Assembly: GCF_001425705.1 (NCBI RefSeq)
Contig: NZ_LMDC01000028.1
Location: forward strand, 1,061,119 to 1,125,118
Origin: Pelomonas sp. Root1217
GTDB taxonomy: Bacteria > Pseudomonadota > Gammaproteobacteria > Burkholderiales > Burkholderiaceae_C
Direction of reading: 5' to 3'
Length of the DNA stretch: 64,000 nucleotides
Positions 1 to 64,000 of this stretch are shown piece by piece. The position numbers and the translations under genes are program-made. Under the pieces are notes generated by a model that saw only the letters and a program-made list of their open reading frames with translations, did no database searches and was not told where the DNA came from. Each line of letters opens with the position of its first letter. Within the stretch, counting starts at the first letter, position 1.

Positions 1-834
1 GTGGCTGCCCTGGACGAGAAAGTCGGCCGCAGACATCAGCTGCTCGATGGCGGCGTGCGGCTGGGTGCCGAGCAGGTGCACGCGGCCGGCCAGCAGCGGG
101 TCCCTGAGCCGCTCGCGTACGGCGTTGTAGAGCGGCGCCTTCCCAAAGCACATCCACAGCTGCAGGCCCGGCAGGCGCGGCACCGCCAGGGCAATGCCGT
201 CGAGCACCGCCAGCGGGTCCTTGTTGGCGTTCAGGTGCCCGACCCAGAGCAGGCAAGGCGCGCCTGCCAGGCCGGTGATGCGACGCGCGTCGTCACGGTC
301 ACGTGGGCGGAAGTCGCAGCTGGATTCGGGCACCTCGTAGATCCGGGTGCGGGCCGCGACGAGGCCGCGCCGCACGAAGGGCTGGGCCTGCTCGCGAGCG
401 CTGAACATCAGACCACGGGCCCGCGCGAGCGCACGCCGCCAGCGCCACCACGTCCAGGGCCTGCCAGGCGGGCGGGCCGCATGGTCCTGCAACAGCAGCG
501 GTACCGCCGGGGCCAGCGCGGCAAGCCAGTGGATCTCACGCGCAAAGTCCAGCCCCTGCAGATGCAGCACATCGGGATGCAGGCGCGCCAGCAGTTCCGC
601 CAGTGGCGCGGACGGGTGGCGCCCATCGCCTGCGTCCAGGGGCAGGAAGTGGTAGTCCACGCCGTCCTGCGTCAGATGATCACGCCGGTTGCTGCATTGC
701 ACGACGCTGACCTGTGCGCCGGCCTCGGCGGCCGACCGTCCGCAATGCACCAGGGTCGACCATTCCTGCAACAGCTGCTCGGGTGGCCTGCCGAGCGTGT
801 CGAGGAAGGGGTTGATCTGGACGACGCGGAGCAT
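1..834 (-). CDS. Glycosyltransferase family 4 protein (3' end cut by window)
   Basis: Reading the minus strand from the ATG at 834 gives 278 codons open to base 1, so the C-terminus lies outside the window. The N-terminus begins MLRVVQINPF, the usual first strand of a GT-B glycosyltransferase. The acceptor domain spans about residues 1-180, and the donor domain opens at about 193 with LLWVGHLNANKDP, the common GT4 start of the nucleotide-sugar half. The stretch near 255-278 (LLG..., AADFLVQGSH) is where the E-x7-E motif would begin, just beyond the edge. The role is transfer of a sugar from a nucleotide donor to an unknown acceptor. It starts 18 bases after the B12 radical SAM gene and is probably the next gene of that operon. 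An open frame on the plus strand over the same bases is a high-GC shadow. Confidence 0.8.
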   Translation of the reverse strand, partial: MLRVVQINPFLDTLGRPPEQLLQEWSTLVHCGRSAAEAGAQVSVVQCSNRRDHLTQDGVDYHFLPLDAGDGRHPSAPLAELLARLHPDVLHLQGLDFAREIHWLAALAPAVPLLLQDHAARPPGRPWTWWRWRRALARARGLMFSAREQAQPFVRRGLVAARTRIYEVPESSCDFRPRDRDDARRITGLAGAPCLLWVGHLNANKDPLAVLDGIALAVPRLPGLQLWMCFGKAPLYNAVRERLRDPLLAGRVHLLGTQPHAAIEQLMSAADFLVQGSH

Positions 835-852
835 GTCAGTGGCCCATCATCT

Positions 853-2331
853 TCACAGTGCGTGCAGTTGCGGGTCCCACAGCTTCACGGCGCGCTCCAG
901 CCAGCGCAGCTCACGCGGGCTGTCATAGCGCGCCGTCCGGTAGCGCCAGGCCGAAGCGGCACGCAGCGCCGCCTTCTGCCAGCCGGGTGCGCGGATGTCC
1001 GTCAGCGTCGGGAAGCGACAGCCCAGCACGGTGCGGAAGTCGCGGATGCGCTCGCGCAGCGCGGGGCTGAGCCAGGGCGCATCCTTGTGGCACCAGTAGT
1101 CCACCCATTCTTTCTGCGCCCAGGCGTCGGCGCTGTCTGGGAAGGTGAAGCCGCGCGGCAGGGCGGGGTCGCGGGGCGTCCAGCGGCCATCGCCAAGCCG
1201 GCGCGGCGGCAGCGGCGTGTGGATGTGCAACATGATCTCGGCGGCCGGGTGCAGGCGCTTGACCTGGCGGATGAAGGCGAAAGTTTTCTCCGTCTCGCCC
1301 TCGGGGTCATGCGGCGGCGCCAGCATGAAGGAAAGCTCGGGCACCACGCCGTTGGCGCGGCAGGTTTCGACGACGGCCAGGGTCTGGTCGACCCTTGTGC
1401 CCTTGCGCATGTCACGCAGCATGCCATCGCTGGGTGACTCGGCGCCGATATAGGCCATACGCAACCGGCTGCGCCGCACCAGGGCCCAGGACGCGGCGGA
1501 CAGGCCTTGCAGCGCGTCGGCGCGGGCATAGCACCACCAGGGCATCTGCAGCCGCGCCAGCACCTCCAGGAGCGGCTGCATGTCGACCTCGCGGTCGAAG
1601 AAGTTGTGGTCGTAGAACTGCACCGAGTCTGCGCCGAAGCGGGTCTGCAATAGCCGCAGGTCACGCTCCAGGCGTTCGGCCTCGGGCAACGCCGTCTTGC
1701 CGCGGAACATCGCGGCCACGCCGCAGAAGGTGCAGCGGTAGCGGCAGCCCAGGGCCGCCTGGTAGCCGGTGGTGCGTCGGCCGAGATAGGTCGGTCCGAC
1801 ATAGCGCTGCGGGTCGTCGACCTCGTCGTAGCTGACGTCGAGTTGCAGCGGCGCCGTCGAGAAGGCGCGGTCGGCGTTGTGCACGATCTCGCCGTCGCGG
1901 CGCCATGACAGGCCGGCAACTTCGTCCAGCGGTGTGCGCTTGTTCAGCGCATCGAGCAGCTCCATGAAGCCCTGCTCGCCCTGGCCACGCAGTGCGTAGT
2001 CCACGCAGTCGCTGTTCAGCGCCGCGTCCGTGCACAGCGTCGGGAAATAGCCGCCCCAGACGATGGGCAGCTCCGGCGCGACGGCGCGGATAGCGCGCGA
2101 CACGGCCAGCGCCGCCGGCAGCTGTGGTCCACCCATGACCGAGAGGCCCACGGCCACGTAGCCACCGTCGCGCACCGCTGCCGCGGCGGTCTCGGGCAGA
2201 TGGCGGTCGAGGTTGCCGTCAAGGATGCGCGTTTCGTAGCAGCCCTTGAGCGCCGCGGCCAGGTGCATGACGGCCAGCGGGAAGCGCGCGTTGGACGTGA
2301 TGCGCGGGTTGATGAGGAGGATGCGCGTCAT
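853..2331 (-). CDS. B12-binding-domain radical SAM protein
   Basis: This 492-residue protein has an N-terminal Rossmann-like B12-binding region (about 1-125, with VGLSVMGGPQ and VWGGYFPT) followed by a radical SAM barrel whose cluster motif C-x3-C-x2-C is Cys196, Cys200 and Cys203 (CRYRCTFC). Such enzymes reductively cleave SAM and often methylate or rearrange unactivated carbons. I do not see a DxHxxG lower-ligand motif in the B12 region, so cobalamin may bind base-on or the domain may be degenerate. The ATG overlaps the TGA of the amidohydrolase as ATGA, showing translational coupling. The substrate is unknown. Its partners (SPASM radical SAM, methyltransferase, amidohydrolase, glycosyltransferase) suggest tailoring of a small molecule or peptide. 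Confidence 0.85.
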   Translation of the reverse strand: MTRILLINPRITSNARFPLAVMHLAAALKGCYETRILDGNLDRHLPETAAAAVRDGGYVAVGLSVMGGPQLPAALAVSRAIRAVAPELPIVWGGYFPTLCTDAALNSDCVDYALRGQGEQGFMELLDALNKRTPLDEVAGLSWRRDGEIVHNADRAFSTAPLQLDVSYDEVDDPQRYVGPTYLGRRTTGYQAALGCRYRCTFCGVAAMFRGKTALPEAERLERDLRLLQTRFGADSVQFYDHNFFDREVDMQPLLEVLARLQMPWWCYARADALQGLSAASWALVRRSRLRMAYIGAESPSDGMLRDMRKGTRVDQTLAVVETCRANGVVPELSFMLAPPHDPEGETEKTFAFIRQVKRLHPAAEIMLHIHTPLPPRRLGDGRWTPRDPALPRGFTFPDSADAWAQKEWVDYWCHKDAPWLSPALRERIRDFRTVLGCRFPTLTDIRAPGWQKAALRAASAWRYRTARYDSPRELRWLERAVKLWDPQLHAL

Positions 2332-3458
2332 GCCAGCACTTCCTCTTGCAGCAGCTCCAGCCCGGGCTCACGCAAAGGCGTTGCCTGCAGCGCGGCGACG
2401 AGATGCGGCGCCAGCGCCTTGGGCCGGCCGTCGATGCGAACCGGCACGAGGCCGAGGGCCTCGCCGAGATCGGCATCGGCATACAGCGGCCGGCCGGCCA
2501 AGACGACAAGGCGCAGGTCGGCTCGCGTCGCGCTCGCCAGTGGCAGGCCCGCCGGCAGCGCGATCAGGTCGGCGCGCAGGCCCACATCCAGCCGGCCGCG
2601 GTCATGCAGGCCCAGCAGGCGCGCGGCGCCCTCGGTGACCCAGGATTCCAGGCGCTCGTCGCGCCAACCCGTCAGCTCACGTACCAGGGCCAGCTCGGCC
2701 AGCAGGTCACGCCCGCCGCTGATGCGCGAATCGCTGCCCAACGCCAATCGACCGCACGCAAAAAGCCAGTCGGCATCCAGCGTGCGGCCGAAGAGATGCA
2801 GGTTGGAACCGGGGCACCAGATCAGGCCAGCGCGGGCTTCGACCATGCGGCGCTGCTGAGCCGCATTCAGGCCCAGGCCATGCACGAGCAGTGTTCTGGG
2901 AGCGATGCAGCCCAGGGCTTCGAGGCGGTCAAACTCCAGCGCCGCGGCCGTGTCGATGCCCTCCGCCGCATGGACGATCCATGCGCGGCCCGGGCGCGCG
3001 GCCTGCCGGGACTCGCGCACGGCCTCCTCGCCATCCAGCGCGAGGGAATGCGACCAGCCGCCCAGCTCGAGCACATCGACCGGGAAGCCCGCGTCGTCCA
3101 GCGCCGCATCGTGTGGGTCGTGGTGGGCCACCGACGTCACGCCGCTGAGCAGGTTCTTCAAGCCGCCGATGAAGAGCCGCTCGGCTCTCGGCACGGCGCG
3201 ATGTGCCAGCAACTGTGGGTCGGTCGACAGGCGCGGCGTGATGTCGGCGATCCATTCGCTGGCATTGCGATAGCGGTCCCTGAACTTCAGCCGCGGCAGC
3301 GCGGCGTTGAGCTGCAGGTGGTCGTGGGCATTGATGAGGCCGGGCAGCAAGCGGGCGCCACCGAGGTCCACACGCCGGCCACCGGCTCCGGCAGCGATGC
3401 GCCCGCCATCCGTGCCCAGGCTCATGCCATCGGCCGCATTGACGAAGTGCAAGTTCAT
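2328..3458 (-). CDS. Metal-dependent amidohydrolase-family protein
   Basis: A 376-residue protein of the amidohydrolase superfamily (cytosine deaminase/TRZ-like layout). The H-x-H metal motif is His45 and His47 (NAHDHL). Further candidate ligands lie in VAHHDPHD, VHGLGL and the late GSDSRISGG, whose Asp is the usual catalytic residue. An upstream in-frame Met would add 28 residues, but that stretch lies inside the methyltransferase gene, and the ATG at 3458 overlaps the methyltransferase stop as ATGA, so I take the shorter form. There is no signal peptide, so it should be cytoplasmic. The role would be hydrolysis or deamination of a C-N bond in the product made by the neighbouring radical SAM enzymes; the substrate is not readable from sequence. 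Confidence 0.8.
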   Translation of the reverse strand: MNLHFVNAADGMSLGTDGGRIAAGAGGRRVDLGGARLLPGLINAHDHLQLNAALPRLKFRDRYRNASEWIADITPRLSTDPQLLAHRAVPRAERLFIGGLKNLLSGVTSVAHHDPHDAALDDAGFPVDVLELGGWSHSLALDGEEAVRESRQAARPGRAWIVHAAEGIDTAAALEFDRLEALGCIAPRTLLVHGLGLNAAQQRRMVEARAGLIWCPGSNLHLFGRTLDADWLFACGRLALGSDSRISGGRDLLAELALVRELTGWRDERLESWVTEGAARLLGLHDRGRLDVGLRADLIALPAGLPLASATRADLRLVVLAGRPLYADADLGEALGLVPVRIDGRPKALAPHLVAALQATPLREPGLELLQEEVLA

Positions 3459-4120
3459 GGTTTCACCAGCCTCATTGCCAGCACGACAGCCAAGCCGTTC
3501 CACCGCGCATAGAAAGCTTCGGAGCCCGTGAAGGGCTCGCACAGCTCGCGGCCGACGCAGACCTCGCGACTGGCCTCCAGCACCAGGCCGGCCCGCCAGG
3601 CCGCTGCCAGATGGGCATCAGGGTCGTGCAGGGCATGCAGCAGCTCATGGCGCTGGCCGGCGGCGTCGGTGAAACTGCGCGTCATGCCGGCGCGCGCGGC
3701 GGCCGGATGGAAGTCCGAATAGACAAGCTGCCCGCCGGGCGCGAGCACTCGGGCCGCCTCGGCCATCCAGGCGTCCAGGCTGGGCGCGTGGCCGACGGCG
3801 AGGCCACTGACGATGACGTCGAAGCTGGCCGCCGCGAAAGGCAGGTTCAGCATGTCGGCCCGCACGCGATGGGCGAGCGGCGCGCGCGTCAGCATGCCGG
3901 CCGACAGATCGCTGCCGACAACAAGGGCCGCGCCTCGCTGCTGAAGCAAAAGACCGTAGCGCCCGCTGCCGCAGGCCAGGTCCAGCACACGCCGGCCCGC
4001 CACGTCGGGGCACATGGCGAGCACGGCTTCCTGCTCGGCGCGCATCAGCGGGTTGTGGGGCAGCGGCGGATAGCTTTCTGCCCAGAGGTCGTAGGCCGCT
4101 TCGTTGGCAAAGGCACTCAT
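3455..4120 (-). CDS. Class I SAM-dependent methyltransferase
   Basis: A 221-residue Rossmann-fold methyltransferase of the Methyltransf_11 type. Motif I is VLDLACGSGRYG at about 45-56, followed by the acidic ribose-binding end VVGSDLSAGM. The N-terminal AYDLWAESYPPLPHNPLM resembles small-molecule or quinone-type methyltransferases. The ATG at 4120 overlaps the stop of the upstream radical SAM gene (ATGA), and its own stop overlaps the amidohydrolase start in the same way; a longer frame with 12 more residues is less likely. Cytoplasmic. It probably methylates an intermediate of the same pathway as the two radical SAM enzymes. Confidence 0.85.
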   Translation of the reverse strand: MSAFANEAAYDLWAESYPPLPHNPLMRAEQEAVLAMCPDVAGRRVLDLACGSGRYGLLLQQRGAALVVGSDLSAGMLTRAPLAHRVRADMLNLPFAAASFDVIVSGLAVGHAPSLDAWMAEAARVLAPGGQLVYSDFHPAAARAGMTRSFTDAAGQRHELLHALHDPDAHLAAAWRAGLVLEASREVCVGRELCEPFTGSEAFYARWNGLAVVLAMRLVKP

Positions 4121-5124
4121 GAAGCGAACCACTTGGAACAGACGCAATGCGCACATTCGGGCCGGTTCCCGGCATGGATGGCAGCGCGCAAGCGGCGCAT
4201 CGAGGGCGCGTTCAGCCCCTCGCTCAGCCCTGCATCGCCAAGCCGCGAGTTGCCGGCGATGAAGAAGCAGGGCCTCAGGCCACCGTCGGCCTCGATGACG
4301 GCCGAGTGCTCGGGCGCGTTGCAGCGCACCGGCGGAGGCTCGCCCAGGCCCAGGCGCGCGCGATAGTGGGCCTCGATGCGGCGCAGCTTGGGCGGCGTCT
4401 CGGCGATGAAGCCGCTGGCGAAGTCGGCAGCGTGGTCGCGCTCCAGCGCGTCAAGGGCAAGAGTCAGCACGGGCAGGTCTTCGACCCGCAGCGCAACGCC
4501 GTCGACCGGTTCACCATGGTGGCGGCCAAAGGCCTCGGCGTGGCTGACATCGGCGGCGAGGAAGGAGATGCTGGCAGCGCCGAGCTTGCGCGCGAGCGCC
4601 ACGAGATCGCCCAGTTCACCGGCATTGCCGCGCTGCACGGTCACGCGCAGGCCCACGTCCAGGCCCTCGTGCACGGCAGCGCGGATGCCGGCGCAAACGG
4701 CCTCGAAGGCGTCCAGGCCGCGGATGGCCGCATAGCTCGCCGCGGTGCTGCCGTCCAGCGACACGGTGACCTGGTCGAACCATCGCGCCACCTCGGCCGC
4801 GTGCTTGGCCAACGCAAGGCCAGCCGTCAGCAGCCAGAGCTGGTGGCCCTGGCCGCGCAGCAGAGCGGCGATCTCGGCCCATTGTGGGTGCAGCAGCGGC
4901 TCGCCGCCTGAGACCAGGACGGTCTCGGTACCCAGCTCGCGCAGGCCCGGCAGCAGGCCCTTCACGGTCTGGATGTCGATGTCACGCCGCCCATGCCGCC
5001 AGTAGTCGCAGCTGACACAGCGCGAATTGCAGCGCTCGGTCAGGTAGAGCGTCGCCAGCGGCAGGCGCTCGATAGGCGGCGCCAGCGAAACAGGCCGCTC
5101 GACGATGGCACTAGAACATGCCAT
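4117..5124 (-). CDS. Radical SAM protein with SPASM-like C-terminus
   Basis: A 335-residue radical SAM protein with cluster motif Cys32-x3-Cys36-x2-Cys39 (CNSRCVSC) right after the first strand, and VSGGEPLLHPQW as the usual GGEP motif. The C-terminus carries extra cysteines (VRCNAPEHSAVI, LRPCFF, ECAHCVC) consistent with auxiliary Fe-S binding of the SPASM/Twitch type. The frame stays open upstream, but that sequence is low-complexity shadow of the next gene; the ATG at 5124 overlaps the end of the haem outer-membrane gene by 14 bases. SPASM enzymes commonly modify peptides or carbohydrates. No small precursor-peptide gene is obvious beside it. Confidence 0.82.
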   Translation of the reverse strand: MACSSAIVERPVSLAPPIERLPLATLYLTERCNSRCVSCDYWRHGRRDIDIQTVKGLLPGLRELGTETVLVSGGEPLLHPQWAEIAALLRGQGHQLWLLTAGLALAKHAAEVARWFDQVTVSLDGSTAASYAAIRGLDAFEAVCAGIRAAVHEGLDVGLRVTVQRGNAGELGDLVALARKLGAASISFLAADVSHAEAFGRHHGEPVDGVALRVEDLPVLTLALDALERDHAADFASGFIAETPPKLRRIEAHYRARLGLGEPPPVRCNAPEHSAVIEADGGLRPCFFIAGNSRLGDAGLSEGLNAPSMRRLRAAIHAGNRPECAHCVCSKWFAS

Positions 5125-6193
5125 GCAGCTCGACAAAGCTCTGCCGCCGGTTGTCGATCGCGTTCTGCGGGATGCCACCAAACTTGCGATAGCCCGCGCG
5201 CAGCTGTGCGAAGGCGAAGGGCGTGTACTCGTAGACGAGGCTGTAGCGCACCTTGTTGTCATGGGCCACACGGCGGTCGGGGTCGAGGTACTCACCGGTG
5301 AGCTTCAGGTTGTGGCCCTGCTGCACCAGCCAGTTGGCCTCCAGCAGCGTCGCGACTTGCTTGCGCTTGCCCTCGGGATAGCCGGCATCGCTGATCATGT
5401 CGATCTCGGCCAACCAGGCCACCGGCCCCGTCGTCGTGCCGGCGAAGAGGCCGTAAGCCTGGCGGTTCCCCGCTGCCGACTTGACCTGCGCGGCCGCTGC
5501 GCCGACGCGGCCCCAGGGCTGCATCCAGATGGCCTGGGCCGTCGTCTGGTGGCCGTTGGAATTGCCCGTGTTGCCTGGGCCGTTGCTGCGCACGAGCTGC
5601 AGGGACCAGTCATCGCTTTCGTGCCCCAGCTCCAGGCCCTTGTCGGGCACGGTCATGCTGACCCCGCTGAGCTGGCGAACGAAGGCCAGGCTGTCCTGCA
5701 GGCGCCAGCCAAAGGGCAGGTAGAACTGGCCGGCCTTGGCATACCAGCCCAGGCCGGGCGTCTGCAGGCGCACATAGGCCTCCTGGCGCTCGGACTTGCC
5801 GGGCGCGACCTGCTGGTCGAGGTAGGCGCCGAGGTAGTCCTTGATGAGCTGCACGTCGGCGTACAGGCGCACCTGCTCGGTACCGCCAACGCTGCGCGTG
5901 GGCTGGCCCGAGACGGAGGTGCGCGTCGTCGCGGTGCGCAGGTCCCCACCCAGGCGCAGGCGATCGTCCAGCAGCGAGCCGGTCCAGCCCTGAAGTGCAT
6001 CGGGCAATGTGTTGGCCGGGATGACGTTCTGCGCGAAGGTGTTGCCCACCGCATTGCGCAGGCCGCCGCCGGTTGGGTTGACATGGCAGGCCACGCATTT
6101 GAGGCCGGCGCGGATGGCGAGATAGGGCTCGGCGCTGGCGCTTGAGAACAGCAGCGCGAAGGCCAGGCCGAGAAGCAGTCGTGCGGCCTTCAT
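5111..6193 (-). CDS. Outer-membrane protein with a c-type haem motif
   Basis: A 360-residue exported protein. The signal peptide is residues 1-21 (MKAARLLLGLAFALLFSSASA), followed by one CVACH haem-attachment site at 33-37 and then a long region of alternating aromatic/hydrophobic strands ending in a C-terminal Phe, as expected for a beta-barrel (GYRKFGG..., final FVELHGMF). The combination suggests a porin-like outer-membrane protein with a covalently bound haem near its N-terminus. The start at 6193 overlaps the stop of the cytochrome lipoprotein (ATGA). The role is inferred to be electron transfer or haem-linked transport at the outer membrane together with that lipoprotein. Confidence 0.72.
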   Translation of the reverse strand: MKAARLLLGLAFALLFSSASAEPYLAIRAGLKCVACHVNPTGGGLRNAVGNTFAQNVIPANTLPDALQGWTGSLLDDRLRLGGDLRTATTRTSVSGQPTRSVGGTEQVRLYADVQLIKDYLGAYLDQQVAPGKSERQEAYVRLQTPGLGWYAKAGQFYLPFGWRLQDSLAFVRQLSGVSMTVPDKGLELGHESDDWSLQLVRSNGPGNTGNSNGHQTTAQAIWMQPWGRVGAAAAQVKSAAGNRQAYGLFAGTTTGPVAWLAEIDMISDAGYPEGKRKQVATLLEANWLVQQGHNLKLTGEYLDPDRRVAHDNKVRYSLVYEYTPFAFAQLRAGYRKFGGIPQNAIDNRRQSFVELHGMF

Positions 6194-6639
6194 TTCTGGG
6201 CTCCGTTGTTGATCCATTGGCGGATCAAGCCGATGGTTTGGGCGTCCAGATAGGGGCCGCCCAGCGGCATGCGCGCGCCGACGGCCTGGTGGCCTTCGAG
6301 CTTGTGGATCAGGTAGCTGTTGTCCGCATCGCCCGGCGCCACGCGCTTGAGCGCCGGCACGCCGCCGCTGGATACACCCACCAGCATCGCGAAGCTGTTG
6401 GTCGCGTCCAGCCGCAGGCCGCGTGGCGCGGCCGCGCCGGCATGGCAGGCTGTGCAGATCGGCGTGAACACATGCGACTGGATGGAGCTGAAGCTGGCCG
6501 TCATCGGGCCGCTGGGGTCGTCGCCCTCGCCGAGCGGCCGGCCGTTGGCGTCCAGCCCTTCACCGCTGCCGCCGCCACAGCCCGCGATCAAAGCGGCCGC
6601 AGCGCCCAACGCAACCACCCATGGTTTCCAGATCTTCAT
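6190..6639 (-). CDS. Cytochrome c-like lipoprotein
   Basis: A 149-residue lipoprotein. The lipobox LIAG-Cys21 is followed by a glycine-rich linker, then CTACH at 62-66 as the haem motif, and ARMPLGG, whose Met is the likely distal haem ligand. It resembles the short cytochrome c domains annotated as planctomycete-type or c-type cytochrome-like. A GTG one codon upstream of the ATG is also possible; a purine-rich AGGAAAGGG lies just 5' of both. Its stop overlaps the start of the haem outer-membrane gene, so the two are made together. A 73-base gap separates it from the upstream Gcw-type gene. Confidence 0.75.
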   Translation of the reverse strand: MKIWKPWVVALGAAAALIAGCGGGSGEGLDANGRPLGEGDDPSGPMTASFSSIQSHVFTPICTACHAGAAAPRGLRLDATNSFAMLVGVSSGGVPALKRVAPGDADNSYLIHKLEGHQAVGARMPLGGPYLDAQTIGLIRQWINNGAQK

Positions 6640-6712
6640 CACTGCCCTTTCCTGGCTTCACTGCGGCGTGAGTGCCAGCGCCTGCAGCGCAGGTTCAAGG
6701 CAAGCTAGGGAT

Positions 6713-7423
6713 TCAGAACGCGGTCGTCAGGCCGAGCACCAGCGTGCGCCGGCGTGTCGCGTCCGTCCAGGTATAGGGCCCGCCGCGGCCGGCTGCTGTC
6801 CAGGCAAGCTGCAGCTCGCTGCTCGTGCCAAGTTGCCAGGAGGCACCCAGGCGCAGGTCTGCACGCGTCGCGCCATGCGGCTCGGCATAGGGCGAGGCCC
6901 GACCGCCGCGGCCATGCAGCAGGCCAACATGACCCAAGGCTGCCACGCCCCGCGCCAGCGGCCATCGCAGGTTGAACTCGGCATAGACGCTGCGCTGGCC
7001 AATACCGTAGTAGTCGGGCGAGACGTACGCGCGCAGGTTCCAGCGTTCTCCCAGCAGGCCGGCATAGACCTCCTGATAGTCGTAGTTCGACACGTTCTCA
7101 TAGGCATGGGCCACGATGCCGGCCTCGCCGTCCAGGCCCGGCGCCAGGCCGAAGACCCGGCCGCCATAGAGCTGCAGCGCGGCGCCACGCCGTTGGGAGA
7201 AGCGGGCATGCGCCAGCTGTGCCCCACCATACCAGCCGGCCTCGCCGTCCCAGGCCAGGCCAAGCTGGGCGCTGGGACGGTTGGCGCTGTACGACATGCC
7301 GCGCTCCCGCGCATCCGTCTGCAGCGACAGCGTGCCGCCCACGTCGGCCCAGGCTGCGCCCGCGCCGGCCAGCAGCGTGGCGACCAGCGTCGTCAGTCGG
7401 GCCAGGTGCGCGGGGGGAAACAT
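6713..7423 (-). CDS. Outer-membrane protein of the Gcw_chp/TIGR02001 type
   Basis: A 236-residue protein with a signal peptide ending near AWA (about residue 26) and a body of short amphipathic strands ending in LVLGLTTAF, a typical beta-barrel terminal strand with C-terminal Phe. The early segment LSLQTDARERGMSYSANRPSAQ, with a strand such as VSPDYYGIG later, matches the family of conserved proteobacterial outer-membrane proteins called Gcw_chp. The start ATG overlaps the TGA of the S8 protease (TGATG); a TTG one codon earlier is less likely. The function of the family is not established. Confidence 0.65.
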   Translation of the reverse strand: MFPPAHLARLTTLVATLLAGAGAAWADVGGTLSLQTDARERGMSYSANRPSAQLGLAWDGEAGWYGGAQLAHARFSQRRGAALQLYGGRVFGLAPGLDGEAGIVAHAYENVSNYDYQEVYAGLLGERWNLRAYVSPDYYGIGQRSVYAEFNLRWPLARGVAALGHVGLLHGRGGRASPYAEPHGATRADLRLGASWQLGTSSELQLAWTAAGRGGPYTWTDATRRRTLVLGLTTAF

Positions 7424-8628
7424 CAATCGGCAGTTTGCCCCAGCATCGTGCAGGTTGCGCCGCGAGTGCCGGCGTGGCGGGCCAGCGTCGCGCAGCTGTC
7501 GATGCGGCCCTGGGCGGTGTTGACCAGGGCCGTCTTCAGCGCCAGGGTGCCGCGCGTGCCGTCGAGCTCGCGCACCAGGGCGAGCAGGCCGGTCGCATGC
7601 GCGGCCGCGAAGGACGATCCCGAGACCAACGACCAGCCGCCACCCACGGCCGTGCTGGGCACGTCACGCCCCGGCGCGATGACGGCGCCTGCGGGCAGTG
7701 GCGGCGCAAGGCCGACGACGAGCACGCCGGGATGGTTGGCCGGAAAGGGCCCGTTCTCGCTCGGCATCGCCGCGACCACGGTGGCGCCGCGCGCCTGGGC
7801 CTGGTCCAGCAGCAGCGCGAGCAGCCGGTCGTCCGGCCCACCCAGGCTCATGTTGATGATGTGGGCACCCTGCTGGATGGCTGCGTACAAGGCCTTGGCC
7901 AGGCCCAGGCTGGTGCACAGCGTCTGGGTGCCCGCCGCCTGCCAGCAGGCGCGCAGGGCCAGCAACCGGGCTTGAGGCGCGATGCCGGCGATGCCCAGGC
8001 CGTTGTCGGCCCGCGCCGCGATGATGCCGGCCACCGCCGTGCCGTGGCCCTCGGCCGGCGGCGCCTTGTCGTCGACGAAGTTTTCGTTGACGGTGACCTG
8101 GCCGGCGAGGTCGGGGTGGTTGGCCTCCACGCCGCTGTCGACGATGGCCACACGCACGCCACGGCCGGTGGCCAACTGGTGCAACTCGGCCAGATGCCAC
8201 TGGCCTGCGGCCGGCTGGGCTTGGTAGAGGGGCTCCTGCTGGCTGCCCTGGGCGCGGTAGAGGCTGACGGGCTGGGCCCAGGCGACGCGCCTGTCCTCGG
8301 CCACAGCCTCGGCGACCTTCGCCGAACTGCGCGTGTCCCCCTCGGGCAGGCGCATGACGAAGCAGTCCACGCCGGCCAGCGGCATGGCCCATTCGCTGCG
8401 CATCTCCAGCTTGTGGGCCTGGGCCAGTGACTGGGCGACCTGCTGGCGCGACTGCCGGCCCACGCCCTCGCCATAGGTGCCCGCATAGCTGCCGTCGGGC
8501 CGGTAATGGGCCTTGGGCAGCTGCAGCATGACGAGGACCTGGCGCTGGGCGTCCTCGGCCTGGGCATGGGCGCCACCGCCGGTCAGGCAGCAGGCCAGCA
8601 GTACCAGCAAGCGCCGCCAGAGTCTCAT
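7423..8628 (-). CDS. S8 family (subtilisin-like) serine protease
   Basis: A 401-residue secreted subtilase. The signal peptide is about 1-23. A propeptide-like region spans about 29-125 (VLVMLQLP..., VDCFVMRLPEG), and the catalytic domain about 145-400. The triad is Asp164 (AIVDSG), His195 (GHGTAVAG) and Ser339 (GSSFAAAHATG). The usual AAGN oxyanion motif reads VVAAMPSEN, so the exact Asn is uncertain. It is coupled by ATGA to the anti-sigma gene and by TGATG to the outer-membrane gene downstream. Periplasmic or surface location is expected. It may take part in signalling with the anti-sigma factor, whose C-terminal domain looks like a subtilase propeptide. Confidence 0.9.
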   Translation of the reverse strand: MRLWRRLLVLLACCLTGGGAHAQAEDAQRQVLVMLQLPKAHYRPDGSYAGTYGEGVGRQSRQQVAQSLAQAHKLEMRSEWAMPLAGVDCFVMRLPEGDTRSSAKVAEAVAEDRRVAWAQPVSLYRAQGSQQEPLYQAQPAAGQWHLAELHQLATGRGVRVAIVDSGVEANHPDLAGQVTVNENFVDDKAPPAEGHGTAVAGIIAARADNGLGIAGIAPQARLLALRACWQAAGTQTLCTSLGLAKALYAAIQQGAHIINMSLGGPDDRLLALLLDQAQARGATVVAAMPSENGPFPANHPGVLVVGLAPPLPAGAVIAPGRDVPSTAVGGGWSLVSGSSFAAAHATGLLALVRELDGTRGTLALKTALVNTAQGRIDSCATLARHAGTRGATCTMLGQTAD

Positions 8629-9236
8629 TGCGCCGGACCCGGTTGCAGCGGCTCAGCCAGGGCGATGATGGGCGCCGTGCGCAGGGCAGCCAGGCCGCGA
8701 GCGTCGACACGCAGCAGCCAGGCGCCGGTCTCGGTGGGCCCGGCGACGACACCGGCGCCCTGGGCTTTCAGCAGTTCCCGCACCGCCTTCTCGGTGGTGC
8801 CGGGCTTGAACATCACCAGGGCATCCGCCACGACCGGCACGCTGCCGCTGGCGGACAGGCCCTGGTAGGCCGGCTCGTCGGAGCGCGGCGCCAGCACCAG
8901 GAACAGCAACAACGCGACGGCCGCGCCCTGCAGGCCCAGGGCCCAGGGCATCCAACGCGGCGCACGGACAGGTTTTGCCTTGAGCGGCTGCATCAGCGCA
9001 TGCATCTTTGCCAGTCCCGCCTCGACGTCGCCGCTGTGCAGCGGAGCACCGGCCACGCTCAGCAGCGTCTGCATGGGCTGCTCGGCCGCCAGCTCGTTGC
9101 GGCAGGCGGCGCAATGCAGCAGATGGCGCTGCACGGTGTCCATTTCGTCACCAGCCAGCTGACCGCGCGCATACCAGGGCAGCAAGGCCTGCATGGCTGC
9201 ATGCTCATCAGGTTCCATCGGGATCACCACACTCAT
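8625..9236 (-). CDS. Transmembrane anti-sigma factor, zf-HC2 type, with propeptide-like periplasmic domain
   Basis: A 203-residue protein with an N-terminal anti-sigma zinc finger (His38-x3-Cys42-x2-Cys45), a single transmembrane helix at about 97-116, and a periplasmic domain of about 85 residues. The last part (VMFKPGTTEKAVREL, then GAWLLRV, then IIALAEPL) has the beta-alpha-beta-beta-alpha-beta pattern and wording of I9-type subtilase propeptides. Family knowledge says the zinc finger holds the cognate ECF sigma factor at the membrane until a signal releases it. The ATG overlaps the sigma stop (TGATG); a GTG one codon upstream is possible. The adjacent S8 protease could be the partner of the periplasmic domain. 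Confidence 0.85.
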   Translation of the reverse strand: MSVVIPMEPDEHAAMQALLPWYARGQLAGDEMDTVQRHLLHCAACRNELAAEQPMQTLLSVAGAPLHSGDVEAGLAKMHALMQPLKAKPVRAPRWMPWALGLQGAAVALLLFLVLAPRSDEPAYQGLSASGSVPVVADALVMFKPGTTEKAVRELLKAQGAGVVAGPTETGAWLLRVDARGLAALRTAPIIALAEPLQPGPAQ

Positions 9237-9871
9237 CACAGTTCTCCTTGCTCCAGCCCGGCGAGGTCGTCGAGCAGGAGGCGCAGCCGGCGCCGGGCGT
9301 AAAACATCCGCGTCTTCACGGTCTCAGGCGGGCAGCCGACGACGTCGGCGATTTCGGCATAGGCCATGTCATGGAAGTAGCACAGCTCCACGACGGCGCG
9401 GTGCTCCGGTGACAGCTCGGCCATCGCTCCGCGCAGCCGGCCGCGCAGCTGTTCCAGCCCCAGGCGCTGCTCGGGCCCAGGCCCGGGGTCGGACGGCTCC
9501 TCCACGCTGTCGCCGTCCACCGGCAGGTCCTGGCGGCTGAGCGCCTTCAGGGCCTTGCGATAGGCGATGCCGAAGATCCAGGTCGACAGCTTGCTGCGCC
9601 CGTCGAAGCTGTCGGCGCGCTGCCAGACCACCATCAGGGTGTCGTTCAGCACCTCCTCGATGGCCTCCGGCTGGCGCATCAGATGCGACAGAAAGCGCCA
9701 CAGCCTGGGGTGGTAAACCCGATAAAGGGCGTCGAATTCAGCCCGCTGGCCGCGCTTGATGCCCTCCAGCAGGGTCAGTTCCAGCGCCTCGGCCGCCGGC
9801 CCGCGGGCAGAAGCAGCCGGTACTGCCGGGGCGTCATCGCGCTTTTTTCTGATGCTCGGCCACTTCAACAT
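9236..9871 (-). CDS. ECF-type RNA polymerase sigma factor
   Basis: A 211-residue sigma-70-family protein with region 2 (about 50-120: FDALYRVYHPRLWRFL, EEVLNDTLMVVWQRADSF) and region 4 (about 150-205: LSPEHRAVVELCYFHDMAYAEIADVVGCPPETVKTRMFYARRRL). The start is uncertain: the ATG at 9871 is chosen, but a TTG at 9928 is in frame and no strong ribosome site separates them. It is the first gene of the minus-strand run and is coupled to its anti-sigma factor. Together they probably control the protease, outer-membrane and radical SAM genes downstream in the same direction. Confidence 0.88.
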   Translation of the reverse strand: MLKWPSIRKKRDDAPAVPAASARGPAAEALELTLLEGIKRGQRAEFDALYRVYHPRLWRFLSHLMRQPEAIEEVLNDTLMVVWQRADSFDGRSKLSTWIFGIAYRKALKALSRQDLPVDGDSVEEPSDPGPGPEQRLGLEQLRGRLRGAMAELSPEHRAVVELCYFHDMAYAEIADVVGCPPETVKTRMFYARRRLRLLLDDLAGLEQGEL

Positions 9872-9955
9872 GCTCGCCACACGGGGTTCCAATGCGCATG
9901 AGTCCCGGCTCGGGGCCAGGAGGTTCAAAGCGATGGTAGCGAGCCCCCCCCCGAA

Positions 9956-10106
9956 ACCGGGTTTTGCGGGCCGAGCGACGGGCCGCTCCCTAGCCGGCCC
10001 GCGTTGGCGATGTGCTCGTGGCTCAATGCCGCGAGCATCGCCGTCCCCTCGGGGGACCGGCCAGACTCGCTCGCGTTCAGCGATGCGAGGTTGGACGAGG
10101 GGCAGT
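9956..10106 (-). repeat. Structured intergenic repeat, copy A
   Basis: Read on the minus strand, this stretch starts directly after the stop codon of the protease-nuclease gene and matches the element at 54780-54925 over its whole length with few changes. Both contain three hairpins in the same order: GTCCCC-CGA-GGGGAC, a 9-base arm pair around ATYGA, and CGGGCCG...CGGCCCG. In this copy the second stem carries one mismatch. It may act as a transcription end or RNA-processing signal, or be a dispersed non-coding element. Confidence 0.8.
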
Positions 10107-12317
10107 TCAAGCCAGGCCGGCCAACGTCATTTCGTGCAGCCAGTGCGATTCGGCAAAGCCCTTGGTGTCATAGAGCTTCTTAAGCCGCGCGGTGGGCACC
10201 GGCAGCTTGCAGGTGGCCGCGGTGAAGTTCTGCTCGCCCTTGCCTTCCTTCCAGGCCGACTGCCAGACCGTCGCCAGCGTGACAGCGCCGTCGGCCATGC
10301 GGTTCATGGTGCGCTCGCCCAGTGCGGCCCACATCGCCGCCGACTGGCCGCGGCCATGCACCCGGCGGTAGACCTCCAGCACCTCCTCGGGCGGCAACTC
10401 CTCGATGGTGCGGCGCATCAGCTGCACGACGGCGTCCGCCGCGGCCATGGAGCCCTTGAACAGCGGGCGCTTCGCCGCCGCACCCACGCGCTGCTTGACG
10501 CCGACCACCACCTCGTCGGCCGCCTGGTTCAGCATGTCGTCCTCGTAGACGGCGTGCACCTTGTCGTCGTCGGCGTCGTCCGCCTGGCCATGGTGCAGAT
10601 GCGAGACATGCAGGGGCTGGCAGGCATCGCCGATGTAGTGGGCCAGCACGCCGGCGGCGCAGACGTAGGCGTCGAGCTGCTTGGCGGCAGCGGCCTGCAC
10701 CATGACCTTGTAGAGCTCGGCAACGCGAAAAGGCAGCGCGCCACGCTGCGCGGGTTTGCGGGCGGGGTCGATGCTGCTGTAGAACTGGTCCCACACCTGC
10801 GGGTCGCGCGACGCCGAGTCCTGCTGCCAGAGCTGGATCAGCGTCCTGCCCTGGAAGGTGGGCCCACGGCCGGGCTCGTCCATGTCGGCGAAGTGGTTGG
10901 CCTTGTCCTTGCCTCGGGTGCTGCGCCACACCAGGTCGGGCACATCGGCCAGGGCGATGAATTTGCTCGTCTGGGTGGCACCTGGCAGGTTGCCGGCGGT
11001 GATGTCCTCGTCGCTGACGCCGATGGCCGTCGCATTGGCCTTGAAGACGGCCTTGGCCTTGGCCGTCTGCAGCGCGAAGCAGGCGGCATAACCGATGTTG
11101 TAGTGGCCGACCTTGCCCCAGTAGCGGCTCTGGCCGCTGCGCCAGTCCTCGACGAGCTCGACGTTCAGCGCCTTGCACAGCGAACTGAAGCCGGTGGCCA
11201 GCGCGAACTCGGTGGCGCGGTTCGAATGCAGGGCGCCGAAGCCATGGCCGCCCCATTGCACGGCCAGCGGTCGGAAGTTCACCGGCGCAGGGGCGCCCTG
11301 GTCCTTGGCGGTGCGGTCGGCCACCTCGTCCCAGAACCACACGGCACCGGAGTCGCCCGGGCGCGTCTGCACGGTCTGGCCCGGCCGGCGCGGGCCGATG
11401 AGGAATTCCGCCAGCGCGTCCACGCCGCCCACGCTGGCATGGCGGTAGAACAGCCCGTGCACGCAGCCCTCGGTGCGGATGCCACCCGGCAGCTCCGTGA
11501 ACAGCGGGCAGCCGATCAGGTTGAGGCTCATCTTGTCGGAGCTCAGGTCGATGACGGGGCCGAAACCGCCGACGCCCAGGTACTGGGAATTGGTCGAGCC
11601 GATGCTGTCGAGTTTGACGAGGGCGGCGTCCAGCGTCAGCCGGGTATCGCGGCCGGCAAAGCCGGGGTAGATGTCGGCCAGCGGCAGCGCGTCGACGCTG
11701 CGCGACGTGATGTGCCCAATGCCGACCTTCTTGCCACGCGGCAGCGCAAAGACTGGCGCGCCGGGCTCGGTGCCCGAGGTCACGTGGCGGCTGACGAGGG
11801 CGAAGGCGCAGGCGCCGTCCTCGACGATGGCCGAGGCGACGCCCATGCGCGTCGCGCCCTGGTCGGCCACATGGACCTGGAAATTGGGGCCGAACTTGTC
11901 CGCGGCATAGAGGGCCGTGTCGGCCGGTGGCAGGTTGGCCACGCGCCGCTGCACGAGCACGGGGCAGGTGCGCACCTGGCGGCCGTCGGGCAGGTAGAGC
12001 ACCGGCGGCACCGCCAGCTCGGGGTGGCGGGACAGCGTCTTGCGGTCCAGCCATTCGGTGACGAAGACCAGCACGCAGGGCCAGGACCAGGGCCGGAAAT
12101 TGCTGTTGTCCAGCGTCCGGGGGCCGAGCTCCTTGCCGGTCTGCTCGGCATGCTCGTCCGCATAGTTGGGATCGTCCAGCCGGATGCGGTAGCGGCCCAT
12201 GGCCGTGCCGATGACGGTCGGCAGGTTGGCGATGTGGACGTGGTACTGGTCGCGCGCCTCCAGCAGGTCGCGCACGCTCAGGGTGCGCGGGTCGGCGCGG
12301 CGGATGAAGCGGTCCAT
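10107..12317 (-). CDS. Fusion of trypsin-like protease and S1/P1-nuclease (zinc PLC-like) domains
   Basis: A 736-residue protein without signal peptide or membrane helix. Residues 1-140 are unassigned. About 150-385 look like a trypsin-fold protease: His178 (LVSRHVTSG), Asp230 (LDAALVKLD) and Ser323 (PGDSGAVW). From residue 400 the sequence follows the S1/P1 nuclease and phospholipase C family: W400-G-x-x-G-H405, Asp458, His475 (NHFAD), His560 and Asp564 and His570 (HYIGDACQPLH), His588 and Glu592 (VHAVYED), which matches the order of the nine zinc ligands of P1 nuclease. In that family the Trp is the N-terminal residue of the mature enzyme. The start at 12317 follows GGGAGA; 12 more residues are possible. 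Transcribed divergently from the Mla operon. Confidence 0.82.
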   Translation of the reverse strand: MDRFIRRADPRTLSVRDLLEARDQYHVHIANLPTVIGTAMGRYRIRLDDPNYADEHAEQTGKELGPRTLDNSNFRPWSWPCVLVFVTEWLDRKTLSRHPELAVPPVLYLPDGRQVRTCPVLVQRRVANLPPADTALYAADKFGPNFQVHVADQGATRMGVASAIVEDGACAFALVSRHVTSGTEPGAPVFALPRGKKVGIGHITSRSVDALPLADIYPGFAGRDTRLTLDAALVKLDSIGSTNSQYLGVGGFGPVIDLSSDKMSLNLIGCPLFTELPGGIRTEGCVHGLFYRHASVGGVDALAEFLIGPRRPGQTVQTRPGDSGAVWFWDEVADRTAKDQGAPAPVNFRPLAVQWGGHGFGALHSNRATEFALATGFSSLCKALNVELVEDWRSGQSRYWGKVGHYNIGYAACFALQTAKAKAVFKANATAIGVSDEDITAGNLPGATQTSKFIALADVPDLVWRSTRGKDKANHFADMDEPGRGPTFQGRTLIQLWQQDSASRDPQVWDQFYSSIDPARKPAQRGALPFRVAELYKVMVQAAAAKQLDAYVCAAGVLAHYIGDACQPLHVSHLHHGQADDADDDKVHAVYEDDMLNQAADEVVVGVKQRVGAAAKRPLFKGSMAAADAVVQLMRRTIEELPPEEVLEVYRRVHGRGQSAAMWAALGERTMNRMADGAVTLATVWQSAWKEGKGEQNFTAATCKLPVPTARLKKLYDTKGFAESHWLHEMTLAGLA

Positions 12318-12333
12318 GGGGTCTCCCGAAAGC

Positions 12334-12389
12334 GAGGAGAGTGTCGGCGCCACCTACGGCGCCGGCAAAGCCATTGGCACCCTCTCCTC
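12334..12389. repeat. Inverted repeat in the divergent promoter region
   Basis: GAGGAGAG at 12334-12341 and CTCTCCTC at 12382-12389 form a perfect 8-base inverted repeat around a 40-base interval that also holds two GGCGCC palindromes. It lies between the divergent starts of the protease-nuclease gene (12317) and the MlaE-type gene (12421). It could be a regulator site serving either promoter; no partner is identified. Confidence 0.35.
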
Positions 12390-12420
12390 ATCAAGACTTG
12401 GGAGGCGCTATCGTTGCGGC

Positions 12421-13599
12421 ATGAGCGAAGCCGGCGCCTTGCCCCTGGACAACCCGATTGCAGTCGGGACCGGTGAATCTCCCGACGCCGCGCCACAGCT
12501 CGTTGCGGGCGGCACCGAGGCCGGCGGCGCGCGTGAATGGCGGGTCAGCGGTGACTGGACGGTGCTGGCCCTGCGCGAGCGCTACGACGAGTTCCGCCAG
12601 CGGGTGGCTGCCGCCGTTGCCGAGACCCCCGATGCGCTGTGGGACCTGCGCACCCTGGGGCGACTGGACACCGCCGGAGCGCTGACGCTGTGGCAGGGCT
12701 GGGGCCGCAAGCCGCCGCGGCGGCTGCTGTGGCTGCCCGAGCACGTGACGCTGTTCTCGCAGTTCATGCAGCCCACTGCCTTCCCGAAGCGCAAGCGCAG
12801 CCTCGGCCCCGGGCTGGAACTGGCCAGCCTGAAGACCCTGGCCTTCGCCCGCCATGGCATCGACATCGTCGCCCTGGTGGGCCGACTGCTGCTGGACTTC
12901 GTGCAGATGCTGCGCCACCCCTCGCTGATCGGCTGGCGCGAGATCTCGGCCAATGTCTACCGCACCGGTGCCCAGGCGTTGCCGATCACGGCCCTGGTGG
13001 GCTTTCTCGTCGGGCTGACGCTGTCCTATCTGATCTCGAGGCAGTTGAAAGCCTACGGCGCCGACATCTTCGTCATCAACATCCTCGGCCTGGCGGTACT
13101 GCGCGAGCTTGGACCGCTGCTGGCGGCCATCATCGTCGCCGGCCGCTCGGGTTCGGCGATGACGGCGCAGATCGGTGTCATGCGGGTCACGCAGGAGCTG
13201 GACGCGCTGTCGGTCATGGGCATCTCGCACACGGTGCGCCTGGTGGCGCCCAAGGTCATCGCGCTGTCCATCTCGCTGCCGCTCGTGGCGGTGTGGACGA
13301 GCGCCCTGATGCTGTTGGGCGGCATGGCGGCGGCCCGCGCCCAGCTGGGGCTGGACCCGACGCAGTTCCTGCACACCCTGCCCAGCGTCGTCGAGCCGGT
13401 CAACCTGTGGCTGGGCTGGGCCAAGTCCATCCTCTTCGGCGGGCTCATCGCGCTGCTGGCCTGCCATTTCGGGCTGCGCGTGAAACCCAATACCGAGAGC
13501 CTGGGCCAGAGCGTCACGCAGTCGGTCGTCACGGCCATCACGCTGGTCATCGTCGTCGACGCAGTGTTCGCAGTCTTGTTCTCCACCGTAGGCGTTTGA
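12421..13599 (+). CDS. MlaE/YrbE-type ABC permease of an MCE lipid transporter
   Basis: A 392-residue inner-membrane protein. An N-terminal soluble STAS-like segment (about 35-110: WRVSGDWTVLAL, DALWDLRTLGRLDTAGAL) precedes the MlaE permease domain (about 145-390) with roughly five hydrophobic segments and the conserved ALREL-type loop (AVLRELGPLLAAIIVAGRSGSAMTA, the coupling helix region). It pairs with the ATPase one base downstream. Family role: retrograde or anterograde phospholipid movement between inner and outer membrane. A longer upstream frame is shadow of the divergent gene. Fusion of a STAS domain to the permease is common in this subfamily, replacing a separate MlaB. Confidence 0.9.
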   Translation: MSEAGALPLDNPIAVGTGESPDAAPQLVAGGTEAGGAREWRVSGDWTVLALRERYDEFRQRVAAAVAETPDALWDLRTLGRLDTAGALTLWQGWGRKPPRRLLWLPEHVTLFSQFMQPTAFPKRKRSLGPGLELASLKTLAFARHGIDIVALVGRLLLDFVQMLRHPSLIGWREISANVYRTGAQALPITALVGFLVGLTLSYLISRQLKAYGADIFVINILGLAVLRELGPLLAAIIVAGRSGSAMTAQIGVMRVTQELDALSVMGISHTVRLVAPKVIALSISLPLVAVWTSALMLLGGMAAARAQLGLDPTQFLHTLPSVVEPVNLWLGWAKSILFGGLIALLACHFGLRVKPNTESLGQSVTQSVVTAITLVIVVDAVFAVLFSTVGV

Positions 13600-13600
13600 G

Positions 13601-14449
13601 ATGGAAAACCTGGAACCCATCATCGAAGTCGAGAACGTGACCACGGCCTATGGCGGCCATGTCATCCATCGCAACCTCAACCTGACCGTGCACCGCGGCG
13701 AGGTGGTGGCGCTGATCGGCGGCTCGGGCTCGGGCAAGACAACGCTGCTGCGCCTGCTCCTCGGCCTGGAAGTGCCCCAGGCCGGCAGCGTCAAGATCTT
13801 CGGCCACCCCTTGGGCCGCTGCGCGGTGCGCGACCTGGAGTGCGTGCGCTACCGCTGGGGCGTGCTGTTCCAGGCCGGCGCGCTGTTCTCGGCGCTGAGC
13901 GTCTACGACAACGTCGCCTTGCCCCTGCGCGAACTCAAGAGCGTGCCGGCCGACCTCGTCAAGCCGCTGGTCATGCTCAAGCTGGCGCAGGTCGGCCTCA
14001 AGCCCGAGGACGCGCTGAAGCGCCCGGCCGAGCTGTCGGGCGGCATGGTCAAGCGCGTGTCACTGGCGCGGGCGCTGATCCTGGACCCGCAGCTGCTGTT
14101 CCTGGACGAACCCACCGCCGGCCTGGACCCCGACAGCGCCAAGCAGTTCGTCAAGCTGCTGCGCCGGCTGCGCCAGGAGCTGGGCCTGACCGTCGTCATG
14201 GTCACGCACGATGTCGACACCCTGTTCGCCGTCGTCGACCGTGTCGCCGTGCTGGCCGACCAACGCATCATCGCCAGCGGCCCACTGTCCGAGGTCGCGC
14301 GCCTGCCGCATTCCTTTGTGCGCAACTTCTTCCTCGGCCATGTCGAGCGCTGCGCCGAGGAAGATGTGCGGCGTTTCCGCCTCAGCCTGGACGACACCAG
14401 CGATGAGGGCGGCGTGCCGGCCGTACTGCGAGAAGACGCTAACGTCTGA
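13601..14449 (+). CDS. MlaF-type ABC transporter ATPase
   Basis: A 282-residue ABC ATPase. Walker A is GGSGSGKTT at about 45-53, the signature is ELSGGMVKR, Walker B is LLFLDEPTAGLDP, and the switch histidine is in VVMVTHD. The Q-loop reads GVLFQAGALFSALSVYDNV, typical for MlaF-type proteins. It starts one base after the permease stop. It energises the lipid transporter formed with the MlaE and MlaD-like proteins, on the cytoplasmic face. Confidence 0.93.
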   Translation: MENLEPIIEVENVTTAYGGHVIHRNLNLTVHRGEVVALIGGSGSGKTTLLRLLLGLEVPQAGSVKIFGHPLGRCAVRDLECVRYRWGVLFQAGALFSALSVYDNVALPLRELKSVPADLVKPLVMLKLAQVGLKPEDALKRPAELSGGMVKRVSLARALILDPQLLFLDEPTAGLDPDSAKQFVKLLRRLRQELGLTVVMVTHDVDTLFAVVDRVAVLADQRIIASGPLSEVARLPHSFVRNFFLGHVERCAEEDVRRFRLSLDDTSDEGGVPAVLREDANV

Positions 14450-14460
14450 ACAAAATGAAT

Positions 14461-14536
14461 CAACCCCCACGCTCGCTTTGCTCGCTGCCCCCCGAGGGGG
14501 CGCGTCAGTGCCTTCGGACGGCCGGGCGCCACTGAC
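14461..14536 (+). repeat. GC-rich intergenic repeat inside the MCE operon
   Basis: The gap between the ATPase and MlaD-like genes holds an element with CCCCC-CGA-GGGGG and a 7-base stem GTCAGTG (14504-14510) / CACTGAC (14530-14536) that ends on the base before the MlaD start codon. Its opening CCCCCACGCTCGCT...GCTCGC is a wording I know from many Burkholderiales intergenic regions. It resembles in layout, but is not a close copy of, the elements at 9956 and 54780. No Shine-Dalgarno sequence is visible for the gene that follows. Confidence 0.6.
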
Positions 14537-15493
14537 ATGGAAAACAAAGCCCACGCCTTGGCCGCCGGCCTCTTTCTGCTGCTGCTTGGCCTCATGCTGG
14601 CAGCCAGCGTCGCCTGGTTCCAGGGCGACCGTACCGAGCGCGTGCGCTACACCGTCGTCGCCCGCAGCGGCGTGCCCGGCTTGAACCTGAAGGCGCCGGT
14701 CAAGCTGCGCGGTGTCGAGGTGGGCTACGTCGAGACGATTGGCTTCGACCCGGCCGATCCGCGCCAGATCCTCGTCGGCATCGCCGTCGATGCGGCCGCG
14801 CCCGTGTCGACCCAAACCTATGCGCAGCTCGGCCTGCAGGGCGTCACGGGTCTGTCCTTTGTCGGCCTGGAAGAGGCTGATACCAAGGGCACCCTACAGC
14901 GCGCTACACCCGGCACCCGCCTCGCGCTGCGGCCCACGCTGCTGGATCGCCTGGCCGAGAGCGGGCCGGGCCTGATCGCCGGCTTTGCCGAGACGGCCAA
15001 CCGGCTCAACGCCCTGCTCAGCGACGACAACCGCGCCCAGCTCGGCAAGACGCTCGCCGAGCTGCAGCAGGCTGCCGGCGACACCAGCAAGCTGATGGCC
15101 GCCCTGCAACCTGGCGCCCGCGAGCTGCCGGCGCTGCTGAAGGACGCCGACACCACCGCCCAGCGCGCCCAGGCCGCGCTGATCCGCATCGAGGCACTGG
15201 CCGCCGACGGCCAGTTGCTCGCCCAGGACCTGAAGGCCCGCACCAAGGCGCTGGACCAGCTGGAGGCGGCCGCCGCCCAGGTGCAGGCCACCAGCCGCAA
15301 CCTCGAGCTCGCGCTGGTCGGCGACGCGCCGCCGCGCACCCGCCCCGTGCTGGCTGACGTGTCAGCCGCCAGCCGCAGCATCGAGCGTGCCGCCAACGAC
15401 CTCGGCGACCAGCCGCAGAGCCTGCTGTTCGGCCGCAGTGCGCGGCCGCCCGGGCCCGGCGAGGCCGGCTTTGCAGAGCGCCTGAAGAAATGA
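14537..15493 (+). CDS. MlaD-type MCE substrate-binding protein
   Basis: A 318-residue protein with one N-terminal membrane anchor (about 8-27) and an MCE domain (about 36-115: RSGVPGLNLKAPVKLRGVEVGYVETI, LGLQGVTGLSFVGLE). The rest is long alpha-helical sequence (DDNRAQLGKTLAELQQAAGD, LPALLKDADTTAQRAQAALIRIEAL) as seen in PqiB- and Mce-type needles. It should form a periplasmic hexameric channel handing lipid to or from the ATPase/permease complex. Its stop overlaps the next gene by ATGA. The start codon is preceded directly by a hairpin rather than a clear ribosome site. Confidence 0.9.
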   Translation: MENKAHALAAGLFLLLLGLMLAASVAWFQGDRTERVRYTVVARSGVPGLNLKAPVKLRGVEVGYVETIGFDPADPRQILVGIAVDAAAPVSTQTYAQLGLQGVTGLSFVGLEEADTKGTLQRATPGTRLALRPTLLDRLAESGPGLIAGFAETANRLNALLSDDNRAQLGKTLAELQQAAGDTSKLMAALQPGARELPALLKDADTTAQRAQAALIRIEALAADGQLLAQDLKARTKALDQLEAAAAQVQATSRNLELALVGDAPPRTRPVLADVSAASRSIERAANDLGDQPQSLLFGRSARPPGPGEAGFAERLKK

Positions 15494-16068
15494 AAGCAAC
15501 ATCGATCCTGCTGGCCGTCGCGCTGGCATTGAGTGCCTGCTCTCTCGCACCGACGGCGCCACCCCGGGCCGTCTATGACCTCGGCCCCGCGCCTGCAGCG
15601 GCCGCCAGTGGTGGTGCGCTGGCCTGGCGCGTAGCCGATGTGACGGCGCCACCCTGGCTGTCGGGCGACGGCATCGCCTATCGCCTCAGCTTTCAGCAGG
15701 CCCAGCGCCTGGAGCATTATCGCGACAGCGTATGGGCTGCGCCACCCGCGGCGCTGCTGACGCAGCGCTTGCGCGAGCAGCTCACAACGCCATCCGCCTG
15801 CAGCGGCAGGCTCGCGCCTCTGCTGGCAGTCAACCTCGACGAGTTCGAGCAGGTGTTCACCAGCCCCACGAGCAGCCAGGTCGTGCTGCGCCTGCATGCG
15901 ACGCTGGGGCCGGCGGGCGGCACCGGCCCCAGCATGCAACGGCACTGGCGCATCGAGCGGCCTGCCGCCACGCCGGACGCACCCGGCGCCGTGCGTGCCA
16001 TGGCCCAGGCGGTGGACGAACTGCTGCCGCAGCTGGCCGAATGGCTGGCGGCATCGGCCTGCCGCTGA
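15490..16068 (+). CDS. ABC-type transport auxiliary lipoprotein (PqiC/DUF330-like)
   Basis: A 192-residue lipoprotein with lipobox LSAC (Cys17 region) and the family opening YDLGP (residues about 30-34) found in PqiC and related MCE-associated lipoproteins. The rest is a small alpha/beta domain ending in AVDELLPQLAEWLAA. It probably sits on the inner leaflet of the outer membrane as the receiving end of the MCE bridge. It overlaps the MlaD-like gene by four bases and closes the operon; the convergent PEP-CTERM gene ends 20 bases later. Confidence 0.82.
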   Translation: MKATSILLAVALALSACSLAPTAPPRAVYDLGPAPAAAASGGALAWRVADVTAPPWLSGDGIAYRLSFQQAQRLEHYRDSVWAAPPAALLTQRLREQLTTPSACSGRLAPLLAVNLDEFEQVFTSPTSSQVVLRLHATLGPAGGTGPSMQRHWRIERPAATPDAPGAVRAMAQAVDELLPQLAEWLAASACR

Positions 16069-16088
16069 GTCCAATGTCGGCTGCCAGC

Positions 16089-16874
16089 TCAGCCTCTATC
16101 GCGCGACCGACCGGCGCGGCGGCGCTGCAGCCAGCCCAGCACCAGCAGGCCGGCGCAGGCCATCATCCAGCTCGACGGCTCGGGCACGGCTGCCGCTGTC
16201 ATGAACTGGCCGGAGGCCGAGCTCGTCATCACACCGTCTGGCAGGGTCCAGTTGAAGTGCAGGGTGTTGCCGAAGTCGGCGCTGGTGTTGGGGCTGCCGG
16301 CATAGGGCAGCGCGACGGCCGAGGTGTAGAGCTCGGCGAAGATGAAGACCTTGCTGTTGCCCAGGGGGATGGCCAGCTCATCGCCAAAGACCGTCGTGCC
16401 GGATTTCAGCTGCACGGCAGGGGCATAGTCGTTCAGGCGATCGAAGAAATCGGCCTTGGGGTCGCCGACATAAAAGCGTGTCCAGGCCAGCGCATTGCCG
16501 CCAGGCGTCAGCGTGCCATCGATGCTGACGCTGAGGTTGGCCAGACCGAGGTTCTGGCCGTTCTGGAAGGTCACCGTGTCCCAGAAGCGGGCCACCGATT
16601 CGGCGCCCGTCTTGGCACGGCAGCCCGGGCAGGGTGTGGCGCTGGAGGCTGCGTGCAGCGTGCCGTCGCCAAGGCCTGCCATGCCCCAGGCATAGGAGTA
16701 CTTGTAATACGACGGCGTGTTGGCCATGGCCGAGAAGCTGCCCTCGCCACCGCTGCGGGTGCCGCCTGTCGTACCGGCGTAGCTGCCGTAGTTGGGCGTC
16801 GCGGCTTGCGCGGTGAAGGTCAGCAGGGTGGCGCTGGCCAGGGCCAGCGCGAGAGTCATCGAGGTCTTGTTCAT
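16089..16874 (-). CDS. PEP-CTERM sorting-domain protein
   Basis: A 261-residue exported protein: signal peptide about 1-25 (ending FTAQA), a glycine- and serine-rich beta-strand body with one pair of cysteines (TPCPGC), then the sorting signal VPEPSSW, a hydrophobic stretch and a basic tail (LQRRRAGRSRDR). Family knowledge: such proteins are processed by an exosortase during export. No exosortase gene is in the window. The start is the ATG at 16874; an upstream ATG would add seven residues and overlap the E1-beta stop. The function of the body is unknown. Confidence 0.82.
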   Translation of the reverse strand: MNKTSMTLALALASATLLTFTAQAATPNYGSYAGTTGGTRSGGEGSFSAMANTPSYYKYSYAWGMAGLGDGTLHAASSATPCPGCRAKTGAESVARFWDTVTFQNGQNLGLANLSVSIDGTLTPGGNALAWTRFYVGDPKADFFDRLNDYAPAVQLKSGTTVFGDELAIPLGNSKVFIFAELYTSAVALPYAGSPNTSADFGNTLHFNWTLPDGVMTSSASGQFMTAAAVPEPSSWMMACAGLLVLGWLQRRRAGRSRDRG

Positions 16875-16887
16875 GGTGGTCTCAAGT

Positions 16888-17859
16888 TCAGACATTCAGG
16901 GGTTGGGTGTTCATCAGTGCCCGCGCGCGGGCGGCGATCTGTTCGGGCTGGGGCACGGCGGCCTGCTCCAGCGGCCAGCTGGCCAGCGCCGGGGCGTCGG
17001 GACCGGTCAGGCGCTGGGGTGCGGCCTTCAGGTCGGCAAAGGCCTCTTCGGCGACGACGGCGCACAGCTCAGCCGCCAGGCCGCACAGGCCGCTGGCCTC
17101 GGTCACGCACAGCAGGCGGCCGGTCTTGCGCACTGAAGTCAGCACGGTGGCCGTGTCCAGCGGCTTGAGGCTGCGCAGGTCGATGACTTCGGCCTCCACG
17201 CCCTCCGCCTGCAAGGTCAGCGCAGCGGTGAGGCAATGGCCGACGGTCTTGCCGTAGCCCACCAGCGTCAGCGCGTCGCCGCGCCGGCGCACCGCAGCGC
17301 ACCCGGGCAGCAGCAGCTCGTCGCCATTCACATCGCCCGGCGCATGGGCCAGGCCGATGTCGCTGAACAGCAGGCTGGGCAGAGGCTGACTCAGGGCGCC
17401 GGTCAGCAGCCCGGCGGTGTCGCTCGGCGTGCTGGGCATCAGCACCTGCAGGCCGGACACGTGGGCAAACAGCGCCTCCAGGTTGTGGTTGTGCTGGCCG
17501 CCGATGGCCCAGCCGGCCCCGGTCTGGGCCAGCACCACCATCGGGAACTCGAACTGCCCCCCGCTCAGCGCCCCGAGCTTGCCGGCGCTGTTGACCAACG
17601 CGTCCATGGCCAGCATCAGGAAGGGCGAGTACAGCAGGTCCACGACGGGGCGCAGGCCCATGGCCGCGGCACCCACGGCACAGCCGACGATGCTGGCCTC
17701 AGCCAGCGGCGTGTTGCGCACACGCTCGGCACCGAAGGCGGCCAGCAGCTCGGGATTCTTGGTGGCCACGCCCTCGCCGATGAAGAAGACGCGCTCGTCG
17801 GCCGCCATCGCACGGCGCAGCGCTGCCATCAGCGCTTGCTGGGAAGTCATCGTTTGCAT
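16888..17859 (-). CDS. Thiamine-diphosphate dehydrogenase E1 component, beta subunit
   Basis: A 323-residue transketolase-type beta subunit (pyrimidine-binding half plus C-terminal domain). Landmarks: FFIGEGVATKNPELL, RVRNTPLAEASIVGCAVGAAAMGLRPVV with the conserved E near the cofactor pyrimidine, then VIDLRSLKPLDTATV and the TEAS motif of the C-terminal half. With the alpha subunit it should decarboxylate a 2-oxo acid or cleave acetoin and pass the acyl group to an E2 lipoyl protein. No E2 or E3 gene is nearby, so the partner is encoded elsewhere or absent. GAAGGAG overlaps the alpha-subunit stop and fixes the ATG at 17859. Confidence 0.88.
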   Translation of the reverse strand: MQTMTSQQALMAALRRAMAADERVFFIGEGVATKNPELLAAFGAERVRNTPLAEASIVGCAVGAAAMGLRPVVDLLYSPFLMLAMDALVNSAGKLGALSGGQFEFPMVVLAQTGAGWAIGGQHNHNLEALFAHVSGLQVLMPSTPSDTAGLLTGALSQPLPSLLFSDIGLAHAPGDVNGDELLLPGCAAVRRRGDALTLVGYGKTVGHCLTAALTLQAEGVEAEVIDLRSLKPLDTATVLTSVRKTGRLLCVTEASGLCGLAAELCAVVAEEAFADLKAAPQRLTGPDAPALASWPLEQAAVPQPEQIAARARALMNTQPLNV

Positions 17860-17872
17860 CTCTCGTGCTCCT

Positions 17873-18880
17873 TCAGGCCAGTTGGGGCCAGGGGGCAGCA
17901 AGCGCGGCGGCATAGGCCTGCTCGATGGCGCCAAGCACCTCGGCCTCGCGGCGGGCCAGGTCGTCGGCAGTCAACATCAGCCGTTCGGCCTGGCGTTGGA
18001 TGGGGTCGCGCTTGAGCCACTGGGCGTGCTCGGTGGCACAGACATAGGCCTGGTCGTCGGGCTCGAAGTGGCCGCGTTGGCGGTAGGTCGTCAGCTCGAG
18101 CAGGCGCGGGCGGCCGCTGTCGCGAATGGCGGCCACGGCCTGCACGGCGGCGGCGTGAACGGCCTCGACGTCATTGCCGTCCACCACCTCGGCCACCAGG
18201 CCATGGCCCTGCACCCAGTCGGCCACGTGCTCGCCGGGCATGGCCTCGCGGCGGTGCACATAGGCCTGCCACTGGTTGTTCTCGCAGACGAAGAGAACAG
18301 GCAGGCGCCAGGTGACGGCCAGGTTGACGGATTCATGGAAGATGCCCTGGCAGGCCGCGCCATCGCCGAAGAACACGGCCGTGATGCCCTCGGGCTGGGC
18401 GCCGAGCTTCTGCGCCAGTGCCACGCCCGGCGCCAACGACAGCCCGCCGCCGACGATAGTGGACGTCAGCACCACACCCAGTTCCTTGACCGAGATGTGC
18501 AGCGAACCCGAGTGGCCACCGCAATAGCCGCTGGCGCGACCCAGCACCTCGGCGAACAGTCGCTCGGGGTCGGCGCCGCGCGCCAGCAGGTGCCCGGCGC
18601 TGCGGTGGTTGGTGAGCAGCTTGTCCTGCGGGCCCAGGGCGGCGACGACGCCAGCGGCGCAGGCCTCCTGGCCGACCGATGTGCAGGTGCCGGGGTTGCT
18701 GGGCGAGGCGACAGCGATGAGCTGCTGCTCGTAGGCACGGATCAGCAGCATGGCGTCCAGGCGGGAGGACGCGGTAGAACCGGTGGCGGCGTTCATGCTC
18801 AACCCGCCAAGCCGACGTGCGCCGGTATCCATGGGTGCCGCGGGCAGTTCGCGCTGCGTGGGAAGGGTGTTCGTACTCAT
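17873..18880 (-). CDS. Thiamine-diphosphate dehydrogenase E1 component, alpha subunit
   Basis: A 335-residue alpha subunit. The thiamine-diphosphate motif runs GDGAACQGIFHESVNLAVTW and ends at CENNQW. GQEACAAGVVAAL and TNHRSAGHLLARG are typical of acetoin dehydrogenase and pyruvate/branched-chain E1 alpha. The N-terminal 40 residues are low-complexity and family members often lack them. It starts 11 bases after the gene for an unknown secreted protein and is followed by the beta subunit. Acetoin, pyruvate and a branched-chain 2-oxo acid are all possible substrates; sequence alone does not decide. Confidence 0.88.
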   Translation of the reverse strand: MSTNTLPTQRELPAAPMDTGARRLGGLSMNAATGSTASSRLDAMLLIRAYEQQLIAVASPSNPGTCTSVGQEACAAGVVAALGPQDKLLTNHRSAGHLLARGADPERLFAEVLGRASGYCGGHSGSLHISVKELGVVLTSTIVGGGLSLAPGVALAQKLGAQPEGITAVFFGDGAACQGIFHESVNLAVTWRLPVLFVCENNQWQAYVHRREAMPGEHVADWVQGHGLVAEVVDGNDVEAVHAAAVQAVAAIRDSGRPRLLELTTYRQRGHFEPDDQAYVCATEHAQWLKRDPIQRQAERLMLTADDLARREAEVLGAIEQAYAAALAAPWPQLA

Positions 18881-18891
18881 GTCGGTCTCTC

Positions 18892-19995
18892 TCAATTCAG
18901 CAGTGCAGCAAGCCGCGACAGATCCAGCGCGGCAACGGCGTCGCGCATCGGGGCCGCATAGGCGGGGTTGTTGGGATGGGTGCTGGCGCAGACGGTCAGC
19001 AGCTGGATGCGCGTGCGGTGGCGGGCGTCCCAGGGGAAGCCCGAGTCCAGCTTGACGAGGCGCTTCAGCGGCCGGCCGGCGTCGCCAGGCCCGGGCAGGC
19101 GATGGCGGCCGCTGCCCAGGCGGTAGGGCTCGCCGAGTTGGCCGGCGTCCATCGCGGCGCGGGTGGCGCGCAGGCTCTCCAGCTCGTCGACCAGGCCCCG
19201 GCGGCCACGTGCCAGTTGCGCGTGAAAGCTCGCCTCGCCAGCCTTGCGCTGGCGGGCCGTCATCAGCAGCATGTCGGCGGCCTTGGCGTTCTGCGGCCGG
19301 ATCTGTTCGGCCCGGCGCTCGGCTTCGATCAGGTCGAAGGGCTCCAGCGCGCGCTCGTTGCGGCGGTCCCAGTCTTCGATCTTGCGTTGCTGCTCGCGCT
19401 CGAAGTAGCCGAGCATCTCGCCGACGGTGACGGGCACCCAGGGCAGGCGGCGCTCGGGGCCGATGACGGCGCAGCCACGAAACACCGGCCAGCCCTGCAC
19501 GGCCTCGCCGCGCTCGCCTTCGAGGTAGGCGCTGAGCTGCTCGTCATGGGCCCAGCGGTTCAGCGTCGTCAGCGGCGAATTGATGAAGAGACTGAAGCCG
19601 GCGCGCGGGCCGATGCGCTGGGCGGCTTCGGCGTGGATGCCGCAGTCCGTGCCTGTCCAGGTCTTGGGCCCGAAGCCCTGGGCATGGATGACGGCCTCGC
19701 GCGGGCGGCGGCTCGGCTCATCGGAGTCCATCACCTGGCGGGTCAGGCGCAGCCGGACCTCGGGCAGGGCCAGCAGGCCTGGGTTGGGTCGGGCCTGGGC
19801 CTCGAACTGGTCCATGACCGCATGCAACGGCTTGAACGAGGCGTGCATGACCGGCAGGCCGTCGTTGCTGGTCGGCTCGGCCGCATTGGCCGCCCAGCAA
19901 CCGGCTTGGGCGGCGCCAGCGGCGAGCACCAACCCTGCGAGCAGCGCGGCGGCGGCCTGGGCGCTCAACGAGGGGTTGGGACGTGTTTTCATCAT
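18892..19995 (-). CDS. Exported protein of unknown function
   Basis: A 367-residue protein that I do not recognise. It has a signal peptide (about 1-31, ending GAAQA) and then a mostly soluble, charged sequence rich in Arg, Glu and Leu, with a central helical stretch (YFEREQQRKIEDWDRRNERALEP) and a few cysteines (GCWAA, TDCGIH, FRGCAV, TVCAS) that could pair in the periplasm. Two ATG codons in tandem open the gene. It is first in a run with the E1 alpha and beta genes 11 and 13 bases apart, an odd combination for a secreted protein. Confidence 0.6.
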   Translation of the reverse strand: MMKTRPNPSLSAQAAAALLAGLVLAAGAAQAGCWAANAAEPTSNDGLPVMHASFKPLHAVMDQFEAQARPNPGLLALPEVRLRLTRQVMDSDEPSRRPREAVIHAQGFGPKTWTGTDCGIHAEAAQRIGPRAGFSLFINSPLTTLNRWAHDEQLSAYLEGERGEAVQGWPVFRGCAVIGPERRLPWVPVTVGEMLGYFEREQQRKIEDWDRRNERALEPFDLIEAERRAEQIRPQNAKAADMLLMTARQRKAGEASFHAQLARGRRGLVDELESLRATRAAMDAGQLGEPYRLGSGRHRLPGPGDAGRPLKRLVKLDSGFPWDARHRTRIQLLTVCASTHPNNPAYAAPMRDAVAALDLSRLAALLN

Positions 19996-20194
19996 GGATG
20001 GCTTTCCTCATTCGCCGGTTTCGGGCAAGGCTGCGCCGCACCGCTGCCTGGGAGGCTTCGGCCGGTCGATGACCTGGGGATGCGTGTCTTGCGCCGGTGT
20101 CTGTCCGGCATGGGCTCTACTGTGGTCGGCGAGCGCTTCTCGCGCTGCTAGTTCTCCACTAAGGGTTTGTTAAGTCTTTGCTAACGGCGACGCG
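19996..20194. promoter_or_regulatory. Divergent intergenic region
   Basis: About 200 bases between the secreted-protein gene (minus) and the first flavin-barrel-like gene (plus). The right end is locally AT-richer and holds GTTA-N9-TAAC at 20169-20185, a possible short dyad close to the plus-strand start. I see no convincing paired -35/-10 boxes and no small gene. Confidence 0.3.
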
Positions 20195-20728
20195 ATGGCC
20201 TGCTTGCCTATCATTCCGACCTCGACCCAACCACCGCGCCGCACCTTGCCGCAACTCCCTGCCGACTGGGCCGCTCATCTCGAAAGCGGCGTCTCCCACC
20301 GCCTCGGCGGCAGCCATGCCGACGGTCAGCCCGAGATCTGCCGCGGCCTGGCCGCTCAAGCGCTGGCCGACGGCCGCGTCGAGGTGCTGCTGGCGGCCGA
20401 CATCGCCGACCGGCTGCTGGCCGCCGTGCAGGCGAGCGGGCGCGTCGCCTACGTTGCGGCGCAGCCGGGCAGCCATCGCACGCTGCACGTGAAAGGCCTG
20501 GACGCCGAGGTCTTCACGCCCACGGCCGGCCATGCACCGCTGTTCGAGCGCTGCCGTGAACGATTCATCGCCCAGGTCGAGCCCTACGGCTTCAGCCGCG
20601 AGGCCATCATGGCGATCTGGTACGACCTGGGCGTGCAACGCCTGGCCGGCATCCGCTTCACGCCCTGCGGCGCCTGGGACCAGACGCCCGGCCCCGGTGC
20701 CGGCAACCCCGTGGAACTGCTGCGCTGA
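20195..20728 (+). CDS. Pyridoxamine 5'-phosphate oxidase-like split-barrel protein (first copy)
   Basis: A 177-residue cytoplasmic protein. The pattern HLESGVSHRLGGSHADGQPEICRGLAAQ, then DGRVEVLL, ASGRVAYVAAQPGSHRTLHVKG, and the end RFTPCGAWDQTPGPGAG fits a flavin-reductase/pyridoxamine-oxidase-type split barrel. It is a clear paralogue of the next gene: both share LADGR, RTLHVKG/RVLHVKG and the identical AWDQTPGPGAG ending, so they arose by tandem duplication. It overlaps the next start by TGATG. Ligand (FMN, F420 or haem) is unknown. Confidence 0.65.
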   Translation: MACLPIIPTSTQPPRRTLPQLPADWAAHLESGVSHRLGGSHADGQPEICRGLAAQALADGRVEVLLAADIADRLLAAVQASGRVAYVAAQPGSHRTLHVKGLDAEVFTPTAGHAPLFERCRERFIAQVEPYGFSREAIMAIWYDLGVQRLAGIRFTPCGAWDQTPGPGAGNPVELLR

Positions 20729-21210
20729 TGGCCCGCCTTCCCGGCATCTGGATCGATCACCTGCAGCAGGGCGTCACGCTGCGCGTGGGCTCGAGCACGC
20801 CCGAGGGGCAGCCCGAGCTGGCCTTCGCGCACGGCGCCTGGGCCCTGGCCGACGGTCGCATCGAACTGCTCGTACGCAGCAAGGCGGGCGCCGAGCTGCT
20901 CGACGCGATCCGCGCCACCGGCCGTGTCGCTGTTTCCGCCGGCCTGCCCAGTACCTGCCGTGTGCTGCATGTGAAGGGCGTGGGCGCAGAGGTGCTGCCC
21001 GCCTATGCCGAGCAGGGCCCGAAGTTTGCGCATTGCTTCGAGGCCTGGCTGCGGCAGATTGAACTCTTCGGCGCCGACCGCCGACAGGTCAACGCCGTGC
21101 TCGGCGACCTCACCCTGGCCGACCTCAGCTGTGTGCGCTTCACGCCGCTGGCGGCCTGGGACCAGACCCCCGGCCCCGGCGCTGGCCAGCCCATCGATCT
21201 CATGCCATGA
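20728..21210 (+). CDS. Pyridoxamine 5'-phosphate oxidase-like split-barrel protein (second copy)
   Basis: A 160-residue paralogue of the gene just upstream, with the same strand order (HLQQGVTLRVGSSTPEGQPEL, DGRIELLV, TGRVAVSAGLPSTCRVLHVKG) and the same C-terminal AWDQTPGPGAG. It lacks the first copy's N-terminal proline-rich lead. The stop overlaps the start of the PNPOx-GAF protein (ATGA), so three related split-barrel genes are made as one unit. Cytoplasmic. The pair could form a heterodimer, because split barrels work as dimers. Confidence 0.65.
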   Translation: MARLPGIWIDHLQQGVTLRVGSSTPEGQPELAFAHGAWALADGRIELLVRSKAGAELLDAIRATGRVAVSAGLPSTCRVLHVKGVGAEVLPAYAEQGPKFAHCFEAWLRQIELFGADRRQVNAVLGDLTLADLSCVRFTPLAAWDQTPGPGAGQPIDLMP

Positions 21211-22589
21211 ACGAAACCACCACTCCTCAAGCCGAGCGCCGCGCGCTCAAGCTGCGCGACGTGCGCCGCCTGCTCGAAGGCGTCATCCCGCCGGCGATGT
21301 GCTCGGTGGGCGCCGATGGCATGCCGCACGTCAACTACCTGTCGCACGCCGAGTACCTCGACGACGAGCATGTCGCGCTGACCTACCAGTTCCTCAACCG
21401 CGCCCGCGCCAACATCCTCGCTACTGGCCGCGTGGCGCTCAGCGTCGAGGACCCGATCACCGGCGTGTCGGTGCTGCTTCAGCTTCGCTACGAGCGCACC
21501 GAGACCGAGGGCCCGGTGTTTGAGCGCCTGCGCGCCAAGCTCGCCGGCATCGCCGCGCAGACGGGCATGGAGAAGGTCTTTCACCTGCGCGGCGCCGACG
21601 TCTACCGCGTCGAATCGCTGCGCAAGCTCGACCCGGTGCACCCGCTGCCGGCGATGGCGCCGCGGTGCGACCTCGCCGCCGGTGTGCGGCGCTTGAGCGA
21701 GCAGCTCGCCGAGGCGCCCGACCTGCGCAGCCTGCTGCAGGCCTTCACCACCGGCCTGCAGCGCGACCTGTGCATCAGCCACGCCATCATCTGGCTGCTG
21801 GACGAACAGCGCCAGGGCCTCTATACGCTGGCCAGCATCGGCTACGAACAGGCTGGCAGCGGCGCCGAGTTGCCGCTGGCCGAAGCCGGCCTCGCCGGCG
21901 TCGCGCTGCGCGAGAACGTGCCGATCCGCATCGGCCACATGAGCCAGATGTACAGCTACGGCATGTCCTGGCGAGCCAAGGCCGAGCAGCTCGGCCTGCA
22001 GGCCGCCATGGCCGACACCATCCCCATGCCCGGCCTGGCCAGCCCGCGCAGCCAGCTCGCCGTGCCGCTGCGCGCCCGTGGCCGCACGGTCGGCGCGCTG
22101 CTGGTGGAAAGCGAGCACGACCAGTTCTTCAGTTATGACGACGAGGACGCGCTGACGGCCGTTGGCGCTCAACTAGCGCAAGGCCTGGCAGCCTTGCGCA
22201 CGACGGAGCTGGTGGAAGAACCCGTGACAGCGGCACCTGCGGCCGAACAGGCGGCCGGTGGCACGCCGCTGCGCCTGCGCCACTACCCGCGTGACCACAG
22301 CGTCTTCATCAACGACGAGTACCTCATCAAGGGCGTGGCCGGCGCCATCATCGCCAAGCTCGTGCGCGACCAGATCGACAGCGGCCGCGAGGCCTTCAGC
22401 ACGCGCGAGCTGCGCCTGGCCGGCGGCGACCTGCGCCTGCCCGAGGTGCAGGACAACCTCGGCGTGCGCCTCCTGCTGCTGGAGCGCCGCCTGGCCGAGC
22501 GCGACTTCGGCCTGCACATCGAACGCGCCGGCCGCGGCCAGTACCGCCTCATTGCCGACGGCCCGCTGAGCCTGACGACCGAGGGCTGA
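21207..22589 (+). CDS. PNPOx-like + GAF + winged-helix-like sensor protein
   Basis: A 460-residue three-part protein. Residues about 15-145 form a pyridoxamine-oxidase-like barrel (PHVNYLSHAEYLDDEHVALTYQF, NILATGRVALSVEDP). Residues about 160-335 form a GAF domain (LRSLLQAFTTGLQRDL, GLAGVALRENVPIRIG, SQLAVPLRARGRTVGALLVES). The last 110 residues (LIKGVAGAIIAKLVRDQIDSG, FSTRELRL, LGVRLLLLERRLAERDFGL, YRLIA) look like a small helix-rich DNA- or protein-binding domain. It probably senses a flavin, redox state or small ligand and reports through the C-terminus. Coupled to the two small split-barrel genes. Confidence 0.72.
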   Translation: MNETTTPQAERRALKLRDVRRLLEGVIPPAMCSVGADGMPHVNYLSHAEYLDDEHVALTYQFLNRARANILATGRVALSVEDPITGVSVLLQLRYERTETEGPVFERLRAKLAGIAAQTGMEKVFHLRGADVYRVESLRKLDPVHPLPAMAPRCDLAAGVRRLSEQLAEAPDLRSLLQAFTTGLQRDLCISHAIIWLLDEQRQGLYTLASIGYEQAGSGAELPLAEAGLAGVALRENVPIRIGHMSQMYSYGMSWRAKAEQLGLQAAMADTIPMPGLASPRSQLAVPLRARGRTVGALLVESEHDQFFSYDDEDALTAVGAQLAQGLAALRTTELVEEPVTAAPAAEQAAGGTPLRLRHYPRDHSVFINDEYLIKGVAGAIIAKLVRDQIDSGREAFSTRELRLAGGDLRLPEVQDNLGVRLLLLERRLAERDFGLHIERAGRGQYRLIADGPLSLTTEG

Positions 22590-22713
22590 GTTGCGCGTCT
22601 GTCGCGCCATGCGCTACCGTCGAGACACGAGCACTGGCCGGCCTGGCCGCACCTCAGCCCTGACACTGGAGACCCTCGTCGTCACGGCCGCAGTGCCGTA
22701 GCGTTGACAGGCC
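22590..22713. other. Convergent intergenic gap
   Basis: About 120 bases between the GAF-sensor gene and the metzincin gene, which end towards each other. It contains no open frame with family similarity and no strong terminator that I can identify. Confidence 0.3.
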
Positions 22714-23805
22714 CTAAGACACCATCAACGAAGTGATGCCGGTCTGGCCCGGGTGGTAGAGCCGCAGGCGCACGAAGTAGCGACGACCGGCAAAGAGCTT
22801 GTAGACGATGCTGGCATTGCGGTCTTCGCCGCTGTCGTCGTCGGCCGCCAAATTGCGCGGCGTGCCGTTCACGTCCTCGAACAGGCCCAGCAGCGTGTCC
22901 GATGCGCCCTTGGTGGCGATGGTGTACCTGCGCGACTCGGTGGGCTTGAACAGATAGTCCACCTGTTGACCGGCCGCAAGGGGCACGGCCACGGCCTTGA
23001 AGGCTTCCAGCGTCGGCGTCTGGGCCGCCTGCGCCGGGTACCACTTCAACAACCAGGCCTTGTCGGCCTTGGACAGCTTGCCGGGCGGCACCAGGCCGTC
23101 GACGTCATATTGCTCGGGCTCGTCGATGAGGCCGGGCTCGAACTCGTACTCCATGATGGAGTCGGGGTCCCAACTCGAGCCCTGCACCTGGCTGGGCTCG
23201 AGCTTCTCCAGGATGTTGTGGAAGGTCGTCTCGCGCGTCCAGCTGTTGGGCGGCTTGCCCAGCGAGGTGTAGACGGCCTCCTCATGCCACTTGATGCCGG
23301 CAAAGGGGTTCTGGTGCTCGTGCTCCATGCCCAGCACATGGCCGAGTTCGTGCAATGCGGTGCCGCGGCCATAGGCCGTCGTCAGGTCCCAGCCATAGAC
23401 GGTGGTCGGTTCGGTCGTCGGCACATGCAGCACGTCGCGCCCGACGGCCGACGCCGAGCTGCCATCGGGCTCGGAGTAGCCGATGCGCACCTCGGCCTCG
23501 CTCATCTGCGTGACCTCCTGGAACACCAGGCCGATACCAACGGCCTTCCATTCGGCGAAGGCGGCGCGCACTGCATCGGCTTGCTTCTTGGCCACGGCGT
23601 AGTGGCCGCTCTTGAAGAAGCAGTAGTGCAGCACGGTGCCGTTGAGCCACTTGCCTCGGGTATTCAATATGGCACGTGCGCGGCGCGGATCGTTGGCGAT
23701 GACGGCCGGCAAGCTGGGCTTGATGCGCGGCGGCGTGTTGCACAGCGGCCTGGGTGCCGGGCGCGCGGCCAGTTTTGACTTGTTTGTTTTCGGCTTGCTT
23801 GCCAT
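22714..23805 (-). CDS. Metzincin-type zinc metalloprotease with C-terminal beta domain
   Basis: A 363-residue protein. The zinc motif is HExxHxxGxxH with His152, Glu153, His156 and His162 (HELGHVLGMEHEHQNP), and SIMEYEF is the Met-turn, so the astacin/matrixin-like metzincin class is clear. After about residue 265 a PPC-like beta domain follows (LAAGQQVDYLFKP, ATKGASDTLLGLFEDVNG, YKLFAGRRYFVRLRLY). The N-terminus is Lys/Pro-rich and shows no signal peptide, so the export route is unclear. The ATG at 23805 follows GGAGG with five bases of spacing and is preferred over an ATG four codons upstream. Confidence 0.85.
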   Translation of the reverse strand: MASKPKTNKSKLAARPAPRPLCNTPPRIKPSLPAVIANDPRRARAILNTRGKWLNGTVLHYCFFKSGHYAVAKKQADAVRAAFAEWKAVGIGLVFQEVTQMSEAEVRIGYSEPDGSSASAVGRDVLHVPTTEPTTVYGWDLTTAYGRGTALHELGHVLGMEHEHQNPFAGIKWHEEAVYTSLGKPPNSWTRETTFHNILEKLEPSQVQGSSWDPDSIMEYEFEPGLIDEPEQYDVDGLVPPGKLSKADKAWLLKWYPAQAAQTPTLEAFKAVAVPLAAGQQVDYLFKPTESRRYTIATKGASDTLLGLFEDVNGTPRNLAADDDSGEDRNASIVYKLFAGRRYFVRLRLYHPGQTGITSLMVS

Positions 23806-23810
23806 GGATG

Positions 23811-23815
23811 CCTCC
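23811..23815 (-). promoter_or_regulatory. Ribosome binding site deciding the metzincin start
   Basis: GGAGG on the minus strand, five bases before the ATG at 23805; it lies inside the first codons of the longer alternative that begins at 23817. Confidence 0.6.
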
Positions 23816-23904
23816 ATCGAGCGTCACTGCCCATTGCAGCCCGCTCAGCATGAACCCGGCGCCGCCCGGGACCAATAGCTGACTTGAGGATGACCCCTAA
23901 GTCG

Positions 23905-24294
23905 TCAGGACTCGTCCGCCGCGATGCACTCGATCTCGACACGCGCGCCCAAGGCCAGGCCGTTGCAGCCCAGTGCACTGCGCGCCGGCAGCGGCGTGCT
24001 GACGAAGAACTCGCGGTAGACCTCGTTGAAGGCCGGCCAGTCGGCCATGTCGGCCAGCATCACGGTGCAGCGCACCAGGTGCTGCAGGTCCAGGCCCTGG
24101 CCGCGCAGCACGGTGCGGATGTTCTCCAGCGTCTGGCGCGCCTCGGCCCGCAGGCCGCCATCGACGAGCTTGAGCTGGCCGGGCACGTTGCCGAGCTGGC
24201 CCGACAGATAGAGCATGTTGCCGACGCGCACGCCCTCGGGAAAGGGCACGGTAGCAGGCACGACCTGCCCGCTGTTGAATCGTTCGATCTTCAT
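23905..24294 (-). CDS. RidA family protein
   Basis: A 129-residue RidA/YjgF-type protein: YLSGQLGNVPG, QTLENIRTVLRGQGLDLQHLVRCTVMLADM, and the closing ARVEIECIAA. The conserved Arg near ARSALG and the Glu in the last strand are present, so enamine/imine deaminase activity is plausible. It is last in an operon with an amidohydrolase, a dipeptidase and an MFS permease, and its start overlaps the amidohydrolase stop (ATGA). RidA proteins clear reactive imines from amino-acid breakdown. Confidence 0.9.
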   Translation of the reverse strand: MKIERFNSGQVVPATVPFPEGVRVGNMLYLSGQLGNVPGQLKLVDGGLRAEARQTLENIRTVLRGQGLDLQHLVRCTVMLADMADWPAFNEVYREFFVSTPLPARSALGCNGLALGARVEIECIAADES

Positions 24295-26240
24295 CGTGGC
24301 GTCATTCCCATTGCTTGCTCCAGTGCAGCCGGGTCATAGACCTGGCCACCTTTGATGGTGCGGTAGACACGCCGGATGTCGCTCATGTTGGCAAGCGGAT
24401 CACCGTCGACCAGGATCATGTCGGCCAGCTTGCCCGGCGTGATGCTGCCGCGGTCCTTCTCGACGCCGAGCACGCGCGCCGGCACCAGCGTGGCGATGCG
24501 CAGCACCTCCGCATTGGCAATGCCGGCCTGCGCGTACAGCTCCAGCTCGCGGTGCAGGCTGTAGCCGGCGAAGCCGTCGCTGCCCGGCATGATCGTGACG
24601 CCGCCGTCGTGAAGCCGCTTGAGCATGCGCAGCAGGCCCGGCAGGGCCTGGGCATAGACGGCCTCCTTGCCGGCCGGCACGGCGACGGCGCCCGACAGCT
24701 GGCGGCGCTTCACGACCGTCGGGAAGCGCTGCACCACCGGCCGCAGCGCCGGCGCGGCGCGCGCGGGTTCGCCGGAGAACAGGCCCTCCAGCACGACCAT
24801 GGTCGGGTCCAGCACGGTCTGGTGCTGGCGCAGAAAGGTGACGAAATCCGTGAAGCGGCCGTCATTGAAGTCGAACTGCGCCAGCCGGTCGGCCAGCACC
24901 GTGTAGCGATCACGCGTGCGCGTGTCCTTCACGTCGGGGAAGAAGTTCAGCAGGATGAAGTTCAGGTGTTGGATCTCGTCGGCCCCGGCCTCGACGAAGG
25001 CGCGCGCGAAGGTGAAGGCCGGCACATGGCCGCTGACGCGCAGACCGCGCTCGTGGGCGCGGTCGGCCACCGTCGCCACCAGCGCCGGGCTGAAGGACGA
25101 ATAGATCTTGACCTGGGCATAGCCGTGGTCGGCGTACCAGTCGACCGCAGCCCGCGCCTTCTCGGGCGTGTCGACCTTCACGTCGGTTGGGCCGGCCAGC
25201 GGACCGATGCCTTCGATGATGCCCGACAGCGTCACACGCGGGCCCAGCTCCGTGCCGGCGTCAAAGCGCTTCACGCGGGCCAGCATCGGCAGGTTGTCGT
25301 TGGCCATGTCACGGCCACTGGTCACGCCGGCGATGAGGTCGAACACGCCGTCGACGCTGCTGAAGTGCTGGTGGACATCCCACAGGCCCGGCATCAGGAA
25401 GCGGCCGGCGGCGTCGAGCAGCTCGGCATCCGCCGGCGCGTCGACGTCGGCGTCCGGGCCAACGCGCACGATGCGCTCGCCGCGGATCAGCACGCTGGTT
25501 CCTGCCCGCACGCTCAGGGAGACGGGGTCGAACAGGCGCGCATGGCGGATCAGCAGCGCGCCCCTGGGCTTGTGCGTCTGCTGCTGCACCAGGCGTGCAT
25601 GCCAGGCCTGGTCCGCCGCCTGCTGGGCGGCCTGCAGGCTGGCCAGGCGCGGCAGCGTCGCGGCCTCCAGCACCTCGAACCAGTCGTCGATGACGCCGGC
25701 CGTCTCGCCCTTGTCGTCCAGCCAGACCGGCACCGGTGTGAACTCGATGCCGCCGATGCGGTACAGCGTCAGCGGGCCCAGCGTGTCGCCCTGCTCCAGC
25801 CAGGCTTCGCCGGCCGGCAGCAGCTTCAGGCGCCGGCCCGGCGCCTTCAACAGCGCGCGCGTCAGCACACCCATGAATTCCGGGGGCGCGTTGGCCGGCA
25901 GGTAGAAGCCGGCCGCGCGCGTCTCGCCCGTCTCGATGCGGTTGCGCCAGCGCGCCAGGCCCGCCGCATCACGCGCGAAATGCTCGCTGAACTCGACCTT
26001 CCAGTAGTCGTTGCCCTTGGCCTCGTAGCCGAGCGGCAGGCCGTTGCCATCGAGCTGCCAGCGCGCCTGGATGACATCGCCGCGGCCGCGGTCGTTGAAG
26101 CGATAGTCGGCCACGGTGACGCCGGGCTCTGGCACCGTGATCGTCTGCGTGCCGGCCGCGTTGCCATGGATCTGGACCTGGTCCTCGCGGGCCTGCGCAG
26201 CGCCTGCGAGCAGGGCCAAAACGAGCAGCCACTGCTTCAT
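24291..26240 (-). CDS. Exported amidohydrolase-family protein with N-terminal extra domain
   Basis: A 649-residue protein with a signal peptide (1-17, ending GAAQA). The first 220 residues form a beta-rich domain not needed for catalysis. The amidohydrolase barrel follows from about 235 (LLIRHARLFDPVSLSV): H-x-H in LWDVHQHFSS, GVTSGRDM, the Lys-containing strand YAQVKIYSSF, GHVPAF, EIQHLNF, and MPGSDGFAGYSLHRELELY with the catalytic Asp; ARVLGVEKDRGSITPGKLADMILVDGDP is the closing motif. It fits imidazolonepropionase/prolidase-like secreted hydrolases. It sits between the dipeptidase and RidA genes with ATGA overlaps, suggesting peptide or N-acyl amino-acid breakdown. Confidence 0.87.
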   Translation of the reverse strand: MKQWLLVLALLAGAAQAREDQVQIHGNAAGTQTITVPEPGVTVADYRFNDRGRGDVIQARWQLDGNGLPLGYEAKGNDYWKVEFSEHFARDAAGLARWRNRIETGETRAAGFYLPANAPPEFMGVLTRALLKAPGRRLKLLPAGEAWLEQGDTLGPLTLYRIGGIEFTPVPVWLDDKGETAGVIDDWFEVLEAATLPRLASLQAAQQAADQAWHARLVQQQTHKPRGALLIRHARLFDPVSLSVRAGTSVLIRGERIVRVGPDADVDAPADAELLDAAGRFLMPGLWDVHQHFSSVDGVFDLIAGVTSGRDMANDNLPMLARVKRFDAGTELGPRVTLSGIIEGIGPLAGPTDVKVDTPEKARAAVDWYADHGYAQVKIYSSFSPALVATVADRAHERGLRVSGHVPAFTFARAFVEAGADEIQHLNFILLNFFPDVKDTRTRDRYTVLADRLAQFDFNDGRFTDFVTFLRQHQTVLDPTMVVLEGLFSGEPARAAPALRPVVQRFPTVVKRRQLSGAVAVPAGKEAVYAQALPGLLRMLKRLHDGGVTIMPGSDGFAGYSLHRELELYAQAGIANAEVLRIATLVPARVLGVEKDRGSITPGKLADMILVDGDPLANMSDIRRVYRTIKGGQVYDPAALEQAMGMTPR

Positions 26241-27298
26241 TGCCAGGCCTGCGCCATCACGCGGCGGAAATTGCCACCGAGGATCTTGTCAATGCGCGCT
26301 GAGCTGTGACCGCGGGCCGCCAGCAACTGGGCCAGCTCGATGAACTGCATCGGCCCGCAGAGATCGGGCAAGAAGAGGCTGACGTCCGGCGTCTCACCCG
26401 GCGCGCCGATGCCCATACTGCGCCGCAGCTCGGTCTCGGCGGCGAGCATGGCGCGGTAGGCGTCCATGTCGTCGATGGCCGTCGTGCCGCCGTCGGTACC
26501 GAGGCCCACATGGTCCTCGCCGCAGACGTCGATGGCGTGCTCCAGATGATGGATGAGGTCCGAGGCCATGGGCTGGCCGGCCAGGCGCAGATAGGGCATG
26601 AAGTACAGCCCGACGACGCCGCCCTTGTCAGCCAGCAGGCGCAGCTCGGCGTCGCTCTTGTTGCGCGGATGGTCGGCCACGGCGCGGCAGCCGGTGTGGG
26701 TGATGGCCACGGGCCGGCGTGCGACGCGCAGCGCGTCCAGGCAGGTCTGCTCACTGCTGTGGCTGAGGTCGACGAGCACGCTTTCGGTCTGCAGCCGCTC
26801 GACGACCTCGGCGCCAAAGCCGCTCAGGCCGGTGTCGTCAGGCACTGTCGCGCCGCAGCCGACGGCGTTGCGGCCGTTGTAGGTGAGCTGGATGACGCGC
26901 ACGCCCAGATTGGCGAACAGCGCGACGCGCTCGACATCGCGGCCCAGCATCTCGGTGTTCTGAAAGCCGTAGATGACGCCGGTCTGGCCTCCTGCGCGGG
27001 CGGCGTCGAAGTCGGCGGCCGTGTGGACCTTGCGCAGCAGCGCGGACCGGGCGCGGATGAAGGCGTCCCAGCCGGCGATGTCGGCCACGGTCGCCTCGAA
27101 AGGCTCGGCGCTGCCGGCAACATGGCCCAGCGTGATGTTGACAGCCGTGAGGCCGGCCGCGCGGGCATCGCCCAGCGAGCGCTCGTCGACGTTCTGGCCG
27201 GTGCTGCTGTAGGCCATCTCGCTGCGGTCGCCGGCGCTGGGCTGGATGCGGATGTTGGGGTTGTCGAGGACACCCAGGGCGTTGATCACGAGGTTCAT
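26237..27298 (-). CDS. M19 (membrane dipeptidase)-family protein with altered metal site
   Basis: A 353-residue protein of the renal dipeptidase family: LVDLSHSS, PVAITHTGCRAV, GLGTDGGTT and the C-terminal ILGGNFRRVM are clear. The usual N-terminal H-x-D ligands are replaced by VINALGVLDNPN, and the bridging Glu region reads YGFQNTEML, so half of the binuclear metal site appears to be missing or moved. There is no signal peptide, so it should be cytoplasmic. Coupled to the amidohydrolase (downstream) and the MFS permease (upstream). Dipeptide or D-amino-acid dipeptide cleavage is the family role; activity here is uncertain. Confidence 0.82.
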   Translation of the reverse strand: MNLVINALGVLDNPNIRIQPSAGDRSEMAYSSTGQNVDERSLGDARAAGLTAVNITLGHVAGSAEPFEATVADIAGWDAFIRARSALLRKVHTAADFDAARAGGQTGVIYGFQNTEMLGRDVERVALFANLGVRVIQLTYNGRNAVGCGATVPDDTGLSGFGAEVVERLQTESVLVDLSHSSEQTCLDALRVARRPVAITHTGCRAVADHPRNKSDAELRLLADKGGVVGLYFMPYLRLAGQPMASDLIHHLEHAIDVCGEDHVGLGTDGGTTAIDDMDAYRAMLAAETELRRSMGIGAPGETPDVSLFLPDLCGPMQFIELAQLLAARGHSSARIDKILGGNFRRVMAQAWQ

Positions 27299-28575
27299 CG
27301 GGGCTTCTGGATTTTCAGCAAAGGCAACAACAGCAGGCAGCTCAGGCCGACGAGGGCGTCCAGGCCCAGCGTGGCGGCATAACCCCAGTGCTGGACGGCA
27401 TAGCCCTGCCAGACGACGCTGTAGGTGATGGAGAGATTGGTCAGCGCCATGTAGGCGGCGAACTGCGTGGCGGCGACGGCCGGCTGCGTGATGCCGATGA
27501 AGACGGCCACGCGCGCGCCGTAGATGAAGCCGAACAGCAGCTGGTAGGTGACGACGGCGGCCATGAAGGCGGTGGCCAGCGCCGCGGGCGCGGCCTGGCC
27601 CGGCACCCAGCCCTGGCGTTGCAGTTCAAACAGCAGATAGACGCCCGGCAGGCTCAGCAGCGCCACATAGGTGGCCAGCGCCCGGCGCAGGTTGACGCGG
27701 TCGGACAGCCAGCCGCCAATGACGCAGGTGACGGCCGTGGCCGCCTGCGAGGCCGTGGCCAGCCAGCCGATCTGCTCGTTGGACAGGCCCAGGTCGACGG
27801 CCAGGTTGGACTGCAGCCCGCGGGCCAGTGCCATGGCCGAGATGGGCAGCACGGCGAACAGCAGGCCGGCCAAGGCCAGGCGCGAGCCGAACAAGGCCTG
27901 AAGGGCCTGACGCAGGAAGGCGAGGACCTCGCTGCCCGCGGCGGCCAGGCCGGCCGAAGCGGGCCTGGCGGATTGGGTCGGGGCCTCGCGCATCGGCAGG
28001 ACGACCAGGCCCAGCACCGCCGCAATGACCAGCGCCAGCACCAGGATGCCGGTGCTGAAGCCGATGCGGCCGATCAACAGCAGCGCCCCGCCGCCGCCGA
28101 TCAGCACGCCCAGGGACTGGCCACCGAACATCATGCCGCTGGCAAAGGCGCGCTCGTCCTCGCGCAGCGTCGTCACCGCCAGCGCATCGACGGCCACATC
28201 CTGCACCGCGCCGAACAGGTTGTGCACGACGAGCAATGCGGTGAACAGGCCGAGCTGGGTGGCGAGGTCGAGGCTGGCCAGCGGCAGCAGGGTCGCCACC
28301 ATCATCAGCTGCGCGCCAAGAATCCAGCCACGGCGCGGGCCCAGGCGCCTGCACGCGATCAGGTCGATGAAGGGGCCGTAGGCCCATTTGAAGGCCCAGG
28401 GCAGCAGCACGAGGCCCAGGAACCCGCCGATCTCGGCCGTGCCCACGCCCTGACGGCGCAGCTGCGTCGCCACCGTCGTCATCGCGAAGCCGATGGGCAG
28501 GCCCTCGGTCAGGTACATCAGGAAGAACGCCGCGATGCGCCCTTTGCGGGTCGCCAGCAGATTGGGCAGTCGCAT
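27295..28575 (-). CDS. MFS permease, AmpG-like
   Basis: A 426-residue integral membrane protein with about 12 helices. The opening FLMYLTEGLPIGFAMTTVATQLRRQGVGTAEIGGFLGLVLLPWAFKWAYGPFID is the AmpG/acetyl-CoA-transporter-like signature, and NLFGAVQDVAVDALAV is the matching helix-4/5 motif. AmpG imports muropeptides; together with the dipeptidase and amidohydrolase genes downstream, import of peptides or cell-wall fragments is a reasonable guess. It is the first gene of the operon, and its promoter faces the divergent TetR gene. Confidence 0.85.
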   Translation of the reverse strand: MRLPNLLATRKGRIAAFFLMYLTEGLPIGFAMTTVATQLRRQGVGTAEIGGFLGLVLLPWAFKWAYGPFIDLIACRRLGPRRGWILGAQLMMVATLLPLASLDLATQLGLFTALLVVHNLFGAVQDVAVDALAVTTLREDERAFASGMMFGGQSLGVLIGGGGALLLIGRIGFSTGILVLALVIAAVLGLVVLPMREAPTQSARPASAGLAAAGSEVLAFLRQALQALFGSRLALAGLLFAVLPISAMALARGLQSNLAVDLGLSNEQIGWLATASQAATAVTCVIGGWLSDRVNLRRALATYVALLSLPGVYLLFELQRQGWVPGQAAPAALATAFMAAVVTYQLLFGFIYGARVAVFIGITQPAVAATQFAAYMALTNLSITYSVVWQGYAVQHWGYAATLGLDALVGLSCLLLLPLLKIQKPR

Positions 28576-28609
28576 CGCCTGTCGTCTCCCTTCGCGTGAA
28601 CACGATTCG

Positions 28610-28628
28610 ATTCTAGAATTTCATTCTA
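28610..28628. promoter_or_regulatory. Probable TetR operator
   Basis: In an otherwise GC-rich sequence, ATTCT-AGAAT-TTC-ATTCT runs up to the TetR start codon. It contains the perfect palindrome ATTCTAGAAT (28610-28619) and AGAAT-N3-ATTCT (28615-28627), both centred in the 53-base gap between the MFS and TetR genes. A TetR protein bound here would block both divergent genes. Confidence 0.6.
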
Positions 28629-29264
28629 ATGAGCAAGACCCGAGGTTCTACTGCCCTGGACGCCGTGCTGGCACTGGCCTGCCCCGGCGAGCGCGGCGCC
28701 AGCCGGCGCGCGGTGCTGCTGCACGCCCTGCCCTGCTTCAACGCCCGCGGCATCGAGGCCGCCACCATCGAGGAACTGCGCCAGCGCAGCGGCCAGAGCG
28801 TGGGCACGATCTACCACCACTTCGGCAACAAGGAAGGCGTGGCGGCAGCCCTGTTCTTCGCCGGCTTCGACGATCAGAGCCGCACCATCGCCCTGCGCAC
28901 CGAGGGTGTCGCCGATGCCCATGCCGTGGTGGTTGCGCTGGTGACCGCCTATGTGGACTGGGTGACCGCCCTGCCCGAGCTGGCGGCTTTTCTCTTCATG
29001 GCCCGCGAGACCGTGGCCCAGGGGCCGCACGGCGATGCTCTGCGCGAGCGGCTGGAGGCGCGCTACGCCCCCATCGATGCGCGTCTGGCCGAGGGCGTCC
29101 GGGCTGGCCTCATCACCGAGCTGCCTGCCGAACTGATTCCGGCCCTCGTGCTGGGCGCCGCGGAGTCGTATTGCCGCGGTTGGCTGGCGGGGCGGCGCGA
29201 GGCCAGGCCGGCGGCCTATGCCGGGCTGCTGGCCGAGGCGGCCTGGCGGGGCATCGCCGCCTAG
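28629..29264 (+). CDS. TetR family transcriptional regulator
   Basis: A 211-residue regulator: helix-turn-helix at about 28-75 (RRAVLLHALPCFNARGIEAATIEELRQRSGQSVGTIYHHFGNKEGVAAALF), then an all-helical ligand domain. It is divergent from the MFS operon, with a palindromic site between the two starts, so it probably represses that operon and itself. Its TAG stop shares the CTAG sequence with the stop of the convergent retropepsin gene. Confidence 0.9.
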   Translation: MSKTRGSTALDAVLALACPGERGASRRAVLLHALPCFNARGIEAATIEELRQRSGQSVGTIYHHFGNKEGVAAALFFAGFDDQSRTIALRTEGVADAHAVVVALVTAYVDWVTALPELAAFLFMARETVAQGPHGDALRERLEARYAPIDARLAEGVRAGLITELPAELIPALVLGAAESYCRGWLAGRREARPAAYAGLLAEAAWRGIAA

Positions 29265-31039
29265 GAAGCTGCAGCGCTTGCCGCTGCCGGCGCGTCCTCG
29301 GCGACGGGCAGGCCCTGCTTCCTGACCTCGTCGTCGATGTGGCGACGCTGTTTGCGCGCTGCCTCAAGGTCGCGCCGGGCGGCGTCTTCGTTACCGAGGC
29401 GACGTTGCGCCAGCGCGCGGCCGTAGAGGGCCATGGGCAGGGGCTTGATCTCGATGGCCGCATCGAAAGCCTTGAGGGCGCGCGACGCGTCGTCCAGGCG
29501 CAAATAGGCCCAGCCCAGGCTGTCGCGGGCCGACACGGCGCCGCCGTCCAGGCTCACGGATTCCTTGCAATCGTCCAGGGCCATCTTGAGGTCCAGGGCC
29601 AGGCGCACACGCAACCAACAGCGGTTGTTGAGCACGCGGGCCATGCTGAAGTCCGAGCGATGGCTGGGCATCCACAGCTCCCACTGGCGCAAGGCCTCGG
29701 GCGCGAGCTCCAGGCGGGCGTAGACGTCGGCCATGCCGGCACGCAGATGCGAGGACGGCGGCAGCCCCGCGTCCAGCGCGCGAAGGTCGGCCAGTGCGCC
29801 TTCACGCTCGCCCTTGGATACCCGCAGCGAGGCGCGCAGCGCCAGCGCCTCATCCAGCGCAGGGTGCAGGCGCAGGGCTTCGTCGAGGTCGGCCTGGGCC
29901 TTGGCGAACTGCCGCATCGACAGATGCACCCGCGCCCTTGCGAGGAAGTGCGCCTCGTTGCGGGGCTCAAGTTCGCAGGCGCGGTTCAGGTCCTCCAGCG
30001 CACGCTCATAGTCACCGCGGGCCGCGGAGGCCTCGCCGCGCCGCGCCAGGGCGAGCGCGTCGTCGGGCGAGATGTCCTCGGGCCGTGTCGCATAGCGCGC
30101 GTCGTAGGAGCCGGCAGTGCGTGCAAACACCGCGCCGCCGTTCCAGGTCGCGTAGAGCTTGCGCTGCAGCTGCGACACATAGATGCGGTGCGACAGGAAA
30201 TAGTCCAGGCCCAGCAGCATGTCCACGTCGGCACCGCTGGCCTCGTCGATGATGAACTGGCTGTTGTGGATCTTCTCGCCGCCGAACTCGAAGGTCTCGA
30301 TCGGCCCGGTCCATGCCTTGGCCTGGCCCGAGCCGGCGCCGCCGATGCGACCAATTTCGATCAGGTCGGACTCCTTCACGCCGACACGCCTGGCCGTGCG
30401 CAGCTTCAGCGAGGTGCGCGGCGCGCCGGTGTCCAGCAGCGCCTTCACGTCCTGGTCGTTGACGCGGGCAGGCACCTTGATGGCCGTGTCGCTGCCGCGC
30501 GATCCCGTCTCCAGCGGCAGCACGATGATGGGCGCCTCGCCGGCCCAGTAGGCAAAGATGGTCTTGTCGCAATCGCCCTTGGGGAACATCAGCCGCACGA
30601 CGCCATGGGCAAGGTCGTATTCGGCATCGGCCATGGACAGGAAATTGCGTCCCAGAACGCCCTGGATGCCCGAACCCACCTCGTTGCCGCCGACGATGAA
30701 CTCGACGTTGTTGAGCGTGGTGCCCTGGAAGATCACCTTCTCGACGCGGGTGGCCCGCGCCTGGACGGAGCCGGTGTAGCCCCAGATGCGCAGACCGTCG
30801 GGCAGGCTCCTCAGCCGCAGGTTGAGCTGGGCCGCCACCGAGGGCGTCAGGAAACTGTAGAAGGCGCCGCTGTCGATCAGCATGGGCACTTCGGTGCCGT
30901 TCAGGTTCAGCGTGCCGATCGGGCGATGGTTGACGACGCGAACCGGGATCTCCAGCTTGCTGAGCTTGCATTCGCCCCAGGCCGGCGCGGCGGTCAAGCC
31001 TGCAGCCAGCAGCGCCCATGCGGCGCGCGCCCGAATCAT
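29261..31039 (-). CDS. Tandem retropepsin-like aspartic protease with TPR repeats
   Basis: A 592-residue exported protein. The signal peptide is about 1-22 (ending APAWG). Two retropepsin-like domains follow, each with its own Asp motif: LIDSGAFYSFL (about 55-65) and LLDTGAPRTSL (about 200-210), and each with a later hydrophobic GVLGRNFL or MLLGLDYFL strand. The second half is TPR-like (ALARRGEASAARGDYERALEDLNRACELEP, AKAQADLDEALRLHP, SRALKAFDAAIEIKP). Retropepsins normally work as two-domain units, so one chain could form a complete active site. Periplasmic location is expected. The start at 31039 is preferred; 12 additional residues from 31075 are possible. Confidence 0.82.
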   Translation of the reverse strand: MIRARAAWALLAAGLTAAPAWGECKLSKLEIPVRVVNHRPIGTLNLNGTEVPMLIDSGAFYSFLTPSVAAQLNLRLRSLPDGLRIWGYTGSVQARATRVEKVIFQGTTLNNVEFIVGGNEVGSGIQGVLGRNFLSMADAEYDLAHGVVRLMFPKGDCDKTIFAYWAGEAPIIVLPLETGSRGSDTAIKVPARVNDQDVKALLDTGAPRTSLKLRTARRVGVKESDLIEIGRIGGAGSGQAKAWTGPIETFEFGGEKIHNSQFIIDEASGADVDMLLGLDYFLSHRIYVSQLQRKLYATWNGGAVFARTAGSYDARYATRPEDISPDDALALARRGEASAARGDYERALEDLNRACELEPRNEAHFLARARVHLSMRQFAKAQADLDEALRLHPALDEALALRASLRVSKGEREGALADLRALDAGLPPSSHLRAGMADVYARLELAPEALRQWELWMPSHRSDFSMARVLNNRCWLRVRLALDLKMALDDCKESVSLDGGAVSARDSLGWAYLRLDDASRALKAFDAAIEIKPLPMALYGRALAQRRLGNEDAARRDLEAARKQRRHIDDEVRKQGLPVAEDAPAAASAAAS

Positions 31040-31208
31040 CTTCACCTGATCTCCTGGCTTCTTGATCTGGCGCATTCGAGCGCCCGGCGCGCACTCTAAG
31101 GCGAGCAGGGCGAGGCCGGAACGCGGACACCACGGATGCCGGGGGTGAGCGGCAGCACCCGCCGGGGTAAACCATGTGGCTGCAAATGAACCGCGTAAGC
31201 TATCTTAT

Positions 31209-31223
31209 TGAACCGCCGTTTCA
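31209..31223. promoter_or_regulatory. Putative KdgR/IclR-type operator upstream of kdgK
   Basis: TGAACC-GCC-GTTTCA, an imperfect dyad with AT-rich flanks, 10 bases before the GTG start of kdgK. It matches the half-site TGAAAC-N3-GTTTCA known from KdgR boxes of pectinolytic enterobacteria and is related to sites at 53872, 53950 and 61972. Confidence 0.5.
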
Positions 31224-31233
31224 TTTTTTATCC

Positions 31234-32187
31234 GTGAACACTTTCCCCTCGGCCCCCTCCCGGCCGGTGTCCATTGCCGCCCTGGGCGAATGCATGCTCG
31301 AATTGCAGGGCCAGGCCTTTGGCCAGCTGCGCCAGAGCTTTGGCGGCGACACGTTGAACACCGCCGTCTACCTGGCCCGCTGCGGCGGTGCGAACCTGCG
31401 CGTGCACTATGCGACGGCCCTGGGCGACGACTCGCTGAGCGCCGGGCTGCTGGAGCGCTGGGGGGCCGAAGGCGTGCAGACCGGCCTGGTGCAGCGCCTG
31501 CCGGGCCGCCTGCCGGGGCTGTACCTGATCGAGCTCGACGAGGGCGGCGAGCGACGCTTTCACTACTGGCGGGGCCAGGCGGCGGCACGGTCCTATTTCG
31601 ACACCTCGACGTCCGCCCTGGAAGAGCAGGCCGACGCACTGGACGCCCTCTATCTCTCGGGCATCAGCCTGGCGATCCTGCCACCGGCCGGCCGCGAGCG
31701 GGCGCTGGCACTGATGGCGCGCATGCGTGCCGCGGGCAAGCACGTGGCCTTCGACAACAACTTCCGCCCACGGCTGTGGGGCTCGCTGGCCGACGCGCGC
31801 TACTGGTACGACCGCGCCTTTGCCGCCTCGACGCTCGCCTTGATCACCGCCGACGACCATCAGGCCCTGCACGGCCTGGCCGACCTCGAGACAGCCGTGA
31901 CGGCTGCGCAAGCCCTGCCGGTGGCCGAGATCGCCATCAAACGTGGCGCGCTGCCGGCCCGGGTCGGCTTGAACCACGTCTGGCAGGACGTGGCCACCGA
32001 AGCCGTTGCGCGCGTCGTCGACACCACCGCCGCGGGTGACTCCTTCGCCGCCGGCTACCTGAGCCAGCGCCTGCGCGGCGCCACGCCGGCGGAAGGCGCA
32101 GCGTTCGGCAACCGGCTGGCGGCTCGCGTCATTCAGCATCCCGGCGCCCTGATCCCGCGCGACGCGATGCAAGACCTGATTGGATAG
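31234..32187 (+). CDS. kdgK: 2-keto-3-deoxygluconate kinase (PfkB family)
   Basis: A 317-residue sugar kinase: SIAALGECMLELQG and FGGDTLNTAVYLARCG at the N-terminus, HVAFDNNFRPRLW (typical of KdgK), and the PfkB motif DTTAAGDSFAAGYL with the catalytic Asp near the end. It phosphorylates 2-keto-3-deoxygluconate to KDPG, the last committed step of galacturonate and pectin catabolism. GTG at 31234 gives the N-terminus expected for the family; an ATG 20 codons upstream would run through the operator. It heads a run of pectin-related genes (PL1 lyase, GH43, TRAP transporter) on the plus strand. Confidence 0.88.
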   Translation: MNTFPSAPSRPVSIAALGECMLELQGQAFGQLRQSFGGDTLNTAVYLARCGGANLRVHYATALGDDSLSAGLLERWGAEGVQTGLVQRLPGRLPGLYLIELDEGGERRFHYWRGQAAARSYFDTSTSALEEQADALDALYLSGISLAILPPAGRERALALMARMRAAGKHVAFDNNFRPRLWGSLADARYWYDRAFAASTLALITADDHQALHGLADLETAVTAAQALPVAEIAIKRGALPARVGLNHVWQDVATEAVARVVDTTAAGDSFAAGYLSQRLRGATPAEGAAFGNRLAARVIQHPGALIPRDAMQDLIG

Positions 32188-32191
32188 GCAC

Positions 32192-33505
32192 ATGCGACTC
32201 CTGTGGACCCTGGCCTTGGCGGCCGGTCTTTGCCATGCCGAGGGCAACGCGCCGCTGCACCCCGCCACTTACGTTCACGCCGGCTGGGCGCAGACGACCG
32301 GCGGCCAAGGCGGCAAGATCATTCGCGTGACGACGCTGGCGGCCGAGGGCCCCGGCAGCCTGACGGCAGCGCTGGAGACGCGCGGCCCGCGTGTCATCGT
32401 CTTCGAGGTCGGCGGTGTGATCGACCTGGGTGGCAAAAGTGTGAAGCTGCGCGAAGGCAAGGTGACCATCGCCGGCCAGACCGCGCCCGACCCGGGCATC
32501 ACCCTCGTCAAGGGCGAGCTGGAGGTGTTCGCCAAGGACGTCATCCTGCAGCACGTCAGCATCCGCCCCGGCGCCTTCGGGCGGCCAAAGCGCAGCGGCA
32601 ACGACCACGACGGCTTCTCCACCGGCGACGGCGCCGAGCGCGTCATCGTCGACCATTGCAGCTTCTCCTGGGCGACGGACGAGAACCTCTCCGTCGGCGG
32701 CCACCGCTTCGAGGGCGCCACGCCCGATGACTGGCGCGCCCATACCTCGCACGCCATCACCTACAGCCACAACCTCATCTACGAGGGGCTGAACGAGGCG
32801 GTGCACATCAAGGGCGAACACAGCAAGGGCTCGCTGATCCACGACAACGCCACGCAGATCCTGCTGCTGGGCAACGTCTACGCCTCCAACCGCGAGCGCA
32901 ACGCGCTGTTCAAGGGCGGCGTGTGGGGCGCCATGGTCAACAACCTGATCTACAACCCCGGCTGGCGCGCGGTGCACTACAACCTGATCGCCCACGAATG
33001 GGTGGGCCGGCCCTACCAGGTCGGCAAGATCACGCTGGCGGGCAACGTCTACCGCGCCGGGCCGGGCACGGCACTCAACCTGCCCTTCTTCACGTTGGGC
33101 GGCGTGGGCGATGTGCAGCTCTACGAGCAGGACAACCTCGCCGTCGACCGCCAGGGCCAGCCGCTGCCGATGACGGGCCGCTACACGACCAGCGCCGAGA
33201 TCATTCCCGTGCGCCAGCCCTATCTGCCACCAGCCCTGTCCTGGCTGCCGCCACGCGAGCTGGAGAAGCTGCTGCCGCTGTACGTCGGCTCGCGGCCCTG
33301 GGCGCGCGACCCGCTGGACTTCAAGCAGCTGTCCGACATCGCCGAGGACCGCGGCCAGCTCATCGACGATGAGACCCAGAACAACCCCGATGGCCTGCCC
33401 AAGCGCAAGCCGACGCAGCACGCGTTTGTGGAGGCCGACTGGAACCTCGCCGACATGGCGCCGAAGGCGGGTTGGCAGTCGCTGTTCACGCAGGTTTCCA
33501 AGTGA
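32192..33505 (+). CDS. PL1-type pectate lyase
   Basis: A 437-residue secreted protein. The signal peptide is about 1-16 (MRLLWTLALAAGLCHA). The right-handed beta-helix has GGQGGKIIRVTTLAAEGPGSL, VFEVGGVIDLGG, TIAGQTAPDPGITLVKG, VIVDHCSFSWATDENLS, and HSKGSLIHDN. It closely parallels the lyase at 42859-44199, including the C-terminal RPWARDPLD and DWNLADMAPKAGW. It should cleave polygalacturonate or pectin by beta-elimination outside or in the periplasm. The ATG is four bases after the kdgK stop. Confidence 0.85.
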   Translation: MRLLWTLALAAGLCHAEGNAPLHPATYVHAGWAQTTGGQGGKIIRVTTLAAEGPGSLTAALETRGPRVIVFEVGGVIDLGGKSVKLREGKVTIAGQTAPDPGITLVKGELEVFAKDVILQHVSIRPGAFGRPKRSGNDHDGFSTGDGAERVIVDHCSFSWATDENLSVGGHRFEGATPDDWRAHTSHAITYSHNLIYEGLNEAVHIKGEHSKGSLIHDNATQILLLGNVYASNRERNALFKGGVWGAMVNNLIYNPGWRAVHYNLIAHEWVGRPYQVGKITLAGNVYRAGPGTALNLPFFTLGGVGDVQLYEQDNLAVDRQGQPLPMTGRYTTSAEIIPVRQPYLPPALSWLPPRELEKLLPLYVGSRPWARDPLDFKQLSDIAEDRGQLIDDETQNNPDGLPKRKPTQHAFVEADWNLADMAPKAGWQSLFTQVSK

Positions 33506-35100
33506 CCTTGCTGCGCCGCGAGCTGCTGGCTTTGCTGGCGGTGCCTCCGGCCTTTGCCCTCGACTGCGCCGATGCGCCCGGCCAGCCCTATCTGCCGCCC
33601 TGCCAGCCCTGGCCCAAGGGCATCGAAGGCCAGCGCAAGGCCGACATGGGCGACGGTCGCTACCTGAACCCCGTGCTGGCCGGTGACCGGCCCGACCCCA
33701 CGGTGCTGAAGGATGGGCCGGACTATTACCTGACCCACTCCAGTTTCGAGGCCGTGCCAGGCCTGTTGATCTGGCATTCGCGCGACCTCGTCAACTGGCA
33801 GCCGGTGGCCAACGCGCTGCATGAAGCCGTCGGCAGCGTCTGGGCGCCGGACCTGTGCAGGCATGGCGATCGCTACTACCTCTACCTGCCGGTCAAGGCG
33901 CAGCCCAACGACATCCTGGTCAGCTGGGCCGACCGCATCGAGGGGCCGTGGTCAAAGCCGCAGCCTCTGGGCCTGCCCCACCACATCGATCCAACCCACG
34001 TCGCCGACGAAAATGGCCAGCGCTGGCTCTTCCTCTCAGGCGGCGATCGCGTGCGCCTGAGTGACGACGGCCTAAAGCTGGCCGGCCCCGTCGAGCATGT
34101 CTACGACCCCTGGCGCTATCCCGAAGACTGGGATGTCGAGAGCTTCTCGCCCGAGGGGCCCAAGATGCTGCGCCACGGCGGCTGGTGGCACATGCTGCTT
34201 GCCGTGGGCGGCACGGCCGGGCCGCCCACTGGCCACATGGTCATCGCCGCGCGCAGCCGCACGCTTGACGGCCCCTGGGAGCAGGCGCCGCACAACCCGC
34301 TGATGCGCACCCGCTCGCCACGCGAGCGCTGGTGGTCGCGCGGTCATGGCAGCCTGGTCCAAGGCCCGGACGGCGATTGGTGGACGCTGTATCACGGCTA
34401 CGAGAACAGCTTCCACACGCTGGGCCGACAGATGCTGCTGGCACCGGCGCGCTTCAGTGCCGATGGCTGGTTCCATGTCGATGCCGACGACGGCGCGCCG
34501 CTGCCCAAACCCAAGGGCGGCGACGCCGTACCGCATGGCCTGGCGCTGTCGGACGATTTCAGCGGCACCACGCTCAAACCCCACTGGCAGTTCCTCAGCG
34601 GCAGCGGTCAGGCGCCGCGCGCCCGCGTGCTCGACGGGCGGCTGCATCTGCGTGCGAACGGCGGCAAGGGCCCGGGCGACAGCCCGCCGCTGGGCTTCAT
34701 CCAGGGTGACCCGGCCTTCGAGGTGGCCTTCGATCTCGACTTCGACGAAGGCGTGCAGGCCGGCGTCGTCATGTTCTACAGCCCGCGGCTTTATGCCGGC
34801 ATGGGCGCCAACGCCCGCAGCTTCCAGCTGCATCGCTACGGGCAGGACATCCGCGCCGTGCCCAAGCCTGCCGGCATCGCGCGGCGCATGCAGCTCAGGC
34901 TGCGCTGCGCGCGCCATGTGCTGACGCTGTACTCGCGCGCCGACGCGTCCCAGCCCTGGGCCAAGTTCCCGGTGCAGATGGACGTCAGCGGCTACCACCA
35001 CAACACGGCGGGCGGCTTCGCCAGCCTGCGCCCGGCCGTCTACGCCGCCGGCCAGGGCGAGGCGCGCTTCTCGAATCTGCGCTATCGCGCCCTCGACTAA
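33502..35100 (+). CDS. Glycoside hydrolase family 43 protein
   Basis: A 532-residue exported enzyme with a short signal peptide (ending FALDC). The five-bladed propeller domain spans about 50-340: catalytic base Asp in GDRPDPTVLKDG, the pKa-modulating Asp in HHIDPTHVAD, and acid Glu in DVESFSPEGPK. A C-terminal beta-sandwich (DDFSGTTLKPHWQFLSGSG) of the GH43-associated type follows. Arabinofuranosidase or xylosidase/galactosidase activity on side chains of pectin (arabinan, galactan) is likely. GTG at 33502 overlaps the lyase stop as GTGA. Confidence 0.85.
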   Translation: MTLLRRELLALLAVPPAFALDCADAPGQPYLPPCQPWPKGIEGQRKADMGDGRYLNPVLAGDRPDPTVLKDGPDYYLTHSSFEAVPGLLIWHSRDLVNWQPVANALHEAVGSVWAPDLCRHGDRYYLYLPVKAQPNDILVSWADRIEGPWSKPQPLGLPHHIDPTHVADENGQRWLFLSGGDRVRLSDDGLKLAGPVEHVYDPWRYPEDWDVESFSPEGPKMLRHGGWWHMLLAVGGTAGPPTGHMVIAARSRTLDGPWEQAPHNPLMRTRSPRERWWSRGHGSLVQGPDGDWWTLYHGYENSFHTLGRQMLLAPARFSADGWFHVDADDGAPLPKPKGGDAVPHGLALSDDFSGTTLKPHWQFLSGSGQAPRARVLDGRLHLRANGGKGPGDSPPLGFIQGDPAFEVAFDLDFDEGVQAGVVMFYSPRLYAGMGANARSFQLHRYGQDIRAVPKPAGIARRMQLRLRCARHVLTLYSRADASQPWAKFPVQMDVSGYHHNTAGGFASLRPAVYAAGQGEARFSNLRYRALD

Positions 35101-35109
35101 GGAGACCTC

Positions 35110-36069
35110 ATGAAGATCCAAACCACCCTGCTCGCCGCGGCACTGCTCAGCCCTGCCGCCTGGGCCCTGGAGCTTAAATCAGCCGACGTGCACAACAGCG
35201 ACGACTACCCCACCGTGGTCGCTGTCAAGCACCTGGGCCAGCTGCTCGCCAAGAGCAGCGGCGGCGCGCTGACGGTCAAGGTCTTCAACAAGGGCGCCCT
35301 GGGCAGCGAGAAGGAAACCATCGACCAGGTCAAGCTCGGCGCGCTGGCCATGACACGCGTCAACCTCGCGCCGCTGACGGCCATGTGCCCCAAGACGCTG
35401 GTGCCGTCCCTGCCCTTCCTGTTCCGCGACACGGCCCACATGCGCCACGCCTTCGACGGCGCCCCGGGCGAGGTGATCCTCAAGGCCTGCGAGCACCAGG
35501 GCATGGTCGGCTTGGCCCTCTACGACTCCGGCGCCCGCTCGGTCTACGCCCGCAAGCCCATCAAGACGCTGGCCGACATGAAGGGCCTGAAGATCCGCGT
35601 GCAGCAGACCGACCTGTGGGTGGCCGCCATGACGGCCCTTGGCGCCAACCCCTCGCCCATGCCCATCGGCGAGGTCTACACGGGGCTCAAGACCGGCCTC
35701 ATCGACGCGGCCGAGAACAATGTGCCGAGCTACGAGGGCTTCCGCCACTTCGAGGCGGCCAAGTTCTACAGCCGCACCGAGCATTCGATGACGCCCGAGG
35801 GGCTGTTCATCAGCAAGAAGATCTGGGACAAGCTGACGCCCGAGCAGCAGAAGCAGCTGCGCGAAGCCGCCAAGGCCTCGGTCGCCGTCGAGCGCGAGCG
35901 CTGGGATGCGCAGGAGGCCAAGGCGCTCGCGGCGGTGAAGGCGGCCGGCGCCGAGATCATCACGCCCGACCGCGAGGCCTTCCGCCAGGCCGTTCAGCCC
36001 GTCATCGCCAAGTTCGTCAACACGCCCGACCTTCAGGCGCTGGTGAAGACGATCCAAGAAATCAAATGA
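35110..36069 (+). CDS. TRAP transporter solute-binding protein (DctP type)
   Basis: A 319-residue periplasmic binding protein with signal peptide 1-19 (ending AAWA). DctP landmarks: [89 protein letters not shown], with the conserved Arg that clamps a substrate carboxylate. GGAG lies seven bases before the ATG. Placed between pectin-degrading enzymes, it probably binds galacturonate, an unsaturated oligogalacturonide or a breakdown acid. Confidence 0.9.
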
Positions 36070-36560
36070 ACGCCTACACCAAGCTCTGCGCGGCCCTGTC
36101 ACGCTGGTCGCTGCGCACCGCCGTGCTGGGCCTCGTCGTCCTCGTCATCTGCGTGCAATGGCAGGTCGTGGGCCGCTACCTGCTGAACGACTCGCCTACC
36201 TGGACGGAGCCCTTCGCGCTGCTGCTGGTGCTCTACATCACGGCCCTGGCGGTCGCGGTGGGCGTGCGCGACGCCGGCCACCTCGGCATGGAGTCCGTCG
36301 TCGTGCTGCTGCCCAGGGCGGCGCAGCGCGTGGCCGAGGCGTTTATCCACCTGTGCGTGATCGCCTTTGCCGTGCTGATGGCCTTCGCGGGCTGGGAGTG
36401 GCTGACGCTGAAATGGGCTGAGCCCAAGCCCATGCTCGGCGTGTCCGAGGGGCTGGACTATCTGCCGCTGGTCATCTCCGGCGTGCTGATCGTGCTGTTC
36501 TGCATCGAGCACCTGATCGCGCTGTGGCGCGACCAGACCATAGAAGAAGCGGGAGTCTGA
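36066..36560 (+). CDS. TRAP transporter small permease (DctQ type)
   Basis: A 164-residue inner-membrane protein with four hydrophobic segments: about 17-35 ([20 protein letters not shown]), 52-70, 88-108 and 130-148. [44 protein letters not shown] is the typical DctQ sequence. It overlaps the binding-protein stop (ATGA) and precedes the large permease, so the three make one sodium-driven importer. Confidence 0.9.
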
Positions 36561-36561
36561 G

Positions 36562-37866
36562 GTGGAGGGTCTTGAACTCTGGGTCATGTGCGGCAGCTTC
36601 GTGCTGCTGCTGCTCTTGGGCGTGCCGGTGGCCTTTGCCATCGGACTGTCGTCCGTGGCGACGGCGCTCGCGGCCGACCTGCCCATGGCCATCGTCTTCC
36701 AGAAGATGGTGGGCGGCATGCAGGTCTTCTCCTTTCTCGCCATCCCGTTCTTCATCTTTGCCGGCGAGTTGATGCTGCACGGCGGCATCGCCGAGCGCAT
36801 CGTCAACTTCGCCAACCGGCTGGTGGGCCATGTGCGCGGCGGCTTAGGGATGAGCAATGTGCTGGGCTGCACGCTGTTCGGCGGCGTCGCCGGCTCGCCG
36901 CTGGCGGACGTGTCGGCGATGGGCTCGGTGATGATCCCGCTGATGAAGCGCGAAGGCTATGACGCCGACTACGCGGTCAACGTGACGACGCATGCAGCGC
37001 TGGTCGGCGCACTGATGCCCACCTCGCACAACCTCATCATCTATGTGCTGGCCACGGCCGGCATTGCGGCGGTCAGCGTCTTCAACCTCATCCTCGCCTG
37101 CCTGATCCCGGCGGTGCTGTTGACGCTGTCCAATCTGGCTGCAGCCTATGGCGTCGCGGTGAAGCGCGGCTATCCGACGCACGGCGCCTTTCCCGGCTGG
37201 GGGCCTGTGTTCTCGGCCTTTGTCGCAGCACTGCCGGGTCTGCTGGTCATCGTCATCATCCTGGGCGGCATCCTCAGCGGCGTGTTCACGGCCACCGAGT
37301 CGGCCGCCACGGCCGTCTGCTGGGCGCTGATCGTCACGGGGCTGGCCTACAGATCCTTGAGCCGCCGCGGCTTCCTGGAGGCCTGCGCCAAGGCCTGCAA
37401 GACGACCGGCGTCGTGCTGCTCTTGATCGGCATCTCCGCCGCCTTCGGCTACTTCATGGCGTTGTACGAGGTGCCGCAGAAGACCGGCGAATGGCTGGAG
37501 CAACTCAGCGGCAACCGCCCGTGGGCGATCTTCCTGTGGGTGAACGTGCTGCTCTTCGTGCTCGGCACCTTCCTCGACATGGCGGCCACCATCCTGATCT
37601 GCACGCCCATCTTCCTGCCCATCTGCATGAAGGCCGGCATGGACCCGACGCAGTTCGGCGTCGTCATGTTGCTGAACTGCGCGCTGGGCCTGAACACGCC
37701 GCCGGTGGGCAGCACGCAGTTCGTCGGCTGCGCGATCGGTGGCGTCAGCGTCGGCCAGGTCATGCGCTCGATTGCGCCCTTTTACGGCGCGCTGCTGGCC
37801 ACGCTGCTGGCCGTCACCTACATCCCTGCGCTGTCGATGGCGCTGCCGGCATGGGTGGGCGGCTAA
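36562..37866 (+). CDS. TRAP transporter large permease (DctM type)
   Basis: A 434-residue DctM permease with about 12 hydrophobic segments. Landmarks: GVPVAFAIGLSSVATALAADLPMAIVFQKMVGGMQVFSFLAIPFFIFAGELMLHGGIAERIVNFAN, GLGMSNVLGCTLFGGVAGSPLADVSAMGSVMIPLM, and TESAATAVCWALIV. The start is GTG at 36562, one base after the DctQ stop, with GGAG in front. Its TAA overlaps the TAG of the convergent binding protein (CTAA at 37863-37866). Confidence 0.92.
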   Translation: MEGLELWVMCGSFVLLLLLGVPVAFAIGLSSVATALAADLPMAIVFQKMVGGMQVFSFLAIPFFIFAGELMLHGGIAERIVNFANRLVGHVRGGLGMSNVLGCTLFGGVAGSPLADVSAMGSVMIPLMKREGYDADYAVNVTTHAALVGALMPTSHNLIIYVLATAGIAAVSVFNLILACLIPAVLLTLSNLAAAYGVAVKRGYPTHGAFPGWGPVFSAFVAALPGLLVIVIILGGILSGVFTATESAATAVCWALIVTGLAYRSLSRRGFLEACAKACKTTGVVLLLIGISAAFGYFMALYEVPQKTGEWLEQLSGNRPWAIFLWVNVLLFVLGTFLDMAATILICTPIFLPICMKAGMDPTQFGVVMLLNCALGLNTPPVGSTQFVGCAIGGVSVGQVMRSIAPFYGALLATLLAVTYIPALSMALPAWVGG

Positions 37867-38630
37867 TAGCCTGGATATCGGGCCAGCACCCGATTCCACT
37901 CGGGCAGCTGGCGCGCCCGCTGCAGGCCCAGGTTGAGGCGCTGCATCAGCTCTGGCCGCCGCTCCAGCGTGCGCCGGCTGACGTAGACATGGACCGGGCT
38001 CACGGCCAGCTCCAACACCACCTCTACCGCCTCGCCAGGCTCACGCGCGGCGCGGTAGAGCAGCGTGGCGGGGTCGTCGATGACGTAGTCCACGCGCCGT
38101 GCGCGCAGGGCCGACAGCGTCAGGTCATTGGCGTGCAGCGGCACCAGTTGGCCCGCCAGTTCGGGAGCCTCGAGTTCACGGCGCACGGCCAGTGGGAAGG
38201 ACACGCCGCGGATCATGCCCACCTTGACCGCGCGGCCCTTGAGGTCGGACAGCCGGCGCGGCGAATTCGCAGCGCCCGCAAGGCCCATCAGCGCCACGCG
38301 CTCGTTTCGGTAGGGTTGGGTGAAATCGCCAAACGCCAGCCGCTCCGGCGTGTGCGTGGCCGAAGACATCAGGTCCAGTTCGCCTTGGGCGATGTCCGGA
38401 ATCTGCCGCGCCCAGGGCCGGCGCGACCATTGCAGACGCTCGCCGCAGGCCTGGGCCATCAACTCCAGCAGCTCCACGTCCAGGCCCTGCGGGTTGCCGG
38501 AAGCCCCCTTGCTCTGGAAGGGCGGGTAGTCGCTCCAGGCGATCCGCAGAGGCGCCCGGTCGTCGGCCCACACCATCGCATCGGGCAGGGTCAGGAGCAG
38601 CAGACAGGCATCGCGGCGGCGCAGGTGCAT
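37863..38630 (-). CDS. Periplasmic amino-acid-type solute-binding protein (PBP2, SBP_bac_3-like)
   Basis: A 255-residue exported protein: signal peptide about 1-22, then RIAWSDYPPFQSKG, GLDVELLELMAQACG, PWARQIPDIAQGELDLMSSATHTPERLAFGDFTQPY, and a hinge-return segment LSDLKGRAVKVGM. That is the layout of polar amino-acid binding proteins and of periplasmic sensor inputs. No ABC permease or ATPase is next to it, so it may feed a transporter elsewhere or be a stand-alone receptor. It lies between, and runs against, the TRAP genes. Confidence 0.78.
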   Translation of the reverse strand: MHLRRRDACLLLLTLPDAMVWADDRAPLRIAWSDYPPFQSKGASGNPQGLDVELLELMAQACGERLQWSRRPWARQIPDIAQGELDLMSSATHTPERLAFGDFTQPYRNERVALMGLAGAANSPRRLSDLKGRAVKVGMIRGVSFPLAVRRELEAPELAGQLVPLHANDLTLSALRARRVDYVIDDPATLLYRAAREPGEAVEVVLELAVSPVHVYVSRRTLERRPELMQRLNLGLQRARQLPEWNRVLARYPGY

Positions 38631-38677
38631 CGCCCGACTCTCTCACAGCGCCGCCCGCTTGGCAGCCCCATGCGACC

Positions 38678-39766
38678 ATGAACCTTGCACGCCGCCAACT
38701 GTTCGCTGCGCTGGTCACGTGGCCGGTGCTCGCCCGTGCCGAAACCCTTGACGAGACGCTGGTGGGCTTGCAGCGCCGCTGGCACGCACGGCTGGCCTGG
38801 CGCCCCGGTCCCGGCTGGCGCGCCGAAGCCCAGGCCACAGCGCGCCGGCTGATCCTGCAGCCGGGTGACGATGGCAGCGACTTCGCAACCGAAGTGCTGG
38901 GCGAGCAAGACCGGAGCAGCCATACCGCCCAGGCGCTGACGCTGCGCGGCGCACTCGGCGACCACGTACCGGCGCTCTATCTGCGCCCCAAAGGCACCGG
39001 CCCGCATCCCGCCGTCGTCGTGATGCACGATCACGGTGCGCGCTTTGATATCGGCAAGGAAAAGCTGATCCGGCCGCTCCAGCCCAACCCGTCAGCCCTG
39101 GCCTGGCTTCAGCGCTATTACGGCGGCAGCTTTGTCGGCGACACGCTGGTGGAGGCGGGCTTTGCCGTGCTGGCCATCGACGCGCTGGGCTGGGGCGACC
39201 GCAGCCGGCCCGGCCTGGCGCGCGACGACCAGCAGGCCCTGGCCAACCACCTGATGCAGCTCGGCCAGAGCTGGGCCGGCATCATCGCCAGCGACGATCT
39301 GCGCTCGCACCGCTGGCTGCGCGAGCGGCCCGAAGTGGATGGCAAACGCGTCGCGGTGCTGGGCTTCTCGATGGGGGCTTTCCGCGCCTGGCAACTGGCT
39401 GCCATCCGCGATGAAGTCTCGGCCTGCGTCGCCGCGCACTGGATGTGCACGCGCGAAGGGCTGCTGCGGCCGGGCGAGCACACCTTGGTGGGGCAGTCGG
39501 CCTTCAGCATGGCCCATCCGGGGCTGGCGGCGGAGCTGGATCATCCGGATGTGGCAGCCTTGATGGCGCCCAGGCCGCTGATGCTGTTCGGGTCGCCTGA
39601 CGACAAGCTGTTTCCGTGGGATGCGGTGCAGCGGGCTTGGGGACGATTGGGTCAGGCTTGGGGACGAGGGGCCGGCTTGCAGACGCGCGCCACGGCCGGA
39701 GGGCACCTGTTCGACGTCGAGCAGCAGCGGGCGGCAGCGACATGGCTGGCAAGTCAGTGCCGTTGA
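38678..39766 (+). CDS. Exported alpha/beta-hydrolase (dienelactone hydrolase/esterase type)
   Basis: A 362-residue exported hydrolase with a signal peptide ending near VLARA (about 21). Catalytic elements: nucleophile Ser in LGFSMGAF, Asp in LFGSPDDKLFP, His in AGGHLFD; the oxyanion side is VVVMHDHGAR. The length and N-terminal helical region match the secreted esterases often encoded with pectin and xylan genes. Deacetylation or deferuloylation of pectin side chains is a possibility, not shown. Divergent from the binding-protein gene by 47 bases. Confidence 0.78.
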   Translation: MNLARRQLFAALVTWPVLARAETLDETLVGLQRRWHARLAWRPGPGWRAEAQATARRLILQPGDDGSDFATEVLGEQDRSSHTAQALTLRGALGDHVPALYLRPKGTGPHPAVVVMHDHGARFDIGKEKLIRPLQPNPSALAWLQRYYGGSFVGDTLVEAGFAVLAIDALGWGDRSRPGLARDDQQALANHLMQLGQSWAGIIASDDLRSHRWLRERPEVDGKRVAVLGFSMGAFRAWQLAAIRDEVSACVAAHWMCTREGLLRPGEHTLVGQSAFSMAHPGLAAELDHPDVAALMAPRPLMLFGSPDDKLFPWDAVQRAWGRLGQAWGRGAGLQTRATAGGHLFDVEQQRAAATWLASQCR

Positions 39767-39872
39767 CGAACAGCACGGCCCGGGCGCGGCCCGACAAGGC
39801 GAGTTTTCACCTCGGCAACATCCGGCCGACCCTGACTTTGTTGGCATAGTCCTTCCACCACAGCGGCGAGCA
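39767..39872. other. Intergenic stretch before the small membrane ORF
   Basis: About 100 bases after the esterase gene. It contains no recognised gene. The whole interval to 40063 is 297 bases; its second half is the candidate small ORF listed separately. Confidence 0.25.
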
Positions 39873-40067
39873 TTGAATGCGTGCATCCCACAACCCCCTA
39901 ATCCCGATCGCCGATCAACCCGGCGGCCTGTGGGTCCAGCGCGCCATTGGCTCGTGGCCACCCGGCAGTTCGCCAAGCTCGAAGTGGCCGGCTACACCCT
40001 TGCATTGGCCGTGCTCGCTGTCATGGCCGGTCGGCGCGCCATGAAGAAGCGCGACAGCGCGTCGTGA
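39873..40067 (+). CDS. Possible small membrane protein
   Basis: A 64-residue frame from TTG, ending in one hydrophobic segment (VAGYTLALAVLAVMAG) and a basic tail (RRAMKKRDSAS), the shape of a small single-pass membrane protein. Its TGA overlaps the GTG start of the FMN reductase gene as GTGA, which supports real translation. The start is uncertain: a GTG further in would give 37 residues. No known family is recognised. Confidence 0.3.
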   Translation: MNACIPQPPNPDRRSTRRPVGPARHWLVATRQFAKLEVAGYTLALAVLAVMAGRRAMKKRDSAS

Positions 40068-40618
40068 GAGTTCTGGCGGTTTGCGGCAGCCTGCGCGCCG
40101 CCTCCTTCAACGCCGCGCTGCTGCGCACGGCCCAGTGCCTGGCGCCGCCAGATATGGAGGTCAGCGTGTGCACATTGGTGGGCGAGCTTCCGCTCTTCAA
40201 CCCGGACCTGGAGGCGAACCTGCCGCCCAGCGTCGCCCAGTTGCATGCCCAGGTCGCCGCGGCGGATGCGCTGCTGATCGCCAGCCCGGAGTACGCCCAC
40301 GGCGTCACCGGCGCCATCAAGAACCTGCTGGACTGGTTGGTCAGCTTCGAGCCCTTTGTCGGCAAGCCCGTCGCCGTGCTCAATGCATCGCCACGGGCGC
40401 ATCACGCCGACGCGGCGCTGAGGGAAACGTTGAGGACGATGTCGGCCGTCATCGTCGAGGCGGCATCGGTCAGCATCCCCTTGCTCGGCTCGGGCATCGC
40501 AGAGCCGGCCATGGCCAAGACGCCCTGGGTCGCCGAGGCCATTCGCGTATCGCTCGGGGCGCTGCAAGAAGCGGCTTTGGCACCACCGTTTGCGATGCCT
40601 CCGGCCGCAGACCTTTGA
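40064..40618 (+). CDS. NADPH-dependent FMN reductase family protein
   Basis: A 184-residue flavodoxin-fold reductase. The phosphate loop is CGSLRAASFNAALL, and SPEYAHGVTGAIKNLLDWLVS is the classic central motif binding FMN. It reduces FMN or quinones with NAD(P)H. The start is GTG at 40064, giving the usual short N-terminus; the frame stays open further upstream but without similarity. Confidence 0.87.
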   Translation: MRVLAVCGSLRAASFNAALLRTAQCLAPPDMEVSVCTLVGELPLFNPDLEANLPPSVAQLHAQVAAADALLIASPEYAHGVTGAIKNLLDWLVSFEPFVGKPVAVLNASPRAHHADAALRETLRTMSAVIVEAASVSIPLLGSGIAEPAMAKTPWVAEAIRVSLGALQEAALAPPFAMPPAADL

Positions 40619-40697
40619 CGGCGAATCCATAGAAGCGCGATGGCGCTTCGCGCGTCCGGGCGCCACACTTCGGCTAAAACCAGTCCTCGGACCAGCC

Positions 40698-41012
40698 ATG
40701 AACGAACTGCTCGCTGCCTACCGCTACACGACCAACAACTACGCCCAGATCGAGGCCAGCAAGCTTTGCGGCTGCTGCAACTGTGTCGGCATCTTCAAAC
40801 CCGACGACATCGTCGGCTGGACCGGCCTGACGGTGCAGAACATCGACGACCCCAAGGCCATCAATGAGCAGACAGCCATGTGCCCGCGCTGTGGCAGCGA
40901 GGCCGTGCTGGGCGATGGCTGCGGCTTTCCGATCAATGCGAGCTTCCTGGCGCGGATGAACGAGGCGTGGTTCCAGCGAACGATGATCCACAGGCCGGCG
41001 GCGAAGAAGTGA
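40698..41012 (+). CDS. Small cysteine-rich protein of unknown function
   Basis: A 104-residue cytoplasmic protein with two cysteine knuckles, CGCCNC (about 22-27) and CPRCG (about 62-66), plus an extra Cys in DGCGFP, consistent with one zinc ribbon. WTGLTVQNIDD and FPINASFLARMNEAWFQ look conserved. I do not know a named function. The stop overlaps the GFA-family start by TGATG. Confidence 0.65.
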   Translation: MNELLAAYRYTTNNYAQIEASKLCGCCNCVGIFKPDDIVGWTGLTVQNIDDPKAINEQTAMCPRCGSEAVLGDGCGFPINASFLARMNEAWFQRTMIHRPAAKK

Positions 41013-41428
41013 TGGAAAGCGCCCGGCTGACTGGCCGCTGCCTGTGCGGCGCCGTCCATTACGGATCGCCCGGCCCGGTGCTGTTCTCGATCGTCTGCCA
41101 TTGCCGCGACTGCCAGCGCGCCTCCGGCAGCGGTGGCGTCCCAGTCCTCGGCGTGCCCAAGCCCTCATTCATCTGCCAGGGCCCGGTGAAGCAGTCGCGC
41201 ATCATCGGCGGCAGCGGGCTGCCGGCCGTGCGCAATTTCTGTGGCGACTGTGGCAGCCTGCTGTTCGGCACGCCCGAATCGGCGCCCGAGATGGTCACCA
41301 TCTATGTCGGCAGCCTCGACGACCCCGCCCTGTTCTCGCCCACGGCCGTGCTGTTCGTCGGTCAGCGCCCGCCATGGGCCAAACTGGCGACACCGCTTAC
41401 CGAGCACGAGACCCTGCCGGAGCACTGA
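41012..41428 (+). CDS. GFA-family (formaldehyde-activating enzyme-like) zinc protein
   Basis: A 138-residue protein with the three cysteine groups of the GFA fold: GRCLCGAVHY, CHCRDCQRASGS and NFCGDCGS. The family is named for a glutathione-dependent formaldehyde-activating enzyme, but most members have unknown substrates. Coupled to the cysteine-rich protein upstream. Confidence 0.85.
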   Translation: MESARLTGRCLCGAVHYGSPGPVLFSIVCHCRDCQRASGSGGVPVLGVPKPSFICQGPVKQSRIIGGSGLPAVRNFCGDCGSLLFGTPESAPEMVTIYVGSLDDPALFSPTAVLFVGQRPPWAKLATPLTEHETLPEH

Positions 41429-41433
41429 AGCGC

Positions 41434-41748
41434 ATGGACCTGCTGGCCGTCTTCACGACCGTGGCCAATCAAGGCCAGGCAGACGCACTGGCCCGTGCAG
41501 CCGTCGAGCAGCGCCTCGCTGCCTGTGTGCAGACCGAAGCCGTCCGCAGCACCTACCGCTGGCATGACGAGGTCACCTGTGAGCCCGAGGTCCGCCTGAT
41601 GTTCAAGACCAGCCGCGCGCGCTATCCGGCACTCGAGGTGCTGCTCCTTGAGCAGCACCCTTACGAGCTGCCAGCGGTCTTTGCGCTGCCTGTGGTCGGC
41701 GCGACGCCCGAGTACCTGGCCTGGCTGCGCGAATCGCTGTCAGCCTGA
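41434..41748 (+). CDS. cutA: CutA divalent-cation tolerance protein
   Basis: A 104-residue protein of the expected CutA length: VFTTVANQGQADALARAAVEQRLAACVQTE, STYRWHDEVTCEPEVRLMFKTSRARYPALE, and HPYELPAVFALPVVGATPEYLAWL. CutA is a small trimeric ferredoxin-like protein linked to copper tolerance. It begins five bases after the GFA gene. Confidence 0.92.
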   Translation: MDLLAVFTTVANQGQADALARAAVEQRLAACVQTEAVRSTYRWHDEVTCEPEVRLMFKTSRARYPALEVLLLEQHPYELPAVFALPVVGATPEYLAWLRESLSA

Positions 41749-41775
41749 ATTCGCACGAGGCGCATACTCGCTGCT

Positions 41776-42102
41776 ATGGCCATCCCGCACGCCACGCCCG
41801 GTCAAGCCATCGACATCCGCCCCAGCGCTGACGACCCCGACGGCGCGCGGACGGTGGCGCTGTTCAAGTCACGCGACCTGGAGGTCATGCGCCTCGTGCT
41901 GACCGCGGGCAAAGCGCTGCCCCCGCACAAGGTGGCGCACGAGATCACCATCCAGTGCATCTCTGGCGCATTGGCCGTGACGACCGACGCCGGCCGCCAT
42001 CAGTTGCAGGCAGGCCAGTTGCTCTACCTGGACCGAGAAGCCGTGCACGACGTGCTGGCGCTCGAGGATGCCATGGCTCTCGTGACCGTCGTGCTGCCCT
42101 GA
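41776..42102 (+). CDS. Small cupin-domain protein
   Basis: A 108-residue single cupin: LTAGKALPPHKVAHEITIQCISGALAVTT (first motif, with His residues that can bind metal) and LQAGQLLYLDREAVHDVLALEDAMALVTVVL (second motif). Probably a metal-dependent small enzyme or ligand binder of unknown substrate. Its stop lies one base from the convergent esterase gene. Confidence 0.8.
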   Translation: MAIPHATPGQAIDIRPSADDPDGARTVALFKSRDLEVMRLVLTAGKALPPHKVAHEITIQCISGALAVTTDAGRHQLQAGQLLYLDREAVHDVLALEDAMALVTVVLP

Positions 42103-42103
42103 C

Positions 42104-42862
42104 TCACCTCTCGAGCGTGCGCGCCGTGGCCAGCTCCGGCCTGAGTTTCAACAGCCCCTCCATCACCTGCTCCGAGAACAGCGCCGCCCCCTTCGGCCCC
42201 AGGTGCGTGCGATCGAAGCGCGGCGGCGCCTCGGCCAGCGTGTCGGCGCCGGCCTGGCCCATCGCGGCGACAGCGGCATGGCTGATGGCATTCAGGTCCA
42301 GCACCGGCACGCCTTGCTCGGCGCCGACCTTGATGAGGCTTTCAGCCCACGGGCGCAGGTCATTGGCCAGTTCACCGTCCTTGAAGGTTCGCCGCGTCAG
42401 CGGCGTGACGAGCATCACCTCGGCGCCGGCCGCCTTGACCTCCTTCACATAGCCGGCCATGTTCGGCCCAAACTCGGTGGCCAGATCGGTGGAGCGGCCC
42501 GGCTTGCCGGGCTGGTCGTTGTGGCCGAACTGAATCAGCACCAGGGTTTTCTGCTTGCTCGTGCCGCCCTCGTTCAGCAAGGCCAGCACGGTGGACCACA
42601 GCCCTTCGGCGCGAAAGCTCATGCTGGAGCGCCCGCCGCGCGCGAGGTTGATGCAGGCCACCTGCTGGAAGCGGGCGCACAGCGCATTGCCGTAGCCGCT
42701 GCGCGGCGCCATCGTCGAGTCGCCGATGAGGATGAGGCGGGGGCCGGTGGCGACATTGGCGGTGGTCTCGCCGCGCGGCGCGGAAGCCGGCGATGAAGCC
42801 GGCGTCTGAGCGATGGCGCTGCCGGTCAGCAGCAGGGCAAGGAACAAGGCGGACAGCTTCAT
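42104..42862 (-). CDS. Rhamnogalacturonan acetylesterase (SGNH hydrolase, CE12-like)
   Basis: A 252-residue exported esterase; signal peptide about 1-19. SGNH blocks: IGDSTMAPRSGYGNAL (Ser), LARGGRSSMSF (Gly), IQFGHNDQPGKPG (Asn), and DRTHLGPKGA (Asp/His). The wording fits rhamnogalacturonan acetylesterases, which remove acetyl groups from pectin so lyases can act. The ATG at 42862 overlaps the lyase stop (ATGA). Confidence 0.87.
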   Translation of the reverse strand: MKLSALFLALLLTGSAIAQTPASSPASAPRGETTANVATGPRLILIGDSTMAPRSGYGNALCARFQQVACINLARGGRSSMSFRAEGLWSTVLALLNEGGTSKQKTLVLIQFGHNDQPGKPGRSTDLATEFGPNMAGYVKEVKAAGAEVMLVTPLTRRTFKDGELANDLRPWAESLIKVGAEQGVPVLDLNAISHAAVAAMGQAGADTLAEAPPRFDRTHLGPKGAALFSEQVMEGLLKLRPELATARTLER

Positions 42863-44199
42863 GGTTTTGCGAGGGCTGGCCAACCAGCCTTGGGGCTCAT
42901 GTCGTCGAGGTTCCAGTCCTCGGGCTTGAAGGCGCGGCGTGTTGGCGCGTGGCGGGGGTAGCCGAGCGCGTTCTCGACTTCGGAGTCGATCAGCTTGCCT
43001 TTGCCTTGCGCCATGTCGGCCAGCAGCTTGGCGTCCAGCGGATCACGCGCCCAGGGACGGGCGCCGACGAGGGCAGGCAGTTCGCCCACCAGCGCGGCAG
43101 CCGCACGCAGCGGCGGCAGGCCAGGCGGCAGGTAGGCCTGGCTGGCCACGATCAGCTTGGCCGTCGTCGCTGCATTGCGGCCAAGAAGCGGCGCCGGCGC
43201 GCCTTGCGCGTCGTGGGCGATGTTGTCGGCCATGTAGAGCTCAAGGTCACCCTGGCCCAACAACGTGAAGAAGGGCGTGCCCGCCACCGTGCTGGGGCCA
43301 TGGCGCAAGGCATTTCCCACCAACGTCAGCTTGCCGGTCTGCCAGGGCTGGCCCTCCCACTCGTTGGCAAGCAGGTTGTAGTGCACGCCCCGATCGCCCG
43401 GGTTGAAGATGTAGTTGTTGACCATGGCCCCCTGCGCGCCGCCCTTGAACAAGGCGTTGCGCTGGCGGTTGGAGGCATAGACGTTGGCGTAGATCAGCAC
43501 GCCGCTGGTGTTGTCGTGGATCAGCGAGCCTTTGCTGTGCTCGCCCTTCACATGCACCGAATTGCCCAGACCTTCATAGATCAGGTTGTGGCTGTAGGTG
43601 ATGCGGTGGGACGTCGACTTGCGCCAGTGCTCCACCGTCTTGCCTTCAAAGCGCGGGCCGCTGGCGGAGAGGTTCTCGTCGGTGGCCCAGGAAAAGCTGC
43701 AGTGGTCGACGATGACGTCGTGCGCGCCGCCCAGCGTCGAGATGCCGTCCTGGTCACCCCCGCCCTTCTTGGGGCGGCCGAACTCGCCGGGCCGAAAGCT
43801 CAGGTGCTGGATGACGACGTCGTGGGTCGCGATCGTCGTCTCGGCCTTGATGACGGTGACGCCAGGGTCGGGCGCCGTCTGGCCGGCCAGCGTCAGGAAG
43901 GGCTGCGTGATCTTGAGCGGCTGCCCGCCCATGTCGATGACGCCGCCGACCTCGAAGACGACGATGCGCGGGCCGCTGGCCTCGATCGCCTCCTTCAGGC
44001 TGCCGGGGCCGGAAGGCGCGAGCGTCGTGACCTTGATGACGCGACCACCGCGGCCGCCCTGGGTCTCGGTCCAGCCGCGGGTGGCGATGCCAGCCGTGGC
44101 CGGGGTCTGCGCAGCGGCCGAAGGCAGCCAAGCCATGAGACCCAGGCTGCCGGCACCGGCCAGGAGGCCGCGGCGGCCTGGAGAATGAAGATGCCTCAT
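42859..44199 (-). CDS. PL1-type pectate lyase with twin-arginine-like signal
   Basis: A 446-residue protein closely parallel to the lyase at 32192-33505. Residues 1-31 read like a Tat leader (RRGLLAGAGSLGLMAWLPSAAA). The beta-helix has GGRGGRVIKVTTLAPSGPGSL, IVDHCSFSWATDENLS, HVKGEHSKGSLIHDN and VYASNRQRNALFKGG. It cleaves demethylated pectin. The frame remains open upstream into the receptor gene; the ATG two bases after the receptor stop is chosen because the leader begins there. Confidence 0.86.
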   Translation of the reverse strand: MRHLHSPGRRGLLAGAGSLGLMAWLPSAAAQTPATAGIATRGWTETQGGRGGRVIKVTTLAPSGPGSLKEAIEASGPRIVVFEVGGVIDMGGQPLKITQPFLTLAGQTAPDPGVTVIKAETTIATHDVVIQHLSFRPGEFGRPKKGGGDQDGISTLGGAHDVIVDHCSFSWATDENLSASGPRFEGKTVEHWRKSTSHRITYSHNLIYEGLGNSVHVKGEHSKGSLIHDNTSGVLIYANVYASNRQRNALFKGGAQGAMVNNYIFNPGDRGVHYNLLANEWEGQPWQTGKLTLVGNALRHGPSTVAGTPFFTLLGQGDLELYMADNIAHDAQGAPAPLLGRNAATTAKLIVASQAYLPPGLPPLRAAAALVGELPALVGARPWARDPLDAKLLADMAQGKGKLIDSEVENALGYPRHAPTRRAFKPEDWNLDDMSPKAGWPALAKP

Positions 44200-44201
44200 G
44201 C

Positions 44202-47093
44202 TCAGAAGCTGTAGTCGGCGGTGACCTTGTACGCCCGGCCCAGCACGTCGGCCATGCTGGTGATGTAGCCGACGTAGAGGCTGTTGGCCGTGATCGGCGG
44301 TGTCGCGTTGGTGATGTTGTTGACCGCCAGGCTGAGCTTGAGCCCCTTGAAGCCCGAGTAGGCCAGGCTGGCGCCGTACTGGCTGTAGGGGCTGACGCGG
44401 TTCACCGTCGAGCCGGCGCGCGGCGTGATGTCGGTCAGCGCGGTGTTGTAGCGCACCGAGACCAGGCCCGACCACGGGCCGTTGCGCAGGCCCACCGAGG
44501 CGGTGTGCTTCCAGCGCGGGTTGATCTGGGGCATGCCCGCAAGGCCCGAGTTGACGCCGGCGCCACCGTAGCGCGCGTCGTTGGTGATGATGCCGACATT
44601 GCTCAGCACCTCGCCGTTCTTCTCGGCGCTGAAGCGGTAGCTCTCGTAGTAGGTGCCGTCCAGCATGAAGCTGGCCTGACCGATGGGCGTGGCGACGCGG
44701 TACATCATGGACAGGTCCAGCCCGCGAATGCTGGTGTCGCCGCGGTTGGCCTGGCTGGCGATGATGTAGTCGATGGTGCCGTCGGCCTTGCGGATGATGT
44801 TGGTCGCGTATTTGGCCGGCTGCTGCTGCACCTCGGCGATGGCCACGGCGCCCAGCATGTCGGTCAGCCTAATGCCCCAGTAGTCCGCCGTCATCAGCAG
44901 GCCCTTGGTCGGCTCCAGCGCCAGGCCCAGTGTCCAGCCCTTGGACTTCTCGGGCTTGAGGAAGCTGTTGTCCGGGGACTTGGTCCAGTAGCTCATGGTC
45001 TGGTTGCAGACCTGGTCGCGCGTGAAGCCGTTGACCGGGTTGCCGGTGTTGGTGATGGTGGGCGTGGCGCTCGGGCACAGCACCGGGTCGTCCATCATCT
45101 GCGTGCGAACCTCGGGCGTCGGGTTCTGGATGTCCATGATGGACGGTGCCCGGAAGCCCGTGTTGGCCGAGGCGCGCAGCACCAGCTCGTCCAGTGCCTG
45201 GTAGCGGGCCGACAGCTTGGGGTTGACCGTCGTCGTCTTCAGGTCGCTGTAGGTGTCGGAGCGCACCGCGGCGTTGAAGCTCAGCCGCCTGGTGACGGGC
45301 GCGTCCACTTCGATGACGGCCGACTTGATGTTGCGCCCGAGGTCGCGTGCCACGCCGGTGGGCGTCTCGCCAACGAGGTCGTGCTTGCTGACATTGCCGA
45401 AGGCGTCGATCGCATAGCTGCCGTTGGCGTTCTTGGCCACGTAGTCCAGCGGTGCGGCCTCGACCTTGGCCGAATCGCGGCGCACTTCGCCGGTCACGGC
45501 CAGCATCAGCGGGCCACCGGCCAGGTCCATCAGCGAGCGCGTCAGCGTCAGGTCCACGCTGCGGTTGAAGGCGCGGTTGACGCGGTAGCTGTAGTCGCTG
45601 GCCTCGATGCTGCGCAGGTATTCGAGACCGGCCTCGTCCTGCAGACCGAAAGGATTCAGGATGCCCTTGGTGAAGCCTTCCTGCGCCTTGGAATAGAGGA
45701 TGTAGCCAGCACCGGCGCGGGTGTCGCGCAAGGAGCGGCCGTAGTTCAGGCCCACGCGGTAGTCAAAGCCGGCCACCGTGCCCTCCGCGCTGAGCACCAG
45801 CCGGTCGTTGGTCTGCTCGTCATTGCGGTAGGCCGAGCCGAGTTCTGCCGGGCCCCAGACGAAATAGATCGTCCGGTTGTTCATGTTCAGGTCGGTGACT
45901 GTGCCGGGCGTCTTGCTCGCGTCGATGAACATCGCCGGCGAGTTGGCACCGGTGTTGCTGCCCACCACCTTGACGGCCGGCGTGATGCCCTTGCCCGGGT
46001 AAAAGCGGCTGGTGGCTGGCATGTTGTAGGTGGTGGCCGGGGCCGTGCCGCCTGGCACCTGCATGCCGCGGTACTTCTGCACGTTGAACCTGGAGTGCAG
46101 GCCTTCCAGCGCCAGCGAGTGGTCGTTGTTGATCTTCCAGCTCAGCTTGCCGAAGACGTTGGTGATCTCGCTGCCATCGGTGACGGCGTCGTAGTAGTTG
46201 GGGTTGCGGTAGCAACCGGCGTTCGAGTAGGTGGCCGGCGTGGCGACGCTGCCGGCGCCCAGCGTCGGCAGCGAATACGGCGCGGCGCAGCCGGTCACAA
46301 ACGCCGGGTTGTAGTTGGAATTGGCGCCGGTTGCGAAGCCGAAGTTGGCAATCGGGCTGGGGTTCTTGTTGTCGGGCAGCAGGCCCAGGCCCATGGCCGA
46401 CAGCACCGAGTAGTCATACAGCTCGGGCCGGTCGATCTTGAACAGGGCCGACTTGCGCTGATGGTCCAGCGACAGATAGGCGTTCCAGCCATCGGCGCTC
46501 AGGTCGCCCGCGCCGACGATGGCGCCGACGGCCTTGGTCTCGCCGCCACCGGCATGCTCCGGCTGGTTCCACTCGACCTTGACCCGCGCGCCCTTGAAGC
46601 TGTTGTAGGTCCAGAAGTTCTGCACGCCGCCGATGGCGTCGGAGCCGTAGATGGACGAGGCGCCGTCACGCAGCGTCTCGGCACGGTCCAGGGCCATGCG
46701 CGGGATGACGTTGACGGAGACGTACTGGTCCTGCAGCGGCTCGTTAGCCATGCGGCGGCCGTTCAGCAGGGTCAGCGTGCGCATCGGCCCCAGGCCGCGC
46801 AGATTAAGCATCGGGCCTGCGGCACCGCTGTTGGTGCCCAGGGACAGCGACTGCGGCATCTCCAACACCAGGTCCTTGAGCTCGGTGTGGCCGCGGGCTT
46901 CGAGCTCCTCGGACTTGATCACCGACACCGGCAGCGCCGTCTCGCCGGCCAGGCGCTTGATGGAGGAGCCGGTGATCTGGATGCGCTCCAGCGTCGCGGG
47001 GGCATCGGGGGTTTGCGCATGGGCCGTGGCCATCAGGCTCAACACGGCGCTGGCGCACAGGGTCAGGCGGGCGTGCGGGTTTTTCATGTTCAT
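44202..47093 (-). CDS. TonB-dependent outer-membrane receptor
   Basis: A 963-residue receptor: signal peptide (ending TAHAQT), plug domain (ERIQITGSSIKRLAGETALPVSVIKSEELEARGHTELKDLVLEMPQ, MRTLTLLNGRRMANEP, ETLRDGASSIYGSDAIGG) and a long barrel ending in AYKVTADYSF. It has the Gly/Asn-rich plug common to carbohydrate and plant-oligomer receptors of Proteobacteria. Flanked by pectin enzymes on both sides, it probably imports oligogalacturonides. GGAG lies before the ATG at 47093; the long frame upstream is not used. Confidence 0.9.
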   Translation of the reverse strand: MNMKNPHARLTLCASAVLSLMATAHAQTPDAPATLERIQITGSSIKRLAGETALPVSVIKSEELEARGHTELKDLVLEMPQSLSLGTNSGAAGPMLNLRGLGPMRTLTLLNGRRMANEPLQDQYVSVNVIPRMALDRAETLRDGASSIYGSDAIGGVQNFWTYNSFKGARVKVEWNQPEHAGGGETKAVGAIVGAGDLSADGWNAYLSLDHQRKSALFKIDRPELYDYSVLSAMGLGLLPDNKNPSPIANFGFATGANSNYNPAFVTGCAAPYSLPTLGAGSVATPATYSNAGCYRNPNYYDAVTDGSEITNVFGKLSWKINNDHSLALEGLHSRFNVQKYRGMQVPGGTAPATTYNMPATSRFYPGKGITPAVKVVGSNTGANSPAMFIDASKTPGTVTDLNMNNRTIYFVWGPAELGSAYRNDEQTNDRLVLSAEGTVAGFDYRVGLNYGRSLRDTRAGAGYILYSKAQEGFTKGILNPFGLQDEAGLEYLRSIEASDYSYRVNRAFNRSVDLTLTRSLMDLAGGPLMLAVTGEVRRDSAKVEAAPLDYVAKNANGSYAIDAFGNVSKHDLVGETPTGVARDLGRNIKSAVIEVDAPVTRRLSFNAAVRSDTYSDLKTTTVNPKLSARYQALDELVLRASANTGFRAPSIMDIQNPTPEVRTQMMDDPVLCPSATPTITNTGNPVNGFTRDQVCNQTMSYWTKSPDNSFLKPEKSKGWTLGLALEPTKGLLMTADYWGIRLTDMLGAVAIAEVQQQPAKYATNIIRKADGTIDYIIASQANRGDTSIRGLDLSMMYRVATPIGQASFMLDGTYYESYRFSAEKNGEVLSNVGIITNDARYGGAGVNSGLAGMPQINPRWKHTASVGLRNGPWSGLVSVRYNTALTDITPRAGSTVNRVSPYSQYGASLAYSGFKGLKLSLAVNNITNATPPITANSLYVGYITSMADVLGRAYKVTADYSF

Positions 47094-47125
47094 CGTGTCT
47101 CCGTGGTGCTTCTTGCTTCGATGGC

Positions 47126-49933
47126 TCAGGGTGCCGGCACCCAGCCGCCGGGCGCGCCGGTGGCGATGGTCGAGTTCTGGAAGATCTCGGCGCGCGTGGT
47201 CAGGCCCGTGGCCGAACCGAGGGGCTTGGCCAACATGACATTGGTCGGCACATTGGCGACCTTGACCGAAGCCAGGCCCAAACGCGCGCTGACGTCCAGC
47301 GGCGCGCCGTTGAGGTCCATGCTGCCGACCTCGCGCCAGCCCACCGTGTCGGTGGTGCCGCCGTCGGCCGTGCCTGCCCAGGACGGTGGGTTGCTGCCGC
47401 AACTGCCCGTGCCCACGCCGGTCTTGCTCGTGCCCGTGCCTACGCACCAGCCGGCGGGCAGGATGTGCGAGCCCATCTTGGTGTTCACGAAGGCGATGTG
47501 GTCGATATAGGCCGTCGCCGTCGTGCCGCCACTGCGCGCCAAATAGGCTTGGCTCACTGCGGGCTCGGCGGTCAACCGGCTGTTCAGGAAAACAAAGCCT
47601 TTGTCGCCCGCGGTGGCGCGCGACTGCAGGATGAAGCCGGCCGAGCTGCTGGCCGTGTCGGCCACCGAGCGGATCTCGCAGTCCTCGAACAGGCTGGCCA
47701 TCACGCTGCCCCAGATGAAGTCGACGTTGCCGGCCACCAGCGACTGGTAGATCCAGTTGTAGCCCTTGAGTTGCAACGTGTCCTGCTGGCTCAGGAAGTT
47801 CATCTGCTTGGCCACGAAGCGCGCGGCCGCAGCCGTCGTGCTGGTGTTGAAGTAGATGGCTTCGGCCTGGTTGTCCCAGCTCGTGCTGCGCACATGCGGG
47901 TTCTGCAGCGTGAAGTTCTGCAGCGTCAGCAGATCTGACGTCTCCACCAGCAGGGAGGAACGGCCGCCGCCGAGCACGCGGTGGCCCAGCGTCTTGCCCG
48001 AAGTGCTGAGCGCCGTGCCGGCGGCAGCGCTGCTCGCGCCGCTGCCCGAGTTCAGCGACTCAAAGTTGACCTCGCCCACCACCACGCCGTCGCGGCTCTC
48101 GCCGACGATGCTGAGGTTGGACACCTTGCGCAGCACGTTGAGCTCGGGGTAACTGCCATTGGCCAGGTGGATGGTCTTCGGTGTGGCAACGGTGTTGCAG
48201 CCATTGGCGGCCGGGCTGTTGGTCGAGCAGTTCTTCATGACCCAGTTCAACGCGCCTTGCAGCGTGCGGAAGTCGGCCGTCGTGCCCCCGTCGTCCACGT
48301 TGAGATTGGTGAAGCTCGCCGGAGCAGCGCGGGTGGTGAACTTCCAGCCGTCGGCCTTGGTGATGCCGGCGAAGGCGGCGCCCTTGATGGTGCCGACCAG
48401 CACCGAGGCGTCCATGGTCACGTAGTAGCTGGTGCCGAAGTCCAGCTTGTTGCTGTGCAGCTTGACGGAGGCCTTGGCTCCGCTGACGCTGAGGGGCCGG
48501 TACCAGACATAGCGCGCGAAGGTGGCACCGTCGGGCATGGCGCCGAGGCCCAACGCGTCGATCTCGAGGTTGCTGCGGGCCAGCACCGCCTGCGTGTCGC
48601 TGGACGACGGCGCGGTGCTCAGGTCGATGCTGTCCACCAGCACGTCGTCACTCGTGCGGTAGACGTTGACTTTGCCTGAAGTGCCAATGGCGGGCGGCGC
48701 ATCGAAAGACAGGGACAGGCGCGTGTCGGTGTGGACGTTGGTCTCGTTCGCCGCAGGCGCCTTCGTGCCGCCCACCTCGCTGACGTTGCCGCTGCCGCTG
48801 ATCTGCGTCGAGATCTTCCAGGCCCCCGCCAGGGCCAGGTTGTTGGCCTTGACCAGGGCCGCCGGCCGCGGCTTGTAGGTGTAGCCGGGCACGAAGGCCG
48901 TGCCGGCCTGCACGGCGCAGGCGCCCAGGGCGGCACCGTTGACGGTGGAGCCGCTGTCCCGGAATACGCCGGTGTGGTCGGAGCTGGCGTAGACGACGAC
49001 GCTGTCACAACCCGCCGCGCCGTCGATGGCGAACACATTGCTGTGCGACAGGATATTGCTCGCCTTGCCCACACCGACGCTGTAGCTGTGCGGGTAGGGG
49101 TTGGCCGTCTTGCTGCCGACAAAATAGTTGTTGAAGACGTGGACCTGGCCAAAGCGCACGCGTGGCACGCGCTGGACCACGCCGTTGAAGACGTTGTTGG
49201 CGATGGTGATGCGCAGCTTGCCGGCATCGCTGGTCAGGCTGTCGGAGCCGCCGATCAGCATGCTCTTGTCATGCGCCGTGACGACGTTGTAGGAGACCGT
49301 GATCAGGTCCGCGCCCTTGGTGATGTCGATGGCGCCGTCGTGGCATTGCTTGGTCTTGCCGTTCTCGACGGGCAGCGTGTCGTCGGTGACGGGTGCGTCG
49401 GTGATGGTGTTGCGGTCGATCCAGACCTGGGTGGCGGTGACGATGCCGATGGCGTCGTAGGCCGAGTTCCAGTTGCCCAAGGCGCCATCGGTCGGGTCCC
49501 AGATCGGGCCGACGTCGCAGGGCGCGACCAGGTGCAGGTTGCGCACGATGACCTGGCTGACGCTGGTGATGTCTATCCAGGCATTGACGAAGCCGGCGCC
49601 CGGGCCTTCGCCGATCAGCGTGGTGTTGCTGGTCAGGCGCACGCGCGCCCTCACCTTCTGGTCGGCGGTGCTGGCGAAGGGCGTGCCCTCGGTCATGTCG
49701 ATGGTGCCGGCCACCTTGATGATCTTGGCCGCGTTGCCGCCGTTGGCCAGCGCGTTCAGCAGCTCGGCGCGGTTGTGCACGGTGTAGATGTGCTCGGGCG
49801 TGGCGGCGCTGCCGCCGACGGTGCCGGCGCCCCAGCCGTCGCTGGGTGCGGTCTGTTGGGCGGCGTCAAGGGCGTGGACCGGCAGGCTCAGGGCCAGCAG
49901 CGCGGCGATGCCCAGGTGCTGGAGGGCTTTCAT
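47126..49933 (-). CDS. Bifunctional PL1 pectate lyase - CE8 pectinesterase fusion
   Basis: A 935-residue secreted protein. Signal peptide 1-21. The lyase domain is about 30-385: LTSNTTLIGEGPGAGF, VWIDRNTITD, CHDGAIDITKGADLITVSYNVVTAHDKSMLIGGSD, VQRVPRVRFGQVHVFNNYF. A middle beta domain at about 395-560 (LSLSFDAPPAIGTSGKVNVYRT) resembles bacterial Ig-like linkers. The pectinesterase domain is about 565-935: FRTLQGALNWV, QQDTLQLKGYNWIYQSLVAGNVDFIWG with the catalytic Asp, Gln and Asp residues. Removing methyl groups and then cutting the chain in one protein is efficient. It overlaps the PEP-CTERM gene upstream (ATGA). Confidence 0.9.
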   Translation of the reverse strand: MKALQHLGIAALLALSLPVHALDAAQQTAPSDGWGAGTVGGSAATPEHIYTVHNRAELLNALANGGNAAKIIKVAGTIDMTEGTPFASTADQKVRARVRLTSNTTLIGEGPGAGFVNAWIDITSVSQVIVRNLHLVAPCDVGPIWDPTDGALGNWNSAYDAIGIVTATQVWIDRNTITDAPVTDDTLPVENGKTKQCHDGAIDITKGADLITVSYNVVTAHDKSMLIGGSDSLTSDAGKLRITIANNVFNGVVQRVPRVRFGQVHVFNNYFVGSKTANPYPHSYSVGVGKASNILSHSNVFAIDGAAGCDSVVVYASSDHTGVFRDSGSTVNGAALGACAVQAGTAFVPGYTYKPRPAALVKANNLALAGAWKISTQISGSGNVSEVGGTKAPAANETNVHTDTRLSLSFDAPPAIGTSGKVNVYRTSDDVLVDSIDLSTAPSSSDTQAVLARSNLEIDALGLGAMPDGATFARYVWYRPLSVSGAKASVKLHSNKLDFGTSYYVTMDASVLVGTIKGAAFAGITKADGWKFTTRAAPASFTNLNVDDGGTTADFRTLQGALNWVMKNCSTNSPAANGCNTVATPKTIHLANGSYPELNVLRKVSNLSIVGESRDGVVVGEVNFESLNSGSGASSAAAGTALSTSGKTLGHRVLGGGRSSLLVETSDLLTLQNFTLQNPHVRSTSWDNQAEAIYFNTSTTAAAARFVAKQMNFLSQQDTLQLKGYNWIYQSLVAGNVDFIWGSVMASLFEDCEIRSVADTASSSAGFILQSRATAGDKGFVFLNSRLTAEPAVSQAYLARSGGTTATAYIDHIAFVNTKMGSHILPAGWCVGTGTSKTGVGTGSCGSNPPSWAGTADGGTTDTVGWREVGSMDLNGAPLDVSARLGLASVKVANVPTNVMLAKPLGSATGLTTRAEIFQNSTIATGAPGGWVPAP

Positions 49934-50496
49934 GCGACGGCCCTCCTGCGCAGGGCGATCACGCCCAGGCCAGCGCCCAGCAGCGCCAGGCTGCCAGGCT
50001 CCGGCACGGCGCTGACGGCGATCTGTGTCGTGAAGCTGCCGAACTCGCTCGTGAAGCTGACGTTGTTCAGCGTGAGGCTGACGGTGTGCTCATCCACCAG
50101 CTGCAGGCTGACGGTGCCGCCGGCAACACCCGTCATGTCCAGCGGCGCGAAGCCGGTGAGCGGCTGGCTCAGGCCGGCGAAGCTGAAGATGAAGCTGTAG
50201 CTGCCCGTCAGGCCGGTGGCGCCGGTGTTGTTCCAGACCTGCACATGGCCGTCACTGAAGAAATCGATACCGACCGCGGCGTCGCCGGTCAGGAATTCGA
50301 GGTCGGCAGCGGCCAGGGCCGTGGTGTTGCTGCCCGGCTCGTCGGCGAAGCCATGGTCCAGGCCGAGCAGCGTCGTGCTGGCGCCGCTGACTTGGGCCGT
50401 GATGAGGGTGCCGGCGGGCAAGCCGTTGACTGCCTGGGCGGCGGTGGCGATCAGCCATGCAGCGGCTGCGACCACCAGGGTCCTGTAGGTCTTCAT
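49930..50496 (-). CDS. PEP-CTERM sorting-domain protein
   Basis: A 188-residue exported protein: signal peptide 1-22 (ending TAAQA), a beta-rich body with many Gly, Thr and Ser (DFFSDGHVQVWNNTGATG, TVSLQLVDEHTVSLTLNNVSF), then VPEPGSLALLGAGLGVIALRRRAVA, the complete sorting signal. It is directly upstream of, and coupled to, the lyase-esterase fusion, so the two are made together. Confidence 0.85.
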   Translation of the reverse strand: MKTYRTLVVAAAAWLIATAAQAVNGLPAGTLITAQVSGASTTLLGLDHGFADEPGSNTTALAAADLEFLTGDAAVGIDFFSDGHVQVWNNTGATGLTGSYSFIFSFAGLSQPLTGFAPLDMTGVAGGTVSLQLVDEHTVSLTLNNVSFTSEFGSFTTQIAVSAVPEPGSLALLGAGLGVIALRRRAVA

Positions 50497-50618
50497 GATT
50501 TGTCTCCGTGTGGTCGGGCTCGCCGCAGGGCGATCGACGCGTCTTCGGGATCAGGAGACCTGCAGGGTCCCGCAAGCAAAGAAGAGCACAGACGACAGGT
50601 CCATGCCCTTGCGGATCT

Positions 50619-50633
50619 AGGCGATCAGCGCCT
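50619..50633 (-). terminator. Possible hairpin after the TonB receptor
   Basis: AGGCG-loop-CGCCT immediately behind the receptor stop. The stem is only five bases and no U-run follows, so it is a weak candidate. Confidence 0.2.
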
Positions 50634-53593
50634 TAGAACTTGTAGCGGCCACCGATGATGAACTCGCGGCCGGTGTAGTTGTTGACCACGACGTTGTCCA
50701 TCGCCCGGGAGATGAACTGGTCGTTCGGCTGGTTGGTCAGATTGGTCGCTTCAAACGTCAGCTGCAGCTGCTTGTTGAGCTGGTAGCCCATCGACAGGTC
50801 GACATTGAAGGTCTTGTTCTTGCCGGCCACGTCCTGGTTGTTGCCCGCCGGGATGGTGGTCAGGAAGGCCGAGCGCGCCGAGGTCGACACGCGGCCGCTG
50901 AAGGTACCGTCGTCGTAGTAGACCGACAGGTTCCAGGAGCGCGGCGACAGGTTGACCAGGTCTTCCGTGACGGTGGCGGAGCCGACGGCGGTGGCCGACA
51001 ACACGTATTCCATCTTGGACTTGACCTGCGTGTAGTTCGCCAGCAAGCCGAAATTCTTGCCCCAGCCCGGCAGGAAGGTGAAGGGCTGCTGCACGTTGAT
51101 CTCGAAGCCGGTCAGCTTGCCGCCCGGGGTGTTGACGGGGGCGCTGACGCGAAAGATCTCGTCGCCGGTGAAGTTGCTTGGCAGCAGCGACATGGGCAGG
51201 CCGGTCTGGTTGTAGGGGATGTCGCGGCCCTGCGTCAGCACATAGCTCTTGATGTCCTTCTGGAACACGCCCAGGCCGATGAAGGCGTTCTTCGAGTGGT
51301 ACCACTCGGCGCTCAGGTCCAGCGTCGTGGCGCGGAAGGGATCCAGCGAGGGATTGCCACCGGTGTAGCTCAGCGATCCCGTCGTGCTCAGCGTGCCGCC
51401 CGGGTTCAGGTTCTGCAGCGGCGGGCGCGACATGACCTTGGCCGCGGCGGCGCGCAGGATCAGGTCCTTGGCCAGGTTGACCGAGACATTGGCCGAAGGC
51501 AGCCAGTCGGTGTACTGGCGCGAGGCCGAGACCGCGCTGCCGCCGCCGGTGGCGAGGTAGCCGCTGGCGTCGATGGCGGTCTTCACATAGCGCGTGCCGA
51601 CATTGCCGCGCACGGGCATGCCACCCAGGCGGGTCTCGAAGTCGGCCATGAACCATGTGCCGGTGTCGGTCTCGGTGATGGCGCGGTTGCCGCCACGGGC
51701 GCTGCCGTTGGTGATGGAGGTCAGCCTGTAGTCGCCCGGGCCGCCGGCCGGGCCGGTCTTCAGGCAGTTGCAGTAGATGTCATAGGCCTCGGCGATGGCG
51801 TCCAGGTTGGGGATGACCCAGGACGTGATCGAGCCATCAGGCAGGTTTTGGCCCTTGCCGAAGCCCGTCAGCGTCGTCACGAGGCTGGCCGGGATCACGT
51901 TGGCCGGCAGCGTGTTCATCGTCTCGACGGTGCGGCGGATGTCGTAGCTGGTGAACTTGAACTGCTTGTAGCTGGCGCCACCCTTGAGCGTCAGCACGTC
52001 GGGGATGACTTCCCAGGCCACGTCCGCGGTCAGCACGTCCTGGCGGTTGGTCACACCGTTGGGGCGGATGCGGATTTCGCTGGGCGTGAAGTTGGCGATG
52101 CTGGTCGAGCCGACGGGCACGCCGTAGATCTTCAGCGCGCCGTTGGGGTCGCTGGGGTTGAGGTTGCCGTAGCCGAGCAGCGGCGCGCGGTCGTCGCCGC
52201 GGGCGTCGAACACATAGCCGTTCACGTTGGGCGCATCCAGCGTCGTCGTGGTCTGGATGGGGTTCCTGAAGCGGGACGTCGCGCGGCCACCGCGCAGGGT
52301 CAGCTTGAGGGTGTCGGTGATGTCCTGCTCGACGGTCAGCGACGGCTGCGTGAACTCGGTGCTGAGCTTGTCGAAGCGCGATTCGGCGCGCACGTCGACG
52401 CCGTTGAACTTGCCGTAGAGCATCTGGCCGCTGGGCGCGAACTGCGCCTCGACGACGCTGGTCTGCTGCTTGCCGCCGGCCGACAGCGCGCGGCTGAAGG
52501 AGATGGCCTCCAGGAAGTCTTCCTGGCGGGTTGCCTCCAGCTTGCTGTACAGCATGTCGAAGGTGATCAGCATGCTGTCGGCCGGGCGCAGCTGGATGGC
52601 GCCGGTCAGCCCCAAGCGCTCCTGGTCATGCGTGAGGCGGCCGTAGCGGGGCAGGCGCGGGTGGAAGTTGGTGGCCAGCGAGGCGGCGTTGTAGGCAGCG
52701 AGGTTTTCCGGCGTGTTGGGCAGGCGGGCCACCGCCTGGGCGGCGGGGCCGCAGGTGGTGGCGGTGGAGCCGGTCGGCAGGTTGGCCGTCACGCCCTGGG
52801 GCGGGCACCAGCCGCTGAAGGCGTTGCCGCTGGAGGGGCCGTTGTCCCAGCGCACGGTGCTGAAGCCCTCTTCATAGACCTTGCGCTTGGAATAGGCGCC
52901 CGACAGCAGCACGCCGATCTTCTTGTCGGCAAAGGTGTTGGAGATCAGGAAGGAGGTCTTGGGCGTGGCCTTGCCGGACAGGTCGTTGTAGGTGCCTTTG
53001 ACGGATACGGCGGCCGCGAACTTGTTCAGGTCGAAGGGGCGGGCCGTCTGCAGGTCGATGGTGGCGCCAAGCGAACCTTCATCCACGTCGGCCGAACTGC
53101 TCTTGCGCACGGTCAGCGAGTTGAAGAGATCGGCGGCGAAGACGTTGAAGTCGAAGGCACGGGTGCGGTTGGCGCCGCCGGAGCTGTCAGTACCGCCGGT
53201 GGTGGCCAGGGCCTCGATGCCGTTGATGCGGGTGCGAGCGAAGTCGCCGCCCAGGCCGCGCACGGTGATGTTGCGGCCTTCGCCAGCGTCACGGTCGATG
53301 ACGACGCCCGGGATGCGCTGCAGCGATTCGGCCAGGTTGGTGTCCGGGAACTTGCCCATGTCCTCGGCCTTGATGACATCGACGATGCCCTTGTCCTGGC
53401 GCTTGGCGTTCAGCGCGCTCTCCAGCGAGGCGCGGATGCCGGTGACGGTCACGGTCTCCAGTTGCGCGGAGGGGGCCGGCGCGGTCTGGGCCCAGGCGGG
53501 CGCGGCAGACAACGTGGCAAGGGTGGCGGCCAGCGCCACCGGGCTCAGCGCCAAGCGGTGGGACGAGCGACGGAAAGGATGAAAGGCGGGCAT
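50633..53593 (-). CDS. TonB-dependent receptor, TonB-Xanth-Caul type
   Basis: A 986-residue receptor with signal peptide (ending PAWAQ), the plug signature DKGIVDVIKAEDMGKFPDTNLAESLQRIPGVVIDRDAGEGRNITVRGLGGDFARTRINGIEA typical of the TIGR01782 (Xanthomonas-Caulobacter) group, and a barrel ending GREFIIGGRYKF. These receptors usually import plant saccharides. AGGAGA precedes the ATG at 53593; the open frame upstream to 53887 lacks similarity and lies in the regulatory region. It is the first gene of the minus-strand pectin run. Confidence 0.92.
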   Translation of the reverse strand: MPAFHPFRRSSHRLALSPVALAATLATLSAAPAWAQTAPAPSAQLETVTVTGIRASLESALNAKRQDKGIVDVIKAEDMGKFPDTNLAESLQRIPGVVIDRDAGEGRNITVRGLGGDFARTRINGIEALATTGGTDSSGGANRTRAFDFNVFAADLFNSLTVRKSSSADVDEGSLGATIDLQTARPFDLNKFAAAVSVKGTYNDLSGKATPKTSFLISNTFADKKIGVLLSGAYSKRKVYEEGFSTVRWDNGPSSGNAFSGWCPPQGVTANLPTGSTATTCGPAAQAVARLPNTPENLAAYNAASLATNFHPRLPRYGRLTHDQERLGLTGAIQLRPADSMLITFDMLYSKLEATRQEDFLEAISFSRALSAGGKQQTSVVEAQFAPSGQMLYGKFNGVDVRAESRFDKLSTEFTQPSLTVEQDITDTLKLTLRGGRATSRFRNPIQTTTTLDAPNVNGYVFDARGDDRAPLLGYGNLNPSDPNGALKIYGVPVGSTSIANFTPSEIRIRPNGVTNRQDVLTADVAWEVIPDVLTLKGGASYKQFKFTSYDIRRTVETMNTLPANVIPASLVTTLTGFGKGQNLPDGSITSWVIPNLDAIAEAYDIYCNCLKTGPAGGPGDYRLTSITNGSARGGNRAITETDTGTWFMADFETRLGGMPVRGNVGTRYVKTAIDASGYLATGGGSAVSASRQYTDWLPSANVSVNLAKDLILRAAAAKVMSRPPLQNLNPGGTLSTTGSLSYTGGNPSLDPFRATTLDLSAEWYHSKNAFIGLGVFQKDIKSYVLTQGRDIPYNQTGLPMSLLPSNFTGDEIFRVSAPVNTPGGKLTGFEINVQQPFTFLPGWGKNFGLLANYTQVKSKMEYVLSATAVGSATVTEDLVNLSPRSWNLSVYYDDGTFSGRVSTSARSAFLTTIPAGNNQDVAGKNKTFNVDLSMGYQLNKQLQLTFEATNLTNQPNDQFISRAMDNVVVNNYTGREFIIGGRYKF

Positions 53594-53871
53594 GTGGTGT
53601 CTCCTGGTGCAGGCCGCCTGGGTGCGGTGTCGCGCCGGCGGCTCTCGGGTTATGCAAGGCTGTGAACCCGGGCGCACGCAGGGCACCCGTTGATTTCCTA
53701 AGCCGGCGACGCTGTAGTGCGAGCACCGGTTCTTTCGTCGTGACGACAGATCGTTGTCGCGGCGAGGGAAAAACTTGTCGGTCAGCGCAGGCCCGTCATG
53801 GGTAAACAGGGGCACATTGCTGAGTTCTTCGAAGTTCGTTGTGGACGATGATAGGGGGAAGATGCGAAAAT

Positions 53872-53886
53872 CGGAACATCGGTTCA
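53872..53886. promoter_or_regulatory. Putative KdgR/IclR-type operator
   Basis: CGGAAC-ATC-GGTTCA, with a core palindrome GAAC-ATCG-GTTC. It shares the arms of the sites at 31209 and 53950. It lies 146 bases before kduD and about 280 before the TonB receptor start. Confidence 0.45.
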
Positions 53887-53949
53887 CTAATTAGAAACCA
53901 TGATTCCGCAACACTTGCGCGCTGCCTAAAGTCGTGGCATCGGAAAAAG

Positions 53950-53964
53950 TGGAACTGCGTTTCA
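53950..53964. promoter_or_regulatory. Putative KdgR/IclR-type operator upstream of kduD
   Basis: TGGAAC-TGC-GTTTCA, 53 bases before the kduD ATG. Its reverse complement differs from the arms of the site at 61972 at one of twelve positions. Confidence 0.5.
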
Positions 53965-54017
53965 ACCAGCTGAACCACCTTGGCCACGACCCTCGCGCTG
54001 AACGGACGCAACAAAAC

Positions 54018-54779
54018 ATGGTGCTCAACAACTTCAACCTGGCCGGCAAGACGGCCATCGTCACCGGCTGCAACACCGGCCTGGGCCAGGGCATGGCGCT
54101 GGCGCTCGCCCAAGCCGGCGCTGACATCGTCGGCGTCAACGTGTCCGACCCGGATGAGACCAAGGCCGGTGTCGAGAAGCTCGGGCGCCGCTTCCTGGAC
54201 ATGCGTGCCAACCTGTCCGACGTGAGCGCCATTTCCGACCTGGTCGCCCAGGCCAGGACCTTCACGGGCGCGGTGCACATCCTGGTCAACAACGCCGGCA
54301 TCATTCGCCGTGAAGACGCCATTAAGTTTTCGGAGGCCGACTGGGACGACGTGATGGACTTGAACCTGAAGTCCGTGTTCTTCCTGTCGCAGGCCGTGGC
54401 CAAGGTCTACCTGGCCCAGGGCAGCGGCGGCAAGATCATCAACATCGCGTCGATGCTGAGCTTCCAGGGCGGTGTGCGCGTGCCCTCCTACACGGCCAGC
54501 AAGAGCGGCGTCATGGGCATCACGCGGTTGATGGCCAACGAGTGGGCCTCGCATGGCATCAATGTGAACGCCATCGCGCCGGGCTATATGGCCACCAACA
54601 ACACCGCCGCGCTGCGCGCCGACGAGCAGCGCAACAGCGCCATCCTGGACCGCATCCCGGCCGGCCGCTGGGGCAAGCCCGAGGACCTGGCCGGTCCGGT
54701 CGTGTTCCTGGCCTCGCAGGCGTCCGACTACGTCAATGGCTACACCATCGCCGTGGATGGCGGCTGGCTGGCCAGGTAA
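54018..54779 (+). CDS. kduD: 2-dehydro-3-deoxy-D-gluconate 5-dehydrogenase (SDR)
   Basis: A 253-residue short-chain dehydrogenase of the KduD type: TGCNTGLGQGMALALAQAGADIVG (cofactor loop), NNAGIIRREDAIKFSEADWDDVMDLN, and catalytic YTASKSG (Tyr-x3-Lys). NAIAPGYMATNNTAALRAD and the GRWGKPEDLAGPVVFLAS end are typical. It reduces or oxidises diketo-sugar intermediates on the route from unsaturated galacturonate to 2-keto-3-deoxygluconate. ATG at 54018 gives the normal N-terminus; a GTG at 53934 would read through the operator. Confidence 0.9.
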   Translation: MVLNNFNLAGKTAIVTGCNTGLGQGMALALAQAGADIVGVNVSDPDETKAGVEKLGRRFLDMRANLSDVSAISDLVAQARTFTGAVHILVNNAGIIRREDAIKFSEADWDDVMDLNLKSVFFLSQAVAKVYLAQGSGGKIINIASMLSFQGGVRVPSYTASKSGVMGITRLMANEWASHGINVNAIAPGYMATNNTAALRADEQRNSAILDRIPAGRWGKPEDLAGPVVFLASQASDYVNGYTIAVDGGWLAR

Positions 54780-54925
54780 AACGCCCCTCGCCCAGCCTCG
54801 CCTGCTGAACGCGGCGAGTCTGGTCGGTCCCCCGAGGGGACGGCGATGCTTGCGGCATCGAGCCGCAAGCACATCGCCAGTCGGGCCGGCTTGGGAGCGG
54901 CCCGGCGCTCGGCCCCGAAACTTCT
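54780..54925 (+). repeat. Structured intergenic repeat, copy B
   Basis: It starts right after the kduD stop. Hairpins: GTCCCC at 54827-54832 with GGGGAC at 54836-54841; GCTTGCGGC at 54848-54856 with GCCGCAAGC at 54862-54870 (perfect nine-base stem, loop ATCGA); then CGGGCCG...CGGCCCG. The element aligns along its length with the minus strand of 9956-10106. It separates kduD from ogl and may end, weaken or process the transcript. Confidence 0.8.
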
Positions 54926-54967
54926 CACGCCGCGCCGACAGAAGCCCGCGCGAACGAGGATCAAGCC

Positions 54968-56137
54968 ATGAAGTCCACCGAACGCAAGTTTGATTTCCTC
55001 ACCCGCGAGGACCCCGACACCGGTGCGCGCGTCACGCGCCTGACACCGCCCGATGTCACCTGCCATCGCAACTACTTCTATCAGAAGTGCTTCACGAACG
55101 ACGGTCGCAAGCTGATCTTCGGCGGCGAGTTCGGACCCAATCCGAGTCCGAACTGGAATTACCACCTGCTGGACCTGGGCACGCAGACGGCCATCCAGCT
55201 CACCGACGGCATGGGTGAGAACACCTTCGGCGGCTTCCTGAGCCCAGATGACAGGCACCTGTACTTCGTGCGTGACAAGCGCCAGTTCATCCGCCTGGAG
55301 CTCGCCACGTTGCAAGAGGAGGTCCTCTACGTCGTGCCCGACGCCTGGGTGGGCTACGGCACCTGGGTCAGCAACAGCGCCTGCACCAAGATCGTCGGCA
55401 TAGAGATCGCCGCCGCCGATTGGTTCCCGCTGAATACCTGGCAGAAATTCAACGAGATGTTCCACAAGCGGCCGCTGTGCCGGCTGTTCAGCGTCGACCT
55501 GGCGACCGGCAAGCGCACGGTGATCCTGGAGCAACGCGGCTGGCTGGGCCACCCGCAGTACCGCCCGTTCGATGACAACACCGTCGCCTACTGCCACGAA
55601 GGCCCGCACGACCTCATCGACGCGCGGATGTGGTTCATCAACGAGGACGGCACGAACCGCCGCTGCGGCAAGGAGCACCTGGACGGCGAGAGCTGCACGC
55701 ACGAGTTCTGGGTGCCGGACGGCAGCGCCATGATCTACGTCAGCTACAACGAGAAGTCGCCCGAGCGCTGGATCTACAGCCTGGACCCGGTCACGCTGGA
55801 GAACAAGCTGCTGACGGCCATGCCGCAGTGCTCGCACCTGATGAGCAACCATGACGGTTCGCTCATCGTCGGCGACGGCGTGGGCAAGGTCAGCCATGAC
55901 AGCACGGCCAGCAACGCGATGCTGGTGGGCGACCCGTATCTGCACCTGTTCGACCTGAAAGCCGGCACGACCCGCCCCATCGCGCGGCACGACAGCGGCT
56001 GGGACGTCTACAAGGACGACCGCCAGGTCACGCACCCGCACCCGAGCTTCACGCCAGACAACAAGCAGGTGCTGTTCAGCTGCGACAAGGAGCGCGCGAA
56101 CGGCGTCGAGCCGGCCCTCTACCTGGCCGACCTGTGA
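54968..56137 (+). CDS. ogl: Oligogalacturonate lyase (PL22)
   Basis: A 389-residue cytoplasmic seven-bladed propeller enzyme: DPDTGARVTRLTPPDVTCHRNYFYQKCFTNDGRKLIFGGEF, CHEGPHDLIDARMWFINEDGTN, ESCTHEFWVPDGSAMIYVSY, QVTHPHPSFTPDNKQVLFSCDKE. Conserved His residues in these blocks bind the catalytic Mn2+ in the family. It splits unsaturated and saturated oligogalacturonides to 5-keto-4-deoxyuronate and galacturonate. The stop overlaps the pectinesterase start by GTGA. Confidence 0.93.
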   Translation: MKSTERKFDFLTREDPDTGARVTRLTPPDVTCHRNYFYQKCFTNDGRKLIFGGEFGPNPSPNWNYHLLDLGTQTAIQLTDGMGENTFGGFLSPDDRHLYFVRDKRQFIRLELATLQEEVLYVVPDAWVGYGTWVSNSACTKIVGIEIAAADWFPLNTWQKFNEMFHKRPLCRLFSVDLATGKRTVILEQRGWLGHPQYRPFDDNTVAYCHEGPHDLIDARMWFINEDGTNRRCGKEHLDGESCTHEFWVPDGSAMIYVSYNEKSPERWIYSLDPVTLENKLLTAMPQCSHLMSNHDGSLIVGDGVGKVSHDSTASNAMLVGDPYLHLFDLKAGTTRPIARHDSGWDVYKDDRQVTHPHPSFTPDNKQVLFSCDKERANGVEPALYLADL

Positions 56138-57222
56138 AGCTCGCGCTGGCCTTGGCCGCATCGCTTGCCGTAACGGCAGCTCAGGGGCAAGCACGCCCTC
56201 AGCTGCCGGCCGAGCAGGCCGCCGCGCACACCGCGGCGGCCTACCTCGGCGACTGGAAGCCAGGGCTGCTGGCCGACCTCACCGCGACCGCGCCTGACTT
56301 CGTCGTCAAGCCAGGTGAGTCGGTGCAAGCCGCCATCGACAAGGTGCCCGCTGAAGGGGCCAAGCGCTGGGTCATCCATATCCAGCCCGGCACTTACCGC
56401 GGTCCCGTCTGCATCAAGGACAAGGCACCGCTGGCCCTCGTCGGCTCGGCGCTTGACGCCAGCGCCGTGGTGCTGGTGGACAACCGCTTTGCCGGCAAGC
56501 CCAAGGGCGAGAACGAGCCCGCCCACCCCTGCTGGCCCGAACTCGGCAAGGCCTCCATCGGCACCAGCGGCAGCACCAGCATGCTGGTGCAGAGCAACGA
56601 CGTGCAGTTGATCTCGCTGACTGTCGCCAACGACGCGATGGATGGCGTGCGCCGCGGCGAGGCCTATCCGCCGGGCGTGGGCGAAAGCGGCGGCGCGCAG
56701 GCCGTGGCGCTGACGCTGATGGGCGACCGCATCCAGCTCGAAGGCGTGCGCCTGCTCGGCCACCAGGACACGCTCTACGCCAAGCGCGCGAAGGCCGACC
56801 AGACCGCCCGCCAGTTGATCCGCCACAGCCTGATCGCTGGCGACGTGGACTTCATCTTCGGCAACGCGGTGCTTGTCATCGAGCACAGCACCGTCCTGAC
56901 CCGCGCCAACCGCCGCACGCCGGGCCACGGCGGCATCATCCTGGCGCCCAGCACCGCGCCCAACGTGGCGCAAGGCTTTCTCATCACGCACAGCCGCCTG
57001 ATCGGCGAGCCCGGCATCGCCGAGGGCGCCACCTCCCTCGGCCGCGCCTGGGATGCCGGCGTGAAGGCCGGCACGTGGCAGGCAGGCAGCAGCCCCAACG
57101 GCCTGGCCATCGTGCGCGACAGCGAGATCGGCGCCCATATCGGCCCCTGGTCGGCCAGCACCTCGCGCCGAGCTTTCGACGCTGCCAGCAACCGCCTGTT
57201 CGAGTTCAACAACCGCCCATGA
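56134..57222 (+). CDS. Pectinesterase (CE8)
   Basis: A 362-residue enzyme with a signal peptide about 1-18 and a beta-helix: PGESVQAAIDKVPAEGAKRWVIHIQPGTYRG, GHQDTLYAKR and AGDVDFIFGNAVLVIEHST with the two catalytic Asp residues and Gln, and RAWDAGVKAG near the end with the conserved Arg and Trp. It removes methyl esters from pectin; its siblings act on the product. GTG at 56134 overlaps the Ogl stop. Confidence 0.9.
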   Translation: MKLALALAASLAVTAAQGQARPQLPAEQAAAHTAAAYLGDWKPGLLADLTATAPDFVVKPGESVQAAIDKVPAEGAKRWVIHIQPGTYRGPVCIKDKAPLALVGSALDASAVVLVDNRFAGKPKGENEPAHPCWPELGKASIGTSGSTSMLVQSNDVQLISLTVANDAMDGVRRGEAYPPGVGESGGAQAVALTLMGDRIQLEGVRLLGHQDTLYAKRAKADQTARQLIRHSLIAGDVDFIFGNAVLVIEHSTVLTRANRRTPGHGGIILAPSTAPNVAQGFLITHSRLIGEPGIAEGATSLGRAWDAGVKAGTWQAGSSPNGLAIVRDSEIGAHIGPWSASTSRRAFDAASNRLFEFNNRP

Positions 57223-58472
57223 AACGCCGCCACATCCTTGCCCTGAGCGCCCTGCCCGTCCTGGGCGGTTGCGCAGCCACTGCCCCCGCACCGGTGGAAC
57301 TGCCGCTGGGTTGGGCCGGCGTCGGCAACACGACGGGCGGCGCCAAGGCCATCCCCGAACATGTCTTCGACGTTCACGATCGCGCCGGCCTGGACGCGGC
57401 GCTTCGCCTGGGCGACAAGCCCAAGATCATCCGCATCCACACCTTCATCGACCTCTGCCCCGGCGGCGTCGAGGCCTTCCGCGATCCCGAGTTCAACTTC
57501 GACGCCTTTGACCGCGCGTTCGACCCCGCCACCTGGGGCCGCGACGCCCCCCGGGGCCCACTGGAAGATGCCCGCAAGCGCTCCGAAAAGCGCCAGGCCG
57601 ACGGCTCCGTCGTGCGCCTGCCGTCCAACACGACACTGCTGGGTGTCTCGCCGGGCGCCGGCTTCCTGCACGGCATGGTGCTGCTGGACAAGGTCAGCAA
57701 CATCGTCATCCGCGACCTGCGCTTCTCCGACGCGTACGACCACTTCCCCGCCTGGGAGCCGCGCGACAACGGGCACGGCGAGTGGAACTCGGAGTACGAC
57801 GCGCTGTCGCTGCGCGGCGCTGAGCGCGTGTGGGTGGACCACTGCCTGTTCGACGACGGCAACCACGCCGACAAGCTCGAGCCCATCCGCCTGGGCCAGC
57901 GCGTGCAGCACCACGACGGCTTGCTGGACATCACCAACGGCAGCGATCTCGTCACCGTGTCCTGGTGCCGCTTCCAGGCCCATGACAAGACCATGCTGAT
58001 CGGCAACAGCGACGGCCGCATCACGGATGACGGCCTGCTGCGCGTCACGCTGCATCACAACCACTTCCACGCCTGCAAGGAGCGCACGCCGCGGGTTCGC
58101 TTTGGCCGCGTGCATGTCGTCGCCAACCTCTTCAGCGCCGAGCGCGCTGAGGACTTTGGCTACTCCCTGGGCGTCGGCATCCGCTCGCGCCTGTACAGCG
58201 AGCACAACCACTGGGAGTTGCCGCCCGAGATCAAGGCCGACCGGCTGATCCGCCGCCTCAAGGGCAGCGCCTTCACCGACCGTGAAAGCCGGCTCAACGG
58301 CCAGGCGGTCGACATCCTGGCCGCTTGGGCAGCCACGCACCCCGGCGAGACCATGTCCGCCGACGTCGGCTGGCGCCCCGACGAGTCCTACGACGCGGCA
58401 GCTTTGCGCCCGGCCCGTCCCGATCAATTGGTTGAGCAAATCCGCGCAGGCGTCGGGCCGCGCCGCGCCTGA
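57219..58472 (+). CDS. PL1 pectate lyase, predicted lipoprotein
   Basis: A 417-residue lyase with a lipobox (LGGC, Cys19). PL1 core motifs: LPSNTTLLGVSPGAGF, VWVDHCLFDDG, VQHHDGLLDITNGSDLVTVSWCRFQAHDKTMLIGNSDG, LHHNHFHACKERTPRVRFGRVHVVANLF with the conserved Arg and Pro-Arg. The long insert RKRSEKRQADGSV lies between strands. Being a lipoprotein, it would be anchored in the envelope rather than free. It overlaps the pectinesterase stop (ATGA). Confidence 0.9.
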   Translation: MKRRHILALSALPVLGGCAATAPAPVELPLGWAGVGNTTGGAKAIPEHVFDVHDRAGLDAALRLGDKPKIIRIHTFIDLCPGGVEAFRDPEFNFDAFDRAFDPATWGRDAPRGPLEDARKRSEKRQADGSVVRLPSNTTLLGVSPGAGFLHGMVLLDKVSNIVIRDLRFSDAYDHFPAWEPRDNGHGEWNSEYDALSLRGAERVWVDHCLFDDGNHADKLEPIRLGQRVQHHDGLLDITNGSDLVTVSWCRFQAHDKTMLIGNSDGRITDDGLLRVTLHHNHFHACKERTPRVRFGRVHVVANLFSAERAEDFGYSLGVGIRSRLYSEHNHWELPPEIKADRLIRRLKGSAFTDRESRLNGQAVDILAAWAATHPGETMSADVGWRPDESYDAAALRPARPDQLVEQIRAGVGPRRA

Positions 58473-58517
58473 GTCAGAATCCGGCTACTGAAACACGCAC
58501 CCGAAAGAATCGAAACG

Positions 58518-59324
58518 ATGGACGACGACATTGCTGATTCCAAGCAGCCGGAGTCGGTTGCCGCGGTGCTCAAGGTGTTCGCCATCCTGAATGCCCTGGG
58601 TGAGCGCAGTGACATCGGTATCACCGACCTGTCGGTGCGCCTGGCCATGCCCAAGGCGACGGTCTACCGTTTCCTGCAGACGATGAAGGGCCTGGGCTAT
58701 GTGCGCCAGGAGGCCGACAGCGAGCGTTACGGCCTGGCCATGCGCATGTTCGAGATCGGCGCCAAGGCCCTGCCCTCGCCCGAACTCGTCGACCTGGCCA
58801 AGCACCACATGCAGATGCTGGCCGACGCCACCGGCGAGACCGTCCACCTGGGCAGCCTGATCGACAGCGAGATCATCTACATCCACAAGGTCGACTCGCG
58901 CCACATGCTGGGCATGTACTCGCGCATCGGCCGCCGCGCGCCGCTGCACTGCACGGCCATCGGCAAGGTGCTGATGGCCTGGGAACACCCCGAGCGCCGC
59001 GACCGCATCCTCGACGGCGCAGAGTTCAAGCGCTTTCGTGACAAGACCATCACGGAACGCCCGGCCTTCCTGGCTGAGCTCGAGCAGGTCAAACGCCAAG
59101 GTTTCGGCGAAGACCGCGAAGAGTTCGACGACCACATCCGCTGTCTGGGCGTGCCCATCTTCGACCGCCTGGGCCAGCCCATCGCCGGCATGAGCGTGTC
59201 CTTCCCGACCTTCCGCTTCGACGTCGAGAAGGCGCCCGAGGTGGTCCGGATGCTGCAGACGGCCAGCAAGGACATTTCCGAGAAGCTGGGTTGCACCAGC
59301 TATCCGATCACGATCGCGTCGTGA
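58518..59324 (+). CDS. kdgR: IclR family regulator, KdgR-like
   Basis: A 268-residue regulator: N-terminal helix-turn-helix (SVAAVLKVFAILNALGERSDIGITDLSVRLAMPKATVYRFLQTMKGLGYV) and effector domain with PLHCTAIGKVLMAW and the end FDVEKAPEVVRMLQTASKDISEKLG. The position after four pectin genes, and the KdgR-like dyads elsewhere in the locus, suggest it is the pectin repressor. KdgR in enterobacteria responds to 2-keto-3-deoxygluconate. A half-site TGAAAC lies 24 bases before its ATG. Confidence 0.85.
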   Translation: MDDDIADSKQPESVAAVLKVFAILNALGERSDIGITDLSVRLAMPKATVYRFLQTMKGLGYVRQEADSERYGLAMRMFEIGAKALPSPELVDLAKHHMQMLADATGETVHLGSLIDSEIIYIHKVDSRHMLGMYSRIGRRAPLHCTAIGKVLMAWEHPERRDRILDGAEFKRFRDKTITERPAFLAELEQVKRQGFGEDREEFDDHIRCLGVPIFDRLGQPIAGMSVSFPTFRFDVEKAPEVVRMLQTASKDISEKLGCTSYPITIAS

Positions 59325-59348
59325 GTCGACCGCTCTAAAGCGTTGTCG

Positions 59349-59365
59349 CCCCTGGGACGCAGGGG
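59349..59365 (+). terminator. Hairpin after kdgR
   Basis: CCCCTG-GGACG-CAGGGG, a six-base stem between the regulator and the oxidoreductase gene. No U-run follows, so it is a possible transcription end only. Confidence 0.3.
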
Positions 59366-59414
59366 TCCCGGTCAGGGTGCTTCAATGGCGGCTGTTACCT
59401 GAACAGACAGCCCC

Positions 59415-60434
59415 ATGAGCCCCATCAATCGCCAGATCGTCCTCGCCTCGCGCCCCAAGGGCGAGGTCACGCCCGCCAACTTCCGCCTGGTCGAAGCGCC
59501 GCTCGCCGCGCTGGCCGACGGCCAGGTGCGCGTGCGCAACCATTTCCTCAGCCTCGACCCCTACATGCGCGGGCGCATGAACGAGAGCAAGAGCTATGCG
59601 GCCTCGCAGCCGCTGGACGAGGTGATGATCGGCGGCACCGTCGGTGAAGTGGTCGAGTCCAGGAACGCGAATTTCGCCGTCGGCGACAAGGTCGTCGGCA
59701 TGGGCGGCTGGCAGGAGTACCAGACCGTCGACGCCACGCAGCGCGGCGTGCTGAACAAGGTCGACACCACCCACATCCCCCTGTCAGCCTATCTGGGCTC
59801 GGTCGGCATGCCCGGCGTGACGGCCTGGTATGGCCTGATGAAGATCATCAACGTGAAGGCCGGCGAGACCGTGGTCGTCAGCGCCGCCAGCGGCGCCGTG
59901 GGCAGCGTCGTCGGGCAGCTCGCCAAGGCGCGCGGCGCCCGTGCCGTGGGCCTGGCCGGTGGTGCGGACAAGTGCCGTTATGTCGTCGAGGAACTGGGCT
60001 TCGATGCCTGCATCGACTACAAGCAGCATCCCGATGTGAAGTCGCTGTCCGCCGCATTGAAGGCCGAGTGCCCGCAAGGCATCGACGGCTATTTCGAGAA
60101 CGTAGGCGGCATGATCCTGGACGCCGTGCTGCTGCGCGCCAATGCCTTCAGCCGCATCGCCATGTGCGGCATGATTTCCGGCTACGACGGCCAGCCCATC
60201 CCGATGGCCGCGCCCCAGCTCATCCTCGTCAACCGCATGAAGGTCGAGGGTTTCATCGTGTCCGAGCACATGGACGTCTGGCCCGAAGCGCTCAAGGAGC
60301 TCGGCACGATGGTCGCCACCGGCAAGCTCAAGTTCCGCGAATCCATCGCCGAAGGCATCGCCGCGGCGCCCGAGGCCTTCATCGGCCTGCTCAAGGGCAG
60401 GAATTTCGGCAAGCAGCTCGTCAAGCTGGTCTGA
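59415..60434 (+). CDS. NADP-dependent oxidoreductase (MDR superfamily, CurA-like)
   Basis: A 339-residue medium-chain reductase without the zinc site: PYMRGRMNESKSY, GTVGEVVESRNANFAVGDKVVGMGGWQEY, VVVSAASGAVGSVVGQLAKARGARAVGLAGGADKC (cofactor loop), FENVGGMILDAVLLRANAFSRIAMCGMISGYDG. It is typical of leukotriene-B4-dehydrogenase/curcumin-reductase-like enes reductases acting on alpha,beta-unsaturated carbonyls. Overlaps the next gene by TGATG. Confidence 0.9.
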   Translation: MSPINRQIVLASRPKGEVTPANFRLVEAPLAALADGQVRVRNHFLSLDPYMRGRMNESKSYAASQPLDEVMIGGTVGEVVESRNANFAVGDKVVGMGGWQEYQTVDATQRGVLNKVDTTHIPLSAYLGSVGMPGVTAWYGLMKIINVKAGETVVVSAASGAVGSVVGQLAKARGARAVGLAGGADKCRYVVEELGFDACIDYKQHPDVKSLSAALKAECPQGIDGYFENVGGMILDAVLLRANAFSRIAMCGMISGYDGQPIPMAAPQLILVNRMKVEGFIVSEHMDVWPEALKELGTMVATGKLKFRESIAEGIAAAPEAFIGLLKGRNFGKQLVKLV

Positions 60435-60886
60435 TGCGCTGGACCTGCGTCCCGTTCGACGGGCTGAGCACGACGCAGCTCTACGACGTGCTGGCCCTGC
60501 GGGCTGAGGTCTTCGTCGTCGAGCAGAACTGCGTGTTCCTCGACATCGACGGGCTGGACCGGCAGACCTGGCACTTGCTGGGCTCGGGCGACGACGGCAA
60601 GCTGAAGGCCTACGCGCGGTTGATCCCGCCGGGGCTGAAGGCGCCCGACGCCCTCATCGGCCGCGTCGTCACGTCGCCCGCCGCACGCAGCGGTGGTGTC
60701 GGCCGCGCGCTGATGGCCGAGGCCCTCGTTCACTGCGCGCGGCTGTGGCCCGCCCACCCGATCACGCTGCACGCCCAGGCACACCTGGAGCGCTTCTACG
60801 CCAGCTTCGGTTTTGCACCGGTCGGCGACCACTACATGGAAGACGGCATCTCCCACATCGAGATGCACAAGGAGACAAACACATGA
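60434..60886 (+). CDS. GNAT family acetyltransferase, ElaA-like
   Basis: A 150-residue acetyltransferase: FDGLSTTQLYDVLALRAEVFVVEQNCVFLDIDGLDRQTWHLLG, IGRVVTSPAARSGGVGRALM (acetyl-CoA loop), and HLERFYASFGFAPVGDHYMEDGISHIEM. The length and wording match ElaA-type proteins; the substrate is unknown. It overlaps both neighbours (TGATG and ATGA). Confidence 0.88.
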   Translation: MRWTCVPFDGLSTTQLYDVLALRAEVFVVEQNCVFLDIDGLDRQTWHLLGSGDDGKLKAYARLIPPGLKAPDALIGRVVTSPAARSGGVGRALMAEALVHCARLWPAHPITLHAQAHLERFYASFGFAPVGDHYMEDGISHIEMHKETNT

Positions 60887-61770
60887 GCAAGCAAACCGCC
60901 GTCATCACCGGCGCCGGCTCAGGCTTCGGCCTCGAAACCGCCCGCCTCGCCGCCCAGCGCGGCATGAACCTCGTCCTCGTCGACGTGCAGGCCGATGCGC
61001 TGGACAAGGCCGCGTCGGAGTTCAAGGACGTCGAGGTGCTGGCCCGCGTCGTCGATGTGGCCAAGGCCGATCAGATGGAAGCCCTGGCCGCGGCGGTGCA
61101 GGAGCGCTTCGGCGCGCCGCACTTCGTCTTCAACAACGCCGGCGTCGGCTCGGGCGGGCTGATCTGGGAGAACTCCCTGGCCGACTGGGAGTGGGTGATG
61201 GGCGTCAACGTGATGGGCGTCGTGCACGGCGTGCGCCTGTTCACGCCCATGATGCTGGCCGCCGCCAAGGCCGACCCGGACTATTCGGGCCACATTGTCA
61301 ACACGGCGTCCATGGCCGGCATGCTGAACCCGCCCAACATGGGCGTCTACAACGTGTCCAAGCACGCGGTGGTGTCGCTGTCGGAGACGCTCTTCCAGGA
61401 CCTGTCGCTGGTGACCGACCAGGTTCATGCCTCGGTGCTCTGCCCTTTCTTCGTGCCCACCGGCATCAACCAGAGCCACCGCAACCGCCCGAGCGAGTTG
61501 GCCGCGGCCAAGCCGACCAAGAGCCAGCTGATCTCGCAGGCCCAGACCGACAAGGCCGTGTCCTCGGGCAAGCTGACGGCAGCCGACGTGGCGGCGATGG
61601 TGTTCGACGCCATCGACTACAACAAGTTCTACATCTTCAGCCACCCGCAGGCCCTGGCCGGCGTGCAGACGCGTCTGGAGGACGTGATGCAGCTGCGCAA
61701 CCCGACCGACGCCTTCGCCGACCGGCCCGAGATTGGCGCCGGCCTGCGCGCCAAGCTGCGCGCCGACTGA
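60883..61770 (+). CDS. Short-chain dehydrogenase/reductase
   Basis: A 295-residue SDR: TGAGSGFGLETARLAAQRG (cofactor loop), NNAGVGSGGLIWENSLADWEWVMGVN, ASMAGMLNPPNMGVYNVSKHAVVSLSETL with catalytic Tyr-x3-Lys. Probably NADP-dependent; the substrate cannot be read. Coupled with the MDR and acetyltransferase genes, forming a three-gene unit next to the pectin region. Confidence 0.88.
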   Translation: MSKQTAVITGAGSGFGLETARLAAQRGMNLVLVDVQADALDKAASEFKDVEVLARVVDVAKADQMEALAAAVQERFGAPHFVFNNAGVGSGGLIWENSLADWEWVMGVNVMGVVHGVRLFTPMMLAAAKADPDYSGHIVNTASMAGMLNPPNMGVYNVSKHAVVSLSETLFQDLSLVTDQVHASVLCPFFVPTGINQSHRNRPSELAAAKPTKSQLISQAQTDKAVSSGKLTAADVAAMVFDAIDYNKFYIFSHPQALAGVQTRLEDVMQLRNPTDAFADRPEIGAGLRAKLRAD

Positions 61771-62008
61771 GCCCCTCCGAGGGCTAGCCGCCCCTGGCCA
61801 CCATCAGCCGGCCCGGCCGCGGTCTGCTGCTCTCCCGTGATTGACCCGATTTGCTGGCGCTCCCTGAGCGCCGGCAGGCAGCGCCATGTCGAGCCTGCCC
61901 AGGGTTCCCGGCAGGTTCCAAAGCGATCCGAAATGGGATACTCGCCACACGGAACGACAGGCCACAAAAAATGAAACTGTCTTCCATTCCAACGAGAGAC
62001 AGCACCTC
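61771..62008. promoter_or_regulatory. Upstream region of the GPH symporter
   Basis: About 240 bases. A hairpin GGCGCT-CCCTG-AGCGCC lies at 61856-61872. Further right the sequence becomes AT-richer, with GATACT at 61937-61942 as a possible -10 and a KdgR-like dyad at 61972. No gene seen. Confidence 0.45.
61972..61986. promoter_or_regulatory. Putative KdgR/IclR-type operator before the symporter
   Basis: TGAAAC-TGT-CTTCCA, 22 bases before the symporter ATG. It equals the reverse complement of the kduD-side site at 53950 in 11 of 12 arm positions. Confidence 0.45.
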
Positions 62009-63520
62009 ATGAGCAGATCCATCTCGATGCGGCACACGCTGAGCTACGGCAGTGCCAACTTGCTGGGCAGCGGCGCCCTGGCCATCGCGGCGGCCTGGCT
62101 GCTCTATTTCTACACGACCTTCTGCGGGCTGACGGTGGTGGAGGCGGCCACGATCTTCTCCGTGGCCAGCATCCTGGACGCCATCAGCAACCCCGTGATG
62201 GGGTATATCAGCGACAACTTCTACAACACCCGGCTCGGTCGCAAATTCGGGCGCCGACGATTCTTCATATTGGTCGGCATCCCCGCGGTGCTGCTGTATC
62301 CGCTGATGTGGATCGAGGGTTTCGGGTTCTGGTACTACCTGAGCATGTATGCCCTCTTCGAGCTGGTCTACACCATGATCATGGTGCCCTATGAAACCCT
62401 GGCAACTGAGATGACCACGGATTTCGCCGTCCGCTCCAAGCTCACCGGTTCGAAAGCCATGTTCGGCAAGGGCGCCAACTTCCTGGCCGCCTTCATCCCG
62501 GCCCAGCTCTTCCTGATCTACAGCAAGGACTCGGCCACGCCCTTCCTGCTGACCGGCATCATCTACGCCCTCATCATGTGCGCGGCGATGACGGCGCTCT
62601 ACCTGTCCTCCTGGGAGCGGCCCGTCAACGAGGTGGTGCAGGAGCGCGCCGGCAGCCTCGGCAAGGCCCTCAAGAAACTCGCGGTGGACATGCTGTCCAC
62701 CTTCCATCTGAAGATATTCCGCAAACACCTCGGCATGTATTTGCTTGGTTTTGGGGCGGAATGGCTGTTCGCCTCGATATTCACGTATTTCATCGTCTTC
62801 TGCATGGGGCAGGACAAATCCGTTGTCGGCTACCTCAACAGTTTCAGCTCGGTGATGCAGCTGATATCGACGATGCTGTTCATCGGCCTGTGCATCAAGT
62901 TCGGCTTTGCAAAACCCTACCGCCTGGCCCTGCTTGTCGTCTGCGGCAGCGTGCTGGCCTATACCGCGCTGTTCTACCTGGGCTTGTCCAAGCAGACCAC
63001 CGCCATTGCCCTCTTCGCCATCACGGCCGTGTTCGGCCTCGGAACCGGCGGCGTGTACTACATCCCCTGGACGGTCTACACCTTCCTGGCCGACGTCGAC
63101 GAAGTGCTGACCGGCCGCCGGCGTGAAGGCATCTATGCCGGCGCCATGACCTTTGCCGGCAAGATCACCCGCTCGGCCATCGTCTTCGCCATGGGCTGGA
63201 CACTGGGCCAGTTCGGCTTCCTGTCCGGCCAGGCCACCCAGCCGGCCATCGCCATCGACGCCATCATCGGCATCTTCACGGTCGGCGTGATCGGCCTGGG
63301 CCTGGGCGGCATCTACTACACCACGCAGATGAAGCTCGACCGCAGGAACCATGCCGTGCTGCTGGAGGAAATCGCCCGCATCAAGGCCGGTGGCCGCATC
63401 GCCGACGCCACCGCAGAGGCCCGGGCCGTCGCCGAAGAACTGACGGGCTGGAAGTACGAGCAGTGCTGGGGCAACAACGCGCTGGCGCCGGCAACGGCGA
63501 AACCGTCCGCAGCCGTCTGA
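62009..63520 (+). CDS. GPH-type sugar symporter (MFS-like)
   Basis: A 503-residue membrane protein with about 12 helices. SYGSANLLGSGALAIAAAWLLYFYTTFCGLTVVEAATIFSVASILDAISNPVMGYISDN is the GPH (glycoside-pentoside-hexuronide:cation symporter) opening, with the conserved Asp in helix 2 and GRKFGRRRFF loop. It probably brings oligogalacturonides or galacturonate across the inner membrane. Separate promoter, likely in the pectin regulon. The ATG at 62009 follows GAGAGA weakly. Confidence 0.85.
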   Translation: MSRSISMRHTLSYGSANLLGSGALAIAAAWLLYFYTTFCGLTVVEAATIFSVASILDAISNPVMGYISDNFYNTRLGRKFGRRRFFILVGIPAVLLYPLMWIEGFGFWYYLSMYALFELVYTMIMVPYETLATEMTTDFAVRSKLTGSKAMFGKGANFLAAFIPAQLFLIYSKDSATPFLLTGIIYALIMCAAMTALYLSSWERPVNEVVQERAGSLGKALKKLAVDMLSTFHLKIFRKHLGMYLLGFGAEWLFASIFTYFIVFCMGQDKSVVGYLNSFSSVMQLISTMLFIGLCIKFGFAKPYRLALLVVCGSVLAYTALFYLGLSKQTTAIALFAITAVFGLGTGGVYYIPWTVYTFLADVDEVLTGRRREGIYAGAMTFAGKITRSAIVFAMGWTLGQFGFLSGQATQPAIAIDAIIGIFTVGVIGLGLGGIYYTTQMKLDRRNHAVLLEEIARIKAGGRIADATAEARAVAEELTGWKYEQCWGNNALAPATAKPSAAV

Positions 63521-63558
63521 GGCGGGAGGCGCTGCGAGCCCGGTTCCTAGAATCGGGC

Positions 63559-64000
63559 ATGCAACCCAAAGATCCCACGGCCGACATCGCCATCATTGGC
63601 GGCGGGCCGGCCGGCCTGATGGCGGCCGAAGTGCTGGCCGCCGCCGGCCACGCCGTCACGGTTTTCGACGCCAAGCCCAGCGTCGGCCGCAAATTCCTGC
63701 TGGCCGGCAAGGGCGGCCTCAACCTGACCCACTCCGAACCCTTCGAGCCTTTTGTCGCGCGCTTCGGCGAGCGGGCCACGCACATCGAGCCGCTGCTGCG
63801 CAGCTTTGACGGCGACGCGCTGCGCGACTGGGCCGCGGGCCTGGGCGTCGAGACCTTTGTCGGCACTTCGGGCCGCGTGTTTCCGAAAGATCTGAAGGCC
63901 GCGCCGCTGCTGCGCGCCTGGCTGCACCGCCTGCGCGCGGCCGGCGTGAAGTTCGCGATGCGGCATCGCTGGACGGGTTGGGACCACGACGCCGCTCTGC
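63559..64000 (+). CDS. BaiN/HI0933-type flavoprotein (3' end cut by window)
   Basis: From the ATG at 63559 the frame stays open to the window end (147 codons). The start has a clear FAD-binding fingerprint: IAIIGGGPAGLMAAEVLAAAGHAVTVFDAKPSVGRKFLLAGKGGLNLTHSEP, the wording of the HI0933/TIGR03862 group of NAD(P)/FAD-dependent oxidoreductases. It is a common housekeeping-type gene and unrelated to pectin as far as can be seen. Confidence 0.85.
   Translation, partial: MQPKDPTADIAIIGGGPAGLMAAEVLAAAGHAVTVFDAKPSVGRKFLLAGKGGLNLTHSEPFEPFVARFGERATHIEPLLRSFDGDALRDWAAGLGVETFVGTSGRVFPKDLKAAPLLRAWLHRLRAAGVKFAMRHRWTGWDHDAAL

Follow-up and report, generated by a model that had tools for sequence, protein, structure and literature searches.

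The window, a stretch of 64,000 nucleotides from a contig of Pelomonas sp. Root1217, carries a gene whose product is predicted, from its amino acid sequence, to combine a protease with a zinc enzyme of the nuclease/phospholipase type (Table 1). A sequence-only reading of the locus had placed a catalytic triad at His178, Asp230 and Ser323 and a zinc-binding Trp at position 400, and translation of the reading frame puts all four residues at these positions. An in-frame GTG at 12353, 12 codons upstream, is a possible alternative start. Homologues that align over most of the length of the protein, at 32-98% identity and from other phyla as well, bear out the view that this frame is a real fusion and not a chance one. 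The ratio dN/dS (Nei-Gojobori type) of the fusion gene is 0.10 against the homologue at locus L005 and 0.29 against that at L006, both of the same genus, and it is at most 0.32 for each of the two domains in these comparisons. The absence of a signal peptide was likewise supported. The N terminus has no strong hydrophobic segment, the best 10-residue mean hydropathy being 1.4 over about the first 60 residues, the region and measure by which signal-likeness was judged. A secreted enzyme mistaken for a cytoplasmic one was rejected on the strength of this missing segment. On the same strand, a subtilase gene (Pfam S8) is found some 1.5 kb downstream of the fusion, and the zf-HC2 protein encoded there may be an anti-sigma factor.

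Table 1. Features of the fusion gene and its surroundings (positions in the window; the last row gives positions in locus L050)
Feature	Position	Strand	Basis
Whole gene, protease-nuclease/phospholipase fusion, 736 aa	10107..12317	-	ORF translation and full-length homologues
NAL1-like trypsin-fold protease region, residues 1-392 (predicted)	11142..12317	-	NAL1 profile match and Foldseek
His178, protease triad	11784..11786	-	kept in 15/15 rows covering the position
Asp230, protease triad	11628..11630	-	kept in 16/16 rows
Ser323, protease triad, motif GDSG	11349..11351	-	kept in 16/16 rows
Linker of constant length, residues 393-399, proposed cut after Tyr399	11121..11141	-	gapless in 16/16 rows; low AlphaFold2 pLDDT
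Trp400, main-chain zinc ligand, predicted first residue after the cut	11118..11120	-	16/16 rows
S1/P1 nuclease / zinc phospholipase C domain, residues 400-736 (predicted)	10110..11120	-	AlphaFold2, Foldseek and hhalign
Zinc ligands besides W400 (H405, D461, H475, H560, D564, H570, H588, E592)	10542..11105	-	each in 16/16 rows
Subtilase (S8), zinc-finger (zf-HC2) protein and ECF-type sigma factor, downstream of the fusion, same strand	7423-9928	-	Pfam
Divergent operon: MlaE permease, ABC ATPase, MlaD protein, auxiliary lipoprotein	12199-16068	+	Pfam
Protein with C-terminal PEP-CTERM motif	16089-16895	-	Pfam
Trypco1 domain gene, 18 bp past the stop codon of the fusion in L050, with a subtilase gene next	L050:11839-12186	+	Pfam

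Proteins with the same two domains were sought, and the fusion was read at 21 loci (the window, L005-L019 and L047-L051), which belong to five bacterial groups. Eleven of them lie in genome contigs of Pelomonas, Ramlibacter, Myxococcaceae, Archangium, Minicystis, Acidobacteria, Ferruginibacter, Deminuibacter and Bacteroidetes, and four are plasmid copies from Sphingobium, Ensifer, Sinorhizobium and Neorhizobium. Four of the 21 copies are interrupted (L007, L014, L018 and L019, two of them on rhizobial plasmids), which may mean that a costly gene is being lost, or may come from errors in sequencing. The alignment used below has 16 rows, namely the window and 15 loci; it excludes L005, at 98% identity, as well as the four interrupted copies, and the L010 row is partial because that locus ends at a contig end. 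The distribution of the fusion is sporadic. Counting in each case the genome on which the search was centred, it was found in three of 60 relatives (E <= 0.001; the window's own genome and two of the same genus) and in one of 369 genomes of the class (E <= 1e-20), again the window's own. At E <= 1e-40, a threshold that would miss distant or one-domain relatives, it was found in one of 398 genomes of the phylum (its own), in 2 of 395 in the Bacteroidota set (one new), in 4 of 195 in the Myxococcota set (two new) and in 3 of 297 in the Acidobacteriota set (two new). The fusion was not matched in phages, and among viral contigs none of the seven stretches that fitted a pattern was confirmed. The triad and the zinc ligands are kept across bacterial groups in homologues 32-47% identical to the window protein, and the two predicted activities, protease and zinc enzyme, therefore appear to have been retained together.

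AlphaFold2 prediction of the whole chain (mean pLDDT 70.9) places strands within residues 35-374 and helices from residue 403. A PDB search with the single fusion sequence detected neither domain. A family profile of 11 homologues matched chains of rice NARROW LEAF 1 (NAL1) with an E-value of 1.8e-13 over profile positions 80-354. Foldseek with the full model also placed NAL1 at the top (E 2.5e-16), followed lower down by S1-type proteases, PC-PLC (E 3.8e-3) and AtBFN2 (E 1.2e-2). The trypsin-like fold proposed for the first part of the protein is thus supported by a profile match and by the predicted structure, and with its His-Asp-Ser triad this part belongs among the trypsin-fold (NAL1-like) serine proteases. 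None of the Pfam protease models matched the fusion protein at E <= 1. NAL1 is a plant developmental protein that forms hexamers. Among solved structures it stands nearest to the protease part, by sequence profile as well as by fold, whereas the matched NAL1 chains have no zinc-enzyme domain. In trypsin, an Asp occupies the position six before the catalytic Ser; this position is Asp in one of the 16 rows, the partial L010. The region ahead of the trypsin fold also has weak similarity to NAL1.

Residues 400-736 were modelled in isolation with a pLDDT of 90.6 and a pTM of 0.92, as an all-helical domain like those of the S1/P1 family. Foldseek ranks 1-24 for this model were all of the S1/P1 nuclease / zinc phospholipase C fold that the sequence-only reading had assigned to it. 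Their E-values are modest (0.002-0.22), and the assignment therefore rests on sequence, fold and ligands jointly. On the sequence side, the Pfam S1-P1_nuclease model matched from residue 400 with an E-value of 6.5e-6 and 26.6 bits, just under its cut-off of 29.5, and reached 29.9 bits when neighbouring residues of the frame were included. The Pfam model of zinc-dependent phospholipase C (PF00882) gave a weak match short of its cut-off (E 0.0059; 17 bits against 26.8), and the family profile matched Arabidopsis endonuclease 2 weakly (E 0.02). Profile-profile alignment of the fusion with 40 ordinary S1/P1 proteins gave an hhalign probability of 99.4. All nine zinc-ligand positions (W400 and the eight listed in Table 1) proved invariant in the 16 aligned rows, which supports the full set noted from the sequence alone. 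In the profile-profile alignment the catalytic Asp pairs with D461 and not with D458, and residue 458 is Asn in L051; Asp65 of S1 nuclease is described as essential (PMC5201275). Residues from about 440 to 470 are predicted poorly in the full chain and well in the isolated domain. This contrast would fit a zymogen, but the smaller AlphaFold2 job can equally explain it.

Nucleic acid and lipid are both candidate substrates of residues 400-736. It is quite possible, although we lean the other way, that the effector is a phospholipase damaging the inner membrane and not a nuclease. The highest target TM-score was obtained with Listeria PC-PLC (0.70), and the ninth ligand, Glu592, together with the motif NHFADMD resembles the zinc phospholipases. 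However, the lowest Foldseek E-values were those of the nucleases AtBFN2 and SmNuc1, and the S1/P1 model is the one preferred by Pfam. Phe476 and Asp478, which follow the ligand His475, moreover parallel Tyr89 and Asn91, which follow His88 of SmNuc1 and are described as binding the nucleoside (PMC11705217). The ninth ligand of SmNuc1, in contrast to the Glu of the fusion, is given as Asp179 (PMC11705217).

The zinc enzymes of this family have been characterized as starting at their Trp. The mature chain of S1 nuclease begins at Trp21, whose main chain binds zinc (PMC5201275), and in SmNuc1 the main chain of the N-terminal Trp27 does so (PMC11705217). Both are like the fusion in fold, in the nine ligand positions and in the WG..GH start (PMC5201275, PMC11705217); S1, unlike the fusion, is reported to have a signal sequence removed ahead of the Trp (PMC5201275). 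The earlier reading had given a start of the mature enzyme at Trp as a rule of the family, and a sample of ordinary S1/P1 members agrees with it. A hydrophobic stretch ends at most 12 residues before the Trp in 36 of 40, and the residue before it is Ala, Gly, Ser or Thr, likewise in 36 of 40, with L092 counted at the wrong Trp. Twelve of the 40 lie below the Pfam cut-off, and each count is 24 of 28 above it. The sample came from 43 loci, of which 40 had a readable Trp (L059, L094 and L095 were left out), and one S1/P1 search behind it gave loci for 30 of its 34 matches. A clear hydrophobic stretch is absent from one ordinary member, L085. As a control, 31 PF00882 loci (L001 and L098-L127) were inspected for cytoplasmic proteins whose Trp is internal, and in the ten that were clearly readable the Trp follows a signal-like stretch. 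Besides the fusion, the window's own genome encodes two ordinary members with a signal-like segment (L086 and L096). Three weak matches to the nuclease half were found in two host genomes (E 4.8e-10 to 1.1e-6); one of them, L040, has a hydrophobic stretch directly before the Trp and counts as an ordinary family member.

The fusion has its Trp at position 400 and an N terminus that is not signal-like, in place of a mature start at a Trp behind a signal peptide. By its sequence, therefore, the fusion is an S1/P1 relative with a different maturation. The linker ahead of Trp400 is exactly seven residues long, counted from Trp392, without gaps in the 16 rows, and residue 392 is Trp in 13 of these. 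In the full-chain model, pLDDT is below 50 at residues 390-401. Most other positions of the linker vary, and residue 399 is Tyr (13), Thr (5) or Ser (3) in 21 of 21 loci, a count over the 16 aligned rows, L005 and the four interrupted loci, which are related and do not represent 21 independent cases. Two sites had been offered for a cut, after Tyr399 or near Arg398. The second is unlikely as a family rule, with Arg at position 398 in 2 of 16 rows, and a trypsin-type cut after Arg398 was rejected as a general rule on this count and on that of the Asp six before the catalytic Ser.

The genes around the fusion were compared across all ORFs of at least 80 residues in 20 loci and in the first 24 kb of the window. 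Of the 55 ORF groups present in at least three loci, 50 were limited to the window, L005 and L006; many of these are the same genes read in antisense or alternative frames. The three loci have a common gene order on both sides, with the fusion at one shared chromosomal place. The other groups were one found in six loci (in L008 it is a response regulator, and only there does it adjoin the fusion), one that joins L007 to these three at 7.8 kb (the window's ABC ATPase), one that joins L050 to them (the subtilase), one on rhizobial plasmids at three loci (in L017 and L018 with the annotation MFS transporter) and one shared by L047, L048 and L049. Among the 55 groups there was no constant neighbour of the fusion and no partner conserved beyond the window's close relatives. 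When 20 neighbouring ORFs were scanned, 15 had a Pfam match; these were Trypco1, two peptidases and otherwise metabolic, transport, regulatory, secretion and other general families. Among the window's neighbours, Pfam and PADLOC revealed no specific defence gene. The PADLOC scan of seven window ORFs returned generic subtilase and ABC-ATPase matches only; the window's ATPase alone matched 19 models (best mad3, E 2.2e-32), and these generic-looking matches were not counted as defence hints.

The fusion itself may be connected to defence in several small ways. The PADLOC model PDLC03017 ('trypsin-like', 611 positions) matches the window protein in a single stretch that spans both domains, as it does in five of eight homologues, the other three being matched in two stretches. 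The nuclease half of the window protein matches this model by itself (E 8.9e-6), and the protease half (residues 1-399) by itself matched no PADLOC model at E <= 0.1. Among 58 genomes of the Myxococcota set, PDLC03017 matched only the genome that carries the fusion. In L050, a Trypco1 gene follows the fusion, and this domain was named for its co-occurrence with trypsin-like peptidases in conflict systems (PMC7159879). Near the plasmid copy L016 there are transposition genes and a gene annotated as an anti-phage dGTPase. The PDLC03017 match, the Trypco1 gene, the sporadic distribution and the four plasmid copies are counted here as hints, faint ones, of a role in cell death or defence.

The best explanation of these observations, to which we give an even chance, is a cytoplasmic two-enzyme zymogen in which the protease would cut after residue 399 and the freed Trp400 would complete the zinc site for an attack on the cell itself. 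The C-terminal zinc enzyme would fold with its three-metal site incomplete for as long as the amino group of Trp400 is held in a peptide bond. Upon a trigger signal, the NAL1-like serine protease would cut after residue 399 in its own chain or in a neighbouring copy. The freed amino end of Trp400 would then complete the site and switch on a phosphodiesterase, which would attack nucleic acid or membrane lipid in the cell that made it, as a final measure against phage or other stress. The sequences and models show the architecture, the conserved catalytic residues, the N terminus unlike a signal and the linker of fixed length; we infer the off state, the cut, the cutter, the substrate and the biological role. 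More tentatively, at somewhat worse than even chances, the protease domain may be the sensor of the signal, and its single cut may supply the attached nuclease or phospholipase with a missing metal ligand, so that activation would be the chemical completion of an active site and not the removal of a plug.

A need for the cut is supported indirectly, in that the Trp stands behind a signal-like stretch in ordinary members and behind a folded domain in the fusion, which counts for a zymogen; the constant length of the linker and the hydroxyl residue at its end count for a cut after 399. That the attached protease makes this cut is plausible, as a triad intact throughout the rows that include it and a linker of low predicted confidence make this protease the natural candidate, in cis or in trans. 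Counted against the proposed mechanism are the choice of Tyr, Thr or Ser at residue 399, which gives no single specificity residue, the four interrupted copies, the lack of a conserved partner gene beyond close relatives, the lack of a match in phages or of a confirmed one in viral contigs, the window neighbours without a specific defence gene and the isolated protease half that no PADLOC model matched. Could the enzyme do without the cut? The carbonyl of Trp400 might bind the metal while the hydroxyl of residue 399 replaces the amino group, leaving the protease to separate targets. This would explain why the hydroxyl persists at 399 in all 21 loci despite a variable linker, and some ordinary members too have residues before the Trp. 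Cutting after Tyr, Thr or Ser accounts for the same conservation, however, and Listeria PC-PLC is described as an inactive proenzyme in which a single residue added before W1 reportedly abolishes activity (PMC10576769). We regard activity in the uncut chain as unlikely.

Equally doubtful is the idea that some other cellular protease makes the cut, the attached one being a sensor or acting on other proteins as in multi-protease cascades. Trypsin-like and subtilase domains co-occur in a published conflict system (PMC7159879), and the subtilase downstream of the window gene has counterparts of the same kind near L005, L006 and L050. Subtilases are common, however, the link to L050 runs through the generic S8 domain, and 17 of the 21 loci fall outside the subtilase group, whereas the protease triad is never lost in the rows that cover it. 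An accidental fusion in a housekeeping or nutrient-scavenging enzyme would suit the ordinary chromosomal surroundings of several loci, but is very improbable for a protein that is kept across phyla, sporadic in its presence and free of a secretion signal.

The elements of a self-activating zymogen have each been described in other systems. Protease-gated nucleases (PMC12799240), protease-nuclease fusions (PMC7159879, PMC13236601) and zinc phospholipase C proenzymes (PMC10576769) are already published; no published description of the present fusion was found in the open-licence literature searched. In bacterial immunity, a trypsin-like protease switches on an MBL-fold pro-nuclease in Hachiman, AVAST, Lamassu and DRT systems, and in the Hachiman fusion the protease is reported to require oligomerisation to act (PMC12799240). 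These systems resemble the fusion, as predicted from its sequence, in coupling a trypsin-like protease to a nuclease that has to be cut to become active. They differ in that their nuclease is described as the product of a separate gene, of MBL fold and with gating loops cut after Ile (PMC12799240), whereas the fusion is one chain of the S1/P1-phospholipase C fold in which the cut would make a metal ligand. The fusion thus lacks the MBL-fold nuclease gene beside a protease-defence-enzyme fusion that marks those systems (PMC12799240), which leaves the claim of a similar way of working unaffected. Protease and nuclease domains are united in one polypeptide in the Trypsin-NucA systems, for which a proteolytic cascade deploying the nuclease has been proposed (PMC7159879), and in LypC of Caulobacter (PMC13236601). 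Unlike the fusion, the former are described with NucA, of the HNH superfamily, as their nuclease (PMC7159879), and the latter with an endonuclease domain whose activity is reported to be dispensable for lysis (PMC13236601). Listeria PC-PLC belongs to the same fold family and is likewise inactive until a protease removes the residues before Trp1; in contrast, it is secreted, and its 26-residue propeptide is removed by a separate metalloprotease (PMC10576769).

If the proposed activation holds, the protein may keep a destructive enzyme locked by a safety catch of its own. It would be a compact suicide switch of bacteria, with a catalytic metal ligand made by a single cut, and protease-activated effectors would then include the S1/P1-phospholipase fold. 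The plant protease NAL1 would also gain a bacterial relative whose substrate is probably part of the same chain. A sharp prediction follows for the zinc enzyme: the domain should work when Trp400 is its first residue and should be inactive when one further residue precedes it. In four of the ordinary members (L054, L055, L058 and L069) at least ten residues separate the hydrophobic stretch from the Trp, and the residues before it are V, D, R and Q, none of them small. The Trp rule may therefore not be strict, and these four proteins may also need a second cut.
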